A stretch of DNA of 46,242 nt from a virus, in IMG/VR virus record IMGVR_UViG_3300007542_000005, positions 1 to 46,242 of that record; one strand, written 5' to 3'. Below, piece by piece: positions 1 to 46,242 of the stretch. The notes beneath the pieces were generated by a model. That model saw nothing but the letters and a program-made list of their open reading frames with translations, did not search any database and was not told where the DNA came from. The position numbers and the translations under genes are program-made. Numbering within the stretch: the stretch's first letter is position 1; each line of letters opens with the position of its first letter.

Positions 1-123
1 AGGCTGGTGCACAGCGGCACCGAGCAGGGCCATGGCGGCCAGGGCCAGCTGGCGGGTGTTAGGCGGCTCACCGGCGGGGGCTGTGGCCGTAGCGTCCATG
101 GCGTCCTGCACCACGTTGTCGCC
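1..123. repeat. Terminal redundancy, left copy
   Basis: Bases 1-123 are identical to bases 46120-46242. The repeat lies inside the small-terminase coding sequence, and the frame continues perfectly when the two copies are merged. The simplest reading is an assembly overlap of a circular or circularly permuted genome of 46,119 bp. A true packaged direct terminal repeat is possible but less likely, because it would sit inside a gene. Confidence 0.95.
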
Positions 124-564
124 ACGGCGCCACCCTTGCCGGTTGACCAGCCAGTTGATGGCGGCACCGACATCTGCAGGCACGTGTTCGGTTACGGTGG
201 CACGGAAGCCGTTGCTGAAAACCTTCTCGGTTTCGTAGGTGTAGCCGACGGCACGCTGGCCGAGCGACGACAGCACGCGCTGGTCGAACGTGAGGCGGCC
301 TTCCTTTACGGACTGCAAAAACTCAGGGTGTTCCTTGTACCAGTCATAGACTTTGCGTTCGCTGACACCGAGCTCCTTGGCGATCTCAGGCACCGTGGCA
401 CCATTGCGCGCCATGTAGTTGGCTATCGCCACCATCTCAGGCTCGAGCTCTATCTCAGGCCGTCCGACGCGTCGCTTGGCACGTGGCACGGGCTGCGCTG
501 GTGCCGGTGCTTCGTAGTCTGGGCCGAGGGCCCGCTGATGTGCTGGTTTGCCGTTTGTGCTCAT
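1..564 (-). CDS. terS: Terminase small subunit (5' part; gene crosses the window junction)
   Basis: The small terminase recognises phage DNA and hands it to the large subunit for packaging. The gene starts with ATG at 564 and runs leftwards through base 1. On the circular map it continues into 46119-46000, giving 227 residues in total. The N-terminal third has a GRPE segment followed by a helix-turn-helix (VPEIAKELGVSERKVYDWY, about residues 58-76). Next comes a conserved middle with AVGYTYE and then PADVGAAINWLVNRQGW, as in homeodomain-type phage TerS proteins. The tail is long and acidic. The Shine-Dalgarno AGGAG lies 13 nt before the ATG, with a palindrome and an ATG-TAG pair between them. 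It heads the leftward late unit and is followed by two small genes, a 53-codon gene and TerL. The assignment rests on the HTH, the conserved middle and position. Confidence 0.85.
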   Translation of the reverse strand, partial: MSTNGKPAHQRALGPDYEAPAPAQPVPRAKRRVGRPEIELEPEMVAIANYMARNGATVPEIAKELGVSERKVYDWYKEHPEFLQSVKEGRLTFDQRVLSSLGQRAVGYTYETEKVFSNGFRATVTEHVPADVGAAINWLVNRQGWRRGDNVVQDAMDATATAPAGEPPNTRQLALAAMALLGAAVHQP

Positions 565-566
565 AG

Positions 567-578
567 GCTACATGTAGC
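567..578. promoter_or_regulatory. Palindrome with start-stop codon pair ahead of TerS
   Basis: The 12-bp perfect palindrome GCTACATGTAGC sits between the TerS Shine-Dalgarno (AGGAG, ending at 578 on the minus strand) and the TerS ATG at 564. On the minus strand its centre reads ATG TAG, an initiation codon followed at once by a stop, in frame with TerS and 6 nt before the real ATG. A ribosome bound at AGGAG is better placed for the start-stop pair (4-nt spacing) than for TerS (13-nt spacing). It could act as a minimal upstream ORF, a small hairpin or a dyad operator. The sequence is certain and the function is inference. Confidence 0.5.
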
Positions 579-602
579 TCCTGGTGAAGAATAATGGAAT
601 AA

Positions 603-617
603 GTACTTGACAGGTAC
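603..617 (+). promoter_or_regulatory. GTAC-TTGACAG-GTAC promoter/operator element, copy 1
   Basis: The 15-bp element GTACTTGACAGGTAC contains a perfect -35-like TTGACA at 607-612, framed by two GTAC half-sites. It reads rightwards, 44 bp before the ATG of the first small gene at 661. Three more copies read leftwards at 6923-6937, 8582-8596 and 11050-11064, each before a transcription unit. The expected -10 position (about 630-635, TAGCTG) is poor, so either an activator or a phage factor helps, or the element is mainly an operator. It also lies back to back with the leftward TerS start. Confidence 0.65.
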
Positions 618-660
618 CTGTACTGGGTTTAGCTGTGGTGCATCAAACAAAGGAACTGAC

Positions 661-795
661 ATGGCCACCTACAGCAAGACCGCCGTCAACGCCGCCATCG
701 CCTCGAGCAACCGCGCCGGCCGCCGCATCGGCGGCAAGGAAGCCCGCCTCATCCACGCCCTGCTGCAGGGGCGCACCTCAACCACAAAGCGCTAG
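661..795 (+). CDS. Small early protein, 44 residues, unknown
   Basis: First gene of the short rightward operon driven from the element at 603-617. The ATG at 661 has AAAGGA about 6 nt upstream. An upstream in-frame start at 607 would overlap the promoter and has no ribosome site, so it was rejected. The product is basic (RAGRRIGGKEARL in the middle, TTKR at the end), with no membrane segment and no recognised domain. The stop is embedded in a sequence, AAGCGCTAGGAGACTG, that recurs at the end of the next gene. Small basic early proteins of this kind often take over host functions, but nothing here shows that. Confidence 0.65.
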   Translation: MATYSKTAVNAAIASSNRAGRRIGGKEARLIHALLQGRTSTTKR

Positions 796-804
796 GAGAC
801 TGAC

Positions 805-1002
805 ATGGCAAAAGCGCGCGTTCACACCGTCGTCGTGCGGCTCACGTTCAGCAAACCTATTAGCCGGGCTGACGCCGTGCGCGAGGCTAGCGACAACATC
901 CACGGCAAGCAGTACTGCAGTTTTGGTTGGGAGCACGATGAGCCCTACCCGGATACATTCAAGATCGGTACGATCAAGAGCTACAACCCAACCAAGCGCT
1001 AG
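805..1002 (+). CDS. Small early protein, 65 residues, unknown
   Basis: Second gene of the rightward operon. TAGGAGACTGAC directly before the ATG supplies both the previous stop and the ribosome site. The product (N-terminus MAKARVHTVVVRLTFSKPI) looks like a compact alpha/beta fold with an N-terminal strand, a central helix and a Cys-Ser-Phe-Gly-Trp stretch near residue 38. No membrane segment or catalytic motif is seen. It resembles small conserved phage hypothetical proteins, but I cannot name a family. The C-terminal NPTKR echoes the STTKR end of the preceding gene because the two junction sequences are repeats. Confidence 0.7.
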   Translation: MAKARVHTVVVRLTFSKPISRADAVREASDNIHGKQYCSFGWEHDEPYPDTFKIGTIKSYNPTKR

Positions 1003-1011
1003 GAGACTGCT

Positions 1012-1239
1012 ATGACCATCATCGACACCACCAACTACCTGAACGGCAAGCTTCGCCTCTCGCGCCACGGCGCAGGCACGGGCGGCAACGTCCTGCTGCA
1101 CGTCGAGAGCGGCGACACCCTGGAGCTCAGCGACGCCGATGTCGTAAAGGCTCAGCACCAGATACGGCACATGGCGGGTCAGGTGTCCGCTGAGATCCTG
1201 TTCAGCGCCCTGTCGCGCATCTACGCACCAAAGCACTAG
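1012..1239 (+). CDS. Small early protein, 75 residues, unknown
   Basis: Third and last gene of the rightward operon, with TAGGAGACTGCT before its ATG. The product is a small soluble protein of mixed alpha/beta character. Its N-terminal half is strand-rich (KLRLSRH, GGNVLLHVESGD) and its C-terminal half is helical (ADVVKAQHQIRHMAGQVSAE). No signal peptide, membrane segment or known motif is visible. A strong terminator follows 22 nt after the stop, so the operon ends here and does not read into the origin-like region. Confidence 0.65.
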   Translation: MTIIDTTNYLNGKLRLSRHGAGTGGNVLLHVESGDTLELSDADVVKAQHQIRHMAGQVSAEILFSALSRIYAPKH

Positions 1240-1261
1240 CGCAGCGCGCCTTCGATCGAGC

Positions 1262-1288
1262 AAAGGCCGCCCCTCGGGGCGGCCTTTT
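1262..1288 (+). terminator. Rho-independent terminator of the rightward early operon
   Basis: Perfect inverted repeat AGGCCGCCCC / GGGGCGGCCT around a two-base centre, flanked by AAA on the left and TTTT on the right. It follows the stop of the 75-residue gene by 22 nt and isolates the origin-like region from rightward transcription. Confidence 0.9.
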
Positions 1289-1350
1289 CCGTTTGCGCCG
1301 CGTTGTTGCACCGCTCTCGAGGGTTAAGCCATTGGCGAAGCAGGTGTTTT

Positions 1351-1486
1351 TAGCGATAGTTGTTGCATTGTTGCTTTTTTGGCCTGGGTCCGGGCGCTAT
1401 ATAGACATAGATAGGCATATATTCTCTTAATGTATTATATATGATATCTACTAAATATATTAACAACAATGCAACAACTATTGCTA
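1351..1486. repeat. Long inverted repeat flanking the AT-rich core
   Basis: Bases 1351-1373 and 1464-1486 form a 23-bp inverted repeat matching at 22 of 23 positions (mismatch at 1355/1482). Each arm contains one GTTGTTGCATTGTTG unit. The 90 bp between the arms is rich in TATA, ATAT and TTAA steps. The arms could be initiator sites in opposite orientation on either side of an unwinding element, or could form a cruciform. Confidence 0.8.
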
Positions 1487-1620
1487 CTACCTCTGTGAAA
1501 TCAGACACTTAGCGGTCGCACACCCCCTCGAAAACTGGTAACAATCGCGCAACAGCTGCAACAACTTTTTGCACCAGCGCCGGCGAGCTCCCCAAAACTA
1601 TTGCTGTAGGATCATAATTT

Positions 1621-1642
1621 AGGCGCGCCTCTCGGCGCGCCT
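1621..1642 (-). terminator. Hairpin at the end of the leftward replication operon
   Basis: Perfect 9-bp stem AGGCGCGCC / GGCGCGCCT with a four-base loop. On the minus strand it follows the stop of the 77-residue gene by about 40 nt and is followed by TAAATTATG, an A/T-rich but imperfect U-tract. It probably ends or weakens leftward transcription before the origin-like region. Confidence 0.6.
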
Positions 1643-1682
1643 GTTGCAGGGTCGGTGATTTGTTGCAGGAAAGTTGTTGCAG

Positions 1683-1916
1683 CTAATCGGCGAAAGCGCT
1701 CGCCACCGAAGCTTCGATCCCGGCGACGTTTTCTGTCACTGCATAGTACAGGCTGCCTGACACCAGCACCACTGCGTTTGCCCTGCCGGGCGCGTCGCCT
1801 GGTCTTGTGTAGACGGCGTTCACGGGCAGCACCGCCACCAGATGCAGCAGGCTGATGTGCATCGTCTCACCGGTCGCCGCATGCGTCACCGCCACGCTCA
1901 CAGTTGGGCTGTTCAT
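1683..1916 (-). CDS. Small protein, 77 residues, unknown, last gene of primase operon
   Basis: The ATG at 1916 overlaps the stop of the primase-polymerase gene by one base (TGATG), so translation is probably coupled. The product starts MNSPTVSVAVTH and is mostly beta-strand in character. It has a central hydrophobic stretch (HISLLHLVAVLPV) and a C-terminal VSGSLYYAVTENVAGIEA segment suggesting a small beta-barrel or sheet. It is unlikely to be a full membrane protein. An iteron copy (1673-1681) lies immediately beyond its stop. Co-expression with the primase suggests a replication accessory role, which is inference only. Confidence 0.65.
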   Translation of the reverse strand: MNSPTVSVAVTHAATGETMHISLLHLVAVLPVNAVYTRPGDAPGRANAVVLVSGSLYYAVTENVAGIEASVASAFAD

Positions 1917-4354
1917 CACTCGTCTCCTTGTTTCGTCTGCCGGAACATTCCGGTCAGCACGTTGCCCGGCAGACCTGTAGCCGCTGGGGATCCGTTGCGC
2001 AGCACTTCCGCGCGCAGCGCGTGGGCGTCTGCTGTCGTCCACTGCTTGGCTTTGCGCGCGTCGAGCGCATAGACGCTGTACCGTTTGTTGTCGATCATCG
2101 GCAGCCAGTTCTGCCCGCGCGGCACACCGACACGGATCAGCTTGGTTTGCACCATGCGCTTGGCGATAGCCTGCCACTTGTCAGGGTAGTCGTAATTGTA
2201 GAGATCGCGCGCCTGGATCATGCCGGCGATGATCTGCTCCGGCGTTATCAGGTCTGCCACCATGTTGGCGAGCACAGCGTCGAAGCCGCGGTCGAGATCG
2301 CTCGACGCCATCTCCGTCATGGCACGCTTGGCGTCTGTCATGGGCGGCATCGCGAAGGGCGAATAGTCGGACAGGTCCACCGCATCAAGGAAGTCAGCGA
2401 AGGCGGCGATGTTGGCGGGGTTCTCGATCCACGCATTGATCTCGTCCCAGAACTCGACGTCACGCGGCTCGCCATTGGTGCCGACCCAGAAGCGGCGATC
2501 GCCAGCGGGCAGCGGGAGGGCGTCGGGGTTGTTGGTGGCGATCAGGAAGGACGTGAAGCCGGGCGCATAGAAAGCCTTCTCACCCTTCACCACGAAGTGG
2601 CGCACGATCGGACGCGGGTCGATCGTCTCCTTGAGCCGCTCATAGGTGTCGTGCTTGGCCTTATAGGCGCTGCCGCCATCGGACGTCGAGCTCTCATTAA
2701 CCAGCACCATCAGAGAATTAGCGCCCCAGTCATTATACTGGCTCTGGTAGGTGCGGCCGGCAAAGGTGTCGAATGACAGCGTGCGCACATAGGCGCCGCC
2801 GAACAGCTGGCGCAGCAGCTCGCCCAGCGTGCCGCGGCCGGTGCCCATCTCTCGCGCCACCATGACAACAGCTGGGCCCGGGATATGCGGATTACGATAC
2901 TTATGCGCCAGCCACTGGGTGAACCAGCGGCGCTCCTCCAGGTCAGGCAGCAGCTGGGCGAGCAGACGGTGGCCTGTCGCCATCTCTCCGCCTGCATCGG
3001 CGTGGATCGGTGGCGTGTAGGTGTTGACCCACTGCTTGCCGTGCTCGTCGACGAACAGCGGCCGTGCTGCATCGGGGCGCAGCTGCATGCCCTCCACCGA
3101 TATGCGCGCGTGGCTGGCTGCCCAGATGTCGACGGGGTTGATCTTCTTCTCGCCACCGCGCGGCCCGATCTCCGTGCCGCAATAGGGCAGCATCTCTGTC
3201 CTGAAGTTGGTCATCGAGTAGCCTTCACCGGTGTCGCTAGCCCAGATAGGCACGACAGGCAGCTGGCGCCCCTTGCAGTAGGCGTAGGTCTGCGTCAGCT
3301 TGGCGGCCACCATTGTGTATTCGTCTTCAGCCGACAGCTTGGCGCGGCGCTTGGTTTTGCGCTCCTCCTCCACCTCAGCCAGGCGGCGCAGGCGAGCGGC
3401 GACGGCAGCCGTGTCCAGTTGGCGCTTCTCAGCGTCGGCGGGGGCAAGGGCAGCAGACATATGCGAGACACCGGTCGCTGCGTCCCAGATCGTCAGGGCG
3501 CCACCGTGTGTCAGGCCGATGATGCAGCGCGTCAGGGAGTGGTTGGCGCCTGGCTCAAGCCACGCTGCCGAGCAGCGCAGGCCTTCCTCGCCTGCAGCCT
3601 GCTCCAGCTCGCCCAGCGTGCGCACGACGCCATCGTTGCATTCGAACGTGTGCTCTGGCAGCAGGTCGTGCACGCGCGTCGCCTCGCTCTCTCCCTTGAC
3701 GCTGCGCAGGACAGGCGTGAAGCCCTCACGCTCGAGGATCTGCTCGATCATGTCGACCAGCTCGATCAGTCGCGCCTTGGGGATCTCAGGCAGGTCGGCG
3801 ATCGGCGTGTTCAGCGGCGACGCTTCCGCCCACTCGTATGCGACTTCAATGTCGCCTGAAGGGCTTCTGGTGTGGGCGCCGAACGCGCCGAACTGTCTTG
3901 GAGAAGCGCCTCCAAATACTTCCACGACCTGGGCGCCATCTCTTTCGAGGTCAGCATCAGGCGCAAGCCAGCGTCTTGTGTGGAGCCGCGTAAAGGGCTC
4001 GTCTGTTCGGATGAACCACGCTTCTTTGAAGCCTTTGCCGTAGCGAATGAGCGCTCGCGCCAGATCCGGTTCTTCTTGTTCAAGCGCTTTTGCGACGACA
4101 TCGATTACCTCATGATTGATATCCAGATCGACCACGGCGAGACCATTCTCGACGCGCAGGCCTGTGTCCTCGAAACGCTTGGCGCCGTTCTTGCGGTCGC
4201 TCCACGATCGGATGGTCTCTTCATTCATGGGAAGACCCGGCCAACCCTTGACCATGCAGGCCTTTGCGATGTTTGGGAGGGGGCTGTAGCCGTTCGACAA
4301 TAGTTGCAAGCGCATGTCGAGTACGCTATATGTTGATTTAATCGTTTCGGTCAT
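1916..4354 (-). CDS. Primase-polymerase/superfamily 3 helicase fusion
   Basis: This 812-residue replication protein probably primes and unwinds phage DNA. The N-terminal part resembles bifunctional primase-polymerase (Prim-Pol) domains, with GYSPLPNIAKACMVKGW near residues 22-38, the metal-binding D76/D78 in VVDLDI, and FGAFGAHTRSPSGD around 155-170. The C-terminal half is of the DUF5906/D5 helicase type, with a P-loop-like GTGRGTLGELL near 500-512, LVNES near 550, and sensor/arginine-finger sequence IATNNPDALPLPAGDRRFW near 603-621. The Walker A lysine position holds Arg, which is unusual. The ATG at 4354 has only a weak ribosome site and overlaps a tiny ATG-CGA-TGA. A hairpin lies just upstream at about 4382-4412. 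The gene ends 0.3 kb from the candidate origin. Confidence 0.85.
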   Translation of the reverse strand: MTETIKSTYSVLDMRLQLLSNGYSPLPNIAKACMVKGWPGLPMNEETIRSWSDRKNGAKRFEDTGLRVENGLAVVDLDINHEVIDVVAKALEQEEPDLARALIRYGKGFKEAWFIRTDEPFTRLHTRRWLAPDADLERDGAQVVEVFGGASPRQFGAFGAHTRSPSGDIEVAYEWAEASPLNTPIADLPEIPKARLIELVDMIEQILEREGFTPVLRSVKGESEATRVHDLLPEHTFECNDGVVRTLGELEQAAGEEGLRCSAAWLEPGANHSLTRCIIGLTHGGALTIWDAATGVSHMSAALAPADAEKRQLDTAAVAARLRRLAEVEEERKTKRRAKLSAEDEYTMVAAKLTQTYAYCKGRQLPVVPIWASDTGEGYSMTNFRTEMLPYCGTEIGPRGGEKKINPVDIWAASHARISVEGMQLRPDAARPLFVDEHGKQWVNTYTPPIHADAGGEMATGHRLLAQLLPDLEERRWFTQWLAHKYRNPHIPGPAVVMVAREMGTGRGTLGELLRQLFGGAYVRTLSFDTFAGRTYQSQYNDWGANSLMVLVNESSTSDGGSAYKAKHDTYERLKETIDPRPIVRHFVVKGEKAFYAPGFTSFLIATNNPDALPLPAGDRRFWVGTNGEPRDVEFWDEINAWIENPANIAAFADFLDAVDLSDYSPFAMPPMTDAKRAMTEMASSDLDRGFDAVLANMVADLITPEQIIAGMIQARDLYNYDYPDKWQAIAKRMVQTKLIRVGVPRGQNWLPMIDNKRYSVYALDARKAKQWTTADAHALRAEVLRNGSPAATGLPGNVLTGMFRQTKQGDE

Positions 4355-4393
4355 CGCATGATCTTTTCGGTTGGGGAGGAAGGGCTCAGCGCA

Positions 4394-4621
4394 CTACGGT
4401 GCGGCTGGGCCTTTCTTTGTATCGGCTAAGGTCTCCGCAGTCGAGAGCGCGCTCGATAGCACAGCCTCAAACTGGCGTAGCCAGTCGGTCATGAACTGCT
4501 GGTGCTGCTGGAGGGCGTACTCAGACGCGCCGGCGGCGCGCTGCATGTCGCTAGCGGCGGCGGCCATGTTGTGCCCCGCGCGGCTTACCTCTTCTGCGCC
4601 GATAAGGTGCATGGTGTTCAT
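4394..4621 (-). CDS. Conserved small helical phage protein, 75 residues
   Basis: The product begins MNTMHLIGAEEVSRAGHNM and continues as an almost wholly helical, Ala-rich chain with AAAASDMQRAA and HQQFMTDWLRQFE segments. It is typical of a small conserved phage hypothetical protein found among replication genes. AAAGGAGACGAC stands directly before the ATG at 4621, and the start overlaps the stop of the HNH gene (ATGA). No DNA-binding or catalytic motif is apparent. Its amphipathic helices could form a dimer or coiled coil. Confidence 0.7.
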   Translation of the reverse strand: MNTMHLIGAEEVSRAGHNMAAAASDMQRAAGASEYALQQHQQFMTDWLRQFEAVLSSALSTAETLADTKKGPAAP

Positions 4622-4956
4622 GTCGTCTCCTTTGCCGCAGCTGCGCGGCGTTTCTGGTTCTCTTTGTGCGTGACCAGCTCGCCGTGCTTGTCCGCCACGC
4701 ACATGCGGCGGCGGCAGAGATGGTCGATCTGCTTCTTGCCGGGGATGAACCCGTGCTCATTGGTCCACGCCACCAGATGGACGGCCACCGTCTGCCCGTC
4801 CAGGCTCATGCGCGGGTAGTCGCCACCGCGGCCGCTGCCGCTGTGCGGGCCCTGCCAGATCTTGCAGGGGCCCAGCTCAGCAGGCATCCAGTCTGGCGCA
4901 GGCTCTTCGACGACGCGCGCGGCGATCTTGGCCTTTATGCGCTCGCGGCGGGTCAC
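4618..4956 (-). CDS. HNH endonuclease (free-standing homing type)
   Basis: 112-residue protein with the features of small phage HNH nucleases. There is a CKIWQG motif near residue 31, then GGDYPRMSLDG and VAVHLVAWTNEHG. The HNH core follows as KKQIDHLCRRRMCVADKHGELVTHKENQKRR (given here only to show the IDHLC and H..E..THKEN elements). Cys pairs suggest zinc binding. It starts with GTG at 4956, which overlaps the upstream stop (GTGA). Free-standing HNH genes often spread by cutting related phages that lack them, and replication genes are common targets. Another possibility is a nicking role in packaging, but it is far from the terminase. Confidence 0.85.
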   Translation of the reverse strand: MTRRERIKAKIAARVVEEPAPDWMPAELGPCKIWQGPHSGSGRGGDYPRMSLDGQTVAVHLVAWTNEHGFIPGKKQIDHLCRRRMCVADKHGELVTHKENQKRRAAAAKETT

Positions 4957-5195
4957 TGGGCAGCTGCCGCAGCTGCGTCGCGCAGGCGCTGGTTACGGAT
5001 GTGGCACTCGGGGATCGGGTCACCGGGCCGCCAGACGGGGCGCCTGTCGCGCTCATGCTGCGCCGTGCTGCGGATGTGGCGGTTAGCGCGCTTGACGCGG
5101 TGGATCTCCGCCAGCGCGGCCTCTTCATCTCGCGCAACACCCTGCTGGATGTTACGGGCGGCGCGCACGCCGAAGTTCATCCCATGTCTGCTCAC
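4953..5195 (-). CDS. Basic small protein, 80 residues, unknown
   Basis: Starts with GTG at 5195, preceded by AGGAGGATGCT, a very strong ribosome site that overlaps the end of the XRE gene. The product is basic and charged (EIHRVKRANRHIRSTAQHERDRR in the middle, with Arg- and His-rich stretches) and ends in an Ala-rich tail. It has no membrane segment. The short WRPGDPIPECHIRNQ stretch contains single Cys and His residues, not a complete zinc site. It might bind nucleic acid because of its charge, but no family is recognised. Stop and start codons overlap its neighbours on both sides. Confidence 0.6.
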   Translation of the reverse strand: MSRHGMNFGVRAARNIQQGVARDEEAALAEIHRVKRANRHIRSTAQHERDRRPVWRPGDPIPECHIRNQRLRDAAAAAAQ

Positions 5196-5494
5196 AGCAT
5201 CCTCCTTGGTTTCAGTCTCTGGTTGTCCAGCACGACGAACGTCATGCCGACGGCGGCCAGGATCCTGGCCAGCGTTTTTACGGTGGGGTTACCTTGCCCG
5301 CCGCGCATGCGGCTGAGCTCGTTGCGCCCGATGCGCGCGCGCTGGCAGACATAGCCGTCGGTGAAGCCGGTGGCGTCGATCGCTTCGATGACGGCGCGCG
5401 TCACCTGGTCGGTGTCTGGCGAGATCGGCCCTTTGGGGCGTCCACCACTGGCGGCGCTCACTAGAGGCTTCTCGCGGAGCTGGGGCCCGCTCAT
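5192..5494 (-). CDS. XRE-family helix-turn-helix regulator
   Basis: 100-residue DNA-binding protein. After a flexible 30-residue N-terminus comes TRAVIEAIDATGFTDGYVC, then RIGRNELSRMRGGQGNPTVKTLARILAAVGM, the helix-turn-helix and following helix of Cro/CI-type domains. The ATG at 5494 overlaps the previous stop (ATGA). The gene lies in the unit headed by the GTAC element at 6923-6937, so it is a candidate for binding that element and regulating early genes, including its own unit (inference). The alternative is a host-directed regulator. No cleavage or dimerisation domain like CI is present. Confidence 0.8.
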   Translation of the reverse strand: MSGPQLREKPLVSAASGGRPKGPISPDTDQVTRAVIEAIDATGFTDGYVCQRARIGRNELSRMRGGQGNPTVKTLARILAAVGMTFVVLDNQRLKPRRML

Positions 5495-5688
5495 TTGTCG
5501 TCTCCGGTGGTGCGGGTGGCGCGGTTGCGGAGCACCTTCAAAAAGGCAGCGTTCCGGTCCTTTTTATCCCAGTAATTCCAATCGTCCTGTGTCGGCGCGT
5601 AATGCCACAGCCACCAAGCCAGCCACGCTAAAAAACCCGAAGCGCAAAGGCACAAAAGCGCAAGGATGAAGTAAACGGTGTCAGCCAT
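5491..5688 (-). CDS. Small single-pass membrane protein, 65 residues
   Basis: The ATG at 5688 is preceded by GGGAGGAAGGGA. The product starts MADTVYFILALLCLCASG and continues with Trp-rich FLAWLAWWLWHYAP, giving one long or two short hydrophobic segments. A charged cytoplasmic-type tail (DDWNYWDKKDRNAAFLKVLRN) follows. The start lies inside the end of the 47-residue membrane gene, so the two are translated as a pair. The function is unknown. Small early membrane proteins of phages include superinfection-exclusion factors, but nothing specific supports that here. Confidence 0.65.
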   Translation of the reverse strand: MADTVYFILALLCLCASGFLAWLAWWLWHYAPTQDDWNYWDKKDRNAAFLKVLRNRATRTTGDDK

Positions 5689-5824
5689 TCCCTTCCTCCC
5701 CATTGAGGGTAGAGCGGCCTGCGGGGGTGTGTTCTGCGCGGTACTGAATTGCGAAATAGGCGTAGGTCCCACAGATCATGAACGCTATGGCAAGCGCCGC
5801 GCAGATACGCATGTTGCTGCTCAT
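5681..5824 (-). CDS. Very small membrane protein, 47 residues
   Basis: The ATG at 5824 overlaps the stop of the preceding gene (ATGA) and the TGA is at 5681-5683. The peptide starts MSSNMRICAALAIAFMICG, a basic residue followed by a hydrophobic stretch, then TYAYFAIQYRAEHTPAG and a short polar tail. This fits a signal anchor or a single transmembrane helix with its C-terminus outside. Its end overlaps the start of the 65-residue membrane gene. The tight overlaps on both sides and coding-like sequence support a real gene despite its size. Function is unknown. Confidence 0.6.
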   Translation of the reverse strand: MSSNMRICAALAIAFMICGTYAYFAIQYRAEHTPAGRSTLNGEEGNG

Positions 5825-6081
5825 GGCATCCGCCCGTAATCGAGTTGGAAAACGATCCAGCCGTTCGTTTCACGCATGGGCTTTATCAATCGACCGATGC
5901 CGCAATTCCTGACGCACCAGTGTCCTTTGTATCGAAATGGTCGCCTTGTGATGATCTTGCCCCCCTCGAAACGCGCCAACACGCGGGGCTGATAGCGCGA
6001 CGATGGGCTTGCTTTAGCCTCCCATTCACGGTCCTCCGCGATGGCGTCCGCAACGAACTGGTCCAGTTCATCCTTACTCAC
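5821..6081 (-). CDS. Small protein, 86 residues, unknown
   Basis: Starts with GTG at 6081, with GGAAGGC directly upstream, and overlaps the preceding stop (GTGA). A helical acidic N-terminus (KDELDQFVADAIAEDREWE) is followed by a basic strand-rich part (ARFEGGKIITRRPFRYKGHWCVRNCGIGRL) with a Cys-x3-Cys pair. The end is INGWIVFQLDYG-like (NGWIVFQLDYGRMP). No family is recognised. The upstream in-frame extension was rejected because it lies wholly inside the MazG-like gene and has no ribosome site. Confidence 0.6.
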   Translation of the reverse strand: MSKDELDQFVADAIAEDREWEAKASPSSRYQPRVLARFEGGKIITRRPFRYKGHWCVRNCGIGRLIKPMRETNGWIVFQLDYGRMP

Positions 6082-6806
6082 GCGCCTTCCTCCGTAAGAG
6101 CTGCGACAATGCCAGGGAGAGTGCCGCGACCGTGGCGGGTGGAGCGTTTGGCGCGAACCTTGGCAATCTTTTCTGGCGTCACGAGTACGGCCAGATCGGC
6201 TTCGGCACAGGCCATCATGTCCCAGCCGCCCTCTACGCAAAGCGACGCAAGCGTGAGCGCAGCCGCCCCGATTTCTTTGGTCGGTTCGCCAACCGGACGG
6301 CTGAACGTGTAGGCGACTAGCGCGTGAGCATCGGCCTCAGTCATGCCGAGAGCCTGCGCCGTCTCCGTCGCCTCCTCATAGAAGCGGTCACGGCGTTCTG
6401 GCAGATCAGTCGGATCGTCATGGAACAGCGCAACATGGGCGTCCGCAACCCGGCTCTGGAATGTCGCATCACTGACCACGGTAGCGGGGGCGGGGTGGGT
6501 GAGCTTTGGCCTCTCGGTTCGCACGTATTCGCGCAGCGCGATGGCAAACTCTGGAGTGGGCTCGCTTTTCTCGATATTGGCGATCAGTGTGGCCAGCATT
6601 TCGTTGCGGCGCGCATGGTGCCGGTTCTCAGCTTCGATAGCGGCATCTAGCTGGGCCATAACGTCGGCGACTGTCGGCACCCCCACAGCCTCACTCTTAG
6701 AGCGTAGTGCGCGGAAGCGGTCCGCCATGATGTCGAAAACCTCTTGGCCTGTCCTGTTCTCAATGCCGATAATCGGGCGCGTCACTTCATCCGTTATTTT
6801 GCTCAT
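6078..6806 (-). CDS. MazG-like/nucleotide pyrophosphohydrolase-related protein
   Basis: The 242-residue product has a C-terminal region (about 160-240) resembling a segment seen in phage nucleotide pyrophosphohydrolase-like proteins: RPVGEPTKEIGAAALTLASL, then GGWDMMACAEADLAVL and PEKIAKVRAKR. The N-terminal region has RTGQEVFDIMADRFRALRSK and long helices. If the resemblance holds, it may hydrolyse or bind nucleotides to tune the pool for phage DNA synthesis. The ATG at 6806 follows CAGGAGACCACC; a start 18 nt upstream is poorer. It is the first gene after the GTAC element at 6923-6937. Its leader contains a strong hairpin at 6830-6853. The family call is from motif memory only. Confidence 0.5.
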   Translation of the reverse strand: MSKITDEVTRPIIGIENRTGQEVFDIMADRFRALRSKSEAVGVPTVADVMAQLDAAIEAENRHHARRNEMLATLIANIEKSEPTPEFAIALREYVRTERPKLTHPAPATVVSDATFQSRVADAHVALFHDDPTDLPERRDRFYEEATETAQALGMTEADAHALVAYTFSRPVGEPTKEIGAAALTLASLCVEGGWDMMACAEADLAVLVTPEKIAKVRAKRSTRHGRGTLPGIVAALTEEGA

Positions 6807-6829
6807 GGTGGTCTCCTGATCCATTCTCG

Positions 6830-6853
6830 CTCGGCGCCCCGCGGGACGCCGAG
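6830..6853 (-). promoter_or_regulatory. Stable hairpin in the leader of the MazG-like gene
   Basis: CTCGGCG and CGCCGAG pair around a CCC/GGG inner stem, ending 23 nt before the ATG at 6806. A second short dyad, TAGCC...GGCTA with a central GGATCC, lies at about 6856-6873. No T-run follows, so this is not a normal terminator. It may shape leader RNA or protect the 5' end of the transcript started near 6923. Confidence 0.45.
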
Positions 6854-6922
6854 ATAGCCGGGATCCGGGCTACTTGTCGGTCGCGCTCTCGGTGCCGCAT
6901 GCGCATCTAGCAGGGTGTATAG

Positions 6923-6937
6923 GTACCTGTCAAGTAC
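6923..6937 (-). promoter_or_regulatory. GTAC-TTGACAG-GTAC promoter/operator element, copy 2
   Basis: Exact leftward copy of GTACTTGACAGGTAC. The TTGACA is at 6933-6928, and 17 bp further on is CTAGAT, close to the CTATAT-like -10 box of alphaproteobacterial promoters. The TAA stop of the DNA-polymerase C-terminal gene (6938-6940) abuts the element directly. It heads the unit from the MazG-like gene through the primase-polymerase. Confidence 0.65.
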
Positions 6938-8032
6938 TTAATACTTGGATTTCGAATAGTACCACTTGGTGGTGATTTCGCTCACCAGCGGCAGGTCATG
7001 GCGCCACTCGGGGCGGTGCTCCATGATCTGCTTGAGCACGGTGGCTGCCTCCTCCGCGTCGTCTTCTGCAGGCTCCGTGACGCCCTCGTCGTGGGTGTGC
7101 CCCACGACAGGCATCCATGGCTGCCCATCACGCAGGATGAGCTCGGGGAACGGCGTGAAGTCAGGGTCCAGCCACACCAGCACCTCGCGCAGGATCGAGC
7201 CAGCCACAGCCTGCGTGATGTTCTCGGCCAGCTTGCCGTACCAGAGCGTCGACCAGCCATAACCCTTCTTGAACCATAGCGCCGTCACCTCTTTCATCTC
7301 GCCGGTCGACTTGTCCTTGACCGAACGCGTGCGCCAGCGGATGTCGGGGTAGCTCAGCAGGCGACCGCAGGGCAACGCACAGAACAGCGTGCCACCCATG
7401 TAGCTGGGATCGTAGGCGTAGGCCACGCGGCCAGCCACGAAGGCTTGGTTGGGGTTCTCGAGCGCCTGATTGGCGGCACCCCATAGGCCAGACGACCCGT
7501 ATTTGTCGTGGCTGCCCCAGAACTCCTTGGCCCACGGGTTGGTCGCGCGCCACGTGTCGACCACCCACTGTGCACGGGTGTCGTCGAGGAACACGCCATA
7601 GTTTGTCGCCATGGCCTGCAGGGCGCCGAGACCGCCGCCGAAGCCTAGTGACAGCACGGGCACCTTGCCCTGCCCCTGGCGCAGCTCGCTGGCCTGCTTG
7701 GCGAGGTCTTCACCGTGCAGCCCGCGGTAGCACTCCCACCACCAGTAGGGGTCTTCGTTGATCAGGGCGCAGGCGGTGCGGATGTAGACATCAGGCTCGC
7801 TCTCGTCGATGTCACTCTTGCGAAAGATGTCGAGCTGCGCCTCGCCGCCGGTGCTGCCTGCCAGCCATGGCAGGACGCGCGCCTCGATGGCAGACCAGTC
7901 ACCCCACACAAAGGTCTTGCCCTTGGGTGCGATGAAGCTGGGGCGCACCAGCATGGAGAGAACCTTGCCGACGGCCAGGCCGCCGGCAGACTGGGACAGG
8001 TTCTCGAGGAAGGCTTCGTTGAGCTCAGTCAC
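6938..8032 (-). CDS. DNA polymerase family A, C-terminal half (palm and fingers)
   Basis: 364-residue catalytic part of a Pol I-type polymerase. Motif A is GDWSAIEARVLPWL with D45 and E50. The fingers carry GQGKVPVLSLGFGGG with K123, and Phe131 where most relatives have Tyr. Motif C is GHTHDEG near residue 312. It lacks the exonuclease domain and the start of the palm, which are encoded separately at 8950-10206. The start is GTG at 8032, preceded by GGAGG at 11 nt and overlapping the stop of the 67-residue gene. No intein sequence is present, so the two halves presumably fold together without being joined. The halves have separate promoters, so their dosage may not be equal. Confidence 0.92.
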   Translation of the reverse strand: MTELNEAFLENLSQSAGGLAVGKVLSMLVRPSFIAPKGKTFVWGDWSAIEARVLPWLAGSTGGEAQLDIFRKSDIDESEPDVYIRTACALINEDPYWWWECYRGLHGEDLAKQASELRQGQGKVPVLSLGFGGGLGALQAMATNYGVFLDDTRAQWVVDTWRATNPWAKEFWGSHDKYGSSGLWGAANQALENPNQAFVAGRVAYAYDPSYMGGTLFCALPCGRLLSYPDIRWRTRSVKDKSTGEMKEVTALWFKKGYGWSTLWYGKLAENITQAVAGSILREVLVWLDPDFTPFPELILRDGQPWMPVVGHTHDEGVTEPAEDDAEEAATVLKQIMEHRPEWRHDLPLVSEITTKWYYSKSKY

Positions 8033-8228
8033 GGGACAAGGCCTCCGCCGCTGCGCGCTTGATGTCGATCACGGTGGCCGACATATCCTTGGCGGCGCGC
8101 ACGATGGCGAGCACACCGTCGGGTGTCTGCGGGTCGACGCCGTCCATGGCCGAGAAGGCCCTCTCGATCGCGACCTGCGCGTCCTTGTGGATGGCGGTCA
8201 GTGCCGCCTCAAGTTTCTGCTGGCGCAT
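8025..8228 (-). CDS. Small helical protein, 67 residues, between polymerase halves
   Basis: The ATG at 8228 overlaps the previous stop by one base (TGATG). The product begins MRQQKLEAALTAIHKDAQVA and is an almost continuous amphipathic helix, with a short PQTPDG turn and then VLAIVRAAKDMSATVIDIKRAAAE. It looks like a small helical hairpin or coiled-coil subunit. No family is recognised. It lies immediately upstream of, and overlaps, the polymerase C-terminal gene, so a role in polymerase assembly is conceivable but unproven. Confidence 0.65.
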   Translation of the reverse strand: MRQQKLEAALTAIHKDAQVAIERAFSAMDGVDPQTPDGVLAIVRAAKDMSATVIDIKRAAAEALSRD

Positions 8229-8440
8229 CACTCTATCTCCTCGCGGCGCTCGGTGGTGGTCCACTTGAGCGTCACCTCGTCACCGTAGAAGTCAGGGATG
8301 TCGAGCTCCGCGCCGCGGATAGCGTCCACGGGCACCTTGAACCGCTCGATCAGAATGTCGCGGATAAGGTCAACGGGGATGGTCACCGTGTTGGTGATCT
8401 TAACCTCGGTGGCGACGCGGGTCTTTGCTGTCTGCGCCAT
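8228..8440 (-). CDS. Small conserved-looking phage protein, 70 residues
   Basis: The preferred start is ATG at 8440 (MAQTAKTRVATEVKITNTV); an in-frame GTG two codons earlier is also possible. The central VTIPVDLIRDILIERFKVP is strand then helix. The acidic C-terminal half contains ELDIPDFYGDEVTLKW and ends EEIE. The pattern resembles small phage proteins with a helix-bearing substrate- or DNA-contacting fold, but I cannot assign a family. It is separated by 2 nt from the 30-residue peptide upstream and overlaps the 67-residue gene downstream. Confidence 0.65.
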   Translation of the reverse strand: MAQTAKTRVATEVKITNTVTIPVDLIRDILIERFKVPVDAIRGAELDIPDFYGDEVTLKWTTTERREEIE

Positions 8441-8442
8441 GA

Positions 8443-8535
8443 TCACAACCCCAGCAGGATCTTGAAGACCCAGAGCGTGATGAAGGCGCTGATGGTGTAG
8501 AGCGCGTATTTGATGACAGTCTCGGTGTCAGGCAT
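8443..8535 (-). CDS. 30-residue membrane peptide
   Basis: An ATG at 8535, preceded by CAGGAGACCGACG, opens a 30-codon gene ending at a TGA (8443-8445) two bases before the next ATG. The peptide MPDTETVIKYALYTISAFIT... is a single hydrophobic helix (about residues 8-29) with a charged N-terminus. The ribosome site is as good as those of the other first genes in early units. This is the first gene after the GTAC element at 8582-8596. Its function is unknown. Confidence 0.6.
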   Translation of the reverse strand: MPDTETVIKYALYTISAFITLWVFKILLGL

Positions 8536-8581
8536 CGTCGGTCTCCTGTAGTTGGGACCACGTTTATGCGCTATGTGGGGA

Positions 8582-8596
8582 GTACCTGTCAAGCAC
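8582..8596 (-). promoter_or_regulatory. GTAC-TTGACAG-GTAC promoter/operator element, copy 3
   Basis: Leftward copy with one half-site change (GTGC for GTAC on the upstream side). TTGACA lies at 8592-8587, and CATAAA at 8568-8563 is a plausible -10 at 18-bp spacing. A strong leftward terminator (8632-8607) stands just upstream, so this element restarts transcription for the cluster that includes the polymerase C-terminal half. Confidence 0.65.
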
Positions 8597-8606
8597 TTAG
8601 ACAAAG

Positions 8607-8632
8607 AAAAAACCCGGCTGGTGAGGCCGGGT
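8607..8632 (-). terminator. Rho-independent terminator after polymerase N-terminal unit
   Basis: On the minus strand CCCGGC-CTCACCA-GCCGGG is followed by TTTTTT. It ends the leftward unit containing the polymerase exonuclease half and the 86-residue membrane gene, 10-15 bp before the next promoter element. Confidence 0.9.
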
Positions 8633-8676
8633 CAAGTTTGTCGCGGTCAGGGAGGAGGATAGACCGCCTGCGCAGC

Positions 8677-8937
8677 CTACGCCCGATCGTCGTGCCGATC
8701 AATAGCGTCGTCGAACTCGCTGCGCGGCCGTGGCGGGTAGGGGAACGGCACGTGGGCGGGGTCACCGCTGCTGAACTGTATGTCCATGGCGGCTGGCCAC
8801 CGGTGCGGTGACGCCAGCGGCTGAACGACAGGTGCCCTGGCTGACCGGGAGCCGTGCAGCGCGCCGATCAGGTAGCCGGCGGCGAAGATGGCGACGCCGA
8901 GGCCCAGTGCAATCACGAGTGTTTCGTAGGAAGTCAT
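8677..8937 (-). CDS. Small membrane protein, 86 residues, between polymerase halves
   Basis: The ATG at 8937 is preceded by AAGGAGAACGACG, which begins at the stop of the polymerase N-terminal gene. The product starts MTSYETLVIALGLGVAIFAAG, a hydrophobic segment to about residue 26. A long Pro- and Arg-rich polar tail follows (PHRWPAAMDIQF, PFPYPPRPRSEFDDAIDRH). A single N-terminal membrane anchor with the tail on the cytoplasmic or periplasmic side is likely. No family is recognised. It is the last gene before the terminator at 8632-8607. Confidence 0.65.
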   Translation of the reverse strand: MTSYETLVIALGLGVAIFAAGYLIGALHGSRSARAPVVQPLASPHRWPAAMDIQFSSGDPAHVPFPYPPRPRSEFDDAIDRHDDRA

Positions 8938-8949
8938 CGTCGTTCTCCT

Positions 8950-10206
8950 TCAGGTGAGCTCGTAGGGTATGTCGAGACTGTTAAGAATTTCCAAAAGCAA
9001 CGGCTCAAGTTTGCCGAGAGATGCACGCATCAGGTTATGGACCTGCACACCACGCGAGCTGAAGCGACCAGTCTGGGCGGCGCCGTTGAACGAGTACTGA
9101 CCCATCAGCCGCTCGCCGACATGCTGGTCGACGATCTTGGCGAACTTCTTGGGGGTTGCACTCGAGCCGAACATGCGCGCCTCCATGATCTGCCACAGCT
9201 CGAACTCATCGTCAGTCAGGCCGGTGCTCTCGTCGCGGTGCACGAACCATGCGTCGAGCGCCTCGAGCCGATCACTGGCGACCGACAGCTTGACGGCCAC
9301 CATCTCGCTGTCGCCATCGGTGATCAGGTCGTCGTCCTCCCACTGCTTGACCAGGATGTCGCGCGCCTCATTGGACGGCAGCCGATCGAACAGCCACTCG
9401 CCGATCTTGGCGTGCTGACCGACGGTGCTGATCGACCCATCTGTCAGCTCGCGCAGGTCACGGTTGATCTTTGCCTCATTCAGCTTGGCTACGGCGGCAG
9501 CACGGCGGCAGAACTCGACGTCCACCATCATGCCGCGCTCGTTGATGGCCTCGCTGACCCAATACTCCTGCCACTCCTTGAGCGGCAGCGGGCGTGTCGC
9601 CTTGTAGACCTCGCGCATCTCGTCGGTGTCCTGCTCGGCGTAGGTGCCGAAGCGCTCGTACTCGACGGGGTGCGTCTGGGGGCTGACGTCGTTGTCCTTG
9701 GCGAACAACCCGATCAGGCCCTTGCCATCCTGCTGCTTGCCGCCGCGGCCGATCGCCCGGCTGGCGCCCTCCAGCTTGGCGGGCAGGTTCGACGCCACAG
9801 CCTGCGCCATGACGTCGATGAACATGCGTGGCCTGAAGCCGGGACATCCGACGATCTCATTCATCACCACCCTGTCGAACTGGGCGTTCCACGCGGCGAA
9901 CCACGCTGTGTGGTTCTCCGCACGGATGAAGTGCTGCTTGAGATCCTGCGGTAGATCGCGCCAGCGGATCAGGTTGTCCTTGCCGTCCATCGTCTTGAAA
10001 GACTGGATAGCCAGGCGCTTCACCTTCTCATGCCCGATCGCGTAGGTGATGATGGTGATGAAGCTGTGCTTGGCGTAGCGATAAGCGCCGGCGGTGGTCA
10101 CGTTCTCGTCGGACGTGCCGGCGGTGCCCTGCTTGGCACGGGTCTCCGTGTCGATGAAGCAGATGTCGGCCAGGTCGTCGGTGAGGGGGGCGGAAAGGTT
10201 GGTCAC
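8950..10206 (-). CDS. DNA polymerase family A, N-terminal half (3'-5' exonuclease and thumb)
   Basis: 418-residue half of a Pol I-type polymerase. Exonuclease motif I is FIDTET (D19, E21), motif II AWNAQFDR (D111) and motif III TYAEQD (Y189, D193), so proofreading should be active. The thumb follows, and then GRFSSRGVQVHNLMR near residues 380-394, the conserved entry to the palm. The protein stops 24 residues later, before motif A. The rest of the palm and the fingers are encoded at 6938-8032, after 0.9 kb of other genes, a terminator and a promoter element. The start is GTG at 10206, overlapping the upstream stop (GTGA) with GGGGCGAG upstream. No splice junction or intein is evident. Confidence 0.92.
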   Translation of the reverse strand: MTNLSAPLTDDLADICFIDTETRAKQGTAGTSDENVTTAGAYRYAKHSFITIITYAIGHEKVKRLAIQSFKTMDGKDNLIRWRDLPQDLKQHFIRAENHTAWFAAWNAQFDRVVMNEIVGCPGFRPRMFIDVMAQAVASNLPAKLEGASRAIGRGGKQQDGKGLIGLFAKDNDVSPQTHPVEYERFGTYAEQDTDEMREVYKATRPLPLKEWQEYWVSEAINERGMMVDVEFCRRAAAVAKLNEAKINRDLRELTDGSISTVGQHAKIGEWLFDRLPSNEARDILVKQWEDDDLITDGDSEMVAVKLSVASDRLEALDAWFVHRDESTGLTDDEFELWQIMEARMFGSSATPKKFAKIVDQHVGERLMGQYSFNGAAQTGRFSSRGVQVHNLMRASLGKLEPLLLEILNSLDIPYELT

Positions 10207-10463
10207 AGCTCGCCCCGGCGTTTGGCCGCGTTAAGCCGGCGGCGGCCGAGCGCTGTCGGCACGTACATCCGGGCGTCCAGCATATCCCCGGGCTTAAAAC
10301 AGCCCTCAAGCTGCTTGTGGATAGCGGACGGTATGCGCAGCGTTTCCCCGTAGCCTTTAAGCACGAAAAAGCCGGGGGCTTCGTCGACAGCTGCGTAGTG
10401 GTGCGCGGTGGTGTCGATCCAGTTCAGCGCCTGCACGGGCGTTTTAGCCGTAAGCTGTGCCAT
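10203..10463 (-). CDS. Small protein, 86 residues, unknown
   Basis: The ATG at 10463 overlaps the previous stop (TGATG), with GGGGAG about 6 nt upstream. The product begins MAQLTAKTPVQALNWIDTTA. It is strand-rich in the middle (APGFFVLKGYGETLRIPS) and ends basic (LGRRRLNAAKRRGEL). The KPGDMLDARMYVPTALG portion suggests a small beta-barrel that could contact nucleic acid. No family is recognised. It directly precedes and overlaps the polymerase exonuclease half. Confidence 0.65.
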   Translation of the reverse strand: MAQLTAKTPVQALNWIDTTAHHYAAVDEAPGFFVLKGYGETLRIPSAIHKQLEGCFKPGDMLDARMYVPTALGRRRLNAAKRRGEL

Positions 10464-10750
10464 CACGAACTCCCCAGCAGGCGTTGCGTCTCGGTGGCGG
10501 CCAGCTGCTTGGCTCCTTGCACCTCGCCGGTGCACAGGCGCCCCAGGCGCTGGGCCAGAGGCCCGCTGAACGACATGAAGTCGAGGTGCGTCTTGGCCTT
10601 GCTCGTCGAGCCGTCCGCCATCAGGCGGACGAAGCCGCCGCCGACCTTGGCGTAGAGATAGCCGTCGCGCGTGAAGATATCCACCTGCTGGTAGACGCCA
10701 TTGGTGACGAGGATCGCTGCCTCGCCTTCAGCTTGCTTGAAGAAACTCAT
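10463..10750 (-). CDS. Small protein, 95 residues, unknown (possible DNA-binding beta fold)
   Basis: The ATG at 10750 overlaps the upstream stop (ATGA). Sequence elements are MSFFKQAEGEAAILVTNGVY, VDIFTRDGYLYAKVGGGFVRL, a basic STSKAKTHLDF loop and a C-terminal helix with RLGRLCTGEVQGAKQL. Alternating hydrophobic residues imply a beta-sheet of four or five strands. I cannot place it in a family. Position among replication genes, immediately upstream of two further small genes and the polymerase half, suggests a replication accessory. Confidence 0.65.
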   Translation of the reverse strand: MSFFKQAEGEAAILVTNGVYQQVDIFTRDGYLYAKVGGGFVRLMADGSTSKAKTHLDFMSFSGPLAQRLGRLCTGEVQGAKQLAATETQRLLGSS

Positions 10751-11004
10751 AGCAACACCGTCTCTTCCAGGTCGTACCACTCGTGCTCAGTACCGCGGCG
10801 GCCGCCACCGGCGATGACATGCTCGAGAAACGACACCGCCGCCATAACATCTGCGAACTGCCCGCCGCCATTCTTGGTGAAATAGTCGGCCAGTGTTTTA
10901 ACGGTGGGGCGCTGCGCGAACACCGCGACAAAATACTCACCCTCCTGATTGTAGTCGTTTATCGAGCGGGTCAGCACCCACACTTTCTCCGTTGCCTTAG
11001 CCAC
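10747..11004 (-). CDS. Small protein, 85 residues, unknown, first gene of polymerase-N unit
   Basis: The preferred start is GTG at 11004, preceded by AAAGGAGACTAAC. A longer reading from 11043 lacks a ribosome site and would run into the promoter element. The product (V/M-AKATEKVWVLTRSINDYN) continues with EGEYFVAVFAQRPTVKTLADYF and FADVMAAVSFLEHVIAGG, an alpha/beta pattern. It ends with a polar EHEWYDLEETVLL. No known motif is seen. It leads the unit headed by the GTAC element at 11050-11064. Confidence 0.65.
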   Translation of the reverse strand: MAKATEKVWVLTRSINDYNQEGEYFVAVFAQRPTVKTLADYFTKNGGGQFADVMAAVSFLEHVIAGGGRRGTEHEWYDLEETVLL

Positions 11005-11049
11005 GTTAGTCTCCTTTGGTTGAGGCCCGCACCCTGCCACCATGCTACG

Positions 11050-11064
11050 GTACCTGTCAAGTAC
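11050..11064 (-). promoter_or_regulatory. GTAC-TTGACAG-GTAC promoter/operator element, copy 4
   Basis: Exact leftward copy; here the arms extend to GGTAC and GTACC around the 7-bp TTGACAG. No recognisable -10 lies 16-18 bp downstream (GCAGGG at 17 bp), the clearest sign that this is not an ordinary host promoter. A terminator (11100-11071) stands just upstream, as at copy 3. Confidence 0.6.
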
Positions 11065-11070
11065 CTAACA

Positions 11071-11100
11071 GCAAGAAAGGCCCGGCGTGAGCCGGGCCTT
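11071..11100 (-). terminator. Rho-independent terminator after the 274-residue gene
   Basis: Perfect 10-bp stem AAGGCCCGGC / GCCGGGCCTT with the loop GTGA. On the minus strand TTTCTTGC follows. It ends the leftward unit of the RHH, DUF2800 and 274-residue genes. The symmetry could also stop rightward transcription. Confidence 0.85.
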
Positions 11101-11130
11101 CCTGTGCGCGTCGTGCTGTTGCTTGAGGGC

Positions 11131-11955
11131 TTAGCGGCGACGACGGCGCACCTCGCCACCAGTAGCCGGGGCGGGCTGCTCTGGGGCGGTTTCTTCTGCG
11201 GCAGGCTCTTCAGCCTTGGCCGCTACGGTAGGCGTGCGAGCGGCGCGACGTGGCGCGGCAGCGGTCTTGGGCTCTTCAGCCGGTGCCTCTTCAGCGGGGG
11301 CGTCGCCGGCATCCGAGCCGTCAGGCGCGTCGGCCGTGCCGTCGTCAGCTGCAACACCATCCATCGAGATCCAGTCGACGATCTCGATCAGCGGCGTGTA
11401 GGTCTTGCCGTAGGTCTTGTGCTGGTAGTGGTCGCTCTTGAGCACGACGACGGGCACGGGGTGCGCTTCGTCAGTGTCGAGCTGCGCCATGATCTTGCCG
11501 ATCAGTTCCTTCATGGCGTTGGCGCCACCGACAGACGAAGGCTTGTATTCAGTCTGTTCGCCTTCATCTTCACCGCTGATGCAGCGCAGACCGACGCAGG
11601 TCTGCTCAGCCCACGGGTGGCCGTAGTCGGGCAGGCTCGACAGGAGAGGCTTGTCTTCGAACATCGACACCAGGATCTCGCCCAGCTTCTCAGGCTTGTC
11701 GGCCTTGTTGTTCGGATCGGTCTTCTTCCAGCAGATGAAACCGTGCTGCAGGCTGAGCGGGTTGACGGCCCACTCGGAACCGGCTTCGACTTCAATGTTT
11801 TCGGCGCCGTAGATCCACTTGCCGTCGCGGCCCATACGGAGGATAGGCTCGCCGCCAGCTGCGGGGATGGACTGCTGCACCTTGGCCAGGCCGGCCTTGA
11901 GATTGCCGAGACCTGCAAGGGCGCCGGCTGCTTTGGTAGTCTGAAGGGTAGACAT
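11131..11955 (-). CDS. Probable ssDNA-binding/recombination partner of DUF2800 protein (274 residues)
   Basis: The N-terminal two thirds (about residues 30-195) form a strand-rich domain with GGEPILRMGRDGKWIYG, QHGFICWKK, GEILVSMFEDKP and VPVVVLKSDHYQHKTYGKTY, then IEIVDWISMDG. The last 75 residues are a low-complexity Ala/Pro/Glu linker ending in a run of five Arg. In many phages a DUF2800 gene is followed by a single-strand-binding-like protein, and this gene has that position. That is positional inference; no OB-fold signature is proven. The ATG at 11955 has only a weak GAAAGA site. A terminator follows the stop by 30 bp. Confidence 0.5.
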   Translation of the reverse strand: MSTLQTTKAAGALAGLGNLKAGLAKVQQSIPAAGGEPILRMGRDGKWIYGAENIEVEAGSEWAVNPLSLQHGFICWKKTDPNNKADKPEKLGEILVSMFEDKPLLSSLPDYGHPWAEQTCVGLRCISGEDEGEQTEYKPSSVGGANAMKELIGKIMAQLDTDEAHPVPVVVLKSDHYQHKTYGKTYTPLIEIVDWISMDGVAADDGTADAPDGSDAGDAPAEEAPAEEPKTAAAPRRAARTPTVAAKAEEPAAEETAPEQPAPATGGEVRRRRR

Positions 11956-12087
11956 GCTGTGTTTATCTTTCGTGTTGTGTTTGGTCTTAGGTTTGACAGC
12001 CGATAACGGGATTGAGGCCCCCGCTGCTATTAAGTCCCTCGGTAGTCACAGAACGCTCTCTCAAGAGTAGGCAGCCTACGCGCAGCC

Positions 12088-13590
12088 CTAGAGCGACGCG
12101 AGCTTGTTTGCCAGCGCGCCTATAGCGGCTGACGTCAACACCACAGCTTCACGATTGTCATCGGCTGCGGCGAGTGTGTGTCCAGACGATACGCCTGGCT
12201 TGATGTACTTGGCAAGTACCTTTGCGCCTTTCTCGTCAAGTTTTCCGAGCGCCTTGAGCTTGGCCTTGGCGACGGCTGGCGTGATTGGTTTGACGACGCG
12301 GCGCTCCTCGAGCGGGACGCCGGCACGGCCGAGGAATTTCTCCGCCTTGTCGTCGTCCTCCCACTTGTCATGGCCTGCCTTCTTGGGCACCAGCTTGTAG
12401 CCGGGGATCTCGCCACCGGCCTCGAGGAACGACTGGGCACCAGCACCGAGCGCCGACAGCAGCGGGCCCAGTGTGTCGGCCAGCTGCAGCCCGACAGCGT
12501 AGGCGTCACCCATGGTCATGGATGAAGGCATCGGCTCACCGGGCAGGATCAGCTCCACCTCTGCAGTCTTGAGATCCTGCAGCGTGAGCGTCGTGTCGCG
12601 CAGCTTGGACAGCTTGCTGGTGATCTCGGCAGCTGCCTCCGCACCGTTCAGGTGCAGCTTGCAGATCTGCTTGCAGTCGGCGAAGCGGCAGTGGCTGCCC
12701 TTGGACATGGGGGCGTCGAGCCCCTTCTCGATCGCCAGGTCGACGGCGTCGATAAGGTCGAGGCGGAAGTCCTCGAGCTCCTGCACCGTCGAGTGGTAGA
12801 TGCTGGGCTCGCCGTCACCGATGCGCGGCTGGCAGATCACCAGATCGACAGGCCACTCAGGATCGTCCTCGAAATAGTCGGGGTGCGTATGCTGGGCACC
12901 GCGGCCGTAGAACGACAGCTGCTCGTTGCCGAAGTCCTGCGGCTCATCGGAGCCCTCGACCGACCGCTTGTAGCTGGCGTAGACCGGCACACCAGCGCCG
13001 AACTTCCAGTCCCAGATCGCCGTGCGCACAGGCGTGCGGATGGTGATGTCGCTGGTGCCGAAGGCGCCGTCGATGCCGGGTAGCTCAACGCGCTGCTCGA
13101 CCAGGATGCGGATCTCTGGATCGGCGAAGCCTGCCGCCTCAGCCTCAGCGAACAGCCCGTCCAGATACTTGTTGAACTCGCGGTAGGCGGGGATGACGGC
13201 ATCGAAGAACCGCTGCTCGCTCAGGTCGTACTGGGCGAAGAGCTCGTCCACTTTCTCGTCAGTCGAGAGCATCATCTGGTCGACGTCGTTGTCGACGAGA
13301 TACGCCATCACTTCATGCAGGCCGGTGCCCTCATCGGCATAGCTGCTGGAGCGGTTGAGGCTGGCGCGGATGCCCGCGGCCTTTTCGGCGAACTCGGCCG
13401 CTTCCGTGTCGTCGGTTGCGGCGGCGGCCATAGCGTCATACTGCGCTGCCTCCGCCTCCACCATGCCACCCAGCTTGCCGAGCATGGCTACACTGGCAGG
13501 GCAGTTGATGACGCGGGCGGACGAGGAGCCGCCGACAATGTCGGAGTGCTGGTCGGGGGTCTTGTCGTGGGTGATCGCTTCAGTGGTCAA
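12088..13590 (-). CDS. DUF2800 family protein (PD-(D/E)XK nuclease-like)
   Basis: 500-residue protein with hallmarks of phage DUF2800, related to Cas4/RecB-type nucleases. It has SSSARVINCPASVAMLGKL near residue 22, the EGTGLHEVMAYL motif near 87, GIDGAFGTSDITI near 173 with the catalytic WDWKFGAGVPVY (Asp and Lys) soon after, NEQLSFYGRGAQ, and a Cys-rich SHCRFADCKQICKLH that may ligate iron-sulphur or zinc. It probably processes DNA ends during recombination-dependent replication or repair. The start is TTG at 13590 with AGAGGA upstream, overlapping the RHH gene by 11 nt. A degenerate copy of the GTAC element lies inside the gene at 12205-12219. Confidence 0.85.
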   Translation of the reverse strand: MTTEAITHDKTPDQHSDIVGGSSSARVINCPASVAMLGKLGGMVEAEAAQYDAMAAAATDDTEAAEFAEKAAGIRASLNRSSSYADEGTGLHEVMAYLVDNDVDQMMLSTDEKVDELFAQYDLSEQRFFDAVIPAYREFNKYLDGLFAEAEAAGFADPEIRILVEQRVELPGIDGAFGTSDITIRTPVRTAIWDWKFGAGVPVYASYKRSVEGSDEPQDFGNEQLSFYGRGAQHTHPDYFEDDPEWPVDLVICQPRIGDGEPSIYHSTVQELEDFRLDLIDAVDLAIEKGLDAPMSKGSHCRFADCKQICKLHLNGAEAAAEITSKLSKLRDTTLTLQDLKTAEVELILPGEPMPSSMTMGDAYAVGLQLADTLGPLLSALGAGAQSFLEAGGEIPGYKLVPKKAGHDKWEDDDKAEKFLGRAGVPLEERRVVKPITPAVAKAKLKALGKLDEKGAKVLAKYIKPGVSSGHTLAAADDNREAVVLTSAAIGALANKLASL

Positions 13591-13864
13591 GGTCGATGTC
13601 CTCTTCTTCAGGGTAGGTGACGGGCGCCTCTTCGCGCAGCACTGCTACGGCAGCGGGAGCGTCGAGGGCCAGCTCAGCCTGGTTGGGGTCAGGTGGGTTG
13701 TCGCCCGGCAGTTTCAGATCTTCCCAGATCAGCCGGGTCAGGAGCTGGGATCGCGTCGAACCGGACAGCGCAGCGGCGTCGTCGAGCCGCTTGCTGGTGT
13801 CGTCGTCGAGGTGAACGGAGCGCTGAACCTTGCGAGAGGTGTTGCGCGTTGAGAGGTCAACCAT
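13580..13864 (-). CDS. Ribbon-helix-helix-type DNA-binding protein
   Basis: 94-residue protein. The N-terminal 55 residues fit the ribbon-helix-helix pattern: a basic strand SRKVQRSVHLDDD, helix TSKRLDDAAALSG, turn and helix STRSQLLTRLIWEDL. The remainder is an acidic Pro/Glu/Asp-rich tail ending EEEDIDLDH. RHH proteins dimerise and bind operators. This gene is the first of its leftward unit and diverges from the VRR-NUC operon with about 39 bp between starts, so it may control both (inference). The ATG at 13864 has a weak AGGGA site. Confidence 0.75.
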   Translation of the reverse strand: MVDLSTRNTSRKVQRSVHLDDDTSKRLDDAAALSGSTRSQLLTRLIWEDLKLPGDNPPDPNQAELALDAPAAVAVLREEAPVTYPEEEDIDLDH

Positions 13865-13904
13865 GCTATAGTCCCTGTTCGAATTGCGTTGAGGGGTTAT
13901 GGCA
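13864..13904. promoter_or_regulatory. Divergent promoter region
   Basis: The short gap between the divergent starts at 13864 (leftward) and 13904 (rightward) holds TGCTATAGT (13864-13872 on the plus strand), an extended -10 pattern for the rightward operon. Its reverse, ACTATAGC, could serve leftwards. No clear -35 is seen for either. The GAGGGG at 13891-13896 is the ribosome site of the VRR-NUC gene. Confidence 0.35.
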
Positions 13905-14206
13905 TGGCGGGACCAGAGGCACAAGTAGAAAAGTATCTCGAAGATACTATTGCAGAACTTGGTGGTACGTGCTTAAAGTTCACGGTGCCCGGTAGACGCG
14001 GGTACATGGACCGGCTGTGCAAGCTGATCCACGGCGACGCCTTCATGGTGGAAGTCAAGCGGCCCAAGGGTGGCGTGCTGGCAGCCCTGCAGGCGGAGAA
14101 GCGAGACGAGCTGCGCGCCCAAGGGTGGCGCGTGTATCAGGTAAAGAACCGAGGAGAGATTGACGATGTCCTACAACAAGAGATTGCACGGCACGGTGCC
14201 GCCTGA
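13904..14206 (+). CDS. VRR-NUC domain nuclease
   Basis: 100-residue nuclease of the VRR-NUC group (PD-(D/E)XK fold). Its features are an N-terminal PEAQVEKYLEDTIAELGG helix, KFTVPGRRGYMDRLCKL with the catalytic Asp, FMVEVKRPKGG with the Glu-x-Lys pair, then LAALQAEKRDELRAQGWRVY with the family's Gln and Gly-x-x-Val elements. It likely cuts branched or flapped DNA intermediates. The ATG at 13904 is preceded by GAGGGGTTATGGC; an upstream TTG was rejected. In phages VRR-NUC genes commonly sit next to SNF2-type helicases, as here. It overlaps the following small gene by 41 nt. Confidence 0.88.
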   Translation: MAGPEAQVEKYLEDTIAELGGTCLKFTVPGRRGYMDRLCKLIHGDAFMVEVKRPKGGVLAALQAEKRDELRAQGWRVYQVKNRGEIDDVLQQEIARHGAA

Positions 14207-14390
14207 TTGGGACGTTAAGGTATACGCCCGCACGCCGCGCGGCGAAGGCGACGACGAGGTAAAGAGCGCGCCTTACCAAGCTGACATACACGCGCGCGCT
14301 ACCGGTTTCCGTGCGCACGGTGTAGCGAGCACCCCCGCGTTGGCCCTCCTTCGCGCCGCCGCGTATTGGGAAGCCCGCTCAGGTGCGTAA
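14166..14390 (+). CDS. Small protein, 74 residues, unknown, between nuclease and helicase
   Basis: The ATG at 14166 has GAGGAGAGATTGACG upstream. The gene overlaps the nuclease gene by 41 nt and the helicase start by 8 nt. The product starts MSYNKRLHGTVPPDWDVKVY and contains ARTPRGEGDDEVKSAPYQAD and a C-terminal Ala-rich helix STPALALLRAAAYWEARSG. No family or motif is recognised. The overlaps and good ribosome site support translation. It could be a partner of the nuclease or helicase. Confidence 0.55.
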   Translation: MSYNKRLHGTVPPDWDVKVYARTPRGEGDDEVKSAPYQADIHARATGFRAHGVASTPALALLRAAAYWEARSGA

Positions 14391-15771
14391 GAAGTCTGAC
14401 CTGCGCGGCGCCCAGCAGCGCACCGCCACACGTTTGTATGAGCACCCTGACACGCAAGCCGTGATCGGCATGGGCGGCGGCAAGACAGCCGCCGCCCTGA
14501 CGGCGTTCGTCGAGCTCAAGGAAGACGGCTACGCGCGGGAGATGTTCGTGCTGGCGCCCAAGCGCGTGGTGCAGCTGGTGTGGCCAGCGGAGCCCAGACT
14601 GTGGGAGCACCTGTGCCACCTCAAGGTGATCCACGTCACGGGCACTGCAGCGCAGCGCCTGGCCCTGCTCAAGAAGCCTGCCGACATCTACTGTATCGGT
14701 GTCGACAACACCCAGTGGTTCGTCGAGTGGATCAAGACCCAGCGCGCCGAGCGCATGGCCAAGGCGGTGCTCTGCATTGACGAGAGCTCGCGCTTCAAGA
14801 ACCCCCGCTCCAAACGCGGCAAAGCCCTGTGGCCAGTGGCAGGACAGTTTCTGTCGCGCTGGCTGCTCACCGGCACGCCGCGCCCGAACGGTTACGAAGA
14901 CCAGTTCATGCCCATGAAGATCATGACCGGCGGCAGACTGTGGGGTAAGAGCTTTGATCAGTGGCGCAAGCGGCACTTCTACTCGACCGACTGGCAGGGT
15001 CACAACTGGGTGGTGCAGCCCGCCAGCGTGCCTGAGCTGGTGACCGATATCAATTCGGTGTCGATCACCATCGCCCTTGAGGACATGCCAGAGCTCCCTT
15101 CGCTGAACGACGGTCCAGAGTTTATCGAGTGGGTAGACATGCCGATCGAGATCAAGCCGGTCTACGACAAGATGAAGCGGCACCTGGTGGCGGAGCTCAA
15201 GAAGAAATCAAAGCTGGTGGCGGCCGCCAACATGGCCGTGGCCAGTGGCAAGCTGGAGCAGATCGCGCAGGGTTTCCTGTATGAGGAGCTGGGCAGCCAC
15301 GAGGCGACGCGCCTGCACGACGCCAAGATGGAGGCGCTGCTCGAGATGATCGAGGCCTCCGGCGGTGAGCCGGTGATGGTGGCGTACACCTTTGTCGAGG
15401 ATCTGGTGCGGCTGCAGGCTGAGTTTCCCAAGCTGCCGTTCTACGGTAGCGGCACTACGGACAAGCAGGCCGTCGCCCATGAGGCAGCGTGGAACGATCG
15501 GCAGATCCCCGTGCTGGCGGTGCACCCTGCATCCGTCGGCCACGGCCTGAACCTGCAACATGGCGGCGCCAATCTGTTCTGGTATGGTATGACATGGTCA
15601 GCCGAGCTATACGACCAGCTGCTCAAACGCATTCACCGGCCGGGGCAAACCCGGCCGTGTTTCTCCCGACCGATCCTGATGCGCGGCACGGTCGACGAGC
15701 TCAAGTACGACAGGGTCAGGAACAAGATTTCTGACCAGGCCGCGTTCCAGCGATTTATCAACGAGGTGTGA
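14383..15771 (+). CDS. SNF2-type DNA helicase/ATPase
   Basis: 462-residue superfamily 2 ATPase of the SNF2 type seen in phages. Motif I is IGMGGGKTAAAL near residues 27-38, motif Ia VLAPKRVVQLVW, and motif II IDESSRFKN near 131 (DESS box). Motif III is LLTGTPRPNGYED. The C-terminal RecA-like domain has SVGHGLNLQHGGANLFWYG and QLLKRIHRPGQTRP (motif VI, arginine finger) near 415. It probably remodels or migrates DNA branches with the neighbouring VRR-NUC nuclease. It starts with GTG at 14383, overlapping the upstream gene. All core motifs are present and the length is typical. Confidence 0.92.
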   Translation: MRKKSDLRGAQQRTATRLYEHPDTQAVIGMGGGKTAAALTAFVELKEDGYAREMFVLAPKRVVQLVWPAEPRLWEHLCHLKVIHVTGTAAQRLALLKKPADIYCIGVDNTQWFVEWIKTQRAERMAKAVLCIDESSRFKNPRSKRGKALWPVAGQFLSRWLLTGTPRPNGYEDQFMPMKIMTGGRLWGKSFDQWRKRHFYSTDWQGHNWVVQPASVPELVTDINSVSITIALEDMPELPSLNDGPEFIEWVDMPIEIKPVYDKMKRHLVAELKKKSKLVAAANMAVASGKLEQIAQGFLYEELGSHEATRLHDAKMEALLEMIEASGGEPVMVAYTFVEDLVRLQAEFPKLPFYGSGTTDKQAVAHEAAWNDRQIPVLAVHPASVGHGLNLQHGGANLFWYGMTWSAELYDQLLKRIHRPGQTRPCFSRPILMRGTVDELKYDRVRNKISDQAAFQRFINEV

Positions 15772-15773
15772 CT

Positions 15774-16001
15774 ATGAGGTTTTCCGCAATGATCGGCGCC
15801 ATGGTGTCGGCGTCTATGGGTGCCATTGCCCACGCCATGCCAGTGTCCAAGGGCGGCCTGTTCGGTCAGGACGGCTTCGGCCCCCTGAGCGCGACGGGGC
15901 CGCGACCCCCGCGCATGCAGGCGGTTCTCGGTGCGGCGCGCTCGCCCGGTGGCCGCGCCCACAAGCGGTGGAAGACACGTCGCGCGTCGGGGAGGGCTTG
16001 A
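15774..16001 (+). CDS. Small protein with hydrophobic N-terminus, 75 residues
   Basis: The ATG at 15774 follows GAGGTGTGACT, right after the helicase stop. The first 23 residues (MRFSAMIGAMVSASMGAIAH) are hydrophobic with small residues, like a signal sequence or a weak membrane segment. The rest is Gly-, Pro- and Arg-rich and ends strongly basic (RAHKRWKTRRASGRA). The basic tail could bind nucleic acid or membrane phosphates. No family is recognised. Only three bases separate it from the next gene, so it is part of the rightward operon. Confidence 0.55.
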   Translation: MRFSAMIGAMVSASMGAIAHAMPVSKGGLFGQDGFGPLSATGPRPPRMQAVLGAARSPGGRAHKRWKTRRASGRA

Positions 16002-16004
16002 GTA

Positions 16005-16520
16005 ATGGCTAAGGCAGCAGACGGAAAGCCGACCCCTAGCGACATCTGCCCGGGGTGCGGTGTGAAATTCAGCGGCGGCGTGGTGCACGATCCAGACTGC
16101 ACGTGGGCGAGCGGCGAGCTGTCGGTAGGCGACATGGCGCGGCTAACCGCCGCCGCGTCAGAGATACGCGGCGCGCGCGAGCGGGATGGCGAGGAGCTGC
16201 AGAAACAGCTCGACGCAGCAGGGCAGGGCGAAGCCCCCTACAACGCTGTGGCGGCTGCGCTGGGTGATCCGGTTGCGCTGACGCAGGAGCGCGGCAAGAG
16301 CCACGGCGACTGGATGCACCAAGCTGCCGTCGGTGTCGGCCTCGATCAGGTGCTGCAAGCGGGGCAGAGCTACGCAGGCATGCGCCCGTACCAGCGCAAG
16401 GCTGTCGACATGATCGCGGTGAAGCTGAGCCGCATCGTGGCAGGCGACGCCAGCTTCGACGACCATTGGGATGACATCGCCGGCTACGCCCACCTTGGCA
16501 AAGGTGGGCACACGGCGTAG
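16005..16520 (+). CDS. DUF6378 domain phage protein with N-terminal Cys motif
   Basis: 171 residues. The N-terminus carries CPGCGVKFSGGVVHDPDC, a Cys-x2-Cys...His...Cys arrangement suggestive of zinc. A helical linker follows. The C-terminal part (about 90-168) matches the DUF6378-type pattern common in phages: ERGKSHGDWMHQA, then RPYQRKAVDMIAVKLSRIVAGD and DDHWDDIAGYAHL. DUF6378 proteins are often near nucleotide metabolism or replication genes, but their role is unknown to me. It is the last gene of the rightward operon and is followed by a structured 200-bp gap. Confidence 0.8.
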   Translation: MAKAADGKPTPSDICPGCGVKFSGGVVHDPDCTWASGELSVGDMARLTAAASEIRGARERDGEELQKQLDAAGQGEAPYNAVAAALGDPVALTQERGKSHGDWMHQAAVGVGLDQVLQAGQSYAGMRPYQRKAVDMIAVKLSRIVAGDASFDDHWDDIAGYAHLGKGGHTA

Positions 16521-16724
16521 TGTGCTGCACCGGCCAGCGTGCTGGCTGGTCTTTAACTCGGTAGGGACCGCGACTTACACCCTGTCGATGCGAGGTTGCT
16601 GGGCGTGACGAAGAGACCCTGGCCATAACCCAAGACCGCCCCGGTGCATGAACTGTTGCACAAGCCGGGCGCGGCAAGCGAAGGGCCTTCGGATGGCAGG
16701 AGCCGCCGACAGGCCCTTCGTGTT
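16521..16724 (+). ncRNA. Candidate structured RNA between convergent operons
   Basis: No coding frame is supported here. In order on the plus strand the region holds a hairpin at 16530-16551 (ACCGGCCAGC / GCTGGCTGGT) and a possible GCGAC/GTCG stem near 16570-16592. A hairpin near 16639-16668 follows, in which CCCGG-TGCA pairs with TGCA-CAAG-CCGGG around TGAACTGT. The last is a long stem, 16679-16688 with 16711-16720, followed by TGTTTT. This many stems in 200 nt exceeds what a simple terminator needs. It could be a phage small RNA ending at its own terminator, or a long 3' leader of the rightward operon. Confidence 0.35.
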
Positions 16725-16726
16725 TT
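16679..16726 (+). terminator. Terminator of the rightward helicase operon or of the candidate RNA
   Basis: CGAAGGGCCT (16679-16688) pairs with AGGCCCTTCG (16711-16720) across a 22-nt loop and is followed by TGTTTT. The T-run overlaps the TAA stop of the convergent late gene (16725-16727), so the two operons meet tail to tail here. Confidence 0.65.
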
Positions 16727-17147
16727 AAGGGTAGATAATGCTGCGCGTCATCCACAGCGGCCAGCAGCGCGAGAAGACTTCGGCAAACGTGGCCGCGGCC
16801 ATCGTCTCTGGTGTGACGTCAATGACGTAGAAGCTGGAGAGCTGGTCGCCCAGCGGTCGCGACGGCGCCGGCGCCGCGTTCTCTGATACGATCGGCACCT
16901 GGTTGAACAGCCCCCGCGGATCCCCGTTGTACCACGCGTAGCCCGCAGGCTCGCACAGCCGCAGCTTGGTGAAGCGGAACTGCACGCGCGATCGGCCACC
17001 CGGAAGCGGCTCGATCGAGTGCACGGTAAACCGTGAGTAGGCCGGGTAGAGATTTGTCTCGAGCACGGGGCCCCAGATGGACAGCGCGGCCGTTGCGATC
17101 AACCCGACCATGACGGCGAACACGACGGACTTAAGCCGGTCAAACAT
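16725..17147 (-). CDS. Membrane-anchored protein of the lysis cluster, 140 residues
   Basis: Last gene of the late unit. Residues 1-28 (MFDRLKSVVFAVMVGLIATA) form a signal anchor with basic residues before the hydrophobic run. About 110 residues follow, predicted outside the cytoplasm, with a strand-rich SRFTVHSIEPLPGGRSRVQF and a conserved-looking KLRLCEPAGYAWYNGDPRG containing Cys and Trp, and a second Cys near the end (SRCWPLW). Similar membrane-anchored proteins sit beside lysis genes in other phages, but the function is not known to me. It overlaps the holin-like gene by 8 nt and has GGGGGG as its ribosome site. Confidence 0.6.
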   Translation of the reverse strand: MFDRLKSVVFAVMVGLIATAALSIWGPVLETNLYPAYSRFTVHSIEPLPGGRSRVQFRFTKLRLCEPAGYAWYNGDPRGLFNQVPIVSENAAPAPSRPLGDQLSSFYVIDVTPETMAAATFAEVFSRCWPLWMTRSIIYP

Positions 17148-17526
17148 TCAGGCCCCCCTTGATCAGGAGAAAGATGATGCCGGAGAACCCAGTCACAACG
17201 GCACCAGCGATGAGCCAGAACATGCGGTTGGCGCCGTTCTTTATCTCGGTGACGTCTTCCTTTACACTGACCAGGTTCAGGTTCTGCAGCGCGGTGACGG
17301 CCTCGAGCACGGCGGATATGCTTTTCTGCATGGACTTCTCCCGCTCGACCTGACCTGCGCGGTACTCTCGGCTGTCCTGGTGCGCGTTCTCCAGCGCGTC
17401 GAGCCGCCTGTCTGTCTTCGCCGCCTTCTGCACTAGGTGCGTGTGCGTGTTCGACAGATCCGTATGGTTTCGCTCGACAGTGTCTAGGCGGCGGATAACA
17501 GCTTGCATGGCTTCAACGTCCGACAT
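17140..17526 (-). CDS. Holin-like XhlA-type coiled-coil membrane protein
   Basis: 128 residues. The first 95 are charged and heptad-like (MQAVIRRLDTVERNHTDLSN, LDALENAHQDSREYR, EREKSMQKSISAVLEAVTAL). VKEDVTEIKNGANRMFWLIA and a single membrane helix (GAVVTGFSGIIFLLIKGG, about 104-122) follow, then a short tail. This order of cytoplasmic coiled coil then C-terminal membrane helix is that of XhlA-type hemolysin/holin accessory proteins, which help endolysin reach the wall. Position in the lysis cluster supports it. Canonical holins have more membrane helices, so it may be an accessory, not the pore itself. Confidence 0.6.
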   Translation of the reverse strand: MSDVEAMQAVIRRLDTVERNHTDLSNTHTHLVQKAAKTDRRLDALENAHQDSREYRAGQVEREKSMQKSISAVLEAVTALQNLNLVSVKEDVTEIKNGANRMFWLIAGAVVTGFSGIIFLLIKGGLNV

Positions 17527-17538
17527 CGGAACTCCGCG

Positions 17539-17730
17539 CTAAGGCTTGCGCCAGCCACAGACGGTGGCGCCGCTGCGGTTGAGGACCAGAAGCTGGTCTT
17601 TCTCCGAGGGGGTCCACCGGTCTACGGCACCTGCGTCAGTGATAAAGGGCCCTACCGTGCACAGCGAACCGGTGGATTGGCAACCTGTCAGAAGAACTAC
17701 GAGCGCGACGGCGACTAGCGCTTTGACCAT
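17539..17730 (-). CDS. Lysis lipoprotein (outer-membrane spanin-like, Rz1 position)
   Basis: 63 residues. The N-terminus MVKALVAVALVVLLTGC is a lipoprotein signal with a lipobox (LLTGC), so the mature protein would be anchored by a lipidated Cys17. The mature part contains TVGPFITDAG, a WTPSEKDQLLVLN segment and a final VCGWRKP, a pattern shared by small lipoproteins in phage lysis cassettes. Start and upstream stop overlap by 16 nt with the inner-membrane partner gene, as in Rz/Rz1 pairs. It probably works with that protein to disrupt the outer membrane. Confidence 0.7.
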   Translation of the reverse strand: MVKALVAVALVVLLTGCQSTGSLCTVGPFITDAGAVDRWTPSEKDQLLVLNRSGATVCGWRKP

Positions 17731-18014
17731 GTATCGAACTCCTTGTCGCGTTCGTCGGCAGGCAACCCTGCGACGTCTGTCTTGTTAGCAGCGATCACAT
17801 CACGGGCGTGGTCGTCAGCGGCTTTCTGTTTGCGCGCCTCCGCCTCCTGCCCGCTGCGGAACGTGAAGCTCTGCAGCGCGACGAACAGACCGACGGCGAG
17901 GATGCCGAAGCCCCACTTCCAGTCGCCTTTGAACAGCCCGACGACGGCCGTGGCTGCCACCAGTGCGAGCCCCGCCCAGAACCACCAAGGAATGAAACCG
18001 AGCAGGAAGCTCAT
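17715..18014 (-). CDS. Inner-membrane spanin-like protein
   Basis: 99 residues. Two close hydrophobic segments (IPWWFWAGLALVAATAVVGL and WGFGILAVGLFVALQSF, within residues 8-50) precede a charged helical region (GQEAEARKQKAADDHARDVI) that would extend into the periplasm. Classic Rz has one membrane helix; two here are unusual but known in variants. The overlap with the lipoprotein gene supports a spanin pair. The ATG at 18014 follows GGAGAGTAGC, which includes the endolysin stop. An alternative reading is a holin, since it has two membrane helices. Confidence 0.55.
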   Translation of the reverse strand: MSFLLGFIPWWFWAGLALVAATAVVGLFKGDWKWGFGILAVGLFVALQSFTFRSGQEAEARKQKAADDHARDVIAANKTDVAGLPADERDKEFDTWSKR

Positions 18015-18015
18015 G

Positions 18016-18966
18016 CTACTCTCCGAAGCTCTTGATGATGGAGCGGACGCGGGCTGCGATCAGCTCGCCCTTCCACAACATAACGACCACGGCGGCGATA
18101 CCGATCCCCAGAAGGATCAGCTTGCCAGTCTGGTCGAAGCCGCCGAACATGCCGGCAGCTGGCGAGACGGCAGCCACGATGGCGGACACACGGACCATGG
18201 CAGACTTGTCGGCGCCCTGCGGCGCCACCGGCACGACGGCCTCGATCGGTGCCGCCTTGACTTCTGTGTTCTTCTTGGATGCGGCGGCGAGCATCATGTG
18301 CAGAGAGCTGCGCGTGAGAGGGCCGTCGTCGCCGTCGATCTCACCCTTGTAGAAGCCCTGCTGCTTGGCATCTGTCTGGAAGCCGCGGATCTCGTTGGGC
18401 GGGTAGCCGAGCAGCACTAGCGAGCAGCGGGTGTACCAGCGCAGCCTATCGGCGTAGCCGTTCAGGCCGCCATTGATGCGCTTGGTGATCGCCTCGATGT
18501 TGTTGCTGTCAGCCAGCTTGTTGAGGTTGCGCGTCGACCAGTACCAGATCGGCACGAGGCCTTCCCACGGGTCGGTGTTGACGAGCTCTGGCTGCGCCAC
18601 GAAGTCGGGGTTGTCGAAGCCCTGTGCGCGGCACCAGTCAGTGAACTGCTGGTAGTTGGATTTACCGGTCAGCTGCAGCGCAGTGCGGCCAGCGTACAGC
18701 TTGCCGTCGCCGTCTGCCTCTGGCGTGTTGCCGAGATCGGTGCGGGTGTCGTAGCGCTTCTGCGCCGCCGTCGGGCCCCACACCTCGCGGTCGTAGTGAA
18801 AGCCCATGCTCTCGTGGCCGAGCTGCGGCAGATACTGCGCCAGACGGTGCGGCTGCGCCAGGCCTGCGGACGCGCCGAAGGCGTCTAGCCCCGCGACGAT
18901 GGACCGCATGTTGGCGTTGACCGGTTTACCGGCTATGAGGGAGAGCATGCTTGCAGTGATGCGCAT
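18016..18966 (-). CDS. Endolysin, GH19-type muramidase with C-terminal membrane segment
   Basis: 316-residue lytic enzyme. The N-terminal domain (about 1-195) resembles phage glycoside hydrolase family 19 enzymes: catalytic-type Glu in LGHESMGFHYDREVWGP (E52, E61), then KLYAGRTALQLTGKSNYQQF and RINGGLNGYADRLRWY. A peptidoglycan-binding-like repeat follows (IRGFQTDAKQQGFYKGEIDG, about 205-235). The C-terminus is unusual, with a moderately hydrophobic AIVAAVSPAAGMFGGF and a clear membrane helix LILLGIGIAAVVVMLW near residues 282-300. It may be membrane-tethered until lysis. The ATG at 18966 follows AAGGAAACGCTG; an earlier in-frame start lacks a site. Confidence 0.85.
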   Translation of the reverse strand: MRITASMLSLIAGKPVNANMRSIVAGLDAFGASAGLAQPHRLAQYLPQLGHESMGFHYDREVWGPTAAQKRYDTRTDLGNTPEADGDGKLYAGRTALQLTGKSNYQQFTDWCRAQGFDNPDFVAQPELVNTDPWEGLVPIWYWSTRNLNKLADSNNIEAITKRINGGLNGYADRLRWYTRCSLVLLGYPPNEIRGFQTDAKQQGFYKGEIDGDDGPLTRSSLHMMLAAASKKNTEVKAAPIEAVVPVAPQGADKSAMVRVSAIVAAVSPAAGMFGGFDQTGKLILLGIGIAAVVVMLWKGELIAARVRSIIKSFGE

Positions 18967-19014
18967 CAGCGTTTCCTTGATGTCCGACCGGCACACATGG
19001 CGCCGGCCATAAAA

Positions 19015-21333
19015 TTAGCCGATCTTCTTGATGTTTAGGAGGCAATACCAGCCTCCGCTAGTGTCACCAAATGTAGGTGAGGTTCCGTCGATAGAGGCTC
19101 GAAGGCGCATTTGTGTGCCGCCACCAATAGAGCTTACCGCGCTGCCCGAAAAGTGAAGTTTCGACGTGCCAAAAACTTGCCCAAGACTTAGTGCGAGGTT
19201 GGAGAAAGAGCCCCCGCCCGCGTCGTCGCTTTCCAACGAAACGTAAGAATTTGTTGGGAGCATGGAGCCCCCATTGAAAATAAGGCTCCACTCTAGCTCA
19301 TAAATGCCACCTTGATCCGTTGGCACCGTAAAAATACCGGTTGCGGTATTAAAGCAACCACCAACATTCGTCGCCGTATCCGACCATAGCAGCGTAGCCA
19401 GAACATTCTGTGTTAATGTTTGCTCGCTGTCTGCAATTCGGTAGGCCGCTGAGTGTAATACGCCATTGGTGATTTTTGCGATTGGGCGACCGGGTCCGTC
19501 AAGGTTGTTGCACAAGATGCGAGTAGCGGCAGTGCCAGAAATAACAACGGCCCCATACCCACCAGGGCACCACATATTGCGAACATATATCCAACCCTGA
19601 CCAGCGCCAGTCGTCGCAATGATAGGTCCGTCAAGAATGCCGCCGTCGAAAACAACACCTGCACTGTTTTCTATCTGAATGTCGCCCTCATAGAGGTGAC
19701 AACCTGAGAAGGTGAACCCATTCGCCACGTCAAGAGATTTAACATTTACCGTGTTATGGTTGATGTTGACGCCAGTATAGTTCCCATGCCCGTGATTGCT
19801 GCCGCTTACCAAAGACACGCCGATCTCGTTATCGGTGACGCTGCCGCCGCTGGTGCATGTGTTCCCCGCGCCGATAAGATCAGCCAGAGCATTGCCCGAC
19901 GCGTGCCAGTTTGTCCACGTGGTGTATTCTGCTCCGGCCCCAGCTTCGACATAGCGACCAGTCGAGCAATAATGTGCAGAGCAAGCGTCAAACTGACCGC
20001 GATCACCCCGTAGCGAAGTATCGCCAACATCAACCCCTGACAGGTAGAACCCACGGCCCAGAAGGTTCTTAGCCATAACGCCGCTAACTAAATAGCGGTC
20101 TCCATCGACAATAACGAGGCCATGCTGGGTGTCCGTTGTCGGAGTTGCAACAGTGCTAGCCCGCGTTCCGACTAGGACAAGCCGCCCAATCATCGCCCAT
20201 TCGTTTACTTGGTTCGCGCGGAATATGCCGGATGCAAGCGAAGCTTGGTTGGTGTTTATCACGCACCCCTCAAACGACCATGTAATGCCTGACAAAATGT
20301 CAACCGTGCTGCCAAGGCGATAGGAGCCAGCGGGAACCCGGACAAACTTGGTACCGGCAGAAACGGCAGCAGCTTGGGCAGCGACAAACGCGGCGCTATC
20401 GTCAGTCGCGCCATCACGAACTGCACCGAAATCCATTACAGAAACGAAAGACAGTTGGGCGGATTCTTGTGCTTTCTTCGACCAATGGAAGGCCGAATAC
20501 TCACCGGAAGTGACTTCGACATCTTCAGCCTCACCAGCCCACTGAGCCGCAAGATCCGCCGCGTTGCTGGCATCGGTTGCAGCACCAGGCGCAGCGAGGA
20601 TTGCCGCCATGTTATCGGCCGCTGCCACGATCTCAGTCTCGAAAGCCTCGACGGCGAGGATGGGCGACTTGATCGCATCGAGCGAGGCGACCGACGCGGA
20701 TACCGCGCCAAGCGACGCGATCTGCACGCGGATACCGTAGAGGGCGTTGAGCGCAGCCTCCACGCCCGCCAGCGTGGCGATCTCAGGAGCGATAGCAGTG
20801 AGCGTGTCGATCTGCGCAGTCAGCGCGACGATGGTCTCGATCTCCGGCAGCGTCGCACCATTATCGAAACCGTCGGCGGTGGCGTTACCGACCAGCACGC
20901 GGCCGGCGACAGGCAGAGGGAAGGCCAGCTGGTCCTCGTCGGCGTAGGTGGCAGGCAGCGTCAGCGAGCGGCGCAGGCGATCGTCGAGCGACAGGATCTG
21001 CCGGGCCAGGGCGTCGATGGCGTTCTCAAAGGCGCGCCCGAAGGTGCCGCCTGCGCTCAGATCTGCGCCTTGCTCGTAGATGGGCAGGAACAGCGCAGCG
21101 AACGTCTCTGTGTCGGGGAAGAACTCTGTGTCTTCCCCGTTGATGATAGTGATTTCGATGCCATCAGCGCTGCCGAGCCCGTCGATCGTGTAGTCGGAGC
21201 CGAGCGAGAGCAGGGCGTCATCGGCGTAAACCTTGACGAAGGCTGCGTCGTCTACCTGGATCTCCAGCGTCAGCGGGTTGGAGAAACCGCTGCGGGCCAC
21301 GGCGTGTCGGGTCTGTTTTACGGGCTGCGTCAT
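19015..21333 (-). CDS. Tail spike: T7 gp17-like anchor, pectate-lyase-type beta-helix, C1q-like end
   Basis: 772-residue receptor-binding protein. Residues 1-150 resemble the T7 tail-fibre anchor domain (MTQPVKQTRHAV, VKVYADDALLSLGSDYTI, ALARQILSLDDRLRRSL). A helical linker rich in Ala, Ile and Thr follows, possibly a trimeric coiled coil. From about 298, SVMDFGAVRDGATDDSAAF marks a pectate-lyase-3-type beta-helix, often a surface-polysaccharide depolymerase. The last 130 residues (GCFNTATGIFTVPTDQGGIY) resemble a C1q/TNF-like jelly roll. The 19015-20400 stretch is visibly AT-richer than the rest of the genome, suggesting the tip was acquired. The start was chosen at ATG 21333. Confidence 0.82.
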   Translation of the reverse strand: MTQPVKQTRHAVARSGFSNPLTLEIQVDDAAFVKVYADDALLSLGSDYTIDGLGSADGIEITIINGEDTEFFPDTETFAALFLPIYEQGADLSAGGTFGRAFENAIDALARQILSLDDRLRRSLTLPATYADEDQLAFPLPVAGRVLVGNATADGFDNGATLPEIETIVALTAQIDTLTAIAPEIATLAGVEAALNALYGIRVQIASLGAVSASVASLDAIKSPILAVEAFETEIVAAADNMAAILAAPGAATDASNAADLAAQWAGEAEDVEVTSGEYSAFHWSKKAQESAQLSFVSVMDFGAVRDGATDDSAAFVAAQAAAVSAGTKFVRVPAGSYRLGSTVDILSGITWSFEGCVINTNQASLASGIFRANQVNEWAMIGRLVLVGTRASTVATPTTDTQHGLVIVDGDRYLVSGVMAKNLLGRGFYLSGVDVGDTSLRGDRGQFDACSAHYCSTGRYVEAGAGAEYTTWTNWHASGNALADLIGAGNTCTSGGSVTDNEIGVSLVSGSNHGHGNYTGVNINHNTVNVKSLDVANGFTFSGCHLYEGDIQIENSAGVVFDGGILDGPIIATTGAGQGWIYVRNMWCPGGYGAVVISGTAATRILCNNLDGPGRPIAKITNGVLHSAAYRIADSEQTLTQNVLATLLWSDTATNVGGCFNTATGIFTVPTDQGGIYELEWSLIFNGGSMLPTNSYVSLESDDAGGGSFSNLALSLGQVFGTSKLHFSGSAVSSIGGGTQMRLRASIDGTSPTFGDTSGGWYCLLNIKKIG

Positions 21334-21358
21334 GTCTCGATCCTTAGCACCAGCGGTA

Positions 21359-24300
21359 TCAGAATACCACCCCAGCCACTGCCACGGCATCCGACAGCAC
21401 GGCAAATTCGCCGTCCATCATAAGCCGATCGCGGACTTCAGGCCAGTACTCATAAACAGCTTCATCGTTGTAAATCTTGCGCTGCTCACGGCGGCGCATG
21501 AACTCGTAGTAGGTGTCGGGGCTGACTTCTAGCAGCATGCCCAGCGTAGGCTCTAGCGGCAGGCGCTCCTTGGCGGCCCAGCCAGCCTGCTTGGTGGCGA
21601 TCAAAGTGTTGCGCACCTCGCGGCGTGCGATCTCGCTGAGCACCTCATCGACCTGCTGCTTCTTGCCGGCGGTCATCTCGATCGTCTGGGCAAAATCCTT
21701 GACCGATGTGTCCGACAGGCTGAGCTCGCTGGAGATCTCGCGGCGCATGCCAGACACCAGCGACGTCACCTGCCGCGCCCGGTAGAACGGGTTCAGCCGC
21801 TTGGCGTCGGTGTCGAAGTGGGTCATCAGTGTGGCGTAGGCCTTCTCGTCGGCGCTCAGCGTGGCGAGGTAGGCGTTGGCACCCATCTCGTTGCCGTACT
21901 CGGTGAACCGCTTGTACGTCTGGCTGGCGCGTTCGAGGCGGCCAGTGGTGTTCGACGCCTGATCCCAGAAATCGGCAGCGCTGACAGAACCGCGGCGAAC
22001 GTCGCGCACAAAGCGGCGCAGCAGCGGCGCGTCTGTCTCATCCATGGACGGCCGCGTCGGATCGGCACCGTTGATGACGCCGGAGATATCGCGGTAGGCG
22101 GAGGCGCCGAGACCGGACAGCACGTGATCCACCACCAGAGGCGACCAGTTGAATGTGCTACCCATCCACTTGGCGAGAGAGGACGTGTAATTGTCGTACT
22201 GCAGCTGCGGCTCGAGCGCCTGCATGTAGGTCGGCACGATGTCGCGACCGGTGAACGTGTCCTTGTTCAGCGCCAGCTCGGTGATCATCTGGGCCGACGT
22301 CGGCGTGGTGGGCGGGATCAGCGACAGGGCGGCACCGCGCAGGAAGCGGGCTGGCGCCTGGCTGTCGCCAGAGGCGAACTCGAGACCGCGCTCGACGGCG
22401 TTGGCCATCAGCGCCAGCTCGAAAGGCTTGGGGATATAGAAGACGCGCCCGTTACCCATCGGGATAACCCAACCGGTCACGCGCATATACTCGCTGGTCT
22501 CCTGATAGTCAGGGTCGTCTCGGAACATGAAGTGCAGCAGAGCAGAGATCATGCCGAGCGTCGCCATCTTCACCCAGGCCTTGCGGCCCGTGTTGATGGC
22601 GTCCTTCTCGACGCGGCTCAGTGGCAGGTTCTTGGTGCTCTTCATATAGGCGCCGAGAACGAACTTCAGGCCCTTGCGCTGGGCAACCTCATCAGCGCCC
22701 AACACGCGGACCATCTTGTAGAGGCCCTGCAGCTGGGCGTTCAGGAACGGGATCGTGCGACGGTAGAGCGTCATGCGGCTGCCGTTCAGGCCGAAGTCGA
22801 TGTAGTCGGTGGCGGTGTACGCGCTCTCGACCGATGCCTCATAGTCGTTCAGCCCGTCAGCCTTGGCGCGGCCATAGGCTGCGCGGTACAGGCCGACACG
22901 GGTGCCCGTCTCGCTGAGCGAGGTGATCTCGGCGAAGCCGCGCAGGGCGCCGAGCATCGGCGTCTTGTCGCGGAAGGCCTGCGCGATGTAGCCCTTGGAG
23001 CGCAGCGCGCGGATGTCCTGATCGATCTTGGCGTCGTGCAGGGCGGCTACGTTCATACCACCCATGATGCCCTGCGCCGCGTTGTAGGACTTGGCCCACT
23101 GCTTCTGGCGCACCTCATCAGCCATGCCGCGGATGCCGGTGACGAAAGGCTTGAAGCCGACGTCGCTCAGGATCCATGCGGACATCTGGTCGCGGATGTA
23201 GTTGACCACGAGGAAGTCAGGCCACGACGTGATCGCCGTGCGGAATGCCGTCGACACGCCCGTCACCAGACCGGTGAACAGCGGCATGTTCTCGCGGCCA
23301 ACGGCCTGCAGGGCGTTGACGACGTCAGCGCCCAGATCGCCGTCCTTGAGCTGGATGGCGGCAGGCTTGCCGTTCTCCCAGAAGAACAGGATGTTCTCGC
23401 CTGCCGTCGACACCTGCTCGCGGCGCATCAGGGAGATCGAGTTACCCTCCTTGATCGAGGCGCCGAGCAGGGTCATCAGATCCTGCGCGTCGGCTGGCGT
23501 CAGCGTATCGTCCTTGCTGAGCTGGCGGGCGGCGTCTTCCACCGTCATCACCATGCCCAGCACCTGGCTGGCGGGGATGCGCTCGACGAGAGCACCAGCC
23601 TTGCCGACCTTATCGGCCAGCAGGGCGAGCGACTTGACGACTTCGTTCTCGTTTATCAGCGTCTCGAGCGCGAAGGTCTTCTGCATCAGCACAGCCATCG
23701 GGTCGACGATGTCGCGGTCTGAACCGCGGAAGCGCTTGACCAGCGAAGGCGAGCCAGCCGTCAGCGCGCTGGCGCCGAAGTTGGCTTTCTTGTCGCTCAT
23801 GTCGCGCTGCAACGGCACGTAGAACTGGCGCTCCAACCCGTCGGTGTAGGTCTCCTTGCTCATCAGCCCGGCGTCATACTGCTTCTGCCACAGCGCCATG
23901 CCGAACTCGTGGACGATATCGGCGGCGTCGGTGAAGCTCTTGCCGTAGGTCTTCTCGTAATCCTTGATGGCGCGCAGGACGTCGCCCTTGCTGGCGCCGA
24001 TCGGAGGCCGATCGATCTTGCCCTCGTCGAAGCGGCGGAACTCATCGAGCGAGCGGCGCGCCACCAGATAGGTGCTGAAGTCCTTCATGCGCTCCTCATC
24101 AAGAGCGCCAGGCGTAGTGGCTGGGTCTACACCCTGGCTGATCATCAGCGCATCGCGCAGGCCGCGGCTCATCGGCTGCGTTGACTTGTAGCCATAGACA
24201 CCATCGGTGACTTCGACCATGCCGCGGCTGCCTGCGTTGCGGGCGAGGCGGACAAGCGTGCGCGGATCGTCAGCGCGCTTGAGGTCGAGCGCCGTGCCGT

Positions 24301-27300
24301 TGTTGCGCTCAGCCTGATTGAGCAGATCGGTGACCAGCCGGTTGAGCGGGGCGAAGCGGTTGGTGCTCCACTCCACACTGCGGCGGGTGTGCTCCTCGAA
24401 CCACGACTTGAAGCCGAGATCCTTGAGCTCCTTGATGGCGGCGTTGATCCCCTGCTCGCGACGCCCGTCGACAACCATGTTGCGGATCAGCTTGGCTGAT
24501 GGCAGCTGCAGCCACGACTGGAACTGGCCGGCGATGGCGTTCAGGCCGTCGAGCACTGTCGGGTCAGCCTGGCGCAGGGTGTTCTCGAAGTCCGCCACAA
24601 CGCCCGGCCACTTGTTGGTAGCGAAAGCTGGGGTCAGCGTGTAGACGCGGAAGAACTCGGCGAAGCCTTCGCGCTGGCGGGTGGCGGCGTTGGCGTTGCT
24701 CAGGTCACCAGCGTAAAGGCTGACGCCGATGCGCATGATCTCAGCGGCGTTGCGCTGCACGAAAGCGTTCAGCGGCGCCGCCATCATGTCGTTGATGGCG
24801 TGGCCGCCCTCGTGGACCAGCGTCGACAGATCGCTCCACACGCGCAGGCGAATGGTGGTCGACTTACGGTTGTATTCGCCCATGGTGTTGCCGCCCTTGG
24901 ACACGAGACGCCCATGGCGCACGGTCAGGTTCAGCAGCTTGGTGAAGTTTGCGCTGATAGCGGTCAGCTTGACGTCGGCAGTATCGGCCGCCGGCGCCGT
25001 ATTGTCCGCCACGCCGCGCGTCGGGCGCGTCGGCTCTGCAGCGTAAGGCATGCGCGTGGAGCTGGTGCCTCCCGCCATGCGCTCGACGTCTACGCTCTCT
25101 GAAGCTTCTTGGAGTGCGCGAGCTGCGCTACCTTTGAAACCCGCTTCAGCGCCTCCGCTGACGTCATCGATCCCGCGCGCACTGAGGAGTTTCCGCGCTC
25201 CGCTACTGTTTGTGCCTTCATTGGTCTTGATCCCGTGTTCTGCGTACAGGCGTTTCTCGAAGAACCAGAGCACTGCCTGCACGTCACCTGCCGTGATGCC
25301 CTGATACTGTTTCTGCAAATCGTCGGTGATGCGGAACACAGCTGCGCGCTCTGCATCGTTGGCTACGCCACCGGCAATACCTTCGTTACCGATCGGCGTG
25401 TCGAAGAGGCGGCCAGTCCACCGGCGGAACGTGCGGGTGTACCACAGATCCACCGTGGTGTTGTCGGCTTCTAGTTCGACGCCGTGCAGGCCAAGGGTGT
25501 AGCGGCCCAGCTTCTCACCCAGCGCCAGGAAGCCGAAGGTCTCGCCCTGCTGTGCCGCCTTGGTCGTGAAGCGGCCAGCCTTGTAGAGACCGCTCTCGAG
25601 CATGACGGCGTTGATGTCGGTGCGCTTCTGCTGGCCCTTGAGCCACTCCATGGCGCCGATGACGCCACCCTCGCGCTCGACCAGGTAGCCGATCAGGGCA
25701 AGCTGCTGTTCGTTGGCGCTGTTGCGCACGCCCCAGCCAGCGGCCTTGGTGACAGGCTTGCCGGTCTTGTTGTCCTTGAAGGTGGTCATCTTCGCCGGCG
25801 TGCCGTCAGGCTTTATGCGGACGACAGGCACCTTGCCCGTGGCGATGAAATACTCGAAGGCTTCGGCGGAGATCACCCAGGCCTGATCTGGATCCAGCCC
25901 GTTGGAGAACACGCCGGCAAACGTCAGGTAAAGGTCGCGATGCGCAGGGTTGGTGAGCAGGGTGGGGAACAGCTGCGCCGTCGCCTCGATCGCCTTGTTG
26001 ACGTCGGTCGTGTACCAGCCGATGCCGGAGTTGGGGCGATCGACCTGCGCTGCGAAGTCGGCGGAGGCTGCCGCGAGCACGCGGGCGTAGTCAGCCTCAT
26101 CAGTCTCTGGGTAGAGCTTCTTGCCTTCGTCGCGCATATGCGCGTCGTGCAGCGCCTGCGCCACGTCCTTTACCAGAACGCGGCCGCTCGGGCCGGTGGC
26201 CACGGTCGGCAGGGCACCGCCACCAAAGAGTGGGGCAGCGACCAGCTGCTCGACATCTGCAGCGTATTCCATGAAGACGACGTCTGGCGTGCCCAGCTCT
26301 TCAGGCCAGTCTGCAGGCTTGAACTTGGGGTTGAAGGGCTGGCGGCTCGTCTCGACGAAACCGAGCGCAGCGTACATCTGCGGCAGACCTGGCCGATCGG
26401 CGGTGCCCGTATCGAAGGCGTCGAGCGTCGTGCCACCATTGGCGATGGCGCTGTCGATCAGCGAGCGAAGGCGCCCGCCGCCACCAGCTGGGTGGCTGAA
26501 CACGGAGACGATGTCGCCGTCCTTGAGCGCGAAACCGGCCAGCCCGTCCTCGGACAGGAAGGTGCGCATCTTGGCGTATTCTGCCTCGCTGTAGACGTTG
26601 ACGGCGCCGCCGAAGCGGCTCGCCTCCTTGGCGGCAGTGAGCGCGTTGCGGAACTGGGCGGCGTCCTGCACCTCGACGGGCGCAGACAGGGTGTAGGCGG
26701 CGCTGTCCGCGACGCCTTCGCGCCACGTCCACGATGGCATGATGCCAGTCTTCTGGTCGGCGTAAGTGGTGTTGCGGGGGTCGGCGCGGTTCTGTGCGCC
26801 GAAGGGGCCGTAGTTGACCCAGCTGTTCTGGCCGCGCGTCTCGCTGGTCATGGCCGGCACAGCGGCCTCGCTGAACAGGCGCATGTGCGCCTGCCATGCG
26901 TTCTCTTCACCGCGCGCGCCGAAGCCTGCGCCTTCCATGCCGTGGCCGAAGAAGTCGTGCACGACGCGGAACAGATCGTTGACGACCATAGGCTCGCCGT
27001 TGTCGCTCACCTCAGCCGTCTCGTTCAGCAGCGGATTGCCGGTCGGGTCGAAGTCGCTGGAGCCGAAGCCGTCACCGGTAGGGAAGTACCAGATGTGGCC
27101 ACGGTTGATGTCCTCGAGAACCTGACGTGGGCCCTCCGGGTACGGGTCAGGCTGCCCGGGCATGATCGTTTCGATCTTGATGCCGGTGGCCTTGACGAAC
27201 TGGTACTGGGCCGAGGTCTCGTCGGCCAGCGCCTGATAAGCGGCGAGCACGGCGGGATCGTTCGGCTGATGCGGCATGTCGGCGTAGGCCTGGGCGATGC

Positions 27301-29815
27301 GGCCGGCGCGCGCCACGTCGACCTTGACGTAGTCGCGCTGGCGGCGCAGCGGCAGGCCGACGGCGTTGGCGTAAGCCTTGGCTGCCTGCACCACGATCGG
27401 GATCGGGCCCTTGAGACCCTTCTCGATGCCGGGCAGCGCAGACAGCTCGGAAGCCTCTGGCGCCACGGCGGTGATCGTCTGGCGGGTCGGCAGGTAGGGG
27501 CTGGCAACCTGTTCATTGATGTCTGGGTTGGCGGGGTCGAAGGCGCCGCTGTTGCCGGTGGCTGACTTGATCTGGGTAGGCTCGAAGGCCACCCACACGT
27601 TACGGGTGCCGTCGCCGCTCTGTTCGTCGGGGTCGATCTCCTGCATGAACACGCCGTCGTACCCGGCGTCCTTCATAGCCTGCACGAAAAAGTCACCGTT
27701 CGCGCCGTCGAAGGCCTCCCAGAATGTGGCAGCGTCGCCCAGGTATTCGCGCGCCCAGCGTTCGTCGACGCCCTGCGACACGAGGTTCTGGATGTCTTCT
27801 TCAGCGATTAGCGACACGCCGTTGCCCGTCGCTACGCCAGCCTGGTCCACCCACAGCGGGTTTTTTATCGCCAGGTACGCATCGACGACACGCCCGCTCT
27901 TTCCGCCTTGATTTGCGAAAGTCTCGGCGAAAGCGCGGTCCTCAGCAAAAAACATGCCGTGGCGCTGCACGGTTGTAGGGATCCCCATGAACGTGACAGA
28001 CCCCTCGTTAGAAGGGTTGAACGCGGTGAAATCCGCCTGCGTCCCGTGGTATACCTTGAGCGGCGGCTTAGCTTCGCGGTCGCGCGACGAAGTCGCACGC
28101 TCTCTCACAACGCTGTCGCCGAACCAAGTCTTAAACTCCGGCGTTTCGACAGCTGGCGCTACCTGCACGGCAGTCATCGGGTCGTTCGGATCGAGCAGCA
28201 CCTCGCCGGTCTCGACGGTGGCGACACCCTCAGTCTGCGCGGCGGTCTGCTGCTTGGCGGCTGCAGCGCGCTGCGCCACTGCGTCGATAACGCGGCGCAC
28301 GCCATCGACTGGCGGCTGCGCTACAGCAGCCCCATCGACCGCAGTATCTGCTCCTGTGGCGTCCTGCTGTGCCTGCGGCGCAACCACCGCTGCTGCACTC
28401 TCACCATCGGCTGCGTCCAGCGGAGCGCCCTCGGTTTCCGGCTGGTCGACGACGGCGATGTCTTCGCCGACGATTTTGTTGAAACGGTCCTGCTCACGGG
28501 TGAATACCTCTTCTGCTGCAGCAGTCTGCTGCGCCTCAGATACGCCACCCGGTGTAGGCAGCGCTGCGGTCACGCCGCCAGCCACACCGCCGACGATGCC
28601 GCCGATGGCGCCTTGCCGGATCCAGCTGCTCGCGTCGAGCTTGCGGTCTGGGTCGTAGCCTGCGCCGTACTTGGCGATCATGTCTTCGCCGATGGCCTGG
28701 CTGAACTCCTGCGTGAACTCCTCCACCGTCGACGCCGTCGAGCTGGCGAGCATGCGACGCAGCAGGCCGCCGGTACCCTGATCGGCGCGCATGAACATGC
28801 GATCGATCGGGACAGCCTCAGTGGCGCCGAGTGCGGAGCCCTGCAGCAGGGCGATAGACTTCTGGAGCATGGAGGCGTCGAAGCTCTCCGCCTCCTCGTA
28901 CATCTGGTTACCGGTCGCTGCGGCACCGAGACCGCCAGCGGTCACGCCGGCAGGCAGACCGACGGCAGCGCCAAGATAGCCAGCCAGCAGGAACGGCACA
29001 AAGGAGCCGCCACCTGCAGCCAGCTCGCTGACGAAGTCTTTCGATCGCGTCGGGTCGCCGGGCAGGATCTTGTTGAGGGCCGTGTCGACTTCGTCGAGCC
29101 AGCCGCGGGGGGCCAGCTTTCCGGTCTCGATACCTGTGCCGAGATAGGTCAAGCTCTCAAAGGCGGAGAATGGGTACTTCAGCGCGCTGGTGCCCGTCTG
29201 CGCGGCGGCGCGAGCGCCGACCTGCGCAGCGTCCAGCCACCACGTCATCTGCGGCGCAGGCGACTGGCGGATGAAATCCGCGCGCTCTTTTGTCTGATCG
29301 AGATACGCCGCTTCCTGACCGGCGAGGCGCGCCTTGGTGGCGGCCAGCTCGTCAGGCGTGGCAAACGGGTCGCGAGGAATGTCGAACTCCGCCGCCTGCT
29401 CGTCAGTCATATTGCGGAGCTTTTCGCCCAGTTCGTTGTCGGCCGTTACGGCGGCGACGTCGGCATCGGCGGCCTTAATGCGCTCAGCTTGCTCAGCGGC
29501 GCCCTGCTCAGCCGACAGCATACCGAAGCCTGGCTGCATCTGGCTTTGCTGCGGCTGCGGTGCGGGGGCGGTAGACTGTGGCGCAGGACCAGCGGAGAGC
29601 TTAATCCCAGGCGCGGTCGAGAGGCCTGGCACCTTGGGCGACGGCATCTGCGTACTCACCGTAGCGAGATCGCCTGGCGCAGGTAGCGGCGCGGACACGA
29701 CGGCGGTCGGCGCGGCGGTCTTCTGGTTGCGCAGGGCGTCGACGGCAACAGCGAGGCCGTCGTCGGAGAGAAGGCCGGGCACAGATACCCGCTTTGGCGT
29801 GAAGATAGGGGGCAT
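21359..29815 (-). CDS. Giant polyvalent internal virion (ejection) protein, 2,818 residues
   Basis: This occupies the place of T7 gp16 and probably enters the host with the DNA. Rough domain order: Ala/Pro-rich N-terminus with glycine-rich hydrophobic helices (about 200-330); an ADP-ribosyltransferase-like domain (TPEFKTWFGDS, then VYHGTQADFTAFNP, FFAEDRAFAETFA; 557-765); a domain with LFRVVHDFFGHGMEGAGFGA and TETRGQNSWVNYGPFG (790-1040); a GNAT-like stretch (1070-1185); a domain including IGWYTTDVNKAIEA and GEKLGRYTLGLHGVELE (1215-1540); a zinc-peptidase-like LVHEGGHAINDM (HEXXH near 1667); and an LPD38-like region with NYIRDQMSAWIL and RRTIPFLNAQLQGLYK (2200-2370). Catalytic activity is unproven. 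The ATG overlaps the upstream stop (TAATG). Confidence 0.85.
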   Translation of the reverse strand: MPPIFTPKRVSVPGLLSDDGLAVAVDALRNQKTAAPTAVVSAPLPAPGDLATVSTQMPSPKVPGLSTAPGIKLSAGPAPQSTAPAPQPQQSQMQPGFGMLSAEQGAAEQAERIKAADADVAAVTADNELGEKLRNMTDEQAAEFDIPRDPFATPDELAATKARLAGQEAAYLDQTKERADFIRQSPAPQMTWWLDAAQVGARAAAQTGTSALKYPFSAFESLTYLGTGIETGKLAPRGWLDEVDTALNKILPGDPTRSKDFVSELAAGGGSFVPFLLAGYLGAAVGLPAGVTAGGLGAAATGNQMYEEAESFDASMLQKSIALLQGSALGATEAVPIDRMFMRADQGTGGLLRRMLASSTASTVEEFTQEFSQAIGEDMIAKYGAGYDPDRKLDASSWIRQGAIGGIVGGVAGGVTAALPTPGGVSEAQQTAAAEEVFTREQDRFNKIVGEDIAVVDQPETEGAPLDAADGESAAAVVAPQAQQDATGADTAVDGAAVAQPPVDGVRRVIDAVAQRAAAAKQQTAAQTEGVATVETGEVLLDPNDPMTAVQVAPAVETPEFKTWFGDSVVRERATSSRDREAKPPLKVYHGTQADFTAFNPSNEGSVTFMGIPTTVQRHGMFFAEDRAFAETFANQGGKSGRVVDAYLAIKNPLWVDQAGVATGNGVSLIAEEDIQNLVSQGVDERWAREYLGDAATFWEAFDGANGDFFVQAMKDAGYDGVFMQEIDPDEQSGDGTRNVWVAFEPTQIKSATGNSGAFDPANPDINEQVASPYLPTRQTITAVAPEASELSALPGIEKGLKGPIPIVVQAAKAYANAVGLPLRRQRDYVKVDVARAGRIAQAYADMPHQPNDPAVLAAYQALADETSAQYQFVKATGIKIETIMPGQPDPYPEGPRQVLEDINRGHIWYFPTGDGFGSSDFDPTGNPLLNETAEVSDNGEPMVVNDLFRVVHDFFGHGMEGAGFGARGEENAWQAHMRLFSEAAVPAMTSETRGQNSWVNYGPFGAQNRADPRNTTYADQKTGIMPSWTWREGVADSAAYTLSAPVEVQDAAQFRNALTAAKEASRFGGAVNVYSEAEYAKMRTFLSEDGLAGFALKDGDIVSVFSHPAGGGGRLRSLIDSAIANGGTTLDAFDTGTADRPGLPQMYAALGFVETSRQPFNPKFKPADWPEELGTPDVVFMEYAADVEQLVAAPLFGGGALPTVATGPSGRVLVKDVAQALHDAHMRDEGKKLYPETDEADYARVLAAASADFAAQVDRPNSGIGWYTTDVNKAIEATAQLFPTLLTNPAHRDLYLTFAGVFSNGLDPDQAWVISAEAFEYFIATGKVPVVRIKPDGTPAKMTTFKDNKTGKPVTKAAGWGVRNSANEQQLALIGYLVEREGGVIGAMEWLKGQQKRTDINAVMLESGLYKAGRFTTKAAQQGETFGFLALGEKLGRYTLGLHGVELEADNTTVDLWYTRTFRRWTGRLFDTPIGNEGIAGGVANDAERAAVFRITDDLQKQYQGITAGDVQAVLWFFEKRLYAEHGIKTNEGTNSSGARKLLSARGIDDVSGGAEAGFKGSAARALQEASESVDVERMAGGTSSTRMPYAAEPTRPTRGVADNTAPAADTADVKLTAISANFTKLLNLTVRHGRLVSKGGNTMGEYNRKSTTIRLRVWSDLSTLVHEGGHAINDMMAAPLNAFVQRNAAEIMRIGVSLYAGDLSNANAATRQREGFAEFFRVYTLTPAFATNKWPGVVADFENTLRQADPTVLDGLNAIAGQFQSWLQLPSAKLIRNMVVDGRREQGINAAIKELKDLGFKSWFEEHTRRSVEWSTNRFAPLNRLVTDLLNQAERNNGTALDLKRADDPRTLVRLARNAGSRGMVEVTDGVYGYKSTQPMSRGLRDALMISQGVDPATTPGALDEERMKDFSTYLVARRSLDEFRRFDEGKIDRPPIGASKGDVLRAIKDYEKTYGKSFTDAADIVHEFGMALWQKQYDAGLMSKETYTDGLERQFYVPLQRDMSDKKANFGASALTAGSPSLVKRFRGSDRDIVDPMAVLMQKTFALETLINENEVVKSLALLADKVGKAGALVERIPASQVLGMVMTVEDAARQLSKDDTLTPADAQDLMTLLGASIKEGNSISLMRREQVSTAGENILFFWENGKPAAIQLKDGDLGADVVNALQAVGRENMPLFTGLVTGVSTAFRTAITSWPDFLVVNYIRDQMSAWILSDVGFKPFVTGIRGMADEVRQKQWAKSYNAAQGIMGGMNVAALHDAKIDQDIRALRSKGYIAQAFRDKTPMLGALRGFAEITSLSETGTRVGLYRAAYGRAKADGLNDYEASVESAYTATDYIDFGLNGSRMTLYRRTIPFLNAQLQGLYKMVRVLGADEVAQRKGLKFVLGAYMKSTKNLPLSRVEKDAINTGRKAWVKMATLGMISALLHFMFRDDPDYQETSEYMRVTGWVIPMGNGRVFYIPKPFELALMANAVERGLEFASGDSQAPARFLRGAALSLIPPTTPTSAQMITELALNKDTFTGRDIVPTYMQALEPQLQYDNYTSSLAKWMGSTFNWSPLVVDHVLSGLGASAYRDISGVINGADPTRPSMDETDAPLLRRFVRDVRRGSVSAADFWDQASNTTGRLERASQTYKRFTEYGNEMGANAYLATLSADEKAYATLMTHFDTDAKRLNPFYRARQVTSLVSGMRREISSELSLSDTSVKDFAQTIEMTAGKKQQVDEVLSEIARREVRNTLIATKQAGWAAKERLPLEPTLGMLLEVSPDTYYEFMRRREQRKIYNDEAVYEYWPEVRDRLMMDGEFAVLSDAVAVAGVVF

Positions 29816-32379
29816 TATTCCTCAGTGGGCTGCTGCCGAAGCATCTCTTCGGGGCTCAATCCGTTGTCTCCTTCAGGGATAGCACTCTGGCTACCGCCGA
29901 ACAAGCGCAGCGGCGATACCGCTTCGAAGAAGTCGAAGCCGCCCACCTGATCCATATCCTCAGCCTGATCGGCGCGCTGACGTGTGCGGAACGGGTCACC
30001 GCCCTTGCCGATCGACTGCATGTATGCGGTGATGAGCTCTGCCGTAGTGGTGCTGACGCCTTTGTATTCACTCAGCGAATATATCATCACCTCATCTGCG
30101 TACTCGCCGAAGTACTCTTTTAGCCCTTCGTACTGCGCCTGCACCTGGTAGCGGACATCCTCCATGTTCTTACCGGCAGGCTCAGGCACACGCGATAGCG
30201 CGCGGCCGATCTCCAGCGCCCACTCTTGCGGTACGGGCGCCCGTGCGTCGGGGGCCACGTCGATCTCCGCCTGCGTCTCGAGCATCAAACGAACAAAGGA
30301 CTGTACCTCATTTGGGGCAGCGGGGGTCTCTGCTGACTGCAGCGCCTCAAAGGCGCTCTTGACGGCGGGGAACTCCATCGCCGCTTTGTCGGGGTGCTTG
30401 GCGCGCAGGGTGATGACGCGATCAGCTTCACGCTGCACGGCAGTCTCGATCTCCTGCTGAGCGGCGAAGTCGCCGGCACCCGGTGTCGGCGCGTAGTCCT
30501 CGACGCGGCTGATCAGATCTTCTGGCGCCATCTGCGACATACCGTCGACGGCGGTGAAGGTGCGGCGGGCGATGTCGCGCTTGCTGGCGAACGTCAGGTA
30601 GTCGTCCTCGCCCAGAACGGTGGCGATGGCGCCCTCATCCAGCTGGCCGGTGGACTTGCCGCTGGTGCGGATCGAGGCGATCTCGTTGGCCATGGCGTTG
30701 CGAACTTCAACCTTCTGCGCGCCACTGACCTTGGCGGCAGCGACGTTCTGGCTGGTGATGGCCTGGTCGGCGCTGTTCAGGTAGGCCTGACGCTTGTCGT
30801 ATGGTAGCGAAGCGAAGCGGCTGTCGACAGCGCGCGGTCGCGGCGTGACGCCCTGCAGATGGTCGGCGATGACGGCAGTGGCCCACTTCGGCACTTCGCC
30901 GCCGCCAGCGGATGTGGCGTAACCCCATGCGCGGCGGCCGCCCAGATCGGCGTGGATGATGTTGGCGCCGATGCCCAGGCCTGTGATGCCTGCAGCGCTC
31001 AGCGACTTGATCAGCTCCACACGCTGGGCGTGGCTCATGCCCGACACGTCGATGTCCATGGCGTTGTCATGGACGTGCTGGCTGCCTTCCGCCCCACCGA
31101 CTGCCTTGTTCTCTTCGACGCTGCGCGAGCCCGACGTGATGCGGACCTTGTCCAGGCCGATCGTCGCGAAGGCATCCGCAACGCGGTTCTTGAGATCGGG
31201 GTTGACTTTCTCTACGTGTGCGTCGCTACCAGTCCCTGTGCCTGAACCGACAAAAGTTACCTTGGATGGGTCGCCCTTCGCCAGGGGCGAGGACATGCTG
31301 TCGAGGATCTTGGCCTTATAGTCGCGCGTCTCCTTGGGGAGCATGGCGTCGTCGTAGCCGCTCTCGACCCACTTCTGTGCGGTGCCGGGCCCTGCGTTGT
31401 ACGCGACGAGCGCAGTCTCGATCGGGTTGCGCGTGTTGCCGAATGTCCTGAGCTGCTGCTTGAGGTACGCCTCGCCGTACATCTTGTTGATGACGGGGTT
31501 GGACATGTAAGCGCGGATAACATTTTCAGGCGCGCCCGCGGGGAAGTTGGTGTCGCCCAGCGTCTTGGCGATGTCTGCAGCTGTGCCCGGCATGACTTGC
31601 ATCAGGCCGATGGCGCCCTTGGCAGATACGGCGTTCGGGTTGTTGGAGCTCTCCTGCCACTGCACAGCTTTCGACAGCATGTCGAACTGCGTCGTTGGCG
31701 ACAGCTGGCGCGTGTCGACGCCCAGCTCGCGGAGCACGCCCTGCGGATCCTTCTCGAGCAGCGTGTTCAGATAGGCGACCTGCGCTGTCTCCTCCCACTG
31801 CTGGGTGAGCAGCGCCTTCTCAGGCGTCGGCAGCGGCGACGTGTCAATCAGCGACTGGCCAGACTTCAGATAGTCGTCGTAGCCTTCAGGGTTCATCGAG
31901 ATGGCGGTGGCCATCTGGCCCTGCGTGATGTTGATCTCGCTCTTGGCCCAGCGGTAACCTTCGTCGCGCTCCACGGTAGCGGCGCGCGTGCGCCACTGCT
32001 CGAAGTCGGCGCCGGTCTCGTCGTTCAGGATCTCGGTGAAGCGAGGCTTAAGACTTTCTGGCAGGCTGTCGAGAAACTTGTCGCGCTTGGGCTGGAAGGT
32101 GTTCGCGACGAACCCATCCATGAAGCCGGCGCCGCCCTCCGGCACGTTCTGCGCCTGATTGTTAAGGTCGCTCTCGAGCTCGATGTTCAGCCGGCGGTAG
32201 GCGTTCTCCGCCTTGAACGTGTCCTTCTTCTCCTGGCGGTCCTGCATCACTGCAGCGAAGTCGCTGACGGAGGCGCCGAAGTTCTGCAGGGCGCGAGCAC
32301 CTGCAGTGCTCACCTCGACCTGCGGGGTGGGTGTAGGGTTCAGCGCGGTGCCGGCGCGGTAGTTAGGGATCTGCGCCAT
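29815..32379 (-). CDS. Internal virion protein with transglycosylase and M15 peptidase-like domains
   Basis: 854-residue core protein. An SLT-type lytic transglycosylase domain at about 225-353 has the catalytic Glu in VQWQESSNNPNAVS, then AKGAIGLMQVMPGTA and ALVAYNAGPGTAQKWV. A D-Ala-D-Ala carboxypeptidase/M15-like domain at about 396-488 has ITSGSRSVEEN, GSQHVHDNAMDIDVSG and NIIHADLGGRRAWGY with the zinc-type His and Asp residues. The flanks are helical and Gln/Ala-rich. It likely opens the wall during DNA ejection by cutting both glycan and peptide. In T7 the transglycosylase is on gp16; here it is on the preceding protein. The gene begins directly after the gp14-like stop with a weak ribosome site. 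Confidence 0.88.
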   Translation of the reverse strand: MAQIPNYRAGTALNPTPTPQVEVSTAGARALQNFGASVSDFAAVMQDRQEKKDTFKAENAYRRLNIELESDLNNQAQNVPEGGAGFMDGFVANTFQPKRDKFLDSLPESLKPRFTEILNDETGADFEQWRTRAATVERDEGYRWAKSEINITQGQMATAISMNPEGYDDYLKSGQSLIDTSPLPTPEKALLTQQWEETAQVAYLNTLLEKDPQGVLRELGVDTRQLSPTTQFDMLSKAVQWQESSNNPNAVSAKGAIGLMQVMPGTAADIAKTLGDTNFPAGAPENVIRAYMSNPVINKMYGEAYLKQQLRTFGNTRNPIETALVAYNAGPGTAQKWVESGYDDAMLPKETRDYKAKILDSMSSPLAKGDPSKVTFVGSGTGTGSDAHVEKVNPDLKNRVADAFATIGLDKVRITSGSRSVEENKAVGGAEGSQHVHDNAMDIDVSGMSHAQRVELIKSLSAAGITGLGIGANIIHADLGGRRAWGYATSAGGGEVPKWATAVIADHLQGVTPRPRAVDSRFASLPYDKRQAYLNSADQAITSQNVAAAKVSGAQKVEVRNAMANEIASIRTSGKSTGQLDEGAIATVLGEDDYLTFASKRDIARRTFTAVDGMSQMAPEDLISRVEDYAPTPGAGDFAAQQEIETAVQREADRVITLRAKHPDKAAMEFPAVKSAFEALQSAETPAAPNEVQSFVRLMLETQAEIDVAPDARAPVPQEWALEIGRALSRVPEPAGKNMEDVRYQVQAQYEGLKEYFGEYADEVMIYSLSEYKGVSTTTAELITAYMQSIGKGGDPFRTRQRADQAEDMDQVGGFDFFEAVSPLRLFGGSQSAIPEGDNGLSPEEMLRQQPTEE

Positions 32380-32838
32380 TTAGCCGAACGAGCCTCCAAA
32401 TTTAGCCACGCCGCCGAGTACCGGTGACAGGAACGCCAGACCTGCAGTGCTGCGCGCCACCTTGGCGTTCTCCTGCATATATGACTTTTCGTACTTCAGG
32501 GTGTCGATCTTGACGTCGCTGTTCCACTTGATGGCTGCGAGGTCGAGGTCGCCTTCATTGGCGGTGTCGTCGATGACATCGAGAGCGCTGCCGCTCAAGG
32601 CGATGCCGTTGGCGGCGAAGCCTGCGCGCTGGCCACCGAGAGCGCGCTGCACGGTTTCCCGGGTGCGCGCTACTTCGTAAGCACTGGCCTGCTTCTCGGC
32701 GTCAGCGTCGCGCGCCTTGCCCTGCGCCTGCGCGTCAAGCGACGCCCCCTCCGCATTAGCCGCGGCGGCGGCGCCCATGCCCTGAACGACGGAGCCAGCC
32801 AAGCCGATGACGGCCATTGCTACGGGGGGCAGACACAT
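32380..32838 (-). CDS. Internal virion protein, T7 gp14-like
   Basis: 152 residues. MCLPPVAMAVIGLAGSVVQG begins with Met-Cys and a hydrophobic stretch, as T7 gp14 does. A long Ala/Gln-rich helical region follows (KARDADAEKQASAYEVARTR, QRALGGQRAGFAANGIALSG) with the common SGSALDVIDDTANEGDLD signature of this family. A C-terminal hydrophobic tail ends the protein. In T7, gp14 leaves the virion first and forms an outer-membrane pore. The ribosome site GGAGGATTAATCT overlaps the end of the tail tube B gene. The next gene starts directly after the stop. Confidence 0.85.
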   Translation of the reverse strand: MCLPPVAMAVIGLAGSVVQGMGAAAAANAEGASLDAQAQGKARDADAEKQASAYEVARTRETVQRALGGQRAGFAANGIALSGSALDVIDDTANEGDLDLAAIKWNSDVKIDTLKYEKSYMQENAKVARSTAGLAFLSPVLGGVAKFGGSFG

Positions 32839-32841
32839 AGA

Positions 32842-34917
32842 TTAATCCTCCCCCTCTGGGAATATGGTGATGGCGCGCACCGTGGCTTGGTGCATTGAGT
32901 TGGTTTCAAACGTTAGCACGCCACGGTTCTCCCAGCTATCGTCGAATACGGCGTCGATGCTGCCGGTGCGCAACACCAGTTCTTCATAAGGGTTCTGCTC
33001 GCTGTCGTCATCCCACCGCAGGAAGTCGAGGCCTTCGTCGTAGTCCTCGACGGTGAGCGCGCCAGTGCCGACGCGCATCTGCACCGTCTGGTACACATCT
33101 AGCCGACCGCGGCTGACGTTGGCTAGCCCGCCGATCGCCGTGTTACCCTGACTGTCGACGGCCAGTCGCAGCGTGCGGCCAAGGCTGGAGTAGCGGAAGC
33201 CCCAGACGATCTGCTCGCCTTCTGGCTTGATGTCGGGCAGCGTGAACTCGCCGCCGGTTACGACAACGTCACCGGCGTCGAACCCGTCAACCCACAGACC
33301 GATCGTGTCGCCCTCCAGGTGGTCCAGCCCGGCTACGCCTGTGGTGGCGGGGCCGTTGTACGATCCCGCGCAGTGGCCGTAGACGGGGAGCGCCTGCTCG
33401 CTGATGCCGGCGCGGAAGAATGCTGATAGCAGCTCGACGTTGCAGACGGTGCCGCTCGCCAGCTCTCGCGTCACGCTGAACCACACCTGATCACCGTCGC
33501 GGGTTGTACCCGGCAGCGACACGGCGTCGTCAGCAAACGCGTTCGGGCCCAGGTCGCAGGGCGTCACACCGAACACTTCCTGACCGCGGTCATAGGTGAC
33601 GGCGAGGACGTCGCCCGCCTCCGTCGTCATCCACAGAATTTTGTATGGCGAGGCCTGGTAGGCCATGCTCGTGATGCCGTAGGCGAACAGGTGTTCGTTC
33701 AGCGCGCTTAGCTCCTTCTCCGCGTATCCTTCGATATCGGAGCTGTAGATCGCCTCGTAGAGCTGCGAGCGGTAGACATCTAGGAAGAGCAGGACGCTGC
33801 CGATGAACATGCCCGGGATGAAGCTTGTCGGCACTTCAGTCTCATTGCGCTGGCGGATGTTGTTAGGGCCGAACGCGGCGTTGTCGTTGGCGCGGCCCAG
33901 CACGCGGATGCTGCCCTCTGTGCCGAGGATGGTGTCGCTGCCGTCGGCAATCCACTGCACGCCGTTGAGCTGGCCGCCGGTGAGGCGGGCCGTCAGGGCG
34001 TCGTCGTCGACCAGCGGCGAGCTGACGGTGAAGTCGGCGTAGCCGGTGGCGCCGGGGATCGTCGCCCACACGGTGGTGGGCTGGCGCTCGGTGCCGGCGA
34101 ACTCGAGGCGGTCTTCGTTCAGGCCGATCGCTGCAGGGTAGCCTTGGTATTCGGACCACGCGCTGACGCGGAAATTAACCGTGGCCGCATGCCCGGGCAT
34201 GGCTGAGATGTCGCCATCGTCGCGACCCATATAGTCGGCCGTGACAACAGTGGCGCTTGTCCAAGCTGTGATCTTGAACCAATACCAGCGGCCACCGGCC
34301 TCCAGATAGCGGACAGGCAGGCCGACATCGCTAGCCACCCAACCTGCGCCGCCGTTGATGGCAGTGGCGGACGATAACGTCAGCGTGACGCTACCGGATG
34401 TGGCGGAAGGGTCTAGCGTGCTGGCGGTGGTGTTGATGTCGAGGTAGGGGCCATCGACATTGTTGTAGCGCTCGAATACCCAGCTGATCTCCGAGAAGCG
34501 GGTCAGCGTCATCGGGTAGTAGCCGGGGCAGGTGAAGTACACCACGTCGCCGATCTGGCGCAGCTGGATGTAGCGCAGGTCTTCTTCCTGATAGGGTGTA
34601 GCCACCTCGACCGGTGTGTCGACGGGGTTCTCGACGCGGCCGTTCACGTTCCAGAAGCGGATGTATTCGTGACCGACTTCGAGCCGGTAGGTCTGCGATC
34701 GTTTGAACTGGAAAGGCATGCCGCGGTGCAGGCGGTCAGCGTACTTGGCGGCGCCATAGTAGAGGGTGCCGGGCATACGCGTCACGCCACCGAAGCGCAG
34801 GGCGATCCAGTTGCGCAGCGCTGCGGCGCCGCCGCGGTAGTGGTCCAGATCGACGCGTGCGTGGAGCAGCGGCGTGATCTCGCCACGGGTGAAGTTTACC
34901 TGGATGGGGCCCGACAT
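32842..34917 (-). CDS. Tail tubular protein B-like (nozzle), T7 gp12-like
   Basis: 691-residue tail nozzle protein. The N-terminus MSGPIQVNFTRGEITPLLHA followed by RVDLDHYRGGAAALRNWIAL and FGGVTRMPGTLYYG is diagnostic of podoviral tail tubular protein B. The rest is strand-rich, with HEYIRFWNVNG and NEDRLEFAGTERQPTTVWAT segments as in relatives. It forms the distal hexameric tail tube below gp11-like adaptors. The ATG overlaps the stop of the tail tubular A gene by one base (TGATG). The length is close to the T7 family. Confidence 0.92.
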   Translation of the reverse strand: MSGPIQVNFTRGEITPLLHARVDLDHYRGGAAALRNWIALRFGGVTRMPGTLYYGAAKYADRLHRGMPFQFKRSQTYRLEVGHEYIRFWNVNGRVENPVDTPVEVATPYQEEDLRYIQLRQIGDVVYFTCPGYYPMTLTRFSEISWVFERYNNVDGPYLDINTTASTLDPSATSGSVTLTLSSATAINGGAGWVASDVGLPVRYLEAGGRWYWFKITAWTSATVVTADYMGRDDGDISAMPGHAATVNFRVSAWSEYQGYPAAIGLNEDRLEFAGTERQPTTVWATIPGATGYADFTVSSPLVDDDALTARLTGGQLNGVQWIADGSDTILGTEGSIRVLGRANDNAAFGPNNIRQRNETEVPTSFIPGMFIGSVLLFLDVYRSQLYEAIYSSDIEGYAEKELSALNEHLFAYGITSMAYQASPYKILWMTTEAGDVLAVTYDRGQEVFGVTPCDLGPNAFADDAVSLPGTTRDGDQVWFSVTRELASGTVCNVELLSAFFRAGISEQALPVYGHCAGSYNGPATTGVAGLDHLEGDTIGLWVDGFDAGDVVVTGGEFTLPDIKPEGEQIVWGFRYSSLGRTLRLAVDSQGNTAIGGLANVSRGRLDVYQTVQMRVGTGALTVEDYDEGLDFLRWDDDSEQNPYEELVLRTGSIDAVFDDSWENRGVLTFETNSMHQATVRAITIFPEGED

Positions 34918-35543
34918 CAGCGATACCCGCCGCTGCCGTAGTTGTCTGAGGACAGCCCGCGCGCCTTGAGGATGTCGAACTGCTCGACAGGCTCAGCCGA
35001 CCCCTCGAAGGTGTCGATGCGCTCTGCTTCATCCTTGGCTGCAGCCAGCATCTGTGACGCCAGCTCGATGAACTTGTTTTTGCTGGTGAATTTATTAGCC
35101 ATGCCGAGCGCCAGCTGGCAGCGCACGAGCTCGATGAACAGGTCGTCCCACAGTGCGGGGTTGCTAGACCGATCCATGATCAGCACCACCTTCAGCGGGG
35201 CGCTCTCATCAGTGTAAATCAGTTGCCCGACGATCTCATGCTGGATCAGGGCACCGTTGCGGTGGCCGTTACGGCGGGGCGGCAGCACGCGCAGCCACCC
35301 ACCGGGCGGCTTGTACGCCTTGGACCAGCCGAAGGGCGGGGCGGCAGCCTCCGCCGATAGCGAGTGGTACTCCTTGGCGAAGTTCCAAGGGTAGGCGCGC
35401 ATGGCGCTGCGGACGGTGTGCCCCCAGTTTCGCTCGAGCCAGCGCGCCGTGGTCGCGCTGTCGCCAGTGGTGCGAAGCGCCGTGTCCTTGATGACGTCGA
35501 TCGCCAGGTTCCACACTTCCAGCTTTGTCATTGTGGAGGGCAT
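34917..35543 (-). CDS. Tail tubular protein A-like (adaptor), T7 gp11-like
   Basis: 208 residues. KLEVWNLAIDVIKDTALRTT followed by SATTARWLERNWGHTVRSAM and AYPWNFAKEYHSL is the N-terminal helical pattern of podoviral tail tubular protein A, and the central PPGGWLRVLPPRR begins the beta part. The protein connects portal and nozzle. The ATG at 35543 is preceded by AAAGGTGACGTAA. An 89-bp gap with hairpins and a TATAGT sequence lies upstream, so this gene might begin a separate late transcript. Confidence 0.9.
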   Translation of the reverse strand: MPSTMTKLEVWNLAIDVIKDTALRTTGDSATTARWLERNWGHTVRSAMRAYPWNFAKEYHSLSAEAAAPPFGWSKAYKPPGGWLRVLPPRRNGHRNGALIQHEIVGQLIYTDESAPLKVVLIMDRSSNPALWDDLFIELVRCQLALGMANKFTSKNKFIELASQMLAAAKDEAERIDTFEGSAEPVEQFDILKARGLSSDNYGSGGYR

Positions 35544-35632
35544 TTACGTCACCTTTGGTTGCGTCGGCGGTAGCACTATACCGTAGCGTGGCGGGTGCGC
35601 GCTACCCCGCACTTGATGTGAGGGTGTTGGGG
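35544..35632 (-). promoter_or_regulatory. Intergenic hairpin and possible -10 before tail genes
   Basis: One of the few gaps in the late unit. On the minus strand GTAGCG pairs with CGCTAC over 11 bases, and immediately after comes GGTATAGTGC, a good -10 match (TATAGT). It is about 39 bp before the tail tube A ATG. No -35-like TTGACA is seen. It may be an internal late promoter or a processing hairpin. Confidence 0.3.
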
Positions 35633-35908
35633 CTATTCTTCTTCGAAGGGCCAGATCGCAAAGTCGTGGATCACACCATCAACGCGGGCCGCTGCGCACT
35701 CGGCAGGCTCAGCAAATGGCTGGCCAGTAATGAACTCCCACGGCGGGCCGTAGTAGGGCACAACGTGCTGGCCTTCGGCGTCTGGGTTGATGTAGCAGAA
35801 CACCCCACCAGGCTCAAAATTAGCGGCATAATGAGCATCGACCACGGCAGCATAGTTCTGCGCCTCGACCAGTTTTTCAGTTGGGAAAATGACAACACGG
35901 TTGGCCAT
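35633..35908 (-). CDS. Small late protein, 91 residues, unknown
   Basis: The ATG at 35908 overlaps the stop of the LamG-like gene (TAATG) and follows AAGGAGAGCGCTC. The product starts MANRVVIFPTEKLVEAQNYA and contains NPDAEGQHVVPYYGPPWEF with aromatic residues and an acidic Cys-containing helix (EPAECAAARVDG), then FAIWPFEEE. It is acidic and probably alpha/beta. No family is recognised. Position between a virion appendage gene and the tail tube suggests a structural accessory or assembly protein. Confidence 0.6.
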   Translation of the reverse strand: MANRVVIFPTEKLVEAQNYAAVVDAHYAANFEPGGVFCYINPDAEGQHVVPYYGPPWEFITGQPFAEPAECAAARVDGVIHDFAIWPFEEE

Positions 35909-36711
35909 TAGAGCGCTCTCCTTGCGAGTAGCCACGCCTCAAGCGTAGCGGCGTCATTGGTTGGTAGTGGGGTGGTGATCACCACATCACGAAACTTGCC
36001 GTTCCAGTAATTCCCCCCGGAGTCGGCGGTGTTTCCGCCAACAACAAAACGGTCGGTCCCCGTTGCTGGCACCGCAGACACCGTGCCCGAGCCACTCCCG
36101 TCAACATTCATCTGACTTGCATCCGCCCCGATTAATCCACGAACGACATGCCTACTGGATAAATCAACGACAGACCCTGTGACGCCAGGGCTTCCCGAAC
36201 CAGTACCCGCAGCCGCGCGAGCTCGGTTAACACCAGCATCAACAATCCTGTTTATTGATCTGCGATCATTGGCCGTCTTGCCTCCGTAGGCCACTGCGAG
36301 CCGAATTGTAGTGTCAGCCGCTAAGGCATCTTGTTGCAAAAGCCCCCAAAGAGTGGATGCACTAGAACCAAACGGAAACCCGAAGATGCTGTTGGCGAAC
36401 ATCCGGTCATCGATCCCGTCAAACGTCAGACCCGGATATCCACCGAAGCTAGCTGCAGAATAAATTGGCCTTGCCGAACTTACAGACTGGGTAAGTTCGA
36501 GGCCGGACCTCTTGTCGCGCCAGATCGAGACCGCCGAGCCCACCAGCGTAAGCGTTGACACGTCATCGGCGGTCCACCAGCCAAGAAGATTGCTACCCAA
36601 GCTAAGCGGCGTCCACCCCCCACCCGCTGCTAGGGTGTTGCGGGCCTTGCGGCGTTTCTCCGCCTCGGCGTAAGCGGCGAAGGCCTGGCGCTGCGTGTTG
36701 TTCCAGGCCAT
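35908..36711 (-). CDS. LamG/concanavalin-like virion appendage protein
   Basis: 267 residues. A short helical N-terminus (QAFAAYAEAEKRRKARNTL) is followed by LGWWTADDVSTLTLVGSAVS, IWRDKRSGLELTQ and YPGLTFDGIDDRMFA, then NYWNGKFRDVVITTPLPTND, the pattern of LamG-like jelly-roll domains found on phage surfaces. It may be a head or collar appendage that binds carbohydrate (inference). The sequence is AT-richer than its neighbours, like the spike tip, which suggests recent gain. The ATG at 36711 has GGAGTAATCCGGC upstream and ends in overlap with the 91-residue gene. Confidence 0.65.
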   Translation of the reverse strand: MAWNNTQRQAFAAYAEAEKRRKARNTLAAGGGWTPLSLGSNLLGWWTADDVSTLTLVGSAVSIWRDKRSGLELTQSVSSARPIYSAASFGGYPGLTFDGIDDRMFANSIFGFPFGSSASTLWGLLQQDALAADTTIRLAVAYGGKTANDRRSINRIVDAGVNRARAAAGTGSGSPGVTGSVVDLSSRHVVRGLIGADASQMNVDGSGSGTVSAVPATGTDRFVVGGNTADSGGNYWNGKFRDVVITTPLPTNDAATLEAWLLARRAL

Positions 36712-36717
36712 GCCGGA

Positions 36718-37296
36718 TTACTCCTTCGCGGCGTTAGCTGCGGTCGCAGCGGCGGCCTGCGAGGCTGCGACACGTTCGTGGCGCTGCAGGGTGCGGCTTT
36801 TACCGCGGCCGACCAGCACGTCACGGACGGCGCGACCTGCAGCCTTGGCAGCTTCAGTGGCGTCGTTGCGGACGGCCTTGGTGGTGGCGCGGTTCATGCG
36901 GCGCAGCTGCAGCAGCGTGGGCTGCTCGCCTGGCTTGAGCACAACGTCAGGCAGCGACGAGGTGGCGGCCAGCGTGACGCTCTCTGTCTTGGCGCGCTCG
37001 GCGTTGGCTGCCTGCGCCGTCTTGCGGACAGATGCGCGGTCGACGGTGGCTGGCTTAGGTTGCGCAGCCTTGAGCTCAGCGGCAGCTTTCTTCTCGGCCT
37101 TAGTCGGGCCTTGCTTGGCTGCCTCTTTCACGGACTGGGCGGCGTTGGCGGCCTGCTTGGCGCGGCGGCGGCTGCGGTCAGTCGTAGGGGCACCGTCGTT
37201 CTTTTCGGTGAACGACGCTGGCGTATCTGGGTTGTCGCGGTTGGCGCCACGGCTCGACACCGTTGAAGGGCGCCGGCGTACTGTTTCTTCGGACAT
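36718..37296 (-). CDS. Basic Ala-rich virion protein, 192 residues
   Basis: Starts MSEETVRRRPSTVSSRGAN at 37296, with AGGAACCCTATCG upstream; a longer in-frame reading was rejected because it covers a hairpin and has no site. The composition is extreme: Ala, Lys, Arg, Thr and Ser dominate, with helical repeats such as SRRRAKQAANAAQSVKEAAK and KAEKKAAAELKAAQP. The C-terminal half includes GEQPTLLQLRRMNRATTKA and ends AAAATAANAAKE. It may bind DNA or the inner capsid. No homologous family is recognised. It lies between head decoration and appendage genes. Confidence 0.6.
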   Translation of the reverse strand: MSEETVRRRPSTVSSRGANRDNPDTPASFTEKNDGAPTTDRSRRRAKQAANAAQSVKEAAKQGPTKAEKKAAAELKAAQPKPATVDRASVRKTAQAANAERAKTESVTLAATSSLPDVVLKPGEQPTLLQLRRMNRATTKAVRNDATEAAKAAGRAVRDVLVGRGKSRTLQRHERVAASQAAAATAANAAKE

Positions 37297-37324
37297 CGAT
37301 AGGGTTCCTGTTGCGGTTTGTTTT

Positions 37325-37354
37325 GGCGCGCCGCCCCGAGGAGAGCGGCGCGCC
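37325..37354. other. Stable hairpin between head decoration and basic-protein genes
   Basis: GGCGCGCCGC (37325-37334) and GCGGCGCGCC (37345-37354) form a perfect 10-bp stem with a 10-nt loop. On the minus strand AAAAC follows, so it is not a U-tract terminator for late transcripts. It may stabilise or process the mRNA of the abundant head proteins. Confidence 0.5.
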
Positions 37355-37386
37355 ACACGCGCTATGCTAGTTCAGTAAACGGCGGA

Positions 37387-38049
37387 TTACCGTTCCAGCA
37401 CTGCGCGAATGTAGTCGACGGTGAGCACGTGCGCGACGGCGGAGCCATTGGCAAAGCCGAAGCTGATCGCGAGCAGCTCATCATCGGGGAGGTTGGTGAT
37501 CGGAAGCGACGCCACGCGGACGCCATTGACGGCCGCCTGCACGCTATCGGTACCGTCGTAGTAGAAGTTCAGCGTGACGAGGGTGTCGTCCACCAGCGGG
37601 TCTGGCAGGGCGACAACGCTCTCGACGCTGTTCTTGCAGACGACGAGATCTGGGTAGGTATCGTCTTCAGCCTTACGGAAGAAGACGCCATCCGTCACGG
37701 CCATCGGCGTGGTGTCGGTGATCTGCAGGCCAGCGATGAAGTCAGTGTTGGTGACATCGCTCAGCTTGAAGCGGATCTCGAACTCGGTCGACTTGCCTAG
37801 GGTGAAGCTGAAGCTCTCACCCACAGTCTGCAACCAGTCGGCGTCGTTGTCGGCGCTGTCGTTGGTCAGCACCAAGGCGCCGCCGGCGAAGGCGGTGCTC
37901 ACCGCTTCTGTGGCGGAGCTGGCGCCCGCCTCGACAGTGGTGATGGTGAAGTTGCCTGCGGCGTAGTCGCTGGCGCTCAGGAAGTCGTTGAAGTACTCGG
38001 CGTAGCCCGTGCGGGGCTTTTCCTGCCAGAACTTGCGGAAGGTGGTCAT
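37387..38049 (-). CDS. Head decoration/fibre-like protein, 220 residues
   Basis: Starts MTTFRKFWQEKPRTGYAEYF (ATG 38049, AAGGATCAAAGACC upstream). The rest is strand-rich and acidic (DFLSASDYAAGNFTITTVEA, GALVLTNDSADNDADWLQTV, FEIRFKLSDVTNTDFIAGLQ, LVTLNFYYDGTDSVQAAVNG), typical of a jelly-roll or lectin-like domain. A late position directly after the major capsid gene is usual for head decoration or fibre proteins. No catalytic residues are seen. The gene is bracketed by strong hairpins on both sides. Confidence 0.65.
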   Translation of the reverse strand: MTTFRKFWQEKPRTGYAEYFNDFLSASDYAAGNFTITTVEAGASSATEAVSTAFAGGALVLTNDSADNDADWLQTVGESFSFTLGKSTEFEIRFKLSDVTNTDFIAGLQITDTTPMAVTDGVFFRKAEDDTYPDLVVCKNSVESVVALPDPLVDDTLVTLNFYYDGTDSVQAAVNGVRVASLPITNLPDDELLAISFGFANGSAVAHVLTVDYIRAVLER

Positions 38050-38109
38050 GGTCTTTGATCCTTGATCCTTGGACACTCATGGTGCCGGGTGCCGCCCGGC
38101 GTCGGTAGC

Positions 38110-38137
38110 GGCCGATATCGGGATACCGATATCGGCC
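38110..38137 (-). terminator. Perfect hairpin after the major capsid gene
   Basis: GGCCGATATCGG and CCGATATCGGCC form a 12-bp stem with a four-base loop, 11 nt after the capsid stop. No T-run follows, so it is more likely a partial terminator or mRNA-stabilising stem that raises capsid over downstream messages. Confidence 0.45.
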
Positions 38138-38148
38138 TGCCAGCGGCC

Positions 38149-39159
38149 TTAGCCGTTGGTGATCAGCAGAGCGATCGGGATCTGCTTGCGCTCGGCGTAG
38201 ACGCGGTCCCAGTTGCTGGCGAGACGGAGCTCGCTGAGCGTCGGGAACTCGCCGCCGACGTTGGCGTCAGTCCACTTCACACCGTATGGGTGCACGGCGA
38301 ACTGGCGACGGGTCCAGAGCGTCTCGACGCCCATACCGTCACCGGCGCTTTCATCCTGCTCGACCGAGACTGGGCGGGCAACGGCGCTCTCAGCCCAACC
38401 CAGTGCATCAGCACCGATCAGGTAGTTGTGGTAGCGCACCTTGTTGGCGCCCATGATGGCAGGCACCTTGTCGCTCACCAGAACGCGGTAGTTCAGGTAG
38501 TGAGGGATAAAGGAGGTGCCGGTGCTGTCAGGGCGGAAGCTGATCAGATCGTTCTCGGCGAGACGGGTCTCGACTTCAGAGTGGATCACGAGCAGCTTGA
38601 GCTGGTCCTTGGCGTCGCCCATGGTCTGAGCAGCAGCCATTACAGCTGGCGCGGAGATCAGCTCGTCTGCAGTCAGCGTGGCGCCGGTGTCGATCGAGAT
38701 GTCCTCGACCATGTCACCACCGTCATTGAGCACGTTGTCGGCGAAGACGCCGCGCAGCGTGGCAATGGCAGCGTCGTCGAGACGGCGGGCCCAGTATTCG
38801 GACACGCGCTCGCTGATGCGCTTCATCGGATCGGCGCCGGCCAGCTCTGCCACGAGGTGGGCAGCAGACCAGCCCTTGGTCCAGATGATGCGACGGGCGA
38901 CGTCGGTGCCCGAGCTCAGCTTGGACGGCACGGCGTGGCTATCGGGATCATCCGAAGCGGCGTCAGGCTCACTGTCGTCCAGATCCTTCCAGAAGGGAAC
39001 GTTGAACGTGCGACCACCACCGGCCAGCTTGGCCGCCAGGTCGCCGTCGGAGCGGAACACGCCGGCGCCGTAGAAGGCCGACTTCTGCATGGTGTTCTTG
39101 GAGATGTAGTTGTTGAAGACAGTCGGTTCGACTGCATCGGAAAGGCGAACGGTAGACAT
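38149..39159 (-). CDS. Major capsid protein
   Basis: 336 residues, starting MSTVRLSDAVEPTVFNNYIS. Features of HK97-fold podoviral capsids are an N-terminal arm followed by TFNVPFWKDLDDSEPDAASD, a long helix near LVAELAGADPMKRISERVSE with YWARRLDDAAIATLRGVF, and a C-terminal RRQFAVHPYGVKW element followed by LRLASNWDRVYAERKQIPIA. It directly follows the scaffold gene and is followed by a strong hairpin, as expected for the most expressed gene. The ribosome site is TAGGAGCTAACGCTT. Assignment rests on pattern and position. Confidence 0.88.
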   Translation of the reverse strand: MSTVRLSDAVEPTVFNNYISKNTMQKSAFYGAGVFRSDGDLAAKLAGGGRTFNVPFWKDLDDSEPDAASDDPDSHAVPSKLSSGTDVARRIIWTKGWSAAHLVAELAGADPMKRISERVSEYWARRLDDAAIATLRGVFADNVLNDGGDMVEDISIDTGATLTADELISAPAVMAAAQTMGDAKDQLKLLVIHSEVETRLAENDLISFRPDSTGTSFIPHYLNYRVLVSDKVPAIMGANKVRYHNYLIGADALGWAESAVARPVSVEQDESAGDGMGVETLWTRRQFAVHPYGVKWTDANVGGEFPTLSELRLASNWDRVYAERKQIPIALLITNG

Positions 39160-39174
39160 AAGCGTTAGCTCCTA

Positions 39175-40149
39175 TTACTTCAGACCGAAGTCTGAAGGCT
39201 TTTTCCCAGCGGCAGCGATCAAGCTGCGCGCGCGATCAGGGTCTGATTTGGCCAACCGCATCTGTTCGGTCACGTTCTCACCCTCGCCGTCGACAAACGG
39301 ATTGCCGACAGTTGTTGGGTTGCCGCGGAGGACGCCGTCCTCCATGAAGAGTGCTGCACCGATGTTCGAAAGGAACACGGCGATCGCTTCGGACTTAACC
39401 ACCTTGCCTTCACCGACGAAGCCCTTGGCCGTGAGCTCCGTCAGGAACTCCTGGCCGCCGGGAACACCATTGAACACGTGGTCTGCGAGCTCGAAGTTTG
39501 CCTTGGCGGTGTCGCCATCGAGAGGGCCCCAGCGCTTCACGAGCGCATCGGTTGCCTTCTCAGCGGCGGCAAGGTTGTCGGCTGCCTGCTTCTCTGCTGC
39601 GCCAGACGCGCCACCAACAACTTCGTTGATGTACATGTCGTGCACTGCAGCTGCCTGGTCCTTGGTCAGACCAAGGCCATGCAGATCGGTCTTGAGCTTG
39701 GTGGCCCGCTCTGCGTCGTAGGGCAAGCCCTCCGGCAGGTCGGTAGGCACCTTGAACTCGTAACCTTCAGGCTTGTCGGGACGGCCCAGCTTGTTGAAGA
39801 AGGCGTCCCGCTCTTCGGGTGTTGCGTCCTTGCCGGGCACCTTGATAGCGCCGCCCAGCATTTTCTCTTGCGAACGTGCGGCCTTGGCAAGCTCAACGGG
39901 AGACTTGTCAAAACCTTTGGCCTGGAGCCACGTGCGGGTTTCCTCGTCGAGGGCCGCATATGCCGTCACAGGATCGAAGGCGACCGACCCATTCTGGTCG
40001 CCTGCGCCGACATCCGCCGCTGGAGTGCCTGCTGCGTCACCCGCTGCGGGGGTATCGCCAACGGCGGCCCCGGGCGTGGCATCACCCGGCGCATCCCATA
40101 CGGGCTGCGGGATGAACGACATTGCAGATCCTGTGCGTCGAATAGTCAT
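39175..40149 (-). CDS. Scaffolding protein
   Basis: 324 residues, acidic. A Pro/Gly/Ala-rich N-terminus (TPAAGDAAGTPAADVG) is followed by WLQAKGFDKSPVELAKAARS and ALVKRWGPLDGDTAKANFEL, regions typical of scaffold proteins of T7-like and related podoviruses. The segments PEGYEFKVPTDLPEGLPYD and the last 60 residues (NVTEQMRLAKSDPDRARSLI) complete the pattern. It directs capsid assembly and is then removed. The ATG at 40149 follows AGGAGG with 10-nt spacing, partly inside the previous gene's end. Confidence 0.85.
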   Translation of the reverse strand: MTIRRTGSAMSFIPQPVWDAPGDATPGAAVGDTPAAGDAAGTPAADVGAGDQNGSVAFDPVTAYAALDEETRTWLQAKGFDKSPVELAKAARSQEKMLGGAIKVPGKDATPEERDAFFNKLGRPDKPEGYEFKVPTDLPEGLPYDAERATKLKTDLHGLGLTKDQAAAVHDMYINEVVGGASGAAEKQAADNLAAAEKATDALVKRWGPLDGDTAKANFELADHVFNGVPGGQEFLTELTAKGFVGEGKVVKSEAIAVFLSNIGAALFMEDGVLRGNPTTVGNPFVDGEGENVTEQMRLAKSDPDRARSLIAAAGKKPSDFGLK

Positions 40150-40151
40150 CT

Positions 40152-40484
40152 CTAAAATCCCTCCTCGGGGATAGCTTCTGTGGGTGCCCGCAGGACTGCG
40201 CCGTGCAGTCCTTCAATCGAGTGCCCTGATTTGATCACCGCCTCCAGCACGCGCTGGACGACGGCTCGGCGCTGGTCGATCGCTTTAACTTGATCGGCCG
40301 ACGCCTTGATGTGTGCGGTATCATAGTACCGACTGAATTGCGCCAGGTCTATAAGTACCAGCCCAGCATCGTCTGCGCTGCCGTTGCCTGTGAAGACGGC
40401 GGCATAAGCCTCAGCGATGCGCGCTTCCTGCATCGCTGGATCGCTCGCTGCGTGTGCTGGCAGGATGTCGAGAATGGTGCGCAT
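40152..40484 (-). CDS. Small Bbp19-like phage protein, 110 residues
   Basis: MRTILDILPAHAASDPAMQE then AYAAVFTGNGSADDAGLVLI and DLAQFSRYYDTAH resembles the small Bbp19-type domain (a helix, then an F-x-G...VLxDL motif) often found between portal and capsid genes. A C-terminal helix contains KAIDQRRAVVQRVLEAVIKS. The function of this family is unknown to me. The ATG directly follows the portal stop without a gap, and the end provides the scaffold gene's ribosome site (GAGGAGG). Confidence 0.6.
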   Translation of the reverse strand: MRTILDILPAHAASDPAMQEARIAEAYAAVFTGNGSADDAGLVLIDLAQFSRYYDTAHIKASADQVKAIDQRRAVVQRVLEAVIKSGHSIEGLHGAVLRAPTEAIPEEGF

Positions 40485-42233
40485 CTACGCCGCCTGCCCT
40501 GACACCGACGCCAGCAGCTGCTGGAGTGCTGGTGAGTTGGCGGCTGCTTCGCCGCCCTCCGCTATCTGCTTGGCACCGTTGCCGACGGCAGCGGCAGCTT
40601 CGCCAGCCTGCTGGGTGGCGCCCAGCTGGGCGGCAGCCTGCGACTGCTGATCGATAGCGGCGCTGGCTTCTTCGCCAGTACTGCGTGCCTTGAGCATCTT
40701 GGCTGGCGCGCCCATGACGTCCTGCGTGATCTCGAGGATCTCGTCGGCGTCGATGCGCTTGCTGATACCGGGTTTGACCTGCTCGAGCAGCGGTACCATC
40801 TCGAGCACCGAGCGCATGCCGGTGACCTGGCCCATGCGGCGCAGGCGGTCGAGCGGGCTGGTGAACTCTGGCGAGACGTCCTTGCCTGCCAAGGCTTCAG
40901 GCATCTCGAGCGGGCTGCCTGGGCGGAATGCGCCTTTGCGACCCATGATGCTGACTTCGCGATCGATGTTGTGTGACAGGCCTTCGTTCAGGCTGATGCC
41001 GACGGGGCCGAGCATCTCGCCCTTTTCCTGAGCGCGCAGCATGGAGCGGGTTGCCGTCTCCTGCGAACCGCTCTGCTCGCTCACAAGGATCTGCCACAGG
41101 TTCAGGTACAGCATCTCGCGGACGTTGTTGCGGCGGCTCTCGATGATGGACTGGGCGAAGTCTGGGCGAACGCCTGCATTCAGCGGGGCGAAGAGCGGCT
41201 GCCCGTCGCCGCTGATCAGGCCCGGGTTGACGGCGCCTGCGTTGAAGTTCAGGCGGGTGAAGTTCTTGCCGTGTGTTGCGATAGGTGGGCGCAGCAGCAT
41301 CTGCGACGCGATCAGCTCATCGCGGGCCATGGCCTGCAGCGACTGGATCTCGGCGATGGCGAGAGCGACGGGGCCCTCGCAGAATGCGCGCTGCCCGTGG
41401 TTCGACCATGCGTAGCGGGTAAAGGGGAACTCCCAGTAGCCGCTCTCATTGATCAGGTGCTTCTCGGTCGGCAGGATGTAGTAGCTGGCGTAGGCTGCGC
41501 CCTTGACACCCAGGCCGCGCAGCTGGTCAGTGCGTGGCCGCACGCAGTGCAGCACCGGCATGCGCTCATGCTGTCGCTTGGCGTCGTTGGCCATGTCGAT
41601 GACCTTCTGCCCGGCTTTGTCTGGCCACTTGGTGGCGATCTGCTTGGCCGTCCAGTTGAACACGCGGTGCATGCGATCGGGCTGGCCGTCTGGGCCCACG
41701 GATGGGAACAGCTCGGGGAGCGGCATGAACTCGTAGCGGAATGGGGTGCGTGACCCCATCAGCTCTTCGATGAACAGCCAGCCATCGCCGAAGCCGCACA
41801 TGGATTTGACTGCCGCCTTATGGGCAGGCCAGAAGCCAGACTTGGGGTTGCCGCGCACCTTGAACATGTAGTCACGGGTGCGCTCCAGCGCCGTCTTCTC
41901 TTCGAAGGACGGCGCGTAGCCGAAGTCGCTGTCGACGTTCAGATCATGCCAGTTGTCGCTCTCAGGCGTCTTGAGCGAGACGAGACCAGCGGTTAGCCGA
42001 TCGATCGCCCACAGGCTGGTCATGTCGTAGATGTGCTTGGAGCGCTCAGCGGCCACAGGCGTGTTGGTGACGGCCATGACGCCGGCGGCGCCTGCGCCGC
42101 TGTGCACCATGCTGTCGAACTGCTCGGTCTGCGGCAGCACCCACGCGGCGACGCTGCGGTGGTAGTTGTCCCACGGCGCCTTGACGGTGGCCAGCTGCTG
42201 CTGTTCGTCCATGCAATCGTTGATGATGGTCAT
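40485..42233 (-). CDS. Portal (head-tail connector) protein
   Basis: 582 residues. The N-terminal part contains PWDNYHRSVAAWVLPQT, DMTSLWAIDRLTAGLVSLK and PESDNWHDLNVD, the conserved opening of podoviral connectors. Later elements include KSGFWPAHKAAVKSMCGFGD, GYWEFPFTRYAWSNHGQRAF and AIAEIQSLQAMARDELIASQ, matching the wing and stem region. The C-terminal Ala/Gln-rich tail is typical of the barrel/crown. It forms the dodecameric DNA gateway. The ATG overlaps the preceding small gene (ATGA). Length is close to T7 gp8. Confidence 0.93.
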   Translation of the reverse strand: MTIINDCMDEQQQLATVKAPWDNYHRSVAAWVLPQTEQFDSMVHSGAGAAGVMAVTNTPVAAERSKHIYDMTSLWAIDRLTAGLVSLKTPESDNWHDLNVDSDFGYAPSFEEKTALERTRDYMFKVRGNPKSGFWPAHKAAVKSMCGFGDGWLFIEELMGSRTPFRYEFMPLPELFPSVGPDGQPDRMHRVFNWTAKQIATKWPDKAGQKVIDMANDAKRQHERMPVLHCVRPRTDQLRGLGVKGAAYASYYILPTEKHLINESGYWEFPFTRYAWSNHGQRAFCEGPVALAIAEIQSLQAMARDELIASQMLLRPPIATHGKNFTRLNFNAGAVNPGLISGDGQPLFAPLNAGVRPDFAQSIIESRRNNVREMLYLNLWQILVSEQSGSQETATRSMLRAQEKGEMLGPVGISLNEGLSHNIDREVSIMGRKGAFRPGSPLEMPEALAGKDVSPEFTSPLDRLRRMGQVTGMRSVLEMVPLLEQVKPGISKRIDADEILEITQDVMGAPAKMLKARSTGEEASAAIDQQSQAAAQLGATQQAGEAAAAVGNGAKQIAEGGEAAANSPALQQLLASVSGQAA

Positions 42234-42484
42234 GCGCCCACCGCTCCGAACTTGGCGACCTTGGATGCGCTGCCGTAGGCGCTGTCGCCATAGACAGAAG
42301 TCTTGATGTTGCCGAACACGCCCAGGCGCTTCTTGGTAGCGGTGCGGCTCTTGCTGGCTGCATCAAGCTCCGCCACTTCAGGTGGTGCGTCTGCTGCCGG
42401 TGTCGGTGCGTATGTCGGCACGGGTGCAACGGCTGCTGGCGCTGGCTGGTATTGAGGGGTCGACCCCCCGCCTCCTAGACACAT
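42230..42484 (-). CDS. Small Met-Cys virion-type protein, 84 residues (gp6.7/7.3 position)
   Basis: Starts MCLGGGGSTPQYQPAPAAV with a Pro/Ala-rich first half and ends with a basic KSRTATKKRLGVFGNIKTSV region. The last 30 residues match those of the neighbouring gene (RLSTFGNIKTSAMGDAGY there), so the pair arose by duplication. In T7 the small virion proteins gp6.7 and gp7.3 lie just before the portal gene, and gp6.7 also begins Met-Cys. These two genes have the same position and style. The role is therefore inferred as a minor virion/ejection protein. Ribosome site AAGGAGCGCAGACT. Confidence 0.6.
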   Translation of the reverse strand: MCLGGGGSTPQYQPAPAAVAPVPTYAPTPAADAPPEVAELDAASKSRTATKKRLGVFGNIKTSVYGDSAYGSASKVAKFGAVGA

Positions 42485-42496
42485 AGTCTGCGCTCC

Positions 42497-42742
42497 TTAA
42501 GCGGCTGTCGGCAGGCTGCCGAATTTTGCGAAGGACGACGTGGCGTAGCCTGCGTCACCCATAGCGGAAGTCTTGATGTTGCCGAACGTGCTCAGCCGCT
42601 TGCTCGCCGTGCGCCGTGCCTCCACCGCCAGATTGAGCGGGTTGGCCTTGGCGTCAGCGTTAGCTGCGGCAATGTCCGCCCGTGTCGGTGCAGGTGCCAC
42701 GGTTGGTGGCGCTTGGTACTGAGGCTGGGCGGGCATGCACAT
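42497..42742 (-). CDS. Small Met-Cys virion-type protein, 81 residues (paralogue)
   Basis: Starts MCMPAQPQYQAPPTVAPAPT at 42742 (a start two codons later is also possible). A low-complexity Pro/Ala segment is followed by DAKANPLNLAVEARRTASKR and a LSTFGNIKTSAMGDAGYATS end that is almost the same as in the downstream neighbour. The conserved part is therefore the basic FGNIKTS motif, which may contact DNA or the portal. The longer upstream in-frame reading lies inside the membrane gene and was rejected. The preceding stop is only 2 bases away. Confidence 0.6.
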   Translation of the reverse strand: MCMPAQPQYQAPPTVAPAPTRADIAAANADAKANPLNLAVEARRTASKRLSTFGNIKTSAMGDAGYATSSFAKFGSLPTAA

Positions 42743-42744
42743 GG

Positions 42745-43017
42745 CTAGATCCAGAGCGAAAAGATCAGGGACAGGGCGGAGAGCACGAGGCAGACCACCC
42801 ACAAAATGTTGCCGTATCGTGCGCACTCTTCAGCGTTTTGCATGTCCGCTGACAGCGACTGCCAGTAGAAGAACAGCTGCGCCGCGTAGGCGGTTGCACC
42901 ACCAAGAACGATCAGCAGGATGGCGGTCTTGTCTGCGAAGACGATCGCCGTGACGCCAATCAGCAGGAGTGTGAGGGCGCCGAAGACGAGCGCGCCGATG
43001 CCTTGTAGAGTGCTCAT
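42745..43017 (-). CDS. Multi-pass membrane protein, 90 residues
   Basis: Three hydrophobic segments: VFGALTLLLIGVTAIVFA (about 10-28), TAILLIVLGGATAYAAQLFF (31-50) and ILWVVCLVLSALSLIFSLWI (71-90). Between the second and third is a polar SLSADMQNAEECARYGN loop. The size and three-helix topology fit a class I holin, but it sits in the head gene cluster, far from the endolysin. It may alternatively be a membrane factor in adsorption or exclusion. The ATG overlaps the gp13-like stop (ATGA). Confidence 0.65.
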   Translation of the reverse strand: MSTLQGIGALVFGALTLLLIGVTAIVFADKTAILLIVLGGATAYAAQLFFYWQSLSADMQNAEECARYGNILWVVCLVLSALSLIFSLWI

Positions 43018-43523
43018 GCGATTTCTCCTTGCCCTTTGCGTATACTGCGGTAGCCCGCTACCGTCCAGCGGAAAAGCTGGAACAGCTCGCCACCCTTGCC
43101 GTAGACGAAGGGTTCGCCCGACGGCTCAGCGTTGAAATTGGTCATCCACCGGTGCGCGTCGTGGTGCTGCACCAGAGAGCGCGCTTCGCCCGTCGTGAAG
43201 CCTTCATCGATGCGATCGGGGATGTGGTAGTCGTGCATGAAGCGCGTGACCTTGGGGATCACACGCCGCGATCGCTTGGTACCAAGCGCCCACAGGCTGA
43301 TCGTGCAGACGTTGATCGGGCTGGTGCCGAACACCATGACAGGCTGATCGTCGAGGTAGGCGACGAACGCCTTGCCTGCGCCGAGCATGGCGTAGGTCAG
43401 CTGCCAGGACGTGACACCGTCTGGCAGCTGACAGAACGCCTCGAGGTGGTCGAGCGGGCGCAGGTTCGCCATGACGAAGCTGGCGTCCCTGACGCACGCT
43501 GACCTGATGACGACTTCAGCCAT
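43014..43523 (-). CDS. T7 gp13-like protein (GNAT-type fold, DUF2833)
   Basis: 169 residues. Begins MAEVVIRSACVRDASFVMAN with LRPLDHLEAFCQLPDGVTSW, then AMLGAGKAFVAYLDDQPVMV and FGTSPINVCTISLWALGTKR, the gp13/DUF2833 pattern that looks like a reduced acetyltransferase fold. The second half has VIPKVTRFMHDYHIPDRIDE and ARSLVQHHDAHRWMTNFNAE, then a YGKGGELFQLFRW end. In T7, gp13 is needed for virion maturation. Here it lies between TerL and the portal instead of by the tail tube. It overlaps a 34-codon membrane gene upstream. Confidence 0.75.
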   Translation of the reverse strand: MAEVVIRSACVRDASFVMANLRPLDHLEAFCQLPDGVTSWQLTYAMLGAGKAFVAYLDDQPVMVFGTSPINVCTISLWALGTKRSRRVIPKVTRFMHDYHIPDRIDEGFTTGEARSLVQHHDAHRWMTNFNAEPSGEPFVYGKGGELFQLFRWTVAGYRSIRKGQGEIA

Positions 43524-43620
43524 GTATCATCCACGCGATGGCGAAGCCTGCGCCGAACACGACAGCGCAGATAGCGGCGAGGTAGAACGTCAGAACGGGT
43601 ATCAGGGCGCGGAAGTCCAT
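43516..43620 (-). CDS. 34-residue membrane peptide downstream of TerL
   Basis: The ATG at 43620 overlaps the TerL stop (TAATG) and follows TAGGAGATTTCAGATA. The peptide MDFRALIPVLTFYLAAICAV and a further hydrophobic VFGAGFAIAWMIHG form a single membrane helix. Its TGA overlaps the start of the gp13-like gene by 8 nt. Overlaps on both ends and a good ribosome site argue it is expressed. Function unknown. Confidence 0.6.
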   Translation of the reverse strand: MDFRALIPVLTFYLAAICAVVFGAGFAIAWMIHG

Positions 43621-45335
43621 TATCTGAAATCTCCTAGTGGGTCGTCGAACTCAACGGGTGCAGCGCGCTCTCGCCGGCGCTGCGCCGGCGTCACACCGTG
43701 AGCAATCCTGTCCACGATGTCGATGTCGTCCTGTATGCGTGCGGCCAGTGCCTGGTCGCGGTACATCCACGCCTGCAGGACCATGTCTGCTTCGTCAGTA
43801 GAGGATCCGACGCGCTTGCGCACCTCGTCCTTCTCCTCGACCTGCATGGTCTTACCCTTCACGATGAAGATCGGGGCGGTAAGCTGCGTCATCAGGCGGG
43901 TCGATGGCGGCAGGCAGATGTCGTAATCGCTGCTCGGGTCCAGCGCATCGCGGAACGCCCACCACATTTCAGCGCGGCCGTTCAGGCACTTCCACAATCC
44001 GTTGTTCACCCACGACGTCGACTTGCGACTGGCGACGAACATCTCGCATTCGATCTGGTGGTGTGTCGACAGCAAGTCGCGCGTCGAGCCGCCCCAGCCA
44101 CCAGTGCCGTCGAGCACGATCAGCGCGTTGTTCTTGCGGCGGGTGAGCACCAGCTGCATCACCTCCTTGCCGGTTGGCGTCTCGCGGCCAGCCTGCGTCA
44201 GCGGCTCGCCGAAGAAATCTGTCTCGTACAGCTCGCCGAGAACGGTGCTGTCGGCACCGCCTTGCGCAATGTCGCCGCTAAACACCAGCTGACGCAGCCG
44301 CTTGTCCTCGCCAGCGGCGACACGCTTGCGCCACCGCTCCTGCGCAGCCAGCACCCACAACGTGGGGATGATCTGGAACGGGTGGTCTTCACCTTTGACG
44401 GTGAACGAGCCAGTCAGCAGCAGCGACTTCAGCGGCTCAGGCGTGGACGAAAGGCGCGCAGCGTAGCCTGTGTCCTTGAGGAAAATGTTATCCTTGAGCA
44501 GGCTCTTGATGAACGTGCGGCTCTTGGCCACCGCGACCAGGCCCTTGTTGATGTCGTCCTCGGTGGCATCTGGTCGAGCCTCGCCTGTGGTCAGGTCGTA
44601 GCAACCCGGGCCATCCACCCAGATGGTGCGCATGCGATCGCCCTCTGTGCGCATGAAGCAGTAGCGCAGCTCGCCAGGCTTGGCCGGTAGCGGGTAGGTG
44701 TCCTCGAGCCACGGCGCGAACCACTCCTTGAGCCAGGCGCCGGTGCCTGTGTCGAGCAGCTTGCCATCCTTGTACTCGGGGATAGGTGGGTTGGTGCCGA
44801 GCACCACCCGCGTGCGCTGACCCTTGCGGATAGAGCGCAGCCACTGGATCACGAAGGCCACCTTGAACTCGTCCATCTGCGCAGCCTCATCGAAGCCATA
44901 CAGATCGCGGTCACGTCCCTGGTGGGTCTTCTCAGATCCTGGCTTCTCGAGGTGGCCGAACTCGATCAGGCGCCCATCGTTGAGCTTCATGCGCTTGCGG
45001 GTCGCATCGCTCTTGATGACGCGGCCGGCGGCAATCTCACCCAGCCGCGTCCACAGGCCTTCAAGGTCGACGGACTGGCGGCGGAAGATCACGGACTTGT
45101 AGTGTTCGGTCGTGGCAAGACCCAGCAGCAGGTCGGACTTGCCGCCACCGGCAGCACCACCATAGAGGGTCTCATCGGCGAGGCTGTAGTAGGCATCGGT
45201 CTGCGGACCCATCTGCGGCAGCCACGCCTTGGCCAGCATGGGCGCCACGCTCTTCTCGAGCTCAGCACGCTGCCCGGGCGTCATCAGGTTGATGCGCCGC
45301 TCCATCTCTTCGAACGTGAGGGGTGTGTCGGTCAA
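43620..45335 (-). CDS. terL: Terminase large subunit
   Basis: The packaging motor and nuclease. The P-loop is LYGGAAGGGKSDLLLG near residues 57-72, Walker B is LYGFDEAAQM near 143, and the coupling-type LGTNPPIP lies near 180. The nuclease domain has SGDIAQGGADSTV near 355, LIVLDGTGGWGG near 403 and DEADMVLQAW near 511. The chosen start is TTG at 45335, giving 571 residues, because it overlaps the stop of the 53-codon gene (TTGA) and suggests coupling. Alternatives are an upstream TTG at 45437, which covers that gene, or ATG at 45305. None has a strong ribosome site. Confidence 0.93.
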   Translation of the reverse strand: MTDTPLTFEEMERRINLMTPGQRAELEKSVAPMLAKAWLPQMGPQTDAYYSLADETLYGGAAGGGKSDLLLGLATTEHYKSVIFRRQSVDLEGLWTRLGEIAAGRVIKSDATRKRMKLNDGRLIEFGHLEKPGSEKTHQGRDRDLYGFDEAAQMDEFKVAFVIQWLRSIRKGQRTRVVLGTNPPIPEYKDGKLLDTGTGAWLKEWFAPWLEDTYPLPAKPGELRYCFMRTEGDRMRTIWVDGPGCYDLTTGEARPDATEDDINKGLVAVAKSRTFIKSLLKDNIFLKDTGYAARLSSTPEPLKSLLLTGSFTVKGEDHPFQIIPTLWVLAAQERWRKRVAAGEDKRLRQLVFSGDIAQGGADSTVLGELYETDFFGEPLTQAGRETPTGKEVMQLVLTRRKNNALIVLDGTGGWGGSTRDLLSTHHQIECEMFVASRKSTSWVNNGLWKCLNGRAEMWWAFRDALDPSSDYDICLPPSTRLMTQLTAPIFIVKGKTMQVEEKDEVRKRVGSSTDEADMVLQAWMYRDQALAARIQDDIDIVDRIAHGVTPAQRRRERAAPVEFDDPLGDFR

Positions 45336-45493
45336 TTTGCGCCGCGCGACATCATCTGGAGAACACGGCGCTGGAATGCGCCGTAACCCTGCTGCTCGTG
45401 CAAACGCAGCAGGCGCTTGAGCGCCGGCACAGGCCAATATAGCGGGTTGGCAAAGCTCAGATTAAGGTACGCTGCGACGTGCTGAATGGTCAA
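45332..45493 (-). CDS. 53-residue protein upstream of TerL
   Basis: Starts with TTG at 45493, with GGGAG eight bases earlier, and overlaps the previous stop (TTGA). It ends at a TGA overlapping the TerL TTG in the same way. The peptide (M/L)TIQHVAAYLNLSFANPLYW then PVPALKRLLRLHEQQGYGAF is amphipathic, with aromatic and basic residues, and ends RRVLQMMSRGAN. Codon use and two matched overlaps support it over the competing frame, whose translation is a low-information Ala/Arg string. No family is recognised; a terminase accessory role is conceivable. Confidence 0.55.
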   Translation of the reverse strand: MTIQHVAAYLNLSFANPLYWPVPALKRLLRLHEQQGYGAFQRRVLQMMSRGAN

Positions 45494-45795
45494 TGCACGT
45501 CTCCCACGCTGTAGCGCTCACCGGGCACGATCGCCACAATCGTGGCAGCGGTGAAGATGCAGCCAGTCTCATCGTCATAGGTGATCACGGGGCGCGACCA
45601 GATCAGGCCGTATTTCTGCTCGAGACGCTCCCAGTAGCCGGCGACGCGGTTGGTCCACTCGTCGGTGACGCCGTTGATGAACGGCGCCTTCCACGTCTTG
45701 GTGTAGAGCTTGCCCATCTGCGCTGGCGGGTTGAAGTCGGGGAAGGCGAGCTTCTGGCGCACCTGGCTCTCGGCCGATGCTTTGACGTCAGTCAT
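45490..45795 (-). CDS. Small packaging-cluster protein, 101 residues, unknown
   Basis: The ATG at 45795 overlaps the upstream stop (ATGA). MTDVKASAESQVRQKLAFPD is followed by LYTKTWKAPFINGVTDEWTN and RVAGYWERLEQKYGLIWSRP, rich in Trp and Tyr, and then a strand region VITYDDETGCIFTAATIVAI. The pattern is consistent with a small alpha/beta protein. It is not recognised as a known family. It is co-translated with the small terminase and with the genes leading to TerL. Confidence 0.65.
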   Translation of the reverse strand: MTDVKASAESQVRQKLAFPDFNPPAQMGKLYTKTWKAPFINGVTDEWTNRVAGYWERLEQKYGLIWSRPVITYDDETGCIFTAATIVAIVPGERYSVGDVH

Positions 45796-46034
45796 GGTTG
45801 CACCTGCCGGTACAGCTCAGCCGGCGGGATGTATGCGACGCCCGGGGTCTCTCGCCCCACATCAAAGCCGATATAGGTCATCACACCGCCACCCTCCACC
45901 GCCGCGCGCGCCGCGGCGTCCTGGTACGCCTCCGCCCACTCTGTGTTGCGGCTGCACCCTAGCCACTTGCGGAGGCGCCGCCACGCGGCAGCCTTGTCGT
46001 CAATCGATGTCGAAGTCGGGGTCGTCTGTGTCAT
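45792..46034 (-). CDS. Small packaging-cluster protein, 80 residues, unknown
   Basis: The preferred start is ATG at 46034, after GAGGAACCTGACG, and the gene overlaps the end of TerS by 35 nt. The product is MTQTTPTSTSIDDKAAAWRR then LRKWLGCSRNTEWAEAYQDA and EGGGVMTYIGFDVGRETPGV. The second half is strand-rich and the first half basic-helical. No recognised family. Its place between the two terminase genes suggests a packaging or assembly accessory. Confidence 0.6.
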   Translation of the reverse strand: MTQTTPTSTSIDDKAAAWRRLRKWLGCSRNTEWAEAYQDAAARAAVEGGGVMTYIGFDVGRETPGVAYIPPAELYRQVQP

Positions 46035-46242
46035 CGTCAGGTTCCTCGGTTTCATTGGGATCCGCATCGTACACGCGACTAGGCGTCACGTCCACGGTCT
46101 GGTGCTTTGCGTCTGGCTCAGGCTGGTGCACAGCGGCACCGAGCAGGGCCATGGCGGCCAGGGCCAGCTGGCGGGTGTTAGGCGGCTCACCGGCGGGGGC
46201 TGTGGCCGTAGCGTCCATGGCGTCCTGCACCACGTTGTCGCC
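46000..46242 (-). CDS. terS: Terminase small subunit (3' part; same gene as 1-564)
   Basis: This is the C-terminal end of the small terminase that begins at 564 and crosses the circular junction; bases 46120-46242 repeat the left end. The unique part, 46000-46119, encodes a strongly acidic tail rich in Asp and Glu that ends DDPDFDID. Acidic tails on TerS proteins commonly contact the large subunit (family knowledge; not shown here). The stop lies inside the next gene, which starts at 46034, so the two overlap by 35 nt. That suggests translational coupling within the packaging operon. Confidence 0.85.
   Translation of the reverse strand, partial: GDNVVQDAMDATATAPAGEPPNTRQLALAAMALLGAAVHQPEPDAKHQTVDVTPSRVYDADPNETEEPDDDTDDPDFDID
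46120..46242. repeat. Terminal redundancy, right copy
   Basis: Exact copy of bases 1-123. See the left copy for interpretation. Confidence 0.95.

Follow-up and report, generated by a model that had tools for sequence, protein, structure and literature searches.

The uncultured phage represented by IMG/VR record IMGVR_UViG_3300007542_000005 makes its family A DNA polymerase from two genes. Both ORFs were confirmed in the window (the whole 46,242-nucleotide stretch that was analysed) at the coordinates of the initial annotation, which had already read them as one enzyme. The first ORF (N-half; 8950–10206, minus strand, 418 aa) encodes the 3′-5′ exonuclease, the thumb, and palm motif 1, TGRFSSRGVQVHNL. 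The second (C-half; 6938–8032, minus strand, 364 aa, GTG start) encodes palm and fingers, with DWSAIEAR as motif A, GKVPVLSLGFGGG as motif B and HTHDE as motif C. Each half occurred once in the record and no unsplit polymerase copy was present there, as expected when two genes make up one enzyme in a genome lacking an intact copy.

In profile searches, the N-half matched positions 670–989 of phrog_17 (E 2.4e-29) and the C-half positions 989–1233. In the N-half alignment of relatives, the exonuclease residues D19, E21, N107, D111, Y189 and D193 were invariant, as was motif 1 (TGRxSS); in the C-half alignment, the same was true of D45 (motif A), K123 (motif B) and H314-D315-E316 (motif C). The earlier reading of both halves as intact in their motifs is thus borne out. 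The C-half carries motifs A, B and C with the catalytic Asp/Glu of a family A enzyme, and its model matches PolA structures (Foldseek E 1.4e-10). The exonuclease, thumb and motif 1 of such an enzyme are present too, but on the separate N-half; thumb and motif 1 are absent from the C-half. The initial annotation had placed the cut between exonuclease/thumb and palm/fingers. The domain content agrees, except that motif 1 of the palm stays on the N-half, so the cut falls inside the polymerase domain. The Pfam model DNA_pol_A (PF00476) scored the C-half at 25.4 bits, under the cut-off of 34.3 bits, and did not detect the N-half; searches for complete polA genes therefore miss such phages.

When joined, the halves aligned end to end with the unsplit enzymes of Nostoc phage Nsp-JY18 and contig L003, with nothing missing. 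The HN-to-LIRP linker comprises 56 residues in the window (52 when joined at Glu-Leu), 49–66 in split pairs whose start is resolved, and 33–55 in unsplit enzymes (54 in the unsplit sister L020). The expectation that joining would restore the family sequence without a gap held against these relatives. Aligning joined halves to L020 mapped the break common to G001, G002, G003, G005, G006, L008, L009, L011 and L096 onto L020 residues 414–422. In the L020 model (mean pLDDT 94.4), the break is at the loop 413–420, flanked by helices 403–412 and 421–431. It lies inside a ~37-residue insertion between motif 1 and motif A, which Klenow/Taq-type enzymes lack. The N-half of the window ends with IPYELT and a stop codon, and the C-half begins with VTELNEAF; split relatives share the C-half start MTxLDxAFLD, which reads MMTELNHEFLD in L125.

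At least ten other contigs, all metagenomic, have the gene broken at the same loop or carry one half only. Split records contained a single N-half match and a single C-half match and no unsplit copy; G005 has extra C-terminal pieces. The genes between the halves vary and include a C5 methylase, an N4/N6 methylase, a phosphoesterase, or 13 unknown genes. In three contigs the halves touch or overlap with nothing between them, two of these through ATGA (L009 and L011); the sister of this ATGA pair, L020, is unsplit. The halves lie on opposite strands in at least two contigs (G006 and G007), and in G006 an HNH endonuclease adjoins the relocated C-half. All-against-all blastp of the called genes revealed almost nothing in common between the inserts and no shared mobile cargo. 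The only similarities were between G003 and G005 (30% identity over 91 aa) and in one gene shared by the window and G003, located upstream of the N-half in the former and inside the gap in the latter. The layouts in the window and G002 are alike (small membrane protein, terminator, palindrome, ~70-aa protein, small membrane peptide), with no significant sequence similarity between the two inserts. Two relatives contain inteins, L071 at TGRF/SSRG and L012 at GKL/CEN.

The unsplit form that was to be sought in related phages does exist, e.g., in Nostoc phage Nsp-JY18, L020, L089 and L003. Their PolA proteins are orthologous to the halves of the window and ~40% identical over both, but are encoded by a single gene with the loop intact. 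The cultured-phage and prophage match lists were sampled; among the cultured phages sampled, the closest was a Nostoc/Microcystis phage (40–42% identity, unsplit). Unsplit single genes were also found in the sampled regions of Bacteroides, Caulobacter, BcepNazgul, Guernseyvirinae and Achromobacter AMA2, and the genome scan for bacterial prophage hosts gave only remote matches (27–31% identity).

Of 19 splits, 11 are shared between the trees of the N-half and the C-half, and none of the strongly supported ones conflict. A single clade of all split forms was rejected by the AU test; fission and/or re-fusion therefore took place more than once. Support for the deep branches of the split group is weak, and the pattern may reflect one origin followed by re-fusions, or several fissions. 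Because this loop is broken in relatives too, where the intervening genes are unrelated or the halves lie on opposite strands, the break is, judging from these sequences, old and inherited rather than the product of a recent insertion.

We consider it very probable that the two products are subunits of one replicative family A polymerase, which arose by ancient fission at a tolerant loop and whose halves later drifted apart. The 3′-5′ exonuclease and the thumb, together with the motif 1 hairpin, would form the first subunit; the second would consist of the fingers and the remainder of the palm, with all three catalytic motifs. The break would have occurred long ago in the surface loop between two helices, within the phage-specific insertion that separates motif 1 from motif A, and a simple stop/start (ATGA) overlap may be the oldest split form. 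Each lineage would then have followed its own course, acquiring other genes between the halves or relocating one of them. The two subunits are predicted to associate through the palm and to work as a single enzyme. It is also conceivable, although we think it unlikely, that the subunits have been kept apart through deep phage evolution, even onto opposite strands, because separating exonuclease-thumb from palm-fingers is useful; the benefit could then lie in the dosage of proofreading, in exchanging subunits during mixed infection, or in the timing of assembly.

The four small genes, terminator and promoter element initially reported between the halves were all found, each on the minus strand. 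The genes encode an 86-aa protein with an N-terminal hydrophobic segment (8677–8937), a ~30-aa hydrophobic peptide (8443–8535, ATG at 8535), a 70-aa protein (8228–8440) and a 67-aa protein (8025–8228), whose gene overlaps the C-half by 8 nt, its stop falling within the start of that half. No known family was found for the 86-, 70- and 67-aa proteins. The intrinsic-terminator-like hairpin with its T run (8611–8633) and a promoter/operator-like 17-bp TTGACA element, AAGTGCTTGACAGGTAC (8582–8598), which heads the unit with the C-half, place the halves in separate transcription units. The same element occurs upstream of the unit with the N-half as AGGTACTTGACAGGTAC (11050–11066, minus strand), directly after the C-half at the head of the next unit (6923–6939, minus strand), and at the head of a rightward unit (601–617, plus strand); for all copies taken together, 0.07 are expected by chance. 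As a copy precedes the unit of each half, the element suggests parallel, not opposed, control. The proposal of separate exonuclease and polymerase control is only partly plausible: the transcription units are separate, but the same element precedes both. Upstream of the N-half are a phrog_9528 gene (11131–11955, minus strand), a homologue of which adjoins the N-half in related split phages, and a gene for a DUF2800/PD-(D/E)XK-like nuclease (12088–13590, minus strand), with a homologue near the N-half in such phages.

The separate transcription units, together with the strand-separated forms, could also mean that exonuclease and polymerase act as distinct, free enzymes that regulation uncouples from each other. 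We find this improbable: the C-half has neither thumb nor motif 1, both of which are on the N-half and invariant there, the two halves have been inherited together, with no strong conflict between their trees, and the same 17-bp element precedes both units.

The initial annotation favoured a gene cluster that inserted into an intact polA and left a 7-bp target-site duplication, while allowing that the match could be chance. GAGCTCA does occur at both ends in the same frame (8955–8961 and 8020–8026, minus strand). The window, however, contains 17 copies of GAGCTCA (10.1 expected), and when unrelated gene ends and gene starts of this genome are paired, 3.7% of the pairs (30-nt ends) or 11.7% (45-nt ends) share an exact 7-base match; the repeat is therefore not significant. 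It is absent from six other split pairs, and its second copy lies within the conserved C-half start, which accounts for the in-frame Glu-Leu previously taken as a trace of duplication. Split relatives break at the same place with different or zero intervening genes, or across strands. Family and profile searches found no transposase or integrase in the insert of the window and no endonuclease among its four ORFs. The insertion model has become highly improbable, and the GAGCTCA pair is best described as a chance repeat.

Decay of one half, with the phage relying on the host polymerase, is similarly remote in probability; we found no point in its favour, every catalytic residue in either half is the same in distant split lineages, and open frames and single copies occur throughout. 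Splicing of the halves back together (via a group I/II intron, trans-splicing or a split intein) has next to no probability, even though phage polymerase genes with introns are known and inteins occur in two relatives: no intron family reached threshold in the window or in seven relatives, no intein sequence was found at the ends of the halves (in line with the initial annotation), each half has its own start and ribosome-binding site with a terminator between them, and opposite-strand forms are unable to splice in cis.

Gene fissions are mostly seen once. Here, one polymerase lineage occurs in a series of states (unsplit, ATGA-coupled, with one to ~fifteen genes between the halves, and on opposite strands), and a second, very remote lineage, that of phage MEP401, has its cut between the same pair of motifs. 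The path from one enzyme to two subunits, and the reversibility of fission, are therefore directly testable.

Split phage polymerases are already known from T4-related gp43 and from MEP401, and the enzyme of the window is a variant of these. The portions of the MEP401 report cited here (PMC10580990) describe, for phages of marine OM43 bacteria, a two-gene family A polymerase with a small unrelated ORF between the genes, note the split in most members of the group, consider an intron, and do not describe the strand separation seen in G006 and G007. Our motif reading of MEP401 (OP830906 gp13/gp14/gp15) showed that gp13 ends soon after motif 1 (TGRLSSSSPNLQN) and that motif A (LNADAKALEW) marks the beginning of gp15. 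By this reading, the cut lies between motif 1 and motif A as in the window, but ~20 residues nearer motif A and with one ORF between; the MEP401 polymerase gave no significant profile match to the window lineage. In the T4-related Aeromonas phages 25 and 44RR gp43 (family B) is split, and in Aeh1 NrdA is split; in phage 25, products 43A and 43B purify together with polymerase activity, and NrdA retains full function in its split form (PMC2988022). These are likewise phage replication enzymes made as two polypeptides, with reassembly known for gp43 and NrdA and expected for the window. However, gp43 belongs to another polymerase family, and the gp43 and NrdA splits are tied to homing endonucleases or untranslated insertions, whereas the insert of the window has no endonuclease. 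Polymerases of other families are also encoded in pieces, as Pol III alpha in jumbo phages (PMC7824862) and PolB in MIJ3 (PMC6892783), the latter, unlike the window, depending on a split intein. Streptococcus phage Javan112, which has two polymerase ORFs, was set aside as a further case: its cut follows motif A instead, and the gene is possibly decayed.

The DNA polymerase in the window, a phage record of 46,242 bases, was encoded by two minus-strand genes, as the initial annotation had described: an N-half of 418 aa (8950-10206) and a C-half of 364 aa (6938-8032). The N-half covered positions 670-989 of the phrog_17 DNA polymerase profile and the C-half positions 989-1233; thus, the two genes encode successive portions of a single enzyme, with none missing. 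The exonuclease motifs and motif 1 were located on the N-half, and motifs A, B and C on the C-half, with the key residues of both invariant among the aligned relatives. Pfam DNA_pol_A matched just the end of the C-half, with a score below the cut-off. The C-half alone was predicted to form a well-formed palm/fingers module (pLDDT 93.7) with structural matches to PolA. The inter-half region contained four small ORFs, a terminator-like hairpin, and a promoter-like element. Family profile searches returned no match for the four ORFs, sRNA matches in this region were all sub-threshold, and no RNA family reached threshold in the window. The split genes are best explained as encoding a polymerase of two subunits.

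We searched both halves against IMG/VR and cultured phages. The unsplit form, suggested earlier as a check, was present as a single ORF in dozens of relatives. Other relatives were split, with a gap of 2.9 kb holding a C5-cytosine methylase (record G001, L002/L006), 2.4 kb holding an N6/N4 methylase (G002, L059), about 6.2 kb (G003, L037/L086), or about 0.8 kb holding a calcineurin-like phosphoesterase (L008). In G005 (L012/L088), the N-half, one 97-aa gene, and the C-half were overlapping genes. The halves of L009 and L011 overlapped at ATGA, leaving a gene-free junction, and those of L096 overlapped briefly. The halves lay on opposite strands about 8 kb apart in G006 (L010/L087) and about 3 kb apart in G007 (L034/L092; likewise in the related contig L036/L091). 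The inter-half genes were almost wholly lineage-specific. In whole-record searches, each split record had one N-half, one C-half and no second polymerase, except G005, which carried additional C-terminal polymerase pieces. L012 had a second, partial copy of the polymerase C-terminal region, from motif C onwards, downstream of the intact gene (5709-5882). On the visible part of contigs L007, L033 and L125, the C-half was present and the N-half absent; L125 carried a DUF2800 gene on the other strand. A stop codon interrupted the C-half match in L076, L081 and L082.

The break fell at residues 414-422 of the unsplit relative L020 in every one of the ten split pairs whose C-half start was resolved. 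In the AlphaFold2 model of L020 (61 sequences, pLDDT 94.4), which resembled Pol I structures (top Foldseek match Bst Pol I, E 6e-16), residues 413-420 formed a loop between helices 403-412 and 421-431. The linker, measured from HN after motif 1 to LIRP before motif A, comprised 33-55 residues in unsplit enzymes (median 42; 54 in L020), 49-66 in those split pairs whose start was resolved, and 56 in the window. Joining the window halves at Glu-Leu, as had been proposed, would give 52 residues. In a profile alignment, motif A of a cellular Pol I (8jrb) followed motif 1 almost directly, whereas the phage profile had about 37 extra positions there. With the variation in length, this places the cut in a stretch that is specific to the phages and of variable length, where it would be expected to be least harmful.

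The window grouped with G001 and G002 in a 37-row tree (100/99) and within a seven-row, entirely split clade in a 75-row tree (SH-aLRT 98). A single clade of all split rows was rejected (p-AU 2e-90), and the split state needed four or five changes, three of them forced. Either one fission was followed by re-fusions in L020, the group of Nostoc phage Nsp-JY18, and L003/L098, or several fissions occurred at one loop. Both fission and re-fusion would be easy via ATGA-joined halves, as in L009 and L011, because small indels connect the states. Separate N-half and C-half trees had 11 of 19 splits in common, with no conflict among strongly supported branches; therefore, the halves have been inherited jointly, including in lineages that now carry them on opposite strands. 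In G006, the relocated C-half is immediately followed by an HNH endonuclease (L010 about 10005-10465), a candidate agent of that relocation. The window also encodes an HNH_3 endonuclease (4618-4956, minus strand), with a homologue in G003 (50%).

The initial annotation proposed that a gene cluster had been inserted, with a possible 7-bp GAGCTCA duplication, but we found no case for a target-site duplication, and the insertion mechanism is unsupported. GAGCTCA occurred 17 times in the window versus 10.1 expected, and unrelated gene-end/gene-start pairs of this genome shared 7 bases in 3.7% (30-nt ends) to 11.7% (45-nt ends) of cases. Six other split pairs shared at most 4-6 bases. Moreover, the C-half start is conserved in split relatives (MT-x-LD-x-AFLD; MMTELNHEFLD in L125), so the Glu-Leu codons of the second copy are part of the start shared by the family.

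A 17-bp TTGACA element, AAGTRCTTGACAGGTAC, was present in the window in four copies with at most one mismatch (chance expectation 0.07, counting every match with up to three mismatches). One copy (11066-11050) lies upstream of the unit holding the N-half, another (8598-8582) follows the terminator in the inter-half region, a third (6939-6923) comes after the C-half, and the fourth is at 601-617. The element is near-palindromic (GTAC-N7-GTAC) and resembles an operator over a -35 box; the four copies, each heading a transcription unit, are a candidate phage promoter/operator set. Because the element was found at both units and a putative terminator lies between the halves, these probably belong to separate units under the same kind of switch. 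Separate control, as previously suggested for exonuclease and polymerase, would hold to that extent, but with the element as a putative promoter at both units, the results favour parallel control over opposed control. In G002, a strong terminator followed by the palindrome GTACTGGACCAGTAC lay between the halves. A palindrome related to the 17-bp element, with three mismatches, ATGTACTTGGCAAGTAC, was located within the DUF2800 ORF of the window (12203-12221).

Splitting of phage polymerases is already known. In T4-related Aeromonas phages, the family B products gp43A/B co-purify and show activity (PMC2988022). OM43 phages MEP401/402 have a family A polymerase encoded as two ORFs flanking a small one (PMC10580990). 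The MEP401 polymerase is very remote from the window lineage, yet it is cut between the same motifs, since its first ORF stops beyond motif 1, and motif A marks the start of its second. Our literature search found no account of the present lineage, which adds an old, recurrent or reversible split with changing genes in the gap and halves sometimes separated by strand.

Several relatives carried other elements. The unsplit polymerase of L071 (6928-10662) had its motif 1 interrupted by an intein (TGRF / SSRG) and was interrupted in frame a second time near C-half residue 269. L012 had an intein at GKL/CENVTQ (3854-4689), and L136 an in-frame interruption (9831-10624) near the same residue (268-305); the two mark a site close to the conserved EN-TQ motif where insertions recur. 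A type II hammerhead ribozyme above the Rfam gathering score was located on the minus strand of L008 (7189-7257).
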